The notes under the pieces: model-generated | Told to the model about the DNA's origin: nothing | Database searches by the model: none | The model's input: only the letters and a program-made list of their open reading frames with translations | From: Bifidobacterium breve | GTDB taxonomy: Bacteria > Actinomycetota > Actinomycetes > Nanopelagicales > Nanopelagicaceae | Direction: 5' to 3' | NCBI GenBank assembly: GCA_945876865.1 | Contig: CAMCPZ010000010.1 | Coordinates: forward strand, 1 to 35,070 | Length of the DNA: 35,070 bases | Part shown: positions 1 to 35,070 of the stretch, piece by piece | Numbering within the stretch: the stretch's first letter is position 1 | Layout: the number at the start of each line of letters is the position of its first letter | Translations under genes and position numbers: made by a program

Positions 1-422
1 AAGATGATTTATATGAAGTTGAAAGCGCTCAGAGGAATTTAGATGATCTCCCACTAGAAGAGTTGAAAACAGCTTGGCTCGCTAGTGATTGGGCTAAGCG
101 AGATCCTGCCCCTGGTGGAATTGAAGTTCAATTCGAAACCGTCCTCGGAGGCATCCTGCTTCGTGGGCGAATAGATGCGGTCTATGAGAAGGATGGGCAA
201 TACGAAGTTGTTGATTGGAAGACTGGCAAAACTAAGAGCGGAGATGACTTAGCGGCGGCAGCAATTCAATTAGCGATGTATCGCCTGGCTTACTCAAAAT
301 TATTTGGAATCAAAATAGAAAATATCAGCGCAGCATTTCACTACGTTGGTTCAAACGAAACTGTGCGCCCTGCAGATTTATTAGATGAAAATCAGTTAAT
401 TTCAATCGTAACTGGCAAGTGA
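1..422 (+). CDS. C-terminal RecB-type nuclease domain of an AdnB-like helicase-nuclease (5'-truncated)
   Basis: The frame is open from the left edge (first full codon at base 3) and ends at TGA 420-422, so only about 140 C-terminal residues are visible. They carry the RecB-family PD-(D/E)XK nuclease signature: GRIDAV, then VVDWKTGK (catalytic Asp and Lys), then the helical QLAMYRLAY motif. In actinobacteria such a domain ends the AdnA and AdnB subunits of the double-strand-break resection helicase-nuclease. The following nudC-uvrD2-whiB7 order matches the neighbourhood of mycobacterial adnB, so AdnB is the likeliest identity. The helicase part lies outside the window, so AdnA or another UvrD/RecB fusion is not excluded. 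The 3' end overlaps the convergent EEP gene by 31 bp. Confidence 0.75.
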   Translation, partial: DDLYEVESAQRNLDDLPLEELKTAWLASDWAKRDPAPGGIEVQFETVLGGILLRGRIDAVYEKDGQYEVVDWKTGKTKSGDDLAAAAIQLAMYRLAYSKLFGIKIENISAAFHYVGSNETVRPADLLDENQLISIVTGK

Positions 423-1252
423 TCGCTGATATCGCTCTTCAAAAATATCGGCTTAATTAAGTCCTTGCTTGATTTATCAACTGCAAAGTTATCGCTAAGA
501 ATATAATCAAATTGAATCTTTGGCTGCCAGGCTGGATAGCTTGCCATTGAAATTAGCGATTTCCACTTAGAGAATTTAACTGGCAAATCGAAGGGTAGAT
601 TCAAATCCCCAAGCAGAATGTGCTTGCCTGGCATTTTTGCTAACCAACGCTTGACTTGCCACAATTGGAAGAGATTTACAAAGGGCACAAAAGATAGATG
701 CATATTCACCACGGTAAAGCCATTCTCTAATTGCGCAGCAACTGCATATCTTGGTTCATCTTTAACATAGATAAACCTTAATTTTGGTTTTGCTGAACTG
801 TTGGCAGCATCGGCGGAATCTGCATCACCGGCAGGAAAAAGAAGTGGCAATCCAACTACAGATTTTCCGAGCGCCAGAACCTCCCATTTTGTAACTGGAA
901 TATTTGCAATGAGACCAATCCCATAGGAAGGCGGATTATCGCTATTCAAAATCCCTTCACTTGCTATGTTCGTCAAACCAGAATTGGTAATCAAAATTGC
1001 CTCATCTTTTCTAACCTTGCGCCACTTAAATCCTGGGGTCCCAATAACACAGCGCACAAAGCCATAATGTTTTGCGCCTAATTCACTTGCCAATTCCGAA
1101 ACTTGAAAAACTTGATCCGAGCGATCTTGGTAGGCATCGACTTCTTGAACACCTATTGCGAAATCAGAATTACCTACATCTAACGCATTTGCAATGGTCC
1201 GTAAATTTTCCGCACCCTGGCCATGCAGCAAGTTCCATGTAGTTATTCGCAC
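392..1252 (-). CDS. Endonuclease/exonuclease/phosphatase (EEP) family protein
   Basis: A 286-residue protein with the ordered motifs of the DNase I/exonuclease III-like EEP fold: TTWNLLHG near the N-terminus (metal-site Asn), GVQEVD around residue 36 (metal-binding Glu), LLGDLNLP in the C-terminal third (catalytic Asp and Asn), and SDHLPV at the end (Asp-His pair). Members hydrolyse phosphodiesters in DNA, inositol lipids or sphingomyelin; the substrate here cannot be told. There is no obvious signal peptide, so it is probably cytoplasmic. The start is GTG at 1252, 58 bp from the divergent nudC start. It lies antisense between the AdnB-like gene and nudC, and its 3' end overlaps the end of the former. 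It looks like a lineage-specific insertion into a conserved repair block. Confidence 0.8.
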   Translation of the reverse strand: MRITTWNLLHGQGAENLRTIANALDVGNSDFAIGVQEVDAYQDRSDQVFQVSELASELGAKHYGFVRCVIGTPGFKWRKVRKDEAILITNSGLTNIASEGILNSDNPPSYGIGLIANIPVTKWEVLALGKSVVGLPLLFPAGDADSADAANSSAKPKLRFIYVKDEPRYAVAAQLENGFTVVNMHLSFVPFVNLFQLWQVKRWLAKMPGKHILLGDLNLPFDLPVKFSKWKSLISMASYPAWQPKIQFDYILSDNFAVDKSSKDLIKPIFLKSDISDHLPVTIEIN

Positions 1253-1310
1253 GAGCGCACTTTATAAGGGATTTTTCGCTTCGATTTGCCTGCCCTAGTA
1301 AGGTCGGCGG

Positions 1311-2246
1311 GTGAATGTTTTGAAGCTCCCATTGGCCAGCGAGGCGGTAGATCGCTCTGGTGAGCTTCGGCTAAAACCCGATGAATTAGCAAGGCTATGG
1401 AAGAGCGCTCGAATACTTCACTTCGCTTCGGGAAAATTCAGAGTCAAAGAGAGTTACGAATTAGATTTTCAGAGCGCTGATCAGATTGCCCAACTACGCA
1501 AAGATTCGAGTTTCGCTGAAGGCGAAGAGTTATTTCTAGGAATCGATAATGGCATTTCCTACTTCGCTTGGTGCAGCGATGCATCTGATTTTGAAAGTTT
1601 TGAGACTCTTGAAAATTACCAAACCTTAAGAACACTAGGCGATCATTTATCACAACTAGAGATGGGCCTAGCAATTCATTCGCAAGCAATTGCTAATTGG
1701 CATCACACCCATCAATTCTGCGCGAGATGTGGCGAACCAACGTTAAGCGCAAATGGCGGTTCACTACGTAAATGTTCCTCAGATGGTTCAGAACATTATC
1801 CAAGAACTGATGGCGCCGTAATTGTTCTAGTTAAAGATCAAGAAGATCGAGTATTGCTTGGTCGCCAAAAGATTTGGCCAGAGAGACGCTTCTCTTGCTT
1901 TGCAGGTTTTGTTGAACCTGGCGAATCATTTGAGCAGACAGTTTTACGTGAGGTCTTTGAAGAGTCTGCAGTTCGCCTTGATTCAATTACTTATCTTGGA
2001 TCACAACCATGGCCCTTCCCAGCCTCGATAATGATTTCATTTTCTGGGATTGCAATTAATCCGGATTCTGCGAAAGCTGATGGCGAAGAGATTGAAGAGA
2101 TCCGCTGGTTTACAAGGGCGCAAATGCGCGCTGCAATTGCAGATAAATCACTTACTCTGCCACCAGGCATGAGCGTTGCCCGAAAAATGATTGAGTTTTG
2201 GTATGAAAAAGATGGAGCAGATGTCCGAGATTTGATTGGTAAGTAA
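1311..2246 (+). CDS. nudC: NADH pyrophosphatase / NAD-cap hydrolase NudC (Nudix)
   Basis: A 311-residue Nudix hydrolase that cleaves NAD(H) to NMN(H) and AMP; the family also removes NAD caps from RNA. Visible are the zinc ribbon (C137-x2-C140, then C155 with H162 taking the place of the fourth ligand), the Nudix box from G199 (E205, R213-E214, E217-E218; the usual Gly near its end is Ala), and the family-specific SQPWPFPAS motif at 231-239 that sets NudC apart from other Nudix enzymes. The start is GTG at 1311, with a weak AAGG ribosome site upstream. The stop TAA at 2244-2246 abuts the uvrD2 ATG, so the two are probably co-transcribed and translationally coupled. nudC-uvrD2 is a conserved actinobacterial pair. 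Confidence 0.92.
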   Translation: MNVLKLPLASEAVDRSGELRLKPDELARLWKSARILHFASGKFRVKESYELDFQSADQIAQLRKDSSFAEGEELFLGIDNGISYFAWCSDASDFESFETLENYQTLRTLGDHLSQLEMGLAIHSQAIANWHHTHQFCARCGEPTLSANGGSLRKCSSDGSEHYPRTDGAVIVLVKDQEDRVLLGRQKIWPERRFSCFAGFVEPGESFEQTVLREVFEESAVRLDSITYLGSQPWPFPASIMISFSGIAINPDSAKADGEEIEEIRWFTRAQMRAAIADKSLTLPPGMSVARKMIEFWYEKDGADVRDLIGK

Positions 2247-3908
2247 ATGCCGGCAGCCAGTGTTGATCAGATACTTGAAGCGTTAGATCCAGAGCAGCGA
2301 GAAGTTGTAACAGCGGTCCGTGGCCCGGTCTGCGTAATTGCTGGCGCCGGAACTGGAAAGACTCGTGTTATTACACATCGGATTGCCTATGCAATTGCAA
2401 TTGGCGTTACAGATTCAAGTAAAACCCTGGCTCTAACATTCACTGCACGCGCAGCAGGCGAAATGCGCGCAAGATTACGTGGTCTTGGAATTCCTAATGC
2501 AAGTGCTCGAACATTTCACTCAGCTGCAATCAAACAATTAATGTATTTCTGGCCCTACGCCTTTGGTGGCTCGTTCCCTTCACTGCTCACCATGAAATCA
2601 GGGGCGATTGCTGAAGCCCTGAATCGAACTGATTCTTCGCTAACTCCGCAGACCTCAACTCTGCGAGAGATAGCAAGTGAGATTGAATGGGCCAAGGTCT
2701 TAGAGATTTCACCAGATGAATATGTTGAATCAGCACTTGGGGCGGGGCGAACACTTCGGATTCCAAATAATAAACCCGACAAAGCAAATTTCGAAGATAT
2801 CTCAAAGGTTTATCAGGCATATGAAACTTTAAAACAACAAGAGCGCGCAATTGATTTTGAAGATGTGCTCCTATTGACAGTCGGAATGCTGGAAGAGGAT
2901 CGCGATGTTCGAGAGCGAGTTCGCGATCAATATCGCTACTTCACTGTCGATGAATACCAGGATGTTTCACCATTACAACAACGTTTGTTAAATTTGTGGC
3001 TTGGTAATCGTGATGATATCTGTGTTGTTGGAGATGCGGCTCAGACCATTTACTCATTTGCTGGTGCAAGTTCATCCTTCCTACTCGGCTTCACAAAGCG
3101 CTTTCCAAGTGCTCAGGTAATTCGACTTTCTCGCGGCTATCGCTCGACCCCAGAAATTATCGGAACCGCTAATGCGATTTTGCGCCAAGGCGGAATGATC
3201 GGCGAGCATGGCCACGAACTAGCTTCGATGAATGAACATGGCGCTAAACCTGAAATTGCCAAGTTCGATTCAAGCGCTGGTGAAGCAAATTACATCGCCA
3301 AGAAAATTTCAGAACTTCGCACCAAAGCTGGCGAACATGTTGAAGTTGCAATCTTGACCAGAACAAATTCCCAATTAGATATCTTCGAGCGCGAACTTCG
3401 GAGCGCCGGAATTGAATCCCAGATAAAAACCTCAGAAAAGTTCTTCGAGCGAGTCGATGTAAGAGATGCAATGCGAGTAATTAGAAGTGCATCCGTTCTG
3501 CCTACCGAGGGCGGAAATTGGTATGACGACTTGATTGCAGTTCTGCGCCCATTTGGCGACACCGATTATGTTCATGCATTTCTAGCGCTTGCGAAATCCA
3601 TGCAAGAAGATGCAATGACCGCAGGAAACGCAATCACTTTGCGCACCTATCTGCGCGAGCTCGAAGATCGGGCCGAACAGAACAATCCGCCATCCTTGCC
3701 TGGAGTAGTTCTCTCAACGTTGCATGCCGCCAAAGGTTTGGAATGGGACCATGTTTTCTTGGCTGGAGTCAGCGATGGAATCTTGCCGATGGGCAACGAT
3801 ATTGAAGAGGAGCGCAGACTCTTCTATGTCGGCCTTACTCGGGCGAAGAGCGAATTACACCTCTCATATTCTGGGGCCCCGAGCCCATTTCTGAGCGGCA
3901 TCCTTTAA
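2247..3908 (+). CDS. Superfamily I DNA helicase UvrD2-like, short form
   Basis: A 553-residue SF1A 3'-5' DNA helicase. Motifs in order: Q-motif LDPEQREVV (13-21), Walker A AGAGTGKT (32-39), motif Ia LALTFTARAAGEMRARL, motif II VDEYQD, motif III GDAAQTIYSFAGA, motif IV RLSRGYRS, motif V TLHAAKGLEWDHVFL, motif VI RLFYVGLTRAK. The chain ends about 20 residues after motif VI. Mycobacterial UvrD2 is about 700 residues with a C-terminal HRDC domain, so that tail appears to be missing. The ATG follows the nudC stop directly. The position between nudC and whiB7 supports UvrD2 rather than UvrD1/PcrA. The role is probably DNA repair or replication; the effect of the missing tail is unknown. Confidence 0.88.
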   Translation: MPAASVDQILEALDPEQREVVTAVRGPVCVIAGAGTGKTRVITHRIAYAIAIGVTDSSKTLALTFTARAAGEMRARLRGLGIPNASARTFHSAAIKQLMYFWPYAFGGSFPSLLTMKSGAIAEALNRTDSSLTPQTSTLREIASEIEWAKVLEISPDEYVESALGAGRTLRIPNNKPDKANFEDISKVYQAYETLKQQERAIDFEDVLLLTVGMLEEDRDVRERVRDQYRYFTVDEYQDVSPLQQRLLNLWLGNRDDICVVGDAAQTIYSFAGASSSFLLGFTKRFPSAQVIRLSRGYRSTPEIIGTANAILRQGGMIGEHGHELASMNEHGAKPEIAKFDSSAGEANYIAKKISELRTKAGEHVEVAILTRTNSQLDIFERELRSAGIESQIKTSEKFFERVDVRDAMRVIRSASVLPTEGGNWYDDLIAVLRPFGDTDYVHAFLALAKSMQEDAMTAGNAITLRTYLRELEDRAEQNNPPSLPGVVLSTLHAAKGLEWDHVFLAGVSDGILPMGNDIEEERRLFYVGLTRAKSELHLSYSGAPSPFLSGIL

Positions 3909-3918
3909 TTTAATTAAC

Positions 3919-3948
3919 TTGCGCCATCGATGTGGCGTGGGTTACCCT
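3919..3948 (+). promoter_or_regulatory. Candidate whiB7 promoter
   Basis: TTGCGC at 3919-3924 (-35-like) and TACCCT at 3943-3948 (-10-like) are 18 bp apart. An A/T-only stretch at about 3904-3917 lies just upstream of the -35. WhiB7-dependent promoters are known to carry an AT-rich element just before the -35, which the WhiB7 AT-hook reads, so autoregulation is plausible. Transcription would begin near 3955, almost on the ATG of the leader ORF. The hexamers match the consensus only partly. Confidence 0.4.
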
Positions 3949-3955
3949 TCTCCAC

Positions 3956-4117
3956 ATGTCACAACAACGCTCATTAATTGCAGGCGCAGGCCGCATCTCG
4001 GCTGCGTCTTTTGTTGTGGCATCAGCTAAAAACAAGCCATCAACACATAAGCATTTTGCCTTCGCTGCTACCTATGCAGCCTATGCAAAGCGCGGATCCT
4101 GGAGCTCTATCGGCTAA
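3956..4117 (+). CDS. Putative whiB7 leader peptide (uORF)
   Basis: A 53-codon ORF from ATG 3956 to TAA 4117, preceding a strong terminator and whiB7. It resembles no protein I know and has no Shine-Dalgarno sequence. The candidate promoter would start transcripts at about 3955, making it leaderless, a common mode in actinobacteria. Its last codons (4091-4100) contain the bases that can pair with the 3' arm of the terminator, and its stop codon sits in the loop of a 7-bp hairpin (4107-4124). This arrangement suggests that translation of the ORF, not its product, matters. The in-frame extension back to GTG 3932 would lie inside the promoter and is unlikely. An internal hairpin at 3985-4006 followed by TCTTTT could act as an early pause or termination site. 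Confidence 0.5.
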   Translation: MSQQRSLIAGAGRISAASFVVASAKNKPSTHKHFAFAATYAAYAKRGSWSSIG

Positions 4118-4124
4118 CCGATAG
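4107..4124 (+). promoter_or_regulatory. Hairpin across the leader ORF stop codon
   Basis: A perfect inverted repeat, CTATCGG / CCGATAG, with a CTAA loop. The leader ORF stop TAA (4115-4117) lies at the loop and 3' base of the loop, so a terminating ribosome would melt this hairpin. It may insulate or pace the switch between antiterminator and terminator. Confidence 0.5.
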
Positions 4125-4136
4125 TCAAAAGCCCCA

Positions 4137-4179
4137 GGGCCGCAAATCCTTTCAAAGGATTCGCGGCCCTTTTGCTTTT
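4137..4179 (+). terminator. Rho-independent terminator/attenuator in the whiB7 leader
   Basis: The arms GGGCCGCAAATCCTTT (4137-4152) and AAAGGATTCGCGGCCC (4154-4169) pair over 16 positions with a single mismatch (tip pairs open as a loop), and TTTTGCTTTT follows at 4170-4179. It lies 20 nt after the leader ORF stop and about 145 nt before whiB7, so full termination would silence whiB7. Bases 4156-4165 of the 3' arm can instead pair with 4091-4100 (ten pairs, one of them G-U), giving a competing antiterminator. Confidence 0.85.
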
Positions 4180-4229
4180 CTACCAGCCGCGAGAACCCAA
4201 GAAATTATCCAACCGGATAACTACCCCAA

Positions 4230-4274
4230 CCCAACCAACCCAACCAACCCAACCAACCTAACCAACCTAACCAA
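4230..4274 (+). repeat. Five 9-bp repeats (CCCAACCAA type) in the whiB7 leader
   Basis: Three copies of CCCAACCAA are followed by two of CCTAACCAA, without interruption. The tract has no G on the plus strand and cannot form stable structure as RNA. It lies between the terminator and the whiB7 ribosome-binding site. Confidence 0.9.
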
Positions 4275-4324
4275 CCAAGAGAAAGCCAAACTCGACTAAA
4301 CGAGAAAAGACGGAGGTGAGAACA

Positions 4325-4651
4325 GTGACTGTTCTCTTCAGCGAACTATTAGTACCGGGATGGGCCGAAGGCCCAGATGCAAAGATTGGTGTTACTGCTT
4401 TTGCAGATAGCGCAACGAAGCTTCCCTGCCATCAGGCAGATCCAGAGACCTTCTTCGCAGAAAGCCAAGCCGAAATTTCGTATGCCAAGGCGCTCTGTGG
4501 CGAATGTCCAATGCGAGCTAAGTGCCTAGAAGGCGCGCTATCTCGTGCTGAGCCATGTGGAATTTGGGGCGGTGAGTTGTTTGAAGATGGCAAGGTAATT
4601 CAAGCAAAGCGAAGCGCCGGCCGACCACGGCTTATTCAACTAGCTAGCTAA
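4325..4651 (+). CDS. whiB7: WhiB7-type iron-sulfur transcription regulator
   Basis: A 108-residue Wbl protein. Four cysteines (C35, C58-x2-C61, C67) would bind a [4Fe-4S] cluster, the GIWGG turn is at 79-83, and the C-terminal AT-hook GRPR is at 99-102. The AT-hook separates WhiB7 from other WhiB proteins. In mycobacteria and streptomycetes WhiB7 partners the primary sigma factor to switch on intrinsic antibiotic resistance when translation is inhibited. I chose GTG 4325 because GGAGG at 4312-4316 is spaced correctly for it; the in-frame GTG at 4316 overlaps that site. The location after uvrD2 matches mycobacterial whiB7. Regulation is probably through the upstream leader terminator and WhiB7 itself. 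Confidence 0.88.
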   Translation: MTVLFSELLVPGWAEGPDAKIGVTAFADSATKLPCHQADPETFFAESQAEISYAKALCGECPMRAKCLEGALSRAEPCGIWGGELFEDGKVIQAKRSAGRPRLIQLAS

Positions 4652-5884
4652 TCAGATAAGACGCTGGCAACCACAAGCAGGATGTGGTTGCCAGTATCTA
4701 TAACCGATTCCTCTGTCAGCTAAAGAACTTTGGTTAGCTAAAGAACTTTGGTTAGCTAAAGAACCCGAATCAATAGGATCGAATAAATTAATGGCCAAGG
4801 TGGCGCCGATAAGTTTGGCAGCATGATTTTGCGAAGTGCTATTTTCTGAAGTGCAAAATTGAATTACATGCGTGGCAATCAATCCGGTTAAAAGTGCAAC
4901 CTGGGCTGATGGAAGTTCAAGACCCTTTCCTTCACCGTTATCTAGCGCAGCTAACATCTCAAAAGAATTGTGATGTGGAAATTGTTCAGAGCGCCAAAGG
5001 CTCAAGCAGTTTAGGCAAGGTGTTTTTCCAGGAATAACAATTGGACCTAGAACAATTGTGTTTTCAATTAGATTTGAAATCGGCAAGTGCGCAATTGCTT
5101 CACTTAGCCAAAGCTGCATAGTTTCTTGGGGGATCGATTCGGTAGAGATAATGAAGTCTGGCTTTAGTGGAAACTCCAGCTTTTCGGCTGGAAACAATTG
5201 CGAATTCCGCGCCAAGTCAGCAAGAACCAGGGCTTTCCGAAGCCCAACATCACTCCCGCGGATTGCAAGCCCGCAGACTTCGGATGGCTCAATATGAACT
5301 GCCGAATCGTGGCCAGCCGAACCGACTCGATCAGTTAATTTGATTAAAGCAAAACCACTGGCCTGTAAAACTGCAAAGAGTGAAAGTGCTAATCGATTTC
5401 GGCCATAAATGATAATCGAGAAATTACGACGTAGGCCAATTAGCGCTTCGGCATCTTTCTCGATCCCAATATCTGGATGCCAGCTATATAGATTCTCTTC
5501 GGCGCGCATTCGATTAGTAGAGTTAACGAAGTTAGCCGCTAACAGCTCTTTCTTCGGTGATAATTTTGGGACTGGTGATGTTCGAAATTCAATCAACCGC
5601 TCGTTGCTCAACACCCGCAAAACTTCAGAGGTTAAATCTGTAGATTTCGCACCAGTTTCTATTGCCGAGATGATGCTTCCCAGGGTGCGACTTCCGTCAA
5701 ATAAACAGAGAAGTTCAAAAGCAATTTCAAATTTCAGTTCAATGCCACGGTGACTAAATCCAATGTAGATGTCACTACAGTCTTGACCCGAGACCTTGAA
5801 GAAATTGACCCCTGGTTTCAAAGCGGGATACTTGGCTAAATCAAACTTGGCTAAATCAAACTTGGTTATGGATCGAGGGCTCAT
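4652..5884 (-). CDS. RRE / E1-like (ThiF-type, TOMM leader-binding) protein
   Basis: A 410-residue protein. Residues about 20-100 resemble the winged-helix peptide-recognition fold (RRE, PqqD-like). The rest resembles the E1/ThiF-like domain of azoline (TOMM) cyclodehydratase partners, with the typical GPIVIPGKTPCLNCL stretch (C290-x2-C293) and a terminal PHPACGC (C404, C406) that together would hold zinc. No clear ATP-binding GxGxxG is kept; YGRNRLAL near 160 is the nearest. No YcaO cyclodehydratase or precursor peptide is visible nearby. Homologues at this position in other actinobacteria are, to my knowledge, uncharacterised. Two short in-frame tandem duplications sit near the N-terminus (LAKFD) and C-terminus (SSLANQ). 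The stop directly abuts the convergent whiB7 stop. Confidence 0.7.
   Translation of the reverse strand: MSPRSITKFDLAKFDLAKYPALKPGVNFFKVSGQDCSDIYIGFSHRGIELKFEIAFELLCLFDGSRTLGSIISAIETGAKSTDLTSEVLRVLSNERLIEFRTSPVPKLSPKKELLAANFVNSTNRMRAEENLYSWHPDIGIEKDAEALIGLRRNFSIIIYGRNRLALSLFAVLQASGFALIKLTDRVGSAGHDSAVHIEPSEVCGLAIRGSDVGLRKALVLADLARNSQLFPAEKLEFPLKPDFIISTESIPQETMQLWLSEAIAHLPISNLIENTIVLGPIVIPGKTPCLNCLSLWRSEQFPHHNSFEMLAALDNGEGKGLELPSAQVALLTGLIATHVIQFCTSENSTSQNHAAKLIGATLAINLFDPIDSGSLANQSSLANQSSLADRGIGYRYWQPHPACGCQRLI
4715..4767 (-). repeat. 18-bp tandem repeat, three copies, in frame
   Basis: Copies at 4715-4732, 4733-4750 and 4751-4767 share GCTAAAGAAC; the last diverges at its end. Translated on the minus strand they give the repeated LANQSS near the C-terminus of the RRE/E1-like protein. 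Confidence 0.95.
5831..5870 (-). repeat. 15-bp tandem repeat at the start of the RRE/E1-like gene
   Basis: CTTGGCTAAATCAAA occurs at 5831-5845 and 5846-5860, with a partial third copy from 5861. It is in frame and encodes the duplicated KFDLA near the N-terminus. Confidence 0.95.
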
Positions 5885-5990
5885 GCGAGCGAGTATTTAG
5901 CACTTACAAGAACAGCCGCTTAATTGCCGAAAATCATGTGGAGATAGCTTCGATATTTCACCTGCCGGTAGTGCCTGTCTCATCAGATAG

Positions 5991-6020
5991 AAAACGCCCC
6001 CGCACTTTCGTGAAGGGGCG
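5991..6020 (-). terminator. Rho-independent terminator after the DUF5679 gene
   Basis: On the minus strand the CGCCCC arm (complement of 6015-6020) and the GGGGCG arm (complement of 5995-6000) enclose a CAC-GAAA-GTG tip, followed by TTTT (complement of 5991-5994). It lies 33 nt past the DUF5679 stop. Confidence 0.75.
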
Positions 6021-6052
6021 CCTCAAATTTTCTAGTGATGATCTGGTGTTAA

Positions 6053-6211
6053 TTAAGCCTTACCAAGAATACGGTTAACTTTTGTTCCGCATACTGGGCA
6101 GATGCCTTGTGCCATACGGCGACCAGACTCAGAGACTTTTACGTGGCCTTCAAAGGCACGCTTCTCTTTGCACTTAACGCAGTAGGCCTCACCCTTATAT
6201 TCTTCAGCCAT
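6053..6211 (-). CDS. DUF5679 zinc-ribbon mini-protein
   Basis: A 52-residue protein from ATG 6211 to TAA 6053. GGAGGG lies 6 nt upstream of the ATG, an excellent ribosome site. It has two CxxC knuckles (C11-x2-C14 and C38-x2-C41, the latter as CPVCGTKV), as expected of a single zinc ribbon. The sequence matches what I know of the small actinobacterial DUF5679 family (AYCVKC... GICPVCGTK... ending in ILGKA), whose function is unknown. It is too short for a 60-residue ORF cutoff. Its own terminator lies just downstream (5991-6020). The metallopeptidase gene ends 108 bp upstream. Confidence 0.9.
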   Translation of the reverse strand: MAEEYKGEAYCVKCKEKRAFEGHVKVSESGRRMAQGICPVCGTKVNRILGKA

Positions 6212-6269
6212 TATGACCCTCCAGTCTCCGCACTCTCAAACGCTCGGGGACATCCCAAACCTTGCGTGC

Positions 6270-6286
6270 GTATGGACTCACCATAC
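6270..6286. promoter_or_regulatory. 6-bp inverted repeat upstream of the DUF5679 gene
   Basis: GTATGG-ACTCA-CCATAC is a perfect 17-bp palindrome with a 5-nt spacer, 59 bp upstream of the DUF5679 start. It could be an operator; nothing identifies the binder. Confidence 0.3.
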
Positions 6287-6319
6287 CCCCGAACACGCTC
6301 ACAAGCGGGGATTTCAAGC

Positions 6320-7006
6320 CTAAATTGGGGGTAACTCCAGTATTTCTTCGGGCGAACCGGCAGATCCGGCCTCATAACCCTCTAAAAAGGCCTCAGCTCG
6401 ATCCTTTTCCGGATATCGGGCAAGCAGCTCATGAAAGTCATCTCCATGTCCGGCAATGCGTAGATGGATTAGCTCATGAAACAAGACATATCGAAGCGCA
6501 TAGTCGGGTGCAGTATTTAGTCGTTCTGAAATTCGAATTGTTTTATCAACTGTCGTGCAAGATCCCCAGCGCTCGCGCATTACGCGCCACGTTACCGAGA
6601 TCGGACGTTCATTAAATTCGGGCAGATATTCGGCCAGAAGTAAGTCGCTTAAATCCAGTAGAGCGTCATCGCTCTTTCGCAGGCGATTCTCTCGCTTCAA
6701 AACTAGGTCGATCATCTCCGGAATGACTTCAAACTCTTGGCGCCTGCTCAATCGGTCAGGAATATGTATTTCGATCACACCATTTTGGCGATAGGCATGA
6801 AGTGTTCGCTTACGCCTTGAACTTCTAATCACCCGAAATTCGGGAAGTCTGGAGAGAAGCTCTTCATGCTCTTTCTTGAGAGATTTTTTAGGCTTTAGTT
6901 CAGGCATGTCGGGGAAGATATCGGCAAAGATTTCACCTTGAATAAAGTTCTCCACCGACCCCGCTAAATTATTACTTTCAGTATTGTTTGGAAGCTGCGG
7001 GAACAT
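6320..7006 (-). CDS. YgjP/SprT-like zinc metallopeptidase-family protein (M48-annotated)
   Basis: A 228-residue protein with the YgjP-like (DUF45) core: RERWGSCT around 144-151, then a conserved linker, then HELIHLRIAGHGDDFHELL with H177, E178 and H181 forming the HExxH zinc site and H187 as a likely third ligand. Relatives are usually annotated as M48 metallopeptidases; the E. coli relative has been linked to UTP pyrophosphatase activity, so proteolysis is not certain. There is no signal peptide or membrane segment. ATG 7006 has GGAGG 11 nt upstream, a long but usable spacing. The first 45 residues are poorly conserved-looking, acidic then basic. It is probably transcribed with, or just before, the DUF5679 gene. 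Confidence 0.82.
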   Translation of the reverse strand: MFPQLPNNTESNNLAGSVENFIQGEIFADIFPDMPELKPKKSLKKEHEELLSRLPEFRVIRSSRRKRTLHAYRQNGVIEIHIPDRLSRRQEFEVIPEMIDLVLKRENRLRKSDDALLDLSDLLLAEYLPEFNERPISVTWRVMRERWGSCTTVDKTIRISERLNTAPDYALRYVLFHELIHLRIAGHGDDFHELLARYPEKDRAEAFLEGYEAGSAGSPEEILELPPI

Positions 7007-7020
7007 GATTTAGCACGCCT

Positions 7021-7076
7021 CCGTTATCCCCAGAACTCAAAGAGTTATCAACTGCTTATACACAAGTTTATCAACA
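7021..7076 (+). promoter_or_regulatory. Cluster of four DnaA-box-like 9-mers
   Basis: Sites with the same orientation: TTATCCCCA 7024-7032, TTATCAACT 7045-7053, TTATACACA 7056-7064 and TTATCAACA 7068-7076. The third fits TTATNCACA exactly; the others have one or two mismatches. Spacings of 21, 11 and 12 bp keep the sites on about the same helical face. The cluster is in the 393-bp gap upstream of the YgjP-like gene. Confidence 0.5.
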
Positions 7077-7200
7077 GCCCCTGCAGAATGGTTGTATTGC
7101 CTTAGCCATCTGAAAATATCTTATTGGTGATGAAATTGCGGCCCAGAATTCGAAATTGGAATTTATCTTGCTATTAAACAGGCAAAACCCTCAACTATTA

Positions 7201-7260
7201 CTTTAAATTACTTGAAATTACTTGAAATTTTTGAAATTACTTGAAATTACTTGAAATTAA
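7201..7260 (+). repeat. Six 10-bp repeats (CTTGAAATTA type), helically phased
   Basis: Six decamers in exact 10-bp register, each holding TGAAATT or close to it (the first is TTAAATTA). Phased A/T tracts of this kind are expected to bend DNA, and the tract is easily melted. The rest of the 7007-7399 gap holds the DnaA-like cluster and an 8-bp inverted repeat; I see no gene in it. Confidence 0.9.
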
Positions 7261-7333
7261 CCAGCCCCACTAAGTTGATTATGGCTTCTTATTACCTTAG
7301 GTTTCGACCACGAAGTTCTCGGATAACCGTTCG

Positions 7334-7358
7334 TTGTTTGCAAGGGGAAGGCAAACAA
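7334..7358. promoter_or_regulatory. 8-bp inverted repeat with a purine-rich loop
   Basis: TTGTTTGC and GCAAACAA are perfect inverted copies around the 9-nt loop AAGGGGAAG, 42 bp past the end of the DUF2342 gene. No T-run follows on either strand, so it is not an ordinary terminator. It may be an operator or part of a 3' UTR structure. Confidence 0.4.
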
Positions 7359-7399
7359 AGAATTGTGCGCCCGGGGACTTCGCTTTTTATCTGGTGCTT

Positions 7400-8716
7400 T
7401 TAAAGTAGCCCAGAGAGGTCATCAGGAACGATGGTGCTATTCAAGAACTTGTTTACATCCGCAAGATCTTCGGATCTTGGAAGAAGCGCAGGGTCTTCCC
7501 AGCGTTGATCGCGTTGAGCCAGCCCAATCTCACTTTCAACTTCAAACCAGAAATGCGAACATTCGCGCATTTTTCTTGGTGAAACTTCTAGGCCAAGAAG
7601 TGTTGCAAATAATTGTTGGGTTGGAGATTTCGTGGCCCGCGCTCTGCGCAAAGTTTCGCTAAGCGCAGGATAAGAAGGAAGTCGATCGCCAACAGCTTTA
7701 GTTGAAACATAATCAATCCAACCTTCGATAAGCGCCAAGATCATCTCTAATTTTTCAAGAGCGGCATCTTGAGAAGGACTCTGTTCTGGTTTAAACAATC
7801 CTGCAGAAATTGCAACAGAAATTGATTCGGGATTATTTATATCTAATTCGCCAGTTTCTAACGCCCGCTCTGCTTGTTCTTGAATTGAATCGATATCAAT
7901 CTTTATGCCTGCGCCATAAGCTGTAATCGCTTCCTGGATATATCCTGATAGCCACGGAGAGTGTGAAAATAAACGTGATGCTGCTGCTTCCCGGACCGCA
8001 AGGAAGATACGGACTTCATCAACTGGGATATCTAAACCATCAGCCCATTTCGCAACATTCTCTGGAATCAATCTGGCCTCGCTCGCCCCAAATAGCGGGA
8101 TTGCCACGTCGTTCGCGCCGGTTATTGAGACCGCTAATTGCCCAATCGAAGTTCCAAGCTGATTTGCAATCAGCGAACCCATAAAGGCCCGCATAATTGG
8201 AGCAACAGCCGCCATACCTTGTTCCATATCACTTTTGAAATCGCTTTCGAGGGGGGTCTGCTTCAAAACATTTGTTAACGCGCTCGCCATTCCATCCGCG
8301 AGCGGCTCAATCATCTTCGCCCAATTGGTAACTGATGAATCTAACCAATCTCGTCGGCTCCATGCCGGAAGATTTGATCTTGAAAGCGCTGGGAAAGTCG
8401 TCGCTTCATCTAGCCAAGTATTTGCAATATCCAATGCGACTTGTGAATCCGCAACATCTTGCGAACCGATAGGGCGCTCGCCCTGACTGGAAATAAATTT
8501 GCGCGCCACATCTCGCAAGACATCAGGTGAAATAAGTGGACCAACCGAACCTGCGCTATTGGCAGCGGCAAAGAGAGTCTGCGGATTTAATCCAAAATTT
8601 GAAAGCTGGGCCAAGAGTTCGTTGAAATCCGGAAGTTTGTTCTCATTTGAATTCGTGTTATCAGGATCTTCAGGATCACCAGGATTACCGGGACCAAAGC
8701 CGAAGTTGTTATTCAC
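7400..8716 (-). CDS. DUF2342 family protein (zinc-dependent metalloprotease-like)
   Basis: A 438-residue protein. It has a glycine/proline/asparagine-rich N-terminus (about 25 residues), then a mostly helical body with stretches typical of the actinobacterial DUF2342 family: MGSLIANQLG around 180-190, AVREAAASRLFSHSPWL, and LIEGWIDYVST. The family is annotated as a putative zinc metalloprotease, but I see no HExxH here. The GTG start at 8716 follows GGGAGGG at a 7-nt distance. It is divergent from the small membrane protein/Lon-like operon, as in mycobacteria, where a DUF2342 gene lies beside the Lon-like and UPF0182 genes. No signal peptide is seen; the function is unknown. Confidence 0.75.
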   Translation of the reverse strand: MNNNFGFGPGNPGDPEDPDNTNSNENKLPDFNELLAQLSNFGLNPQTLFAAANSAGSVGPLISPDVLRDVARKFISSQGERPIGSQDVADSQVALDIANTWLDEATTFPALSRSNLPAWSRRDWLDSSVTNWAKMIEPLADGMASALTNVLKQTPLESDFKSDMEQGMAAVAPIMRAFMGSLIANQLGTSIGQLAVSITGANDVAIPLFGASEARLIPENVAKWADGLDIPVDEVRIFLAVREAAASRLFSHSPWLSGYIQEAITAYGAGIKIDIDSIQEQAERALETGELDINNPESISVAISAGLFKPEQSPSQDAALEKLEMILALIEGWIDYVSTKAVGDRLPSYPALSETLRRARATKSPTQQLFATLLGLEVSPRKMRECSHFWFEVESEIGLAQRDQRWEDPALLPRSEDLADVNKFLNSTIVPDDLSGLL

Positions 8717-9003
8717 TGATTTACCCTCCCTTCAAAATGATCAGAAAAATTAAATCTAAAAACTTAAAGTTACATATCTAAGGTAACCAAGGCTAGTTAA
8801 AGTTTCTTCCCGAATTCCTAAGCTATTTCAGAATATGTCAGAATATTGTGAAAAGGTGTGAAATTTCTCTTAGCTTTCCCTGATAAGTTCAAGCTCGGCT
8901 TCAGGGCCAGAAGGCGAAATTGTCGGCTCTAGTTGTTAAAGTGACCTATTGATTGCAGGAGTTCTCTTGAAAATCCTGGCAAGCGAAACTGGGGGTAGGG
9001 CAA

Positions 9004-9219
9004 GTGCAGGGTTTTCAAGTCGTAGCAGCATCTAGCAGCTCGGTCTTTGCCGCACTTATCTGGTGGTTAATTCCCTTCTTCGCAGTCCTTGGCGCAATCA
9101 TTTATGTCACCTGGGTTGCAAAGTTCAAAGATAAGTATGCAAATGAGACGAATCGTTCGGTAACTAAATTCCAAAGTTTCCAAGATAGTTTTCGCGATGA
9201 CTCCACACCCAATACCTAA
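9004..9219 (+). CDS. Small single-pass membrane protein
   Basis: A 71-residue protein with one strong membrane segment (about residues 15-38, rich in Ile, Leu, Val, Phe and Trp) followed by a charged, Ser/Thr-rich cytoplasmic-type tail. GTG 9004 follows a purine-rich GGGGGTAGGG ribosome site. Its last 23 bp overlap the next gene, implying coupled translation with the Lon-like protease. I do not recognise a family. Its fixed overlap and position suggest a role beside the protease or the UPF0182 protein. Confidence 0.7.
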   Translation: MQGFQVVAASSSSVFAALIWWLIPFFAVLGAIIYVTWVAKFKDKYANETNRSVTKFQSFQDSFRDDSTPNT

Positions 9220-9991
9220 ATATCTCTCAAAACCAGCTCTCTATTTTCTAATTTTGGTATTTCTCTTCTCCCTCATGGTCCCAATGCCCTTTGCGATTAT
9301 TTCGCCAGGACCAGTCACGGATCTGTTGGATAAAGGCATCAAAATCAGTGAAGGCGTAAATAGCGACCAAGTTTCCGATCCCAAAGGAAAGCTTTTCTCG
9401 CTCTCGGTCTATGTATCAAATCCAGATACCAGGCCACCCGGAATTATGGTTTTAGAAGCGTGGTTAAACGGTGACTCAGTTGTATTGCCAAGTGAGGTTG
9501 TTTACAAAGAGGGCGAGACAACCAAATCAGCTAAGGCTCAAGGCGCGAAAGAAATGCTCAAGTCCGAAGCGGCGGCCGCAATTGCCGCAGCTAATTTCTT
9601 AAAGAATGCACAGCCAGATAAACCTCTAAATTGGAAAGCCTCGGATATAAAATTTGTAATGAAGCGCGTCGGTGGCCCAAGTGCAGGTCTTGCTTTTTCA
9701 CTCGCACTTATTTCAAAGCTTTCGAATCCAGAATTAATTGCTGGAAGAAAAATTGCGGTAACTGGAACCATTAACGAAAATGGAAGAGTAGGAAGCGTTG
9801 GGGGAATGGATCAGAAATTGCATGCAGCTCTGGACGCTGGTGCAACAATTGCGGTTGTCCCTAAAGCCAATTGCCGAGATATAACGTTTGCTGAGAGCGG
9901 TTTGCAAGTGATGGCCGTAAACAACCTCAGTGAAGCATTTCACGGATTAATCGACCCCAAGATTGGCCAAAATTTCAGGTGCCCGGCCTAA
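9197..9991 (+). CDS. Membrane-anchored Lon-like (S16) protease, PDZ-less
   Basis: A 264-residue protein. A membrane segment at about 13-36 is followed by an extracytoplasmic region and a C-terminal S16 Lon protease fold with the Ser-Lys dyad: S162 in GGPSAGLAFSLAL and K207 in GGMDQKLHAA, plus the GTINENGRVGSVGG loop. Actinobacterial relatives (YlbL family, Rv3194c type) are about 340 residues and carry a PDZ domain between anchor and protease. Here the stretch from about 80 to 145 is too short and has no PDZ-like GLxxGDxI pattern, so the PDZ appears lost. It is followed by the UPF0182 gene, the usual partner in actinobacteria. Peptide cleavage at the outer face of the membrane is the likely role. 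Confidence 0.85.
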   Translation: MTPHPIPKYLSKPALYFLILVFLFSLMVPMPFAIISPGPVTDLLDKGIKISEGVNSDQVSDPKGKLFSLSVYVSNPDTRPPGIMVLEAWLNGDSVVLPSEVVYKEGETTKSAKAQGAKEMLKSEAAAAIAAANFLKNAQPDKPLNWKASDIKFVMKRVGGPSAGLAFSLALISKLSNPELIAGRKIAVTGTINENGRVGSVGGMDQKLHAALDAGATIAVVPKANCRDITFAESGLQVMAVNNLSEAFHGLIDPKIGQNFRCPA

Positions 9992-10045
9992 TTTTCGAAA
10001 CATTTTGGAATTGTGGGTTTTCTTGGTTTTCCAACTATGTAGAGT

Positions 10046-12928
10046 ATGGACATGAGTTCATTTCAATTTCCCGGTAATCCCTTCTCTGGTTCATCAGGTC
10101 CTCAAAATCCACTTCGCCCTAAGCGCCCAGGACCCTTTGCGCTCACTGCAATCGTTCTTGTCATTCTCGGATCGCTGCTCGTAGGCCTTAGTGGTTTTTA
10201 TGCTGACTTTCTCTGGTTTCGCTCTGTTGAATTTCAAACTGTCTGGAGCACAGTTCTTATTACGAAAGCATCCCTCTTTATTTTCTTTGGACTCATTACT
10301 TCGCTTTTCATAACAACAAACATTTATCTGGCATATAGAAGTAGACCGCTTTATGCACCCGTTTCAGTTGAAGCGGATAATTTAGAGAGATACCGCGGAC
10401 AACTAGAACCAATTCGCCGCTGGGTATTGCTTGCAATAGCGCTAGGTTTCTTCTACTTCTCTGGAACTTCAGGAGTTGCGCTCTGGGAACGATGGATGCA
10501 ATTTAGAAATGCAACTCCATTTGGTGTCAAGGATTCCCAATTTGGTTTAGATATTTCTTTCTTTGTTTTCAAGTTACCGTTTTACGAGGCCTTATTGGCA
10601 TGGGCAATCTCTACTCTTATTCTGACAATCATCGCTAGCGCCGCTGTTCATTACTTATATAGCGGAATTAGATTACAAGTCCCTGAAGATAAAACGACTG
10701 TAGCAGCTCGGGTTCAACTCTCAGTCTTGCTCGGTATTTTTGTGCTGATCAAGGCAGTTGCATATTGGTTTGATCGCTACGCACTTGCATTAAAAGAGGG
10801 AAGACTTATTACTGGTCTTTCTTACACCGACGTGAATGCGCTGCTGCCAGCTAAAGCAATCCTGGCTGGAATCTCCATAATCTGTGCGCTCCTCTTCTTT
10901 GCAAATATCATTCGCCGTTCGTGGGTTCTACCTGCAGCCGGAGTAAGCCTTCTAGTTATTTCATCAGTTCTGATTGCTGGTGTTTATCCAGCGGCTATTC
11001 AACAATTCCAAGTTAAGCCAAGCGAATCTTCAAAAGAAGCGCCGTATATCCAGCGCAATATCGATGCAACTCGTGCCGCTTATGGATTAAGTGATGTCCA
11101 AGTTAAAGATTACCAAGCCACGATCGAAACATCTGCTGGTCAGTTGAAGAATGACGAAGCAACTATTTCAAATATTCGACTATTAGATCCAACCGTTGTT
11201 CCATCTACATTCCGTCAGTTGCAACAAATCAAGCCTTACTACAACTTCGCAGATTCTCTCGATGTTGATCGCTACACAATTGATGGCGTAAAGCGTGACT
11301 CAGTTGTCGCTCTTCGCGAATTGAGCATTGAGGGCAATCCTGCTCGAAATTGGATTAACGACCACTTGGTTTATACCCACGGTTTTGGTTTCGTATCTGC
11401 ATTTGGAAACACAATTGACCCAGATGGAAAACCAACTTTTAGCGTTGGCGATATTCCACCAACAAAGGGTCTAGGAGAATTCCAACCTCGAATTTACTTC
11501 GGTGAGAATGTTCCAAATTATTCAATTATTGGTGGTGCTAAAGGCAGCGACCCAGTAGAGCTTGACTATCCAGATGATAAATCTGAAAATGGTCAGAGGA
11601 ACTACACCTACACCGGTAAGGGTGGCGTCCCAATGGGATCCCTATTTACCCGTCTGCTCTTCGCAATCAAGTATCAAGAACAGCGCATTGTTCTATCAAA
11701 CTTGATCAATTCAGATTCGAAGATTCTCTTCAACCGTAATCCAAATGAGCGTGTTGCAAAAGTTGCTCCTTGGTTGACACTTGATGGAAATATTTATCCT
11801 GCAGTAGTTGATGGTCGCATTTTGTGGATAGTTGATGGTTACACAACCAGCAACGGTTACCCTTACTCAAGAAAGACTAACCTCGCTGGGGCTACAACAA
11901 ACACCATCACAACAAACGCTGCAGCTGTTGCATCACTTGCAAGCAGGGATATCAGCTATATGCGAAATTCCGTAAAGGCAACTGTCGATGCCTATGACGG
12001 AACCGTGAAGCTTTATCAATGGGATACCAAAGATCCAATACTTGCAACCTGGAGTAAGGCATTCCCGGGAACCGTGACTCCAAAGAGTGCAATGTCTAAG
12101 TCATTGCTTGAACACATTCGCTACCCTGAAGATCTCTTCGGCGTTCAACGCGATGTCTTGAGCTCGTATCACGTCAAAACTGCAGATGCATTTTATGGCG
12201 GACAAGATTTCTGGCGAGTTCCAACTGATCCATCTTCATTGGGTGCAAATGCTGGAATCCAGCCTCCTTATTACATGACACTTAAATTACCTGGCCAAGA
12301 GAAGGCTGCATTCTCACTTACATCCTCATTTGTTCCACGAGGAAATCGTCAGAACTTAACTGCCTTCGCCTCGGTAAATTCAGACTTCGGTCCGGATTAC
12401 GGAAAGATCTCTCTGCTACAACTTCCACGCTCGACCAACATTCCTGGTCCTTCACAAGTTGCATCGAACTTCGAAGCTAAGCCAGAAGTAGCCCAAGCGC
12501 TCTCCTTGTTACGTCAAGGCGGATCTGATGTTGTTCTTGGAAACTTGCTGACACTTCCAGTTGGTGGCGGTTTACTTTATGTCCAGCCAGTTTATGTTCG
12601 TGCGACCGCTAACAATGCGGCGTATCCATTGCTGCAAAAAGTTCTAGTCTCCTTTGGTGATGTAATTGGATTTGATAACACACTTAAGGGTGCACTGGAT
12701 CAAGTATTTGGTGGAAACTCCGGAACTAATTTAAATAACACCTCGCAAACAAATTCTGGTGGTTCAACTCCAACAGTTAGCAATTCTGTGAAATCTGCAC
12801 TTGAGAACGCAAAAGCAGCGTTAGCAGATGCACAAGCCGCACTTAGAAGAGGCGACTTTGCTGAATATGGCAAGGCTCAGGATCGTTTAGAAGCAGCAAT
12901 CGCTGCTGCAATCGCTGCACAAAGGTAA
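10046..12928 (+). CDS. UPF0182 family large membrane protein
   Basis: A 960-residue member of the UPF0182/COG1615 family. The first ~330 residues hold about seven hydrophobic segments, with the family-typical FYADFLWFRSV after the first. A large, mainly extracytoplasmic domain with the conserved tract RNIDATRAAYGL follows, and the tail is Ala/Gln-rich and probably coiled-coil (about 915-960). Size and layout match the family (about 900-1000 residues). Function is unknown. Two ATGs (10046 and 10052) are possible; neither has a strong ribosome site. It follows the Lon-like protease by 54 bp, a conserved neighbour pair. Confidence 0.9.
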   Translation: MDMSSFQFPGNPFSGSSGPQNPLRPKRPGPFALTAIVLVILGSLLVGLSGFYADFLWFRSVEFQTVWSTVLITKASLFIFFGLITSLFITTNIYLAYRSRPLYAPVSVEADNLERYRGQLEPIRRWVLLAIALGFFYFSGTSGVALWERWMQFRNATPFGVKDSQFGLDISFFVFKLPFYEALLAWAISTLILTIIASAAVHYLYSGIRLQVPEDKTTVAARVQLSVLLGIFVLIKAVAYWFDRYALALKEGRLITGLSYTDVNALLPAKAILAGISIICALLFFANIIRRSWVLPAAGVSLLVISSVLIAGVYPAAIQQFQVKPSESSKEAPYIQRNIDATRAAYGLSDVQVKDYQATIETSAGQLKNDEATISNIRLLDPTVVPSTFRQLQQIKPYYNFADSLDVDRYTIDGVKRDSVVALRELSIEGNPARNWINDHLVYTHGFGFVSAFGNTIDPDGKPTFSVGDIPPTKGLGEFQPRIYFGENVPNYSIIGGAKGSDPVELDYPDDKSENGQRNYTYTGKGGVPMGSLFTRLLFAIKYQEQRIVLSNLINSDSKILFNRNPNERVAKVAPWLTLDGNIYPAVVDGRILWIVDGYTTSNGYPYSRKTNLAGATTNTITTNAAAVASLASRDISYMRNSVKATVDAYDGTVKLYQWDTKDPILATWSKAFPGTVTPKSAMSKSLLEHIRYPEDLFGVQRDVLSSYHVKTADAFYGGQDFWRVPTDPSSLGANAGIQPPYYMTLKLPGQEKAAFSLTSSFVPRGNRQNLTAFASVNSDFGPDYGKISLLQLPRSTNIPGPSQVASNFEAKPEVAQALSLLRQGGSDVVLGNLLTLPVGGGLLYVQPVYVRATANNAAYPLLQKVLVSFGDVIGFDNTLKGALDQVFGGNSGTNLNNTSQTNSGGSTPTVSNSVKSALENAKAALADAQAALRRGDFAEYGKAQDRLEAAIAAAIAAQR

Positions 12929-12943
12929 TTTCCTAAAAGTAAT

Positions 12944-12972
12944 TTGGGTAATTAAACCTTTCGGCATAAGAT
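12944..12972 (+). promoter_or_regulatory. Promoter of the initiator tRNA gene
   Basis: TTGGGT (12944-12949) and TAAGAT (12967-12972) are separated by exactly 17 bp, and the tRNA begins 11 nt after the -10. Both hexamers match the consensus partly; placement and spacing are the main support. Confidence 0.5.
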
Positions 12973-12983
12973 TGCTGAACCGA

Positions 12984-13060
12984 CGCGGGGTGGAGCAGCT
13001 CGGTAGCTCGCTGGGCTCATAACCCAGAGGTCATAGGTTCAAATCCTGTCCCCGCTACCA
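12984..13060 (+). tRNA. Initiator tRNA-fMet (CAT)
   Basis: A 77-nt cloverleaf. The acceptor CGCGGGG pairs with CCCCGC while position 1 (C) is left unpaired with U72. The CTCATAA anticodon loop is flanked by GGG and CCC, the three G-C pairs of initiators. The T-loop is GGTTCAAATCC, and CCA is encoded. The unpaired 1:72 position and G-C-rich anticodon stem identify the initiator rather than the elongator species. The last six bases overlap the stop region of the convergent membrane protein gene. Confidence 0.97.
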
Positions 13061-13747
13061 ATCAAGACCAGTTGATACCAGTCGATGGCTTACGGAGAAC
13101 ACACCGTAGGCCAGACCATCAATAGCTAAGACAAAAACACTCTGACCGGCTGCATGCGCGCTCTCAACCTGGGCAGATATCTCACTTGGGAATTTAGCAG
13201 TGGCTTTAACCATCGCAACGCTTGGACCAAATAGTGCAGTTCTAGATTTTCCATTCAGAATAACTCGGGCAGCAATACCTTGAATCGCAGATTGATTCCA
13301 TTGAGTAAAAGCAATCGGGGCAATACTTTTCTCTTCTAGATATTTTCCGACCGCTTTCATCGCTTTATGTTGATCCGATGGATTCTCAGCCATTTTAGTT
13401 AAGTGCTCCTGCAGTCCAACAATTAAAGTCAGAGTTACAGTTTGCAGAACTGATTGTTCGAAGTAAGTATCTGGATCGTTCTTATATGGATTAGTTTCAA
13501 TAATTTCATTCTCAACTTCGAAAATTTCTTCATATTGCGGCTCTTTTTTACCTGGCTTTTTACTTGGCTTCTCGCCTGAACTTGAACCACGGCTTTTTGT
13601 AAGGTAATTAACTATCAAGACGATGAGGACAAAGGCGATAAAACCAGAGAGAACGAGAAGGATTTGTTGAACTTGGGAAGCGCTTAATTCGAGCCCAGCA
13701 ATCTCAATGTCACTAATTTCAACGCTAGCCATTCGGAAATTTCCCAT
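13055..13747 (-). CDS. Membrane-anchored protein resembling a P-type ATPase nucleotide-binding domain
   Basis: A 230-residue protein. There is one membrane segment (about 26-46), then a Lys-rich stretch, an acidic linker and a soluble C-terminal domain. From about residue 118 the order of features recalls the N-domain of metal or potassium P-type ATPases: a helix with SDQHKAMKAV (where SEHPLAKAI would be), QGIAARV (for GKGVxARV), NGKSRTALFGP (for DGxxVLVGN), and GQSVFVLAIDGLAYGVFSV (for GKTVVFVAVDGxLAGVI). No DKTGT phosphorylation site or transport helices exist. The assignment is by eye and uncertain. ATG 13747 follows the hisN TAG directly, so it is co-translated with hisN. Its stop lies in the tRNA-fMet 3' end. 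Confidence 0.6.
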   Translation of the reverse strand: MGNFRMASVEISDIEIAGLELSASQVQQILLVLSGFIAFVLIVLIVNYLTKSRGSSSGEKPSKKPGKKEPQYEEIFEVENEIIETNPYKNDPDTYFEQSVLQTVTLTLIVGLQEHLTKMAENPSDQHKAMKAVGKYLEEKSIAPIAFTQWNQSAIQGIAARVILNGKSRTALFGPSVAMVKATAKFPSEISAQVESAHAAGQSVFVLAIDGLAYGVFSVSHRLVSTGLDW

Positions 13748-14566
13748 CTAATTTATTTCCTTAATGAAATCACTATGAAGTAGCCCATTACTTGAAATCG
13801 CACTCCCACCATGTGGTCCATCTTTGCCATTAAGGTCTGTGAATTTTCCGCCAGCTTCACGAACAATTACATCGAGCGCCGCCATATCCCAGAGGGAGAG
13901 TGAAGGTTCAACAGCGATATCAACTGCGCCTTCTGCAACCAACATATGTGACCAGAAATCTCCATGGCCTCGGGTCCGCCACACTCGCTCTTGCAGTGCG
14001 ACAAATTTATCTTTTCGCTCACCCCAACCAATCAGGTCTGAATATGAAATCGATGCGTCACCAAGTTTTGAAACCTTTGAAACCCTTAGTTCGGTTATTT
14101 CACCAGCGCCAGCTCCAGAATTAACTCCAGAATTAAACTGGGTCTTTGCGCCCAATCCCTTCGCAGCCCACCAACGTCTTGCGAGTGCTGGTGCGCTTAC
14201 AACTCCGACTACAACTTCGCCCGCAGGATCAATCAATCCAACTAGCGTGGCCCAGGTCGGCACGCCACGTAAATAATTTTTGGTTCCATCAATTGGATCA
14301 ATTACCCAGCAATACTTACCGGCTAGCGAATCGGGGCTACCGAACTCTTCGCCAACAACTAAATCATCAATGCGAGCCTTTGAAATTTCATTTCGAATTG
14401 CACTTTCAACCGCTTTATCTGCATCAGTCACTGGGGATGAATCAGGTTTGGTTTCAATTACTAAATCAAGTGCTTGATAGCGCTTTAGTGAAATCTCATC
14501 GGCAACATCTGCAAGACGTTTTGCGAGCTCTAAATCTGATTTTAAATCATGGGCGCGCGATGACAT
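13748..14566 (-). CDS. hisN: Histidinol-phosphatase, inositol monophosphatase family
   Basis: A 272-residue member of the Mg-dependent inositol monophosphatase superfamily. The metal and phosphate motifs are visible: GEEFGS (Glu), WVIDPIDGTKNYLRG (DPIDGT signature), and SLWDMAALDVIVREAGG (C-terminal WD motif). Actinobacteria use this type (HisN) to dephosphorylate histidinol phosphate in histidine synthesis. Inositol-1-phosphatase or CysQ-like activity cannot be excluded from sequence. I chose ATG 14566, with AGGA about 7 nt upstream; TTG at 14572 sits on that site. A 12-bp in-frame duplication (14113-14136) expands a Gly/Ser/Asn loop. It sits downstream of rsgA-aroA in a minus-strand operon. 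Confidence 0.82.
   Translation of the reverse strand: MSSRAHDLKSDLELAKRLADVADEISLKRYQALDLVIETKPDSSPVTDADKAVESAIRNEISKARIDDLVVGEEFGSPDSLAGKYCWVIDPIDGTKNYLRGVPTWATLVGLIDPAGEVVVGVVSAPALARRWWAAKGLGAKTQFNSGVNSGAGAGEITELRVSKVSKLGDASISYSDLIGWGERKDKFVALQERVWRTRGHGDFWSHMLVAEGAVDIAVEPSLSLWDMAALDVIVREAGGKFTDLNGKDGPHGGSAISSNGLLHSDFIKEIN
14113..14136 (-). repeat. 12-bp tandem duplication inside hisN
   Basis: CTCCAGAATTAA occurs twice in direct succession. It is in frame and doubles a NSG-containing loop of HisN. Confidence 0.9.
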
Positions 14567-14592
14567 GCGCAAATCCTACTGCACCAATCCAA

Positions 14593-15609
14593 CTAGGCCT
14601 TAAGCAGGCGCCGCAAGCTCTCTAGCCTTGACTTGCTTACATCATCGAGATTCCAAGAATTTAATGCGCAACTCTCTTCGTTATGCGAGCAGTTCTTTGG
14701 GCAGTGTTCTATCGCTTCACTAAATTCACTGAAGGCAGAAATTACGCGGTTGCTATCAACATGAGCGACGCCAAAGGATCTAACTCCTGGAGTATCAATA
14801 ATCCAGCCCGGATTTAGTGCGAGTGCAATTGCAGATGAAGAAGTATGACGACCACGTCCAGTCGCATCATTTACCGAACCCGTTGCCCGATCAGCGTTCT
14901 CTACCAAAGCATTTACTAGTGTGGATTTTCCAACCCCAGAGTGTCCGAGTAAAACCGTGCACTTGCCATCAAGTAATTCACGTATTTCATCTAGTCCGCG
15001 ACCTTTTTGTCTCTTAATCTGGGTCTTAATTATTTTAATATTTAAGTCTTTGTATGCTTCTAAGAACTCCTTGCCATCAGATAAATCACATTTTGTCATA
15101 ATTATTATTGGCGTGATTGCCTGGTCATAAGCAACAACGAGTGCGCGATCAACAAAACCATGCCGGGGTTCTGGATTTTCGGATGCAATTACGATCGCCA
15201 TCTGATCAACATTTGCAACAATCATCCGCTCAATTTCAGCGTCATCATCAACAGTGCGGGTTAGTGCATTTTTGCGTTCTGCCACTGTAACTATTCGAGC
15301 CAGGGTTCCGTCTTCGCCTGAAATGTCTCCAACTAATCCAACGGTGTCACCGACTACTACAGAAGTTTTTCCAATCTCGCGAGATTTCATCGCAGTGATA
15401 ACTCCAGCCGAATCAAACTTCGCTGCTGAATCCAATTCTCTTTTTGAACCTAGTAAGCAAGTTACGCGCCCGCGATCAACCGCAACTACAAAAGCTGTTG
15501 CTGCTTTCGAATAATCTGGTCGATCTTTTGTGCGTGGTCTTGTGCTGCGAGCTGGTCTAGATCGAACATCATCTTCATCGAACTCACTGAAGTTACGTGG
15601 CTCAACCAT
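14593..15609 (-). CDS. rsgA: Ribosome small-subunit-dependent GTPase A
   Basis: A circularly permuted GTPase that checks 30S subunit maturation. An N-terminal OB-like part is followed by the permuted G motifs: G4 MTKCDL, then G1 GHSGVGKST, then G3 DTPG, and the C-terminal zinc motif HCPKNCSHNEESC. I chose ATG 15609 (338 residues), which overlaps the aroA stop by 8 nt and implies coupling; an upstream in-frame start at 15672 would overlap aroA by 71 nt and adds residues unlike the family. The residues just after the start are acidic then Arg-rich, a common rsgA N-terminal extension in actinobacteria. aroA-rsgA adjacency is conserved in mycobacteria. Confidence 0.92.
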   Translation of the reverse strand: MVEPRNFSEFDEDDVRSRPARSTRPRTKDRPDYSKAATAFVVAVDRGRVTCLLGSKRELDSAAKFDSAGVITAMKSREIGKTSVVVGDTVGLVGDISGEDGTLARIVTVAERKNALTRTVDDDAEIERMIVANVDQMAIVIASENPEPRHGFVDRALVVAYDQAITPIIIMTKCDLSDGKEFLEAYKDLNIKIIKTQIKRQKGRGLDEIRELLDGKCTVLLGHSGVGKSTLVNALVENADRATGSVNDATGRGRHTSSSAIALALNPGWIIDTPGVRSFGVAHVDSNRVISAFSEFSEAIEHCPKNCSHNEESCALNSWNLDDVSKSRLESLRRLLKA

Positions 15610-16918
15610 TGGAACCCAACATTTGCTGCCAGGCGCCCGGAAAATCCGGAAGCGTTTTCTGTGTAGTAGCAATGTTCTCTACATCAATCCCATCAATCGC
15701 CAGGCCAATGATTGCACCTGCAGTTGCAAGTCGATGATCATCGTAGGTATGGAAAGTTCCACTGTGCAGTGGGGCTGGAGAAATATGCAGCGCACTCTCT
15801 TCCTCATCCACATCGCCACCGAGAGCATTTAATTCGGCAGCAAGTGCGGCCAATCGGTCTGTTTCATGCAATCGAAGGTGGCCAATTCCACGGAGCGAAG
15901 ATGGTGAATCAGCAAGCGCCGCTACTGCTGCAATTGAAGGAGTTAGTTCACCGACATCGTGCAGATCAATATCAATCCCATGAATTTTTCCAGTACCAGA
16001 AATCTTTAAATCATTTCCGGCAAATTCTATTTTGGCACCCATTTGGGTAAAGATATTTCTAAGTTGATCACCTGGTTGGGCCGTCTTCTTTGGCCAATCT
16101 GAAATCACAACTTCGCCACCACAAATCATCGCCGCTGCCATAAAAGGCGCAGCATTTGAGAGATCTGGTTCAATCACTAAATCTTGGCCAGCTAATTCAC
16201 CAGGCTCGACTCGCCATTCGCGCCGGCCACTTTCATTAACTTTGCTCTCAAGTTTTGCACCAAATGTTTGCAACATCGCAATTGTCATTTCGATATGAGG
16301 CAGAGATGGCAGAGTCTTTCCAATATCTTTTATCGTAATTCCAATTTGAGTTACGGGACCAATCAGCAGCAAGGCAGAGATAAATTGACTAGAAGCCGAG
16401 GCATCGATTTCAAGTGTGCCACCTTTGATTGCACCGCTTCCATTAATAGTTAAAGGGAGAGAGTATTTTCCTCCATGCTCGATGGTTACGCCCAACTCTT
16501 CAAGTGCGCGAATTACTGGCCCAACAGGTCGCTCGTGCGATCTGGCATCGCCATCAAAGTGAATCAAGCCATTGGCAAGTGCTGCAACAGGTGGCAAGAA
16601 GCGCATCACGGTTCCAGCATTTCCAACATCGACACTTGCAGGGCCAAAGAATTTTCCGGGAGTTATTTGCAAATCACCATTTGGTTCTTGAGTAATTGCG
16701 CAACCAATTGCCCTAAGTCCAGAAATCATTAACGCGCTGTCACGGGAATGTAATGGTTTTCTTAAAGTCGATGGGGTTTTTGCAAGCGCCGCCTGAATAA
16801 GTGCGCGATTTGTAGCAGATTTTGAACCTGGAATTGTTATTGCGGCGTTGATTGGATTATTTCCCCGAAAGGGTGCGCGCCATAAATCTTCAGCGCTCGA
16901 TCCAATTTTTTTGCTCAC
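15602..16918 (-). CDS. aroA: 3-phosphoshikimate 1-carboxyvinyltransferase (EPSP synthase)
   Basis: A 438-residue shikimate pathway enzyme joining phosphoenolpyruvate to shikimate-3-phosphate. Key stretches: IPGSKSATNRAL near 28-39 (substrate-binding Lys-Ser), GNAGTVMRFL (PEP site), GDARSHERPVGP, SASSQFISALLL, ELTPSIAAVAALA (catalytic Asp/Glu region) and LHETDRLAAL. Length is normal for the family. The start is GTG 16918 with only a weak ribosome site. It is divergent from the SRAP gene (35 bp between starts), so the two promoters must overlap or SRAP is leaderless. It heads the aroA-rsgA-hisN series on the minus strand. Confidence 0.96.
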   Translation of the reverse strand: MSKKIGSSAEDLWRAPFRGNNPINAAITIPGSKSATNRALIQAALAKTPSTLRKPLHSRDSALMISGLRAIGCAITQEPNGDLQITPGKFFGPASVDVGNAGTVMRFLPPVAALANGLIHFDGDARSHERPVGPVIRALEELGVTIEHGGKYSLPLTINGSGAIKGGTLEIDASASSQFISALLLIGPVTQIGITIKDIGKTLPSLPHIEMTIAMLQTFGAKLESKVNESGRREWRVEPGELAGQDLVIEPDLSNAAPFMAAAMICGGEVVISDWPKKTAQPGDQLRNIFTQMGAKIEFAGNDLKISGTGKIHGIDIDLHDVGELTPSIAAVAALADSPSSLRGIGHLRLHETDRLAALAAELNALGGDVDEEESALHISPAPLHSGTFHTYDDHRLATAGAIIGLAIDGIDVENIATTQKTLPDFPGAWQQMLGSNG

Positions 16919-16953
16919 CGCGCAAGCCTACCTCAGCGGGTATTCTTGCCGTT

Positions 16954-17703
16954 ATGTGCGGAAGATATGCCCTAGTTAAATCAGCTGGCGAATTGATTGA
17001 AGAATTTGAAATTACAACAAACAGGATTCCAGCGGCGCTTCCTGCAGATTGGAATATTGCACCAACCCGCGAGATATATGTGATTAGGGATTTTAGGGAT
17101 ATTGGTGATGATGTAAGTGAGAATCGTCGTGAATTAGCAACGCTTTCCTGGGGAATGATTGCACCTTGGAGCAAAGATCGAAGTGAAGCAGTTCGGTCAC
17201 AATCACAAGCAATTAATGCCCGAAGTGAAAGTGTTCATGAGAAACCAACTTTTCGAAGTGCATTTAAATCTCGGCGCTGTTTAATTCCCGCATCTGGATA
17301 TTATGAATGGGCAACTGAACTTGGAAAATATGAGAGCAAACAACCCTTCTTTATTCAATCTGATATCGAAGGAAAGTCACTTGCATTCGCCGGAATTTAT
17401 GACCGCTGGGTTGATCCGAGTGGCGAAATTTTTGAAAGTGCGTCAATCATCACAAGGCCTGCCGTAGATTTTCTTGCAAAAATTCATAATCGAATGCCAA
17501 CCTTTCTTCCCGTCAATCGCTGGGATGCTTGGCTAGATCCAAAGGTAAATTCTGTGGAAGAGATTCAAAAACTTATGGAGCTTGCAGAACCAGCGAAAGG
17601 GCTGCGAGCACACCCAGTTTCTACTCGAGTAAATGCCACTCGAAATAATGGTGCGGATCTGATTTCTGAGATCGATGTGAGCGAGCCCAATACCCTTTTC
17701 TAG
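16954..17703 (+). CDS. SRAP (HMCES/YedK) abasic-site-shielding protein
   Basis: A 249-residue SRAP-domain protein. After Met removal the catalytic Cys2 (MCGRYA) forms a thiazolidine with abasic sites in single-stranded DNA. The other active-site elements are visible: NARSES (Asn), PASGYYEW (Glu) and HNRMPTFLP (His). The true start is ATG 16954, since the chemistry needs Cys2 exposed; upstream in-frame codons run back across aroA. TATTCT at 16941-16946 could be a -10 placing transcription on the ATG (leaderless), but no good -35 is seen. The gene lies between aroA and sigR, matching the mycobacterial order near sigH. Confidence 0.93.
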
Positions 17704-17741
17704 GCAGGCGCCAAACCTGGGTTCGCCTGATTTAGTGGCTG

Positions 17742-17767
17742 GGAATAAAGTGAGACGGCTCTTTGTT
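17742..17767 (+). promoter_or_regulatory. SigR-type autoregulatory promoter
   Basis: GGAAT (17742-17746), exactly 18 bp, then GTT (17765-17767): a full match to the GGAAT-N18-GTT consensus of SigR/SigH promoters. It lies about 70 bp upstream of the sigR ATG, as expected for positive autoregulation under thiol-oxidative stress. It also rules out the longer GTG start at 17735. Confidence 0.8.
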
Positions 17768-17839
17768 TTAAAGCCAAAGGTCCAATTGTCTTTAGCGCTA
17801 CGAAAGTTGAGTGATTCTTTGGCGGTAACCTTATTCCCG

Positions 17840-18460
17840 ATGAACTCGGAAATAGAGATTAGAACTCCGGCCCAACTTCTGGCCACGGAGTCCGTTCTCG
17901 AGCGCACAGCCCGGTTTGAACGCGATGCAATGCAATATACAAATCAGTTGTATGCCGCAGCTATGCGCTACACCAAAGATCCACATGATGCCCAAGATTT
18001 AGTTCAAGATACTTATGCAAAAGCATTTACTTCGTTTCATCAATTCGAACCTGGAACAAATTTAAAAGCCTGGCTCTATCGAATTCTTACAACAACATTT
18101 ATTAACACTTATCGCAAAGACCAACGACGTCCACTTATCTCTGATGGTGAAGTTGAAGATTGGCAATTGGCGGCATCGGCAAGTCACACAAGTGATCAGG
18201 GAAAATCTGCGGAAGATGAAGTTTTAGAGAATCTGCCTGATGGCGATGTAAAGCGTGCACTTCATGAGATTCCAGAGGAGTTTCGTTTAGCTGTTTTCTA
18301 CGCAGATGTTGAAGGCTATTCATATAAAGAGATTGCGGATATTTTAGGAATTCCTGCTGGGACTGTTATGTCTCGCCTCCATCGTGGCCGCAAATTACTT
18401 CGCGTTCTTTTAATGGATTACGCCAAAGATCGCGGGTTTGGAGGATCTGATGGAATGTAA
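17840..18460 (+). CDS. sigR: ECF sigma factor SigR/SigH (thiol stress)
   Basis: A 206-residue group IV sigma factor. The region 2 motif [34 protein letters not shown] is followed, after a Ser/Glu-rich linker, by the region 4 helix-turn-helix [28 protein letters not shown]. The close match of region 2 and the linker, together with the downstream zinc anti-sigma gene, identifies the SigR (Streptomyces)/SigH (Mycobacterium) type that controls thioredoxin and proteostasis genes under disulfide stress. I chose ATG 17840, downstream of its own SigR-type promoter. Its stop overlaps rsrA by 11 bp, implying translational coupling that keeps sigma and anti-sigma in ratio. Confidence 0.9.
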
Positions 18461-18812
18461 TGAAGTTATGCATGCCTTGATTCTCTTTATTGATAATGAG
18501 ATTGAAGATGCAATTCAGGTTCAAACTTTTCAGAGCCATTTTGAAGAGTGCCCACAATGTCTGACCGAGATGGAGCACGAGCGCCAAGTTCTGACTCGGA
18601 TGAAATCTTTATTGTCAGATGCATGTTGCGAAGAAGCCCCTGAGGATTTGCAGAATCGCATCGCCCAGCAGACCGCACTTCTTGCATCACAAATGTTTAG
18701 CCCGACCCAAGTCATAACCGAATACCGCCGAACCGAGACAACCATTAACGGTGAGACACACATTGAAATTGAAACTACTCACGAGATTAGACGTGATTTC
18801 CCGCTAAGTTAG
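18450..18812 (+). CDS. rsrA: Zinc-binding redox-sensing anti-sigma factor RsrA
   Basis: A 120-residue ZAS-family anti-sigma factor. The zinc/redox ligands C3, H30, C34 and C37 form the H-x3-C-x2-C motif with an upstream Cys; in Streptomyces, disulfide formation among the equivalents releases SigR. Two further adjacent cysteines (in DACCEE) are unusual for the family. The C-terminal 35 residues are charged, with alternating TxxxE patterns. ATG 18450 is preferred because GGAGG (18440-18444) precedes it; TTG 18438 lies before that site. It overlaps the end of sigR. Confidence 0.88.
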
Positions 18813-18817
18813 CGGTT

Positions 18818-19228
18818 ATGAATTCAGAGACAGTATTGGGAGCCATCGGAATGGCATCTCTAACTGTGCGTCCCGCCGATACATCGGTAGCCCAAGCGCT
18901 AAATGACTTACCGATCTTGGCTACACCAACTCTGATCAATATTTTTGAAGGTGCCTGCACTGCTGCACTTTCTGAGCATTTAGATTCTGGCGAAACATCA
19001 ATCACTTCAAATTTTGCTGTAACTACGCATGCATCAGTAGGAGTAGGAATAGAAATCAGAGCAAATGCAACTTGTATAGAAATCGAAGGCTCAATCTGCA
19101 AATTCAACATTGAAGTTCATCAAGGCACCAGATTAATTGCATCTGGAGCCATCGAAAGAAAAATAGTAGATCGAGTCTCCTTTGCAGCTCGAATTGCAGC
19201 GGAGTCGATTTCAAGAGAAGCGATTTAA
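18818..19228 (+). CDS. Hotdog-fold thioesterase (FlK-like)
   Basis: A 136-residue single-domain hotdog protein. It resembles the fluoroacetyl-CoA thioesterase-like family: the ATPTLINIFEGAC helix supplies the Thr and Glu, the TTHASVGVG turn supplies the His, and GTRLIASGAIERKIV forms the last strand. Such proteins hydrolyse short acyl-CoAs; substrates of chromosomal homologues are mostly unknown. It begins 5 bp after rsrA, so it is probably in the sigR-rsrA transcript and may be induced with it. Confidence 0.75.
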   Translation: MNSETVLGAIGMASLTVRPADTSVAQALNDLPILATPTLINIFEGACTAALSEHLDSGETSITSNFAVTTHASVGVGIEIRANATCIEIEGSICKFNIEVHQGTRLIASGAIERKIVDRVSFAARIAAESISREAI

Positions 19229-19237
19229 ATTCGAGAT

Positions 19238-19269
19238 AAAAAAATGAGCCCGCCCTAAGGCGAGCCCAT
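19238..19269 (-). terminator. Rho-independent terminator of sodN
   Basis: Read on the minus strand, an 11-bp stem (nine Watson-Crick and two G-U pairs, complement of 19244-19254 with 19259-19269) with a 4-nt TTAG loop is followed by a run of T (complement of A 19238-19244). The G-U pairs become A-C mismatches on the plus strand, so it is directed at sodN. Confidence 0.88.
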
Positions 19270-19289
19270 TACTTCAGAACTAGTTCTGA

Positions 19290-19691
19290 CTACTTCTTAG
19301 TTGCCCAAAAAATCTCGGCAATCTCATCAATCTTTGTAATGAGTTTTTCAGCAACTGCAACATCGTTTGAACCCTTGGTTCCACCAGCGCCAGCAAGTTT
19401 TGTTGCTTCGTTAAATAGAACATGTAGTTGAGGGTAGGCTTCAAAGTGGTTTGGCTTGAAGTAATCAGTCCAGAGAACCCAGAGATGATGCTTAACTAAT
19501 TCAGAGCGCTCTTCCTTGATAGCCACAGCGCGGGATTTGAAATCTGCATCACTTGAAGCTGCATATTTCTCCATGGTTGCCTTGATTGAAAGAGCTTCAA
19601 TCTTCGCCTGTGCTGGGTCATAAACACCACAAGGTAGATCGCAATGTGCGTGAGCAATTACTTCTGGCTTAAAGAGATTCTTGAAGTTCAT
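19290..19691 (-). CDS. sodN: Nickel superoxide dismutase precursor
   Basis: A 133-residue precursor of Ni-SOD, which disproportionates superoxide. The 15-residue leader ends in AHA. Cleavage after A15 would expose His1 of the nickel hook HCDLPCGVYDP, in which the N-terminal amine, His1, Cys2 and Cys6 bind nickel. The mature part (118 residues) matches the family length. The rest is a four-helix bundle with the typical VKHHLWVLWTDYFKPNHF. A strong terminator follows. It is divergent from sodX with a 53-bp spacer, so the two promoters are packed together; no obvious Nur-like palindrome is visible. Confidence 0.97.
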   Translation of the reverse strand: MNFKNLFKPEVIAHAHCDLPCGVYDPAQAKIEALSIKATMEKYAASSDADFKSRAVAIKEERSELVKHHLWVLWTDYFKPNHFEAYPQLHVLFNEATKLAGAGGTKGSNDVAVAEKLITKIDEIAEIFWATKK

Positions 19692-19744
19692 AACTTGCCT
19701 TTCATTTGGATTTACCGGATTTATGGTGCGAGACTACTACGCCT

Positions 19745-20116
19745 ATGAGTCGTGTGCATTTTAACGTTGCTAAATTCCTAAGGGCTGTAGAGATCCGCGG
19801 GGATTCAATGTCGCCCAACTACAACGATGGCGATTGGCTGCTATTTCGGGTGCTCCCAGCAAAATCCAAGGCAAAGTCCAAAGCACAAGAACTGATTGGC
19901 AAAGTCGTGCTAATCCAGCGCCAATCAGAATTTGGCACAGACTTCTTGCAAGTTAAGCGGGTTACCCAAGTTTCCGATAGAAATAATAAAACTGAAATTT
20001 GGGTCGAAGGCGATAACAAAGGCGCATCTACAGATTCCCGAAATTGGGGCGCACTTGATTCAAGTGAAGTTATTGGAAAGCTAATACTTCGATATCGCCG
20101 CGCACCTAAGAAATAA
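19745..20116 (+). CDS. sodX: Nickel-SOD maturation signal-peptidase-like protease SodX
   Basis: A 123-residue S26-type serine protease. S21 in RGDSMSPNY and K71 in LQVKRV form the Ser-Lys dyad; VEGDNKGASTDSRNWG is the box that closes the active site. The family removes the SodN propeptide to free the nickel-binding His. It lacks a clear membrane helix, as some SodX proteins do. I chose ATG 19745; the alternative TTG 19706 would overlap the sodN promoter. There is no good Shine-Dalgarno, so leaderless translation is possible. A small KSKA duplication (residues 40-47) is present. Its stop lies in an 18-bp tandem duplication. Confidence 0.9.
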   Translation: MSRVHFNVAKFLRAVEIRGDSMSPNYNDGDWLLFRVLPAKSKAKSKAQELIGKVVLIQRQSEFGTDFLQVKRVTQVSDRNNKTEIWVEGDNKGASTDSRNWGALDSSEVIGKLILRYRRAPKK

Positions 20117-20138
20117 CTAGCGCCTAAGAAATAACTAG
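20103..20138 (+). repeat. 18-bp tandem duplication across the sodX stop and kgd stop
   Basis: CACCTAAGAAATAACTAG (20103-20120) and CGCCTAAGAAATAACTAG (20121-20138) differ at one base. The first copy holds the sodX stop TAA; the second holds the convergent kgd stop (20135-20137). Confidence 0.95.
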
Positions 20139-23100
20139 CGCGAGAAGGCTTCCATCAGTAGCGCCTTCTGCTCTTCTTCATGCAAATGATGAGAACCAGT
20201 TGCTGGGCTTGCAGTTGCGCGACGAGATACCCGACGAAGTGTTCGACCTTCGAGAATTTCAGATGTTGTAAGAGCAACAAATGGCCAAGGTCCTTGATTT
20301 GCTGGTTCATCTTGAACCCAGAGTAAATTCGCATTTGGGTGTTTAGCTGCAGCAGCTAAGAATTGCTCGGCAGGGAATGGATAAAGTTGTTCTAGTCGAA
20401 TAATTGCGGTCGAGCTCTCGCCCAACTTCTCACGCTCTGCAACTAGATCGTGATAGACCTTTCCAGAACAGAAAATAACTCGACTTGCATTAACGATAGT
20501 CGGATCCTCAATTAAAGGTTTAAATGTTCCGGTTGTGAAATCTTGCATCCCAGATGCAGCCGCTTTCAAACGCAACATCGACTTTGGTTCAAAGACGATA
20601 AGTGGACGTCGTGCTGGATTCTTCATATGCCAACGCAGTAAGTGGAAGTAAGACGCTGGTGAAGATGGTTGAGCAACAGTCATATTTAATTCTGCGCAGA
20701 GTGCAAGGTAGCGCTCGATACGACCAGATGAGTGATCCGGTCCTTGCCCTTCATAACCGTGTGGAAGTAGAAGGACTAGCGATGAACGCTCGCCCCACTT
20801 TTGTAGCGCGGAAGAAATGAATTCATCAATGATGGTTTGTGCGCCATTGGCGAAGTCACCAAATTGCGCTTCCCACATTACGAGGGCATTTTCGCGTTCT
20901 ACCGAATAGCCATATTCAAAGCCCATCGCGGCATATTCGGACAAGAGGGAATCAAATACGAAGAATTGATTCTCATCTGAAATAAGTGAGCGAAGCGGTG
21001 TCCAATCAGATCCGTTGTTCTGATCAACAACAACAGCGTGACGATTACTGAATGTTCCGCGCTTTACATCTTGCCCAGCAAGTCGAATTGGGTGGCCCTC
21101 TAATAGAAGTGATCCCATTGCAAGTAATTCACCGGTTGACCAGTCAACGGTTCCCTCATCGAGCATCTCGACTCGCTTGGCAAGTTGTGGTGCAAGTTTT
21201 ACATGCGGAGTAAATCCTTCTGGAATCGCGCTCTGGGTTGCAACAATCTTTCTAAGAGTTGCCTCATCTACTGATGTGTTTACAGTCTCTGGTGCTGGCG
21301 CAACTGGAACCACGATATTTGAATTATGTTCTGGCTCAATATTATGAACCGCGTTATAAACCGCATCAAGTTGTGCTTGATAATCTTGTAATACTTCTTC
21401 AGCTTCTTCGACTGTGATATCGCCGCGACCAATTAGCGCTTCGGTGTAGAGCTTACGAGTTGATCGCTTTGCCTCAATCAATTTATACATCATTGGTTGG
21501 GTGAAACTTGGTTCGTCGCCTTCATTATGTCCGCGACGACGGTAGCAAACCATGTCGATCACAACATCTTTCTTAAATGCTTGGCGATACTCGAAGGCGA
21601 TTCGTGCAACTCGAACAACACTCTCTGGATCATCAGCATTTACATGGAAGACTGGCGCCTGAATCATTTTTGCAATATCTGTCGAATAAGTTGAAGATCT
21701 AGCTGCATGTGGCGATGTTGTGAAGCCAACTTGGTTGTTTACGACAACGTGAATTGTTCCACCGACGCGGTAACCCTTTAACTGTGAGAGGTTTAGCGTT
21801 TCAGAAACAACACCTTGGCCAGCAAATGCGGCATCTCCGTGCATCAAGATTGGAAGAACACTGAAGATATCTTTCACATTTAACTTATCTTGCTTTGCGC
21901 GGGTAATGCCTTCTAATACTGGGTTTACGGCCTCGAGGTGAGAAGGGTTTGCAGCCAGATAAATCTTGGTGGTTGCGCCTGATTCTGCAGTGAAAGTTCC
22001 CGCAGTTCCAAGGTGATACTTAACATCGCCAGAACCATGAACTTGATTCTCGGCGTAATGCCCTTCAAACTCTTGGAAAATTTGGCCGTAGGACTTTCCA
22101 CCAATATTTGCAAGAACGTTTAGGCGGCCACGGTGTGGCATTCCGATGCAAACTTCATCTAATCCGCGATCTGCAGCTGAGGAAATAATGGCATCAAGTA
22201 ATGGAATTAAAGTTTCGCCACCTTCAAGAGAGAAGCGCTTCTGCCCAACATATTTTGTCTGCAAGAAAGCTTCAAATGCCTCAGCGCTATTTAGTTTGCG
22301 CAAAATTCGAAGTTGTTCTTCGCGTGGAGTTCTTGGGTATCCAACTTCCACATATTCTTGAATCCAGGCACGCTCTAGCGGGTTCTCGATATACATATAT
22401 TCAACGCCGATAGTGCGGCAATATGAATCACGGAGCGTTCCTAGAATTCTGCGTAATTTCATTACCGGTTTGCCACCAAAGCCACCAGTTGCGAATTCGC
22501 GATCTAGATCCCAGAGTGAAAGTCCATGAGTAACAACATCCAAATCTGGATGAGAGCGCTGGATATATTTAAGTGGATCGATGTCTGCCATTAGGTGGCC
22601 TGATGTGCGATACGCGTTGATTAGCTCTTGAACGCGAGCAGTCTTACCAACTTGATCTTCCTTGCTAAAGCGCATATCAACAACCCAGCGGATTGGAACG
22701 TATGGAATACGTAGCGCTGCAAAAATCTCGTCGTAGAAACCATTTTCGCCGAGCAACAATTCATGAATTCGTTTTAAGAAATCACCAGATTGTGCGCCTT
22801 GAATAATTCTGTGATCGTAAGTGCTAGTTAAAGTTACAACTTTACTAATTGCTAACTCGGCCAAAGTATCTTCATTTGCGCCTTGAAATTCCGCTGGATA
22901 ATCCATTGCGCCAACGCCAAGAATTAAGCCCTGTCCTTGCACTAATCGTGGGACCGAGTGGACTGTGCCGATTGTTCCTGGGTTTGTAAGTGAAACTGTT
23001 GTTCCAGCAAAGTCTTCGACGGTCAGAGAACCACCGCGAGCTTTGCGAACGGTCTCTTCGTATGAAGCCCAGAACTGAGCAAAATCAAGTTCTTCGCAAC

Positions 23101-23872
23101 CCTTAATAGATGGAACTAATAATTGGCGTGAACCATCTGGCTTTGCTAAATCAATTGCAATACCAAGGTTTATATGTTCTGGCGTCCCAATTGCAGGCTT
23201 GCCATCTAATTCGCCGAAGAAGGCATTCATTTCTGGCATCTGTCGTATTGCACAAATCATCGCGTAACCAATTATGTGAGTAAATGAAACTTTTCCACCG
23301 CGGCTACGCTTTAAATGATTGTTGATGACTGTGCGATTATCAATCATTAATTTTGCGGGGATTGCGCGAACACTTGTTGCAGTCGGAACTGTTAATGAAG
23401 CTTCCATGCTCTGCACAACGCGAGCGCTTACGCCACGAATTGGTTCGAGAGTTGATGCACCGGGACTTACTAAAGTTGGAATTGGTTTGGCAATTGGATC
23501 CGCAGGAGTTGCGACTTTAACTGGTGCAGCCGGAGTTACTTGCGCAACTGGTGCAGCCGAAGTTGCTGGCGTTGCTGAAACCTGTGTTGCAGCCACTGGT
23601 ATTTGTAGCGCGCTTGGATCAACAACCTTCTTTGGCAGCGGTGGAGTTCCACCTAATGGCGCGTTATCTAAAGTTGGAATTACTTTGCCATTATTTTGCG
23701 CAACAGTCCCATTTGTATTTGGTTTGTAGTCAGCAAAAAATGCCACCCAAGCTGTATCTATTGAATTTGGGTCCGCTAAATACTTTTCATACATCTCATC
23801 GACGAGCCACTCATTTGGCCCAAAAGATCCACCAAAATGATTAGCAGGTGTATTAGATCCAGTTGCCGACAC
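20135..23872 (-). CDS. kgd: Multifunctional 2-oxoglutarate metabolism enzyme (E2-E1 fusion, Kgd/OdhA)
   Basis: A 1245-residue fusion of actinobacterial type. The N-terminus (FGPNEWLVDEMYEKYL) is followed by an Ala/Pro/Val/Thr linker (about 80-130), an E2 succinyltransferase domain (about 150-380, with the DHR catalytic His at 354) and a thiamine-diphosphate E1 domain (about 390-1245, with HGDAAFAGQGVVSETLN and a VNNQVGF stretch). It lacks a lipoyl domain, as in mycobacterial Kgd and corynebacterial OdhA, which assemble with the pyruvate dehydrogenase E2/E3. It runs oxidation or decarboxylation of 2-oxoglutarate in the TCA cycle. GTG 23872 has AGGAG 10 nt upstream. Confidence 0.97.
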   Translation of the reverse strand: MSATGSNTPANHFGGSFGPNEWLVDEMYEKYLADPNSIDTAWVAFFADYKPNTNGTVAQNNGKVIPTLDNAPLGGTPPLPKKVVDPSALQIPVAATQVSATPATSAAPVAQVTPAAPVKVATPADPIAKPIPTLVSPGASTLEPIRGVSARVVQSMEASLTVPTATSVRAIPAKLMIDNRTVINNHLKRSRGGKVSFTHIIGYAMICAIRQMPEMNAFFGELDGKPAIGTPEHINLGIAIDLAKPDGSRQLLVPSIKGCEELDFAQFWASYEETVRKARGGSLTVEDFAGTTVSLTNPGTIGTVHSVPRLVQGQGLILGVGAMDYPAEFQGANEDTLAELAISKVVTLTSTYDHRIIQGAQSGDFLKRIHELLLGENGFYDEIFAALRIPYVPIRWVVDMRFSKEDQVGKTARVQELINAYRTSGHLMADIDPLKYIQRSHPDLDVVTHGLSLWDLDREFATGGFGGKPVMKLRRILGTLRDSYCRTIGVEYMYIENPLERAWIQEYVEVGYPRTPREEQLRILRKLNSAEAFEAFLQTKYVGQKRFSLEGGETLIPLLDAIISSAADRGLDEVCIGMPHRGRLNVLANIGGKSYGQIFQEFEGHYAENQVHGSGDVKYHLGTAGTFTAESGATTKIYLAANPSHLEAVNPVLEGITRAKQDKLNVKDIFSVLPILMHGDAAFAGQGVVSETLNLSQLKGYRVGGTIHVVVNNQVGFTTSPHAARSSTYSTDIAKMIQAPVFHVNADDPESVVRVARIAFEYRQAFKKDVVIDMVCYRRRGHNEGDEPSFTQPMMYKLIEAKRSTRKLYTEALIGRGDITVEEAEEVLQDYQAQLDAVYNAVHNIEPEHNSNIVVPVAPAPETVNTSVDEATLRKIVATQSAIPEGFTPHVKLAPQLAKRVEMLDEGTVDWSTGELLAMGSLLLEGHPIRLAGQDVKRGTFSNRHAVVVDQNNGSDWTPLRSLISDENQFFVFDSLLSEYAAMGFEYGYSVERENALVMWEAQFGDFANGAQTIIDEFISSALQKWGERSSLVLLLPHGYEGQGPDHSSGRIERYLALCAELNMTVAQPSSPASYFHLLRWHMKNPARRPLIVFEPKSMLRLKAAASGMQDFTTGTFKPLIEDPTIVNASRVIFCSGKVYHDLVAEREKLGESSTAIIRLEQLYPFPAEQFLAAAAKHPNANLLWVQDEPANQGPWPFVALTTSEILEGRTLRRVSRRATASPATGSHHLHEEEQKALLMEAFSR

Positions 23873-24188
23873 TTTTGATGCTCCTAAATTTTATTTAAGT
23901 CTCACTTAAGTCTAATAGAGGTATCGGGCCGGTCCATACGCCTGTGGCGATATCTCTGGAAATGCCAAGAATTACCTTAATCACATTCCAATTCAGGGCC
24001 CAGCGCCTTCAATATCTCTTAGGTTTCCCCTCCGAAATCCCCACGAAAGATGTGCGACATCCTTCCCAAATCCCTCCCTGTCTCTTCGACATCCGTTCAA
24101 GCCCCATCACTCCTCTCTTTGAAATCAACTCTCGGGCCCTCCGACATTCAGGAGGAAATCTCTCACAAACTTCGGCAGAGTTGGCGCC
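23873..24188. other. 316-bp divergent intergenic region (kgd / SDR)
   Basis: On the minus side TAAAAT lies shortly upstream of the kgd ribosome site and could be its -10. The plus half (about 24020-24160) is strongly pyrimidine-rich on the plus strand, with CGACAT recurring at 24055, 24087 and 24142. Short ORFs on both strands here look random. I see no RNA gene or terminator. Confidence 0.5.
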
Positions 24189-24911
24189 ATGAATTCCAAT
24201 TCCAACGAGCAACCACTCGCAGTTGTTACAGGCGGATCTCGCGGCTTGGGTTATGTCGTCGCAAAGGCGCTTAAGGCTGCGGGGAATAGAGTGCTAATCA
24301 TTAGCAAAGATCCAGAGCGCGCAGCAAAAAGTGCAGCAGAGATTGGTTGTGAATTCGAAACGGTGGATTTTGAAAATCTTGATTCAACTAAATCTAAATT
24401 TGAAGAAGTGCTTACCAAATATGGAACTCCAAATATTCTTGTATTAGCGCACGGCGTAATGAGTGAGAAAATGTCAAAAACGCTACGCACCACAACACAA
24501 GAGTGGCGTCGGGTAATGGCAATAAATCTAGATTCAAATTTCATCGCAATAAATACGCTTGCACCAACAATGGCTGAAGCTCGCAACGGTCGTGTAATTA
24601 TTTTCACTGCATGCTTAGGTCGAATGTCTGGTCCGGGAAATACTGGTGGCCTTGCGCCATATCGAATTAGTAAAGCCGGTGTTAATGCTTTAGTTAGAAA
24701 TCTTGCTCACGAAACTGGTCAAGGAAGCCGCGGATTCTTAGTCGATGCAATCTGTCCGAATCACAGCAGAACAGATATGGGTGGACCTGATGCACCAAGA
24801 TCAGCGGAGGAAGGTGCAGCAACTGCAATCTGGTTGGCAACAAGAGAGTTCGAAGCGGGCAAAGATTTAACCGGACTGTTCTGGGAAGACCAAGAAGTTA
24901 TTCCTTGGTGA
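24189..24911 (+). CDS. SDR-family NAD(P)-dependent oxidoreductase
   Basis: A 240-residue classical short-chain dehydrogenase. The nucleotide-binding TGGSRGLG is near residue 14, LAHGV stands in for the NAG motif, and YRISK is the catalytic Tyr-x3-Lys with upstream acidic/Thr residues (FTACLGR in place of the usual Ser motif, so the catalytic Ser is probably Thr). The C-terminus has the usual SAEEGAATAIWLAT helix. It resembles 3-oxoacyl-ACP reductase-like SDRs; the substrate is unknown. ATG 24189 has no strong ribosome site adjacent; GGAGG occurs at 24151-24155, too far to serve it. It is followed by a convergent membrane protein gene. Confidence 0.85.
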   Translation: MNSNSNEQPLAVVTGGSRGLGYVVAKALKAAGNRVLIISKDPERAAKSAAEIGCEFETVDFENLDSTKSKFEEVLTKYGTPNILVLAHGVMSEKMSKTLRTTTQEWRRVMAINLDSNFIAINTLAPTMAEARNGRVIIFTACLGRMSGPGNTGGLAPYRISKAGVNALVRNLAHETGQGSRGFLVDAICPNHSRTDMGGPDAPRSAEEGAATAIWLATREFEAGKDLTGLFWEDQEVIPW

Positions 24912-24924
24912 TTATTTTTATTTG

Positions 24925-25296
24925 CTATTCGCGATAGCCATAAAGAGCTGCAACAAAAGTTGTTGCTCCAAGCAAGGCAAGGGGAATTCCAACAATTAAT
25001 AACCCACCAGAAATCATGTAATACGAAACTCCGACAGCAATAGCATTTGCCAGCACCGCAGGTGCTCGTCCATATGATCTGCGTTTAGCAAATCCCATCG
25101 ATGCGAAAAACAAACCGGCTGCACCAAGCAGTGCAAAGACGATTTCACCAATCAGGGCCGACGGCCAAGTTGCGGTTGAAAACACTGATGCCAGAAGTAA
25201 GTAGATAACGATCCCAACCAGAATCAGAGATTCAAGGCGCAGCAGCCAGACTGCGGCCTTCCTAGAATTCTCATAGAACGAATCCGTAATCTTCAT
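24925..25296 (-). CDS. Small integral membrane protein
   Basis: A 123-residue protein with about four hydrophobic segments (about 20-40, 46-68, 78-98 and 100-118), short loops and a basic stretch (AKRRSYGRAP) between the second and third. It resembles many uncharacterised actinobacterial membrane proteins; I cannot name a family. ATG 25296 is preceded by AAAGGAGCC on the minus strand, a good ribosome site. It is divergent from the repeat-bearing mini-protein and convergent with the SDR gene. Confidence 0.7.
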   Translation of the reverse strand: MKITDSFYENSRKAAVWLLRLESLILVGIVIYLLLASVFSTATWPSALIGEIVFALLGAAGLFFASMGFAKRRSYGRAPAVLANAIAVGVSYYMISGGLLIVGIPLALLGATTFVAALYGYRE

Positions 25297-25339
25297 TCTG
25301 GCTCCTTTCCCTATTTCTATTCTAAAAATCCCACACGCA

Positions 25340-25540
25340 ATGAGTAAATCCTATGCAATAGCGGGTGAATCCTATGCGATTAGGAATAAATCCTATGCAG
25401 TAGCGATTAACTCGCATGCAATGACGAGCAAATCCTATTTTGATTTTGCAAGATTCGAACGGACTTGCCCCATATGTGGTTACTCTGTCGTTGACCACCA
25501 AAAAATTGGTGAGGATTGCAGCCCTATCAGCTCCGATTAG
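25340..25540 (+). CDS. Mini-protein with 7-residue repeats and a CPxC zinc motif
   Basis: A 66-residue ORF. Residues 3-38 are about five degenerate heptapeptides built on S-Y-A-x-x-x-K/N (SYAIAGE, SYAIRNK, SYAVAIN, SHAMTSK, SYFDFA), encoded by a 21-bp tandem array. Residues 44-61 form RTCPICGYSVVDHQKIGEDC, with a CxxC, a His and a further Cys, as in a small zinc ribbon. There is no Shine-Dalgarno; TATTCT at 25318-25323 may be a -10 giving a very short leader. The codon register is kept across all repeats, supporting translation, but the family is unknown to me and it may not be a real gene. The stop lies in a 10-bp duplication. Confidence 0.5.
   Translation: MSKSYAIAGESYAIRNKSYAVAINSHAMTSKSYFDFARFERTCPICGYSVVDHQKIGEDCSPISSD
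25344..25440 (+). repeat. 21-bp degenerate tandem array, about 4.5 copies
   Basis: Copies share AAATCCTATGCAATAGCG-like cores spaced 21 bp (two helical turns). They are in frame in the mini-protein, but their shape also suits an iteron-like protein-binding array. Confidence 0.8.
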
Positions 25541-25555
25541 TTCAAATTAGTTCAA
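25536..25555 (+). repeat. 10-bp tandem duplication across a stop codon
   Basis: ATTAGTTCAA occurs twice in direct succession; the first copy holds the stop TAG (25538-25540) of the mini-protein. Confidence 0.85.
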
Positions 25556-25573
25556 ATCTCGGGAACAGGAGTT

Positions 25574-25600
25574 AACTTGAAGAACTTGAAGAACTTAAGA
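25574..25600 (+). repeat. 9-bp tandem repeat before the GGDEF-like gene
   Basis: AACTTGAAG occurs twice, then the variant AACTTAAGA, ending 2 bp before the GTG start. Confidence 0.85.
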
Positions 25601-25602
25601 AA

Positions 25603-26118
25603 GTGAATACTAATTTCGCTCACGGGGCCATCGAGTTTTCCAACAACGGAGTTTTAGATTCCCTTACCGGAGCTCCTGCTCCTAAAACCTTCTTTGATAA
25701 CTTAGCCAGAGAAATTTCACAATCCCGGCGCAGAACTAAACCGATTGCGATTGTGACAATTAAGCTTTTGCCTAAAGATTACGATGCAAAAAAGATTAAG
25801 AAATTAACCACTCAACAAGCCAGCCTGAGAGATCTAGAATTTGAAAAACTCTTGGCGCTAGTGAGCAACAAGATAAAGTCGAACATGAGAGGTGGCGATT
25901 TCTACTCACGTGTAGCAGAGAATGGTTTCTGGCTCTGTTTACAAGGAGATTTAAGCCAAGCAATTAGTGCCGCAAAAAGATTTGAAGACATTCTCTCTGA
26001 GAAATTCAAGACTTCAAATGTTAAAGCGCATGTTGAATTCTCTACCAGTGAATGGAATAGCGATCTGGATACAAATAAGTGGATTGCTGAGATAGATCGC
26101 CAATACTTCGCGAGCTAA
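25603..26118 (+). CDS. Degenerate GGDEF-like domain protein
   Basis: A 171-residue protein. DSLTGAPAPKTFFDNLAREI near residues 19-38 matches the entry helix of GGDEF domains (DxLTGLxNRxxF). The later GGDFYSRVAENGFWLCL occupies the position of RxGDxxxRxGGDEFxxLL, but the catalytic GG(D/E)EF is replaced by AENGF. It should therefore lack diguanylate cyclase activity and may bind a nucleotide or act in protein contacts. It precedes the Tad pilus genes on the same strand, where many actinobacteria have other Tad regulators. GTG 25603 has only a weak ribosome site, and an upstream start is possible. Its stop lies in a 32-bp repeat. Confidence 0.6.
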   Translation: MNTNFAHGAIEFSNNGVLDSLTGAPAPKTFFDNLAREISQSRRRTKPIAIVTIKLLPKDYDAKKIKKLTTQQASLRDLEFEKLLALVSNKIKSNMRGGDFYSRVAENGFWLCLQGDLSQAISAAKRFEDILSEKFKTSNVKAHVEFSTSEWNSDLDTNKWIAEIDRQYFAS

Positions 26119-26198
26119 CGCTCCAGACAAATCTTTACGCCGCGAGCTAACGCTCCAGACAAATCTTTACGCCGCGAGCTAACGCTCTAGGCAAATCT
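26109..26198 (+). repeat. 32-bp tandem repeat, nearly three copies, spanning a stop codon
   Basis: Copies at 26109-26140 and 26141-26172 are identical; the third (from 26173) diverges after about 16 bp. The shared core is CGCGAGCTAACGCTC. The first copy contains the last two codons and TAA of the GGDEF-like gene. The rest of the gap to tadA (26199-26305) holds TTGACG at 26238-26243, a possible -35 with no convincing -10. Confidence 0.95.
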
Positions 26199-26305
26199 TT
26201 TCCTCCCCATGACTTAAATGCAGAAAGTAATCGCAAATTGACGCCTGGATTAGTATCTAAAGAATTTACCTACTTCTGTTAATAAGAAAAAGGTAAGTAT
26301 TTTCA

Positions 26306-27370
26306 ATGCATTTTGATGTCCCAGTGCAAACGAATCCATATGAAGCTCGAGAAAACTTTGAAACATTCGAAACCTTTGGTCCGCTGCAGGAGCTTATGGA
26401 GAACCCAGAAATCGAAGAGGTTTGGATAAATTCGCCGAATAGAATCTTTATTGCAAGAAAAGGCGTAAGTGAATTAACCAACTTGACCCTTACCTTTGAT
26501 GAAGTTAGAAATCTGGTTGAAAGATTATTGATGTGGGGTGGCCGCCGCCTTGATTTATCACATCCATTTGTAGATGCCAGACTTCCAGATGGAAGTAGAT
26601 TGCATGTAGCAATTCCAGAGATTACTGCGCAACATTGGGCCGTCAATATCCGTAAACATCTAATCCGTGGCAAATCGCTCGAAGAGTTAGCTAAATTAGA
26701 TGTGATGTCAGAAGAAGTTTGTGAGTTTCTGATTGCCTGCGTTGAAGCTGGGCTAAATATTCTAGTAAGTGGTTCAACTCAGGCTGGCAAAACCACATTG
26801 CTAAATGCTTTAGTTAGTGCAGTTCCACTCAAAAGTCGAGTTATTACAATCGAAGAGGTATTTGAACTAAGGCCAAGACTTCCGGATTGCGTCGCTCTGC
26901 AAACAAAGCCAGCAAATCTACAAGGTGAGGGAGAAGTGCCACTCCGCAGATTAATTAAAGAAGCTCTGCGAATGCGACCATCTCAAATAGTTGTAGGCGA
27001 GATTCGTGAAGCCGAATCACTAGATCTTTTAATTGCACTTAACTCTGGGCTGCCTGGAATGGCGACAATTCATGCTAACTCGGCGAAGGATGCAATCAGC
27101 AAATTGCAAACATTGCCATTGCTCGCAGGAGAGAACATTTCTCATAAATTTATTGCGCCAGTAGTTGCAGCTGCAATTGATTTAGTGATCCATCTTTCGA
27201 TTGCACCAGATGGTGTGCGTCGGATAATGGAAGTCGCACATGTCACGGGGCGAATTGAGTCTGATCGAGTCGAAACCGAAATGCTTTATAAGTATTCCGG
27301 TCTTGGGAAACTTGCATACGAAAAGGGTTTGATAAACCCTAATCATATTTTCACTAGTCGGAAGAATTAA
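26306..27370 (+). CDS. tadA: Tad/Flp pilus assembly ATPase TadA (CpaF)
   Basis: A 354-residue type II/IV secretion ATPase. The N-terminal domain (1-120) is followed by a RecA-like core with Walker A GSTQAGKT (156-163), an Asp box ITIEEVFEL (180-188), Walker B IVVGEI (228-233) and a His box GMATIHANS (251-259). It powers Flp pilin assembly at the inner face of the membrane. The N-terminus is shorter than in CpaF proteins with a long leader. ATG 26306 has AAAAAGG 12 nt upstream. tadB and tadC follow with 4-bp spacing and 4-bp overlap, so they form one operon. Confidence 0.92.
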   Translation: MHFDVPVQTNPYEARENFETFETFGPLQELMENPEIEEVWINSPNRIFIARKGVSELTNLTLTFDEVRNLVERLLMWGGRRLDLSHPFVDARLPDGSRLHVAIPEITAQHWAVNIRKHLIRGKSLEELAKLDVMSEEVCEFLIACVEAGLNILVSGSTQAGKTTLLNALVSAVPLKSRVITIEEVFELRPRLPDCVALQTKPANLQGEGEVPLRRLIKEALRMRPSQIVVGEIREAESLDLLIALNSGLPGMATIHANSAKDAISKLQTLPLLAGENISHKFIAPVVAAAIDLVIHLSIAPDGVRRIMEVAHVTGRIESDRVETEMLYKYSGLGKLAYEKGLINPNHIFTSRKN

Positions 27371-27374
27371 ACGG

Positions 27375-28115
27375 ATGACCGAAGATGTTGAAATTAACCG
27401 AGGGATTAAGTCAAGGAATTTTCTCATCTATGCGGTGAGTTCATTTGGTGGGTTTCACGTTGCTACTTTAATTACATCTTCTCCAATAATAGGAGTTCCC
27501 TTTGCGCTCATTACAACAACAATTCCAGTCGTAATAATTAGGCGAAAAGTCGAAGCAGAGAGGGCACACTTACAGAACCTATGGCCAGAAATTCTGGATC
27601 ACATTATTTCAGGATTGCAATCAGGATTATCTCTAGCTGAAACATTGGTGGTCCTTGGGACGCGAGGACCAATCAGAACTCGCTCAATATTTATTTTATT
27701 CTCCGAAAAACTGCGCAGTGGTGTTGATTTTGGTCGGGCGCTAAATGAACTCAAGGAGACTTTTAATGATGGAACTGCAGACCAGGTTTGTGAAGTTCTG
27801 GAATTTGCACGAGTTTCTGGAAGTCGAGATACATCTTTAACGCTGAGAACTCTCTCCAACTTTATTCGAAGGGACTTGGCACTCCGTGCGGAGATTGCGG
27901 CAAAACACAGTTGGGTAAAGAATTCTGCAGTTCTCGCAGCAGTTGCTCCCTGGATTTTATTGTTATTGCTCGCAACTCAACCAAATACCTTGCGCGCATA
28001 TACAAGTGCTACGGGATTCACAATTCTAATTATCGGAGCGCTGCTAACAATCACAGCTTATTTCTGGATGGAAAAAGTAGGAAAACTCAGTGAGACTCCA
28101 AGGATCTTCTCATGA
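27375..28115 (+). CDS. tadB: Tad pilus membrane protein TadB (T2SS F domain)
   Basis: A 246-residue protein: paired N-terminal membrane segments (about 15-55), a cytoplasmic type II secretion F domain (about 75-165, with the LRSGVDFGRALNEL pattern) and C-terminal membrane segments (about 175-225). In the family two such proteins (TadB, TadC) form the platform on which TadA acts. It starts 4 bp after tadA and overlaps tadC by 4 bp (ATGA). Confidence 0.85.
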   Translation: MTEDVEINRGIKSRNFLIYAVSSFGGFHVATLITSSPIIGVPFALITTTIPVVIIRRKVEAERAHLQNLWPEILDHIISGLQSGLSLAETLVVLGTRGPIRTRSIFILFSEKLRSGVDFGRALNELKETFNDGTADQVCEVLEFARVSGSRDTSLTLRTLSNFIRRDLALRAEIAAKHSWVKNSAVLAAVAPWILLLLLATQPNTLRAYTSATGFTILIIGALLTITAYFWMEKVGKLSETPRIFS

Positions 28116-28909
28116 GCATTTTCTCACTCTCACTTCTATTTATGTCTCCAATCATTGCTTATGCGACCTACCTACTACTGAATGAGAATCGTGATCCGCT
28201 TAAGGGTTTTCATGATGAATTCTTAAGAAATTTCCGAAGTCAGCAAAAAGTTTCTTTGCTGCTTGAAAGTGAGAGCGAGCGTGTATCCAGGTCCAAGTCT
28301 AAATTGCGCAATCAAATTCTCTTAATTGCGTTCAGTTTTGCAATTGTAATTCTCTTTTTAATTGGAGCTTCATTTATAACAATTCTTTTACTGCTTGGCA
28401 CTCTATTTATCTTTCGATATTGGGAGAAGGGTTCCGCCACCCGACTTGAAAAGAAGCGAGCGGATATTGCGGAAACCGAGTTCCCTTCCATCGTTGAACT
28501 ATTTGCAGTATTAGTTTCTGCTGGCGAGAGCCCCTCCACTGCAATGCTGCGAGTATCGGAGCGGGCTAACGGCGAGATTGCACGAAAATTTGCTGGCGCC
28601 TTGATTGATCTTAAGAGTGGGAAAAGCCTCTCCCAATCTCTCGAGGTTCTAGGAGAACAAGTTAGTTCGCCAACAATTAGACGATTCTGTGACACTCTAA
28701 TTTTGGCGATTGAGCGAGGTAGCTCATTATCTGATGTTTTAAATAGGCAGGTTGAAGAAGTTAGAGCAGCACAACATGCATCACTTTTAACAGCTGCTGG
28801 TAAGGCCGAAATCTCATTAATGATTCCAGTAATTTTTCTAATTCTTCCAATTTCAGTTCTCTTTGCACTTTGGCCCTCCTATGTCTCGCTTGGCCAAAGT
28901 GTCATGTGA
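28112..28909 (+). CDS. tadC: Tad pilus membrane protein TadC (T2SS F domain)
   Basis: A 265-residue protein with an N-terminal membrane segment, a helical pair near 70-110, the F domain about 120-215 (EFPSIVELFAVLVSAGESPSTAMLRVSE, then LKSGKSLSQSLEVL) and a C-terminal hydrophobic segment (about 235-258). The start overlaps tadB by 4 bp. A 161-bp gap with DnaA-box-like sites separates it from the pilin-like gene. Confidence 0.85.
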   Translation: MSIFSLSLLFMSPIIAYATYLLLNENRDPLKGFHDEFLRNFRSQQKVSLLLESESERVSRSKSKLRNQILLIAFSFAIVILFLIGASFITILLLLGTLFIFRYWEKGSATRLEKKRADIAETEFPSIVELFAVLVSAGESPSTAMLRVSERANGEIARKFAGALIDLKSGKSLSQSLEVLGEQVSSPTIRRFCDTLILAIERGSSLSDVLNRQVEEVRAAQHASLLTAAGKAEISLMIPVIFLILPISVLFALWPSYVSLGQSVM

Positions 28910-28916
28910 TTATAAA

Positions 28917-28931
28917 TGTGAATTGTTCACA
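28917..28931. promoter_or_regulatory. Palindrome TGTGAA-TTG-TTCACA
   Basis: A perfect 6+3+6 inverted repeat just after the tadC stop. Its right arm (TTGTTCACA) recurs at 28960-28968, with a perfect DnaA box TTATCCACA at 28942-28950 between. It may be an operator for the pilin genes. Confidence 0.4.
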
Positions 28932-28968
28932 GATTTCTAACTTATCCACACACAACAACTTGTTCACA
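28923..28968 (+). promoter_or_regulatory. Three DnaA-box-like sites between tadC and pilin genes
   Basis: TTGTTCACA (28923-28931), TTATCCACA (28942-28950, full consensus) and TTGTTCACA (28960-28968), all in one orientation, 19 and 18 bp apart. The outer sites are one base from the actinobacterial TTGTCCACA. Regular spacing suggests cooperative binding by one protein; whether it is DnaA is open. Confidence 0.45.
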
Positions 28969-29070
28969 TCATATTTGATTAAAGGCAGGGATGTTCGGTC
29001 AACAATGAAAACTAGTTCAACCCAACAAAACAGAGTCCTCTAAAGGATTTAATCGATCAAATGGAGCGAA

Positions 29071-29496
29071 ATGAATAACAAAGAAACCAGCAATAACAAA
29101 GAAACCAGCAATAACAAAGAAACCAGTGAGCCTGTGGCGGCCGGGCATCTCTCAATGGAAGAAAGTCATTTATCTCCTAGTTTTTTCGGGAAGACACCTA
29201 TTTATCTAAATTCGATACTTATTAATTTTGCATTTGGGACAAGAAAACTGAGATTTGGACTTATAAAGTGTTTAAAGACCAACGTTATCGTTCTCAAATT
29301 TAACAATCTGACGAGAATCAATAGTATGAAAAACACTTTCTCTGCAGCAGCTAAATCAGAGCGAGGGGATGTTCCAGGTTGGGTTTTAGTGGTTTTAATG
29401 ACGACTGGATTAGTTACCGGGATCTGGACCGTTGCCCAACCTCGACTCTCAAGCATCCTAAAGAACTCACTAGATAACATGAACGGTATTCGTTAA
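29071..29496 (+). CDS. Small Tad-cluster membrane protein (pilin-like), uncertain start
   Basis: The C-terminal 56 residues form the recognisable part: SERGDVPGWVLVVLMTTGLV, then a membrane segment, as in the short Flp/TadE-neighbour proteins of actinobacterial Tad clusters. They could be expressed alone from ATG 29326. The frame stays open upstream to ATG 29071, which has GGAG at a 5-nt spacing, and begins with three copies of NNKETS from an 18-bp tandem repeat. The middle (about 25-85) is basic, AT-rich and like nothing I know. The long form is reported because its ribosome site is better and chance openness over 85 codons is unlikely. The stop is 2 bp before the next gene. Confidence 0.5.
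   Translation: MNNKETSNNKETSNNKETSEPVAAGHLSMEESHLSPSFFGKTPIYLNSILINFAFGTRKLRFGLIKCLKTNVIVLKFNNLTRINSMKNTFSAAAKSERGDVPGWVLVVLMTTGLVTGIWTVAQPRLSSILKNSLDNMNGIR
29074..29127 (+). repeat. 18-bp tandem repeat, three copies, in frame
   Basis: AATAACAAAGAAACCAGC occurs at 29074-29091 and 29092-29109, with a one-base variant at 29110-29127. It encodes NNKETS three times. Confidence 0.95.
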
Positions 29497-29498
29497 TT

Positions 29499-29867
29499 GT
29501 GGAGCGGCCGAAAGTTAGTGAATTCTTTAAACCTTTCTTATCACAATCGGGAACAGTAGAAAGCGCTTTAGTTTTAATCCCCACGATTCTGCTTTTTCTA
29601 AGTGTTCTGCAAATCGCAGCCTCGGTGCTTGGCCGAGGTATTGCAGTAAACGAACTACAGGGAGAGGTCAGCAGAGAGGCGCTACTCGGATCCAATTCAA
29701 TTAGCTCTACCAACCAATATCCAGGAGTCCAAATAATTAAACATGCGCTACCTGGCGGCGGTGAAATTATCGTCGGCAGCAAGAGAGCTTCGGTAGTAAA
29801 ACTAACTCCATTACTTGTTCTCCAGGATGAATTCACAGTCAAGGGCATTGCTATAAATGAAAACTAG
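29499..29867 (+). CDS. TadE-like pilus protein
   Basis: A 122-residue protein with an N-terminal prepilin-like region (SGTVESALVLIPTILLFLSVLQIAAS, about 16-42, with the pilin Glu after the processing Gly) and a predicted external C-terminal domain. TadE-family pseudopilins have this form. GTG 29499 begins 2 bp after the previous gene, and it overlaps the next TadE-like gene by 11 bp. The C-terminal half is not alignable by eye with a known subfamily. Confidence 0.68.
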   Translation: MERPKVSEFFKPFLSQSGTVESALVLIPTILLFLSVLQIAASVLGRGIAVNELQGEVSREALLGSNSISSTNQYPGVQIIKHALPGGGEIIVGSKRASVVKLTPLLVLQDEFTVKGIAINEN

Positions 29868-30282
29868 TGATTTAAGCGGATTCATCAGGGGGGAAGAGGG
29901 AAGTGCAATAATTGAATTTGTTATATATGCCTTGCCACTATTCATTCCTTTAATTATCTATTTGACTGCTGTAAATCAGAGTGCCCAAATCCAATATGAG
30001 GCGCGGAATTTCGCAAGGCAGCTAGCGCGAGCATATGTAACCAGCCCAAGCGCGGAATTTACCGGAGCAAGAATCGCCGCAGTCAAAGAGGTCTTTGTCA
30101 CTAGCTCTTTTGCTGCAAATAAAATCGATCCTGATCCCAGGATTGAAATAAGTTGTTCACTCAATCCGTGTCTATCGCCTAATGGAAAAGTATCTATCAC
30201 CGTTTATCTGAACTCAATTTTTTCGAATTCGAAAGCAAGTGCCACCGCAGTTCAAACAGTCGATGCCTGGCGCAGCAACTGA
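29857..30282 (+). CDS. TadE family pilus protein
   Basis: A 141-residue protein. EEGSAIIEFVIYALPLFIPLIIYLTAV (about 13-39) is the typical TadE signature: Gly, then Glu within a hydrophobic helix. The outer domain has a Cys pair (ISCSLNPC) probably forming a disulfide. It overlaps the previous gene by 11 bp and the next by one base (TGATG), so translation is coupled. Confidence 0.78.
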   Translation: MKTSDLSGFIRGEEGSAIIEFVIYALPLFIPLIIYLTAVNQSAQIQYEARNFARQLARAYVTSPSAEFTGARIAAVKEVFVTSSFAANKIDPDPRIEISCSLNPCLSPNGKVSITVYLNSIFSNSKASATAVQTVDAWRSN

Positions 30283-30800
30283 TGCCTCGCCATCCAACTA
30301 GCACGCTGAAAGCAACTAGCACGTTGAAAGCAACTAGCGCCTTTGTGGAAAGTGAAGTGGGATCGATATCCGTCTTAATCTCAAGCCTCTTCTTAATTGT
30401 CTTCATATTGTCTATTGGAATCATCAATATTTCTGATTCGTATCTGGCAAAGCGTGAGTTGATTCAAATCGGGGAAGATGCAATTTTGGTTGCCTCACAT
30501 ACACTTGACGAAAATCTCTATTACTCAGATTCACAGAATCTAGGTTCAGCTAATGCGAGAGTTCCAATAGATTGCTCGTTAGCGGAGATTAAGTTTTATG
30601 CTGAAGTTGCCCTTAGGAGCCTTCGAAGTAATCCAATATCTGTATCCGGCTGGCGGTGTTCAGGTGATGAAATAACAGCGAGCATCAGTTCCAAAATTCA
30701 AGCACTCGTAAACTTTCCGATTCTCTCTAATATAAATAATGGTTTCATTGGCATAGATGCAATTATCGGTGCTACTTCAGAGGTGTCGAATAGTGCCTGA
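30282..30800 (+). CDS. TadG-like pilus assembly protein (Tad N-terminal helix)
   Basis: A 172-residue protein. The start overlaps the previous stop by one base. Residues 4-19 are STLKAT-type repeats from an 18-bp tandem array. ESEVGSISVLISSLFLIVFILSIGIINISDSYLAKRELIQIGEDAIL (about 22-68) is the Tad/TadG helix typical of the last gene in actinobacterial Tad clusters. Two Cys in the outer part may pair. It lacks the long von Willebrand-like extension of larger TadG proteins. The stop lies in a 17-bp repeat. Confidence 0.7.
   Translation: MPRHPTSTLKATSTLKATSAFVESEVGSISVLISSLFLIVFILSIGIINISDSYLAKRELIQIGEDAILVASHTLDENLYYSDSQNLGSANARVPIDCSLAEIKFYAEVALRSLRSNPISVSGWRCSGDEITASISSKIQALVNFPILSNINNGFIGIDAIIGATSEVSNSA
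30295..30345 (+). repeat. 18-bp tandem repeat, about 2.8 copies, in frame
   Basis: CAACTAGCACGCTGAAAG (30295-30312), a one-base variant at 30313-30330, and a partial third copy from 30331. It encodes the TSTLKA repeat at the N-terminus of the TadG-like protein. Confidence 0.92.
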
Positions 30801-30834
30801 AGTCGAATAGTGCCTGAAGTCGAATAGTGCCTGA
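30786..30834 (+). repeat. 17-bp tandem repeat, three copies, across a stop codon
   Basis: TCGAATAGTGCCTGAAG occurs at 30786-30802 and 30803-30819, and a copy truncated at its 3' end at 30820-30834. The first copy holds the TGA of the TadG-like gene, and the later copies lie in the gap before prfB. Confidence 0.95.
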
Positions 30835-30891
30835 GAGAGTCTTTGCTGCCAGTGTTACAGAACAAGACAAATGTGCCATTACGCTTAACCC

Positions 30892-31995
30892 ATGGCAGCC
30901 CGTGAATATCTGGAAGAGGTTAACGCTTTACGTGTAACCCTTTCAGCTATCGAACAAGTTTTGAATCTGCCTAAATTGGAAGCTGACTTTAAAACACTTG
31001 AAGCAGAAGCCAGCGAACCAAATCTTTGGGACGATCCGGAGAAAGCTCAAGTTGTAACCAGCAAACTTTCAAGAGTCCAAGCCACCTTGAATAAATCAAA
31101 CACAATTCGTCGCAGACTTGAAGATATTCCTCTGCTTCTCGAGCTTGCCCAAGGCGAAAAAGATGCAGGCGCAATTGCCGAAGCAGGAAATGAATTAGAT
31201 GAAGTTACGCGCGCGATTCGTGAATTAGAAGTTCAAACGCTTTTAAGTGGTGAATACGATGATCGAGATTGTTTAATTACTATTCGCTCTGAAGCCGGTG
31301 GCGTAGAGGCTGCGGATTGGGCGCAAATGCTGATGCGCATGTATTTGAGATATTGCGAGCGCCATAATTTTAAAGTTGATGTTCTTGAAACTTCTTATGC
31401 GGAAGAAGCTGGAATAAAATCGACAACATTTAGGGTTTATGCACCATACGCATATGGCACGCTCTCTGTAGAACAGGGCACACATCGCTTGGTTCGGATT
31501 TCGCCATTTGATTCGCAATCCCGCCGCCACACATCATTTGCAGGCGTAGAAGTTGTGCCTGTTGTAGAGCAGAGCGATCACATTGTTATTGACGAGAAGG
31601 AACTTCGTGTCGATGTTTATCGATCATCTGGACCGGGCGGCCAAGGCGTTAACACAACAGACTCGGCTGTGCGAATTACTCACCTTCCTACCGGAATTGT
31701 TGTTTCTTGCCAGAACGAGCGCTCGCAAATTCAAAATAAAGCGACCGCAATGGCGGTTCTGCAATCTAAATTATTAGAACGTCGTCGCCAAGAAGAACGT
31801 GCGAGATTAGATGCACTAAAGGGCGATAATTCTGGTTCATGGGGTAATCAAATGCGCTCTTATGTTCTGGCTCCTTATCAAATGGTTAAGGATTTGCGAA
31901 CAGATTTCGAAGTTGGAAATCCATCAGCAGTTTTGGATGGCGAAATTGATGGCTTCATCGAAGCTGGAATCAAGTGGCGTAAAAGCACCGATTAA
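30892..31995 (+). CDS. prfB: Peptide chain release factor 2
   Basis: A 367-residue class I release factor reading UGA/UAA. The catalytic loop is [22 protein letters not shown], and the stop-codon-recognition tripeptide SPF (in [15 protein letters not shown]) marks RF2 rather than RF1. The reading frame is continuous, so the programmed +1 frameshift of many prfB genes is absent here, as in most actinobacteria. ATG 30892 has no strong ribosome site. prfB followed by ftsE-ftsX is conserved in actinobacteria. Confidence 0.97.
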
Positions 31996-32018
31996 ATAGC
32001 TTCTCCACAAAATCATCA

Positions 32019-32046
32019 AAACTTGAAAAACTCGAAAAACTAGAAA
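32019..32046 (+). repeat. 9-bp tandem repeat, three copies
   Basis: AAAACTTGA, AAAACTCGA, AAAACTAGA lie in direct succession, shortly after the prfB stop. The rest of the 31996-32277 gap holds a small GCCTA/TAGGC inverted repeat but no convincing promoter or gene. Confidence 0.8.
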
Positions 32047-32277
32047 ATATATTGAGTAATGAAATCATGAAATATCTAGGGGAAAAAAAGAATTGATTTG
32101 AGTATCACATGGATTTACGCGTAACTGGAAGAAATTTCTCAGCCTTTTTCGCGCGTATTTCCGGGCCTAAGCGGTGATTTCTGCCTAAACTTCCCATGTA
32201 GGCAAAATGCTTAATTGCGTTCACCTGAGGCGCTAAACAGGAATTTTTATTGGGCAGGAAGTAAAAAGGAGGCGGTC

Positions 32278-32967
32278 ATGATTCGTTTTGAAAACGTTTC
32301 TAAAATTTACCCAAAGCAGGATCACGCTGCTCTTGATTCAGTAAATATTGATATTCAAAAGGGTGAATTCGTATTCTTGGTTGGATTATCTGGCTCAGGA
32401 AAATCAACCTTTCTTCGTCTAGTCCTAAGGGAAGAGCGCCCAACATCTGGCAAGATTATTGTTGCTGGAAAAGATCTCAACACTTTATCGGCTCATAAGA
32501 TTCCAGAACTTCGCAGACAAGTGGGAACCGTATTTCAAGATTTCCGACTACTCCCAAATAAGACAGTGAGCGAGAATGTCGCGTTCACATTGCATGTTCT
32601 TGGATATTCTCAGAAAGAAATTAATCGAGAAGTGCCAGAAGTTCTAGAACTCGTTGGCTTAGAAGAGAAAGCCGATCGAAAGCCTTCAGAACTTTCAGGC
32701 GGAGAACAACAACGCGTGGCGATTGCGCGTGCTTATGTAAGTCAGCCAGCTATTTTGATTGCTGATGAACCAACTGGAAACTTGGATCCAGCAACAAGTG
32801 TTGGAATTATGAAATTACTTGATCGGATTAATCGAGAAGGCACCACTGTTGTAATGGCAACGCACGATTCAAAGATTGTAGATTCAATGCGCAAACGCGT
32901 TATTGAGCTTGAAGGTGGCCAAGTCATTCGTGATCAGGTTCGTGGCGTATATGGATATGCGGGATAG
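32278..32967 (+). CDS. ftsE: Cell division ATP-binding protein FtsE
   Basis: A 229-residue ABC ATPase: Walker [10 protein letters not shown], the Q-loop in [16 protein letters not shown], signature LSGGEQQR and Walker [13 protein letters not shown]. With FtsX it couples the divisome to peptidoglycan hydrolase activation. ATG 32278 is chosen because AAGGAGG lies 5 nt upstream; the longer frame from 32215 has no such site. The FtsX gene begins 9 bp downstream. [14 protein letters not shown] is typical of FtsE rather than of general transporters. Confidence 0.95.
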
Positions 32968-32976
32968 GGGCAGAAC

Positions 32977-33879
32977 ATGAGAACTGGATTTCTATTTAAA
33001 GAGGTAAAAATCGGTCTGCGCCGAAATCTAACAATGACATTTGCAGTCGTTATCACCGTTGCAATTTCTTTAACTCTTCTTGGTATTGGCCTTCTTGCTA
33101 ACTCGCAAGTTCGAGTGATGAAAGATTATTGGTATGACAAAATTGAAGTTTCAGTATTTCTCTGCGGAACACTTTCAGAATCTCCTTCATGTGCAAGTGG
33201 ACCAGTTTCGCAAGAGCAGAGAGATCAAATCAAAGTAGATATCGAAGCCCTTCCTGTTGTGGATACGGTTTATTACGAATCTCAATCCGAAGCATTTACC
33301 CGTTTTCAAGAAAGATTTAAGGGTTCTGCAATCGCACAAAATGTAACCCAAGATCAACTTCCAGAGTCTTACCGAGTTAAGTTAAAAGATCCGACACAGT
33401 TTGCAGTTATGCAGAGTGCATTTGCTGGAAGGCCTGGTGTTGACTCGGTTCAAGATCAACGGAGCATTCTAGAAAAATTCTTTAAGTTGTTATCAGTGCT
33501 TCGAGATGGCGCCCTAGCAATTGGTTTAGCCAGCGTTCTTACCGCCGCATTATTGATTAGCAATACGCTTCGAATCGCAGCCTTTAACCGGCGACGAGAA
33601 ACTGGCGTCATGAAATTAGTTGGTGCTTCGTCCTTCTCAATCCAGTTACCATTTTTACTAGAAGGAATAATCTCGGCAATTGTTGGATGGGTCTTTTCAA
33701 CAGGCCTGTTATCAGGATTTAAATTGTTGGTTGATTCAAGAATTGCACCACTACTGAGTTTCACTAAATTCTTTACCTGGTCTGATGTTTGGGTTGCTTC
33801 AGGAATCCTCTTAATAACTGGACTAGTCGTATCAACAGTGGCCTCAGTTGCCACTTTGCGTAAATACCTAAAGGTCTAA
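32977..33879 (+). CDS. ftsX: Cell division membrane protein FtsX
   Basis: A 300-residue permease-like subunit with four membrane segments (about 20-42, 175-198, 223-247 and 270-292) and an extracytoplasmic domain between the first two that in mycobacteria binds the hydrolase RipC. The Cys pair in LCGTLSESPSC (about 63-73) may form a disulfide. It partners FtsE. ATG 32977 has GGGG upstream. The stop lies in an imperfect 18-bp duplication (33876-33911). Confidence 0.93.
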   Translation: MRTGFLFKEVKIGLRRNLTMTFAVVITVAISLTLLGIGLLANSQVRVMKDYWYDKIEVSVFLCGTLSESPSCASGPVSQEQRDQIKVDIEALPVVDTVYYESQSEAFTRFQERFKGSAIAQNVTQDQLPESYRVKLKDPTQFAVMQSAFAGRPGVDSVQDQRSILEKFFKLLSVLRDGALAIGLASVLTAALLISNTLRIAAFNRRRETGVMKLVGASSFSIQLPFLLEGIISAIVGWVFSTGLLSGFKLLVDSRIAPLLSFTKFFTWSDVWVASGILLITGLVVSTVASVATLRKYLKV

Positions 33880-33911
33880 CTCCGCACACCGCGCTAATTA
33901 CGCACACCGCT
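33876..33911 (+). repeat. 18-bp imperfect tandem duplication across the ftsX stop
   Basis: CTAACTCCGCACACCGCG (33876-33893) and CTAATTACGCACACCGCT (33894-33911) match at 15 of 18 positions. The first copy holds the ftsX stop TAA. Confidence 0.85.
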
Positions 33912-33954
33912 CTACAACTTTGCCAATTTCAGGCTTTGCTAGGAGAATTCACGG

Positions 33955-35070
33955 ATGCTTTCCCCTTGGCAATCAATAGTTTCGCGCGTTCGTGGCGCTG
34001 GATTTAGTGCAACTGCAGCGATTGCATCCTTTGCCATAATTTTGGCATTTGCTCTCGGGGATTATGTTGGTCAATCCAGAAATGAATCACCAGTCGAGCA
34101 ATCTATTTCAAAAATTTTGGCAAAGAATCCAACGCCTCTAGAGCGAAACATTTTAGAGCGCGCTGCAATTGAAGCTGTATTAAAAGCATCGGGCGATCAA
34201 TGGGCAAACTACTTTCCGCAAGAGAGTGTTGAAGGTTTAACTCAGACCCTTGAAGGTCGCTATAGCGGAATTGGAATTTGGCTTCGAAAGAACAAATCTG
34301 GTGTCTTAGAAGTTTCAAGCGTGCAAGTAGATTCACCAGCAGCAAAAGCTGGGGTAAAGGTTTTGGATTCGCTCGTCGATATAAATGGTGTTGATTTAGA
34401 GGGTGCTTCTATTGCGACTGCAATAGCTGCACTCAGAGGATCACCAAACACAAAAGTCAGTATCGGCCTAGAGCGAAATCAAGATCTGATTCGACTTGAA
34501 ATAAATCGGCAATCTATTTTGAATGGCGATGTTGTTGCTTATCAGTTAGCAACCAAAGTTGTTTACATCCAAATTTCTTCAATATCCAGTCAAGTTTCAA
34601 ATGATGTCGCGATTGCACTTGCGAAGTATCCACACACAGGTGGGATTGTTTTAGATTTACGTGATAATCCAGGTGGGCTAATCAATGTTGCAGTGGATGT
34701 TGCATCTCAATTTCTTGCCGAAGGAACAGTGGTTTCATATTCAAGAAAGAATGATTCAGAAGTTGTTTTAGAATCAAAGAACAAGAATCCAGAAACTGCG
34801 CCCATGACTGTATTGATTAGTAGGGCAACAGCGAGTGCAGCAGAAGTAATTGCAGGCGCACTTCAAGATCGCAACCGCGCTGTAATCATTGGTGAGAAAA
34901 GTTATGGCAAGGGAACAGTTCAAGAAATAATTGATTTAGTAGATGGCTCTAAACTTGAAATTACTATCGGAAAATATAGAACCCCAAATGGCCGCATCAT
35001 TGATCAAGTTGGCATTGCTCCAGATCTGCTTATTCCTGATGAAGAAGAAATTTCCAAAGCGCTACTTGTC
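33955..35070 (+). CDS. S41 family C-terminal processing peptidase CtpA-like (3'-truncated)
   Basis: Open from ATG 33955 (AGGAG 9 nt upstream) to the right edge, 372 codons. An N-terminal membrane segment (about 16-40) is followed by a helical pre-domain, a PDZ domain (about 95-180: YSGIGIW..., VDSPAAKAGVKVLDSLVDINGVDL) and the S41 protease core with LDLRDNPGG, the Ser nucleophile in RATASAAEVIAGAL and the Lys in SYGKGTVQ. Such proteases trim periplasmic or cell-wall proteins at their C-terminus. In other actinobacteria ftsX is often followed by a CtpA-type protease and then smpB; smpB would lie beyond the window. Confidence 0.9.
   Translation, partial: MLSPWQSIVSRVRGAGFSATAAIASFAIILAFALGDYVGQSRNESPVEQSISKILAKNPTPLERNILERAAIEAVLKASGDQWANYFPQESVEGLTQTLEGRYSGIGIWLRKNKSGVLEVSSVQVDSPAAKAGVKVLDSLVDINGVDLEGASIATAIAALRGSPNTKVSIGLERNQDLIRLEINRQSILNGDVVAYQLATKVVYIQISSISSQVSNDVAIALAKYPHTGGIVLDLRDNPGGLINVAVDVASQFLAEGTVVSYSRKNDSEVVLESKNKNPETAPMTVLISRATASAAEVIAGALQDRNRAVIIGEKSYGKGTVQEIIDLVDGSKLEITIGKYRTPNGRIIDQVGIAPDLLIPDEEEISKALLV

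Follow-up and report, generated by a model that had tools for sequence, protein, structure and literature searches.

Putative uORF-dependent attenuator upstream of whiB7 in a Nanopelagicales actinobacterium and its predicted antiterminator

The leader upstream of whiB7 in the 35,070-nucleotide stretch of DNA analysed here (the window) very probably represents the form that the actinobacterial whiB7/wblC uORF attenuator takes in Nanopelagicales, with an antiterminator formed by the uORF tail and the 5' arm of the terminator. Ribosome-controlled attenuation of whiB7, as proposed in the original prediction, is strongly supported by the conservation of the leader, but the switch was placed there on the 3' arm of the terminator, whereas the tail appears to pair with the 5' arm, which is transcribed earlier and covaries with it.

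Genomic setting and conservation of the leader

The window is part of a 1.25 Mb assembly of 83 contigs (about 83% complete) from a Nanopelagicales (freshwater acI-type) actinobacterium, and the relatives used for comparison are Nanopelagicales MAGs. A gene for a UvrD-type helicase, the leader, whiB7 and a convergent gene follow each other in this order (Table 1). Promoter, uORF, terminator and antiterminator as well as their conservation were derived from the sequence and its comparison with relatives; the 53-codon ORF, the terminator and whiB7 lie where they had been predicted. The whiB7 product contains a WhiB domain (Pfam PF02467, E 5e-16) and a GRPR AT-hook-like tail, while none of the NCBIfam models matched it; its assignment to the WhiB7 subfamily is a prediction that rests on PF02467, the GRPR tail and the leader. 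The Rfam scan of the window yielded no family over the whiB7 leader, its sole match being a tRNA elsewhere in the window. The 410-aa ORF convergent to whiB7 is without a Pfam match and carries 18-bp and 15-bp tandem repeats near both ends (4718-4764 and 5830-5865), with both unit lengths divisible by three. Other near-perfect tandem arrays in the window are located at 7197-7259 and 26109-26200 (10-bp x 6.4 and 32-bp x 2.9).

Table 1. Coordinates of the whiB7 leader elements and neighbouring genes in the window
Feature	Position	Strand	Remarks
UvrD-type helicase gene	2247-3908	+	same strand as whiB7, upstream of leader
AT-rich box TTAATTAA	3910-3917	+	just 5' of -35; probable WhiB7 (AT-hook) autoregulation site, predicted binding
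Promoter	3919-3948	+	-35 TTGCGC 3919-3924; 18-nt spacer; -10 TACCCT 3943-3948
Structured 5' domain	3956-4022	+	predicted pairing of AUG with UUGUUGUGGCAU downstream, 12-bp stem
Regulatory uORF	3956-4117	+	53 codons; end ...GSWSSIG*; stop TAA 4115-4117
Antiterminator, 5' strand GCGGAUCCUGGAGC	4092-4105	+	within last uORF codons
Stop-codon hairpin	4107-4124	+	4107-4113 with 4118-4124; enclosed by antiterminator
Antiterminator, 3' strand	4131-4143	+	overlaps terminator 5' arm
Intrinsic terminator	4136-4179	+	stem 4136-4170; U-rich tract to 4179
Spacer	4180-4308	+	G-poor, A/C-rich, largely unstructured; CCAACCCAA tandem repeat at 4226-4278
whiB7	4312-4651	+	Shine-Dalgarno GGAGG 4312-4316; start GTG 4325; stop ends 4651
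Gene convergent to whiB7	4652-5884	-	directly after whiB7

The search for leaders covered 105 whiB7 loci, including some duplicates, and yielded 76 distinct leaders with sufficient upstream sequence. A promoter resembling AATTAATT..TTGCRY..TTACCCTT, a uORF and a terminator were found in all 76 readable Nanopelagicales leaders; at one locus missed by the uORF filter (L071), uORF and terminator are both present. Relatives that keep whiB7 and lack the terminator, which would have spoken against the original prediction, were not encountered among these leaders. A second, class-level search returned 28 more loci, all with promoter, uORF and terminator, although species already in the set of 76 may be included in this number. 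With other actinobacterial families, uORF and terminator were detected at 18 out of 20 loci, where a long ORF ends 17-30 nt before a strong terminator. A WhiB paralogue of the same genome (L002) served as control: the 560 nt upstream of it contain neither such a promoter nor a uORF or terminator of this kind. Another paralogue (L001) did not align with the WhiB7 query and was left out. The predicted strength of the terminator was borne out by folding: the region 4130-4180 has an energy of -27.2 kcal/mol (z -5.3), reached by none of 200 shuffles, and the whole leader is more stable than shuffled sequence (z -6.7).

The AT-rich box is present in nearly all of the approximately 76 related leaders, mostly as AATTAATT, and relatives keep the promoter pattern TTGCRY..TTACCCTT. 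Judged by its motifs, the promoter region (3910-3948) is of the WhiB7 type; a generic sigma-70 scan did not call the promoter at 3919-3948. In the source genome (83% complete assembly), the single match to the full motif TTAATTNNNTTGC..TANNNT lies ahead of whiB7, while a relaxed WhiB7-box search for a regulon in this genome gave matches at control level. The presence of the strict motif solely at whiB7 hints at a very small regulon, or at looser sites elsewhere.

At 23 loci of the window's genus, start, frame and stop of the uORF are kept, with lengths between 50 and 73 codons. Given that the upstream helicase gene has the same orientation and ends at 3908, the hairpin might instead be the terminator of this gene, with whiB7 transcribed from its own downstream promoter and the ORF being incidental. 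This is highly improbable, since a conserved promoter sits between helicase and whiB7, the uORF keeps its frame, start and stop despite length changes, the antiterminator covaries (see below), and no TANNNT -10-like hexamer is found in 4180-4329. The spacer downstream of the terminator (4180-4308) shows no significant structure (z -1.3 compared to shuffles), which disfavours translational control by this C/A-rich segment. The post-terminator region is G-poor in related leaders, too.

Pairing partner of the uORF tail

The arm of the terminator paired by the uORF tail was assessed by comparing the duplex energy of each tail with its own terminator arm to that with swapped partners, using permutations; the leaders compared are related sequences and thus not independent. 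For the 5' arm, the own partners of 75 Nanopelagicales leaders reached -19.4 kcal/mol compared to -16.3 kcal/mol with swapped ones, and none of 5000 permutations was as good. The 18 loci of other families gave -23.6 and -19.4 kcal/mol, respectively (0 of 20000 permutations as good), most of them again pairing the uORF tail with the terminator 5' arm. In the 27-sequence alignment, the 5'-arm register of the window is paired in 76% of the cells and has a covariation score of 0.132; neither value was reached in any of 500 shuffles, and every slid control was lower. In many other genera the register is shifted by one (8-11 of 11 pairs), e.g. CUUGG/CCAAG instead of CCUGG/CCAGG. The shifted register alone had no excess over shuffles on the mixed alignment, as expected if only some of the sequences use it. 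The arms of the antiterminator hardly vary among members of the window's genus and thus show little covariation of their own there. Relatives have equivalent stop-codon hairpins of different sequence.

According to the original prediction, the uORF tail (4091-4100) pairs with the terminator 3' arm (4156-4165) and so opens the terminator. The ten pairs, including one G-U, are indeed present in the window, with a duplex energy of -18.5 kcal/mol (-22.9 kcal/mol for the 5'-arm pairing), and in the 27-sequence alignment their covariation score is above that of most shuffles (5 out of 500 as high). Nevertheless, this mechanism is very unlikely. Own and swapped partners are equal for the 3' arm (-11.2 and -11.4 kcal/mol in Nanopelagicales), with 77% of permutations as good there and 98% in the class-wide set; pairs changed on both sides do not exceed shuffles, and a higher score is obtained at slide +3. 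Allowing any register, nine of the ten pairs are found in two relatives and six to eight in the other 24 of the 27 representative leaders, so that the match decays instead of covarying in relatives that keep whiB7. In folds with ribosome masking, as in all others, the probability of the 3'-arm pairing was about 0 (0.0). Moreover, the 3' arm is made after pairing with the 5' arm can already be complete. The conserved antiterminator is therefore probably formed by the tail (4092-4105) and the terminator 5' arm (4131-4143) around the stop-codon hairpin, and the comparative data show covariation of these arms in Nanopelagicales as well as in other families.

Translation of the uORF and predicted switching

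Outside the last 13 codons of the uORF, pS is 0.30 and pN 0.17 in the genus; therefore, constraint on the encoded peptide is weak. This suits a uORF that may count by being translated more than by its peptide. The last codons are the most conserved ones, and a W near the end is also common class-wide. Both observations would fit a nascent-chain arrest peptide, in which the peptide itself is the sensor by means of a ...WSSIG* stalling motif, rather than the general position of the ribosome. Such a role is hardly to be expected, since the conservation of these codons is explained by the antiterminator arm that their nucleotides form, and the rest of the peptide evolves fast; furthermore, a ribosome stalled at the tail codons would keep the switch off, not on.

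The amino acid composition of the uORFs was compared to that of the window proteins as background. Alanine accounts for 25% of the residues within the genus and for 21% among other genera, whereas window proteins have 9.7%; Asp and Glu together make up about 1-2% (12% in the background) and Leu 2-3% (10%). Nanopelagicales uORF peptides are also very poor in Ile, despite fast sequence divergence. GCN codons make up 22% in the uORF reading frame compared to 5-7% in its other frames; in the adjoining uvrD gene, the values are 11, 7 and 6%, frame by frame.

The uORF had been predicted to start at the first base of the transcript. In the window, its ATG is located 7 nt past the -10 hexamer TACCCT, and this spacing fits a leaderless start; spacings of 6-9 nt are found in 39 of the 76 leaders, the window included. 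The uORF of the window is thus probably leaderless. In the other 37 leaders the ATG is located farther downstream, mostly with a 5' hairpin followed by a Shine-Dalgarno sequence. Several Shine-Dalgarno-led leaders (L076, L086, L091, L096, L104, L106 and others) have a 5'-terminal hairpin in the first approximately 35 nt after the -10, before the uORF. The loop of Shine-Dalgarno-led leaders is often C[AU]UGGCG, and in those of sister genera this loop recurs while the stem varies (mean z -2.0). On the WhiB7 tree, which is short and partly unresolved, at least two switches between leaderless and Shine-Dalgarno-led initiation are required (four by parsimony). The initiation mode of the uORF thus seems to change inside one order; this and the alanine-rich composition with almost no Asp or Glu were less expected. 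Leaderless 5' ends are structured as well (mean z -2.6 in the genus): the 5' domain of the window (3956-4022) has a z of -3.6 and an AUG open probability of 0.08, and the AUG is predicted to be closed (open probability 0.13 or less) in 12 of 23 genus members. The domain varies between species.

Folding of the leader was computed with an assumed ribosome footprint masked from -17 to +14 of the A-site. When folded in order of synthesis without a ribosome, the antiterminator has a probability of 0.995 at 4145-4155. For ribosome positions as far as codon 40, it stays above 0.99 at 4145 (0.997 for codon 40) and then drops to 0.83 at codon 42 and 0.35 at codon 44. At codons 46-54 the antiterminator is at about 0 and the terminator at 0.97 in the full leader. 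At equilibrium, the full leader favours the terminator (0.94) over the antiterminator (0.16) even without a ribosome; therefore, timing matters, as it does with other attenuators. According to these models, the antiterminator would have to form first and persist.

We infer the following course of events. Transcription would begin at the promoter with the WhiB7-type upstream box. A ribosome finishing the uORF would cover its tail and stop codon (about 4098-4129 with the stop codon in the A site) and block the antiterminator, so that the hairpin 4136-4170 could form and transcription would end at about 4175-4180. If uORF translation fails or stalls before about codon 42, which might be caused by a ribosome drug, amino-acid shortage or failed initiation, 4092-4105 would pair with 4131-4143 once the latter is made, enclosing the stop-codon hairpin. 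With the terminator 5' arm occupied, RNA polymerase would read through, and the WhiB7 made would activate its own promoter.

A more specific proposal is that the switch of Nanopelagicales works mainly as an amino-acid gauge. In this reading, the uORF, in which alanine reaches roughly double its usual share and Asp, Glu, Leu and Ile are scarce, is translated from a leaderless start in certain lineages and, in the remaining ones, from a Shine-Dalgarno start that follows a 5' hairpin, and whiB7 alone is under the full promoter motif (83% complete genome). We consider this rather unlikely. Mycobacterial whiB7 is said, in work of Poulton from 2024, to respond to the amino-acid composition of its uORF and to alanine starvation. 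A link of whiB7 to alanine starvation is also cited in PMC10727445.

Relation to known attenuators

The wblC/whiB7 attenuator, consisting of a uORF and a terminator with an antiterminator formed from overlapping uORF and terminator sequences, is described in PMC10727445, PMC11550727 and PMC4128351. The window contains a WhiB7-family gene, a uORF (pN below pS; translation predicted), a Rho-independent terminator and an overlapping antiterminator; as to an autoregulated promoter, the AT-rich box upstream of the -35 is conserved and is a candidate binding site. It thus holds an intact, ordinary member of this attenuator family, whose mechanism class is already published. The antiterminator given here is a corrected one for which covariation argues, and for the lineage our literature search found no description of this attenuator. 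The whiB7 attenuator is therefore intact in a streamlined, abundant freshwater bacterial group, and model actinobacteria could serve to test the antiterminator derived from comparison and covariation. Since leaderless and Shine-Dalgarno-led starts have replaced each other naturally while the rest of the switch stayed constant, these leaders lend themselves to comparing how initiation mode affects drug and starvation sensing.

The Streptomyces wblC uORF attenuator (Lee, Lee and Roe 2022, Mol Microbiol 117:179; as cited in PMC11550727, PMC10727445 and PMC13393426) shares the WhiB7-family gene, the translated uORF, the Rho-independent terminator, the antiterminator from uORF and terminator sequences and the autoregulated promoter (here predicted). 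In contrast, the leader described here belongs to a low-GC freshwater lineage, its uORF is probably leaderless, and the uORF sequence is dissimilar except near the end. In the mycobacterial whiB7 leader (Dinan 2014, PMC4128351; Burian and Thompson 2018; PMC13236596), a uORF and a conserved stem-loop with a U-tract likewise precede whiB7, which is reported to be induced when ribosomes stall in the uORF. The uORFs of M. marinum and M. bovis follow a Shine-Dalgarno motif at a distance of approximately 10 nt (PMC4128351), whereas the ATG described here follows the -10 box by 7 nt. A leaderless small ORF at the transcript 5' end (here probable) is shared with the mycobacterial leaderless regulatory uORFs (PMC4633059), and an amino-acid-biased peptide, with the ribosome position choosing between hairpins, with the ilvB1 attenuator of M. 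tuberculosis (PMC13236596). Both control other genes and share no sequence with the leader described here, in which the bias is towards alanine and not cysteine or branched-chain amino acids.
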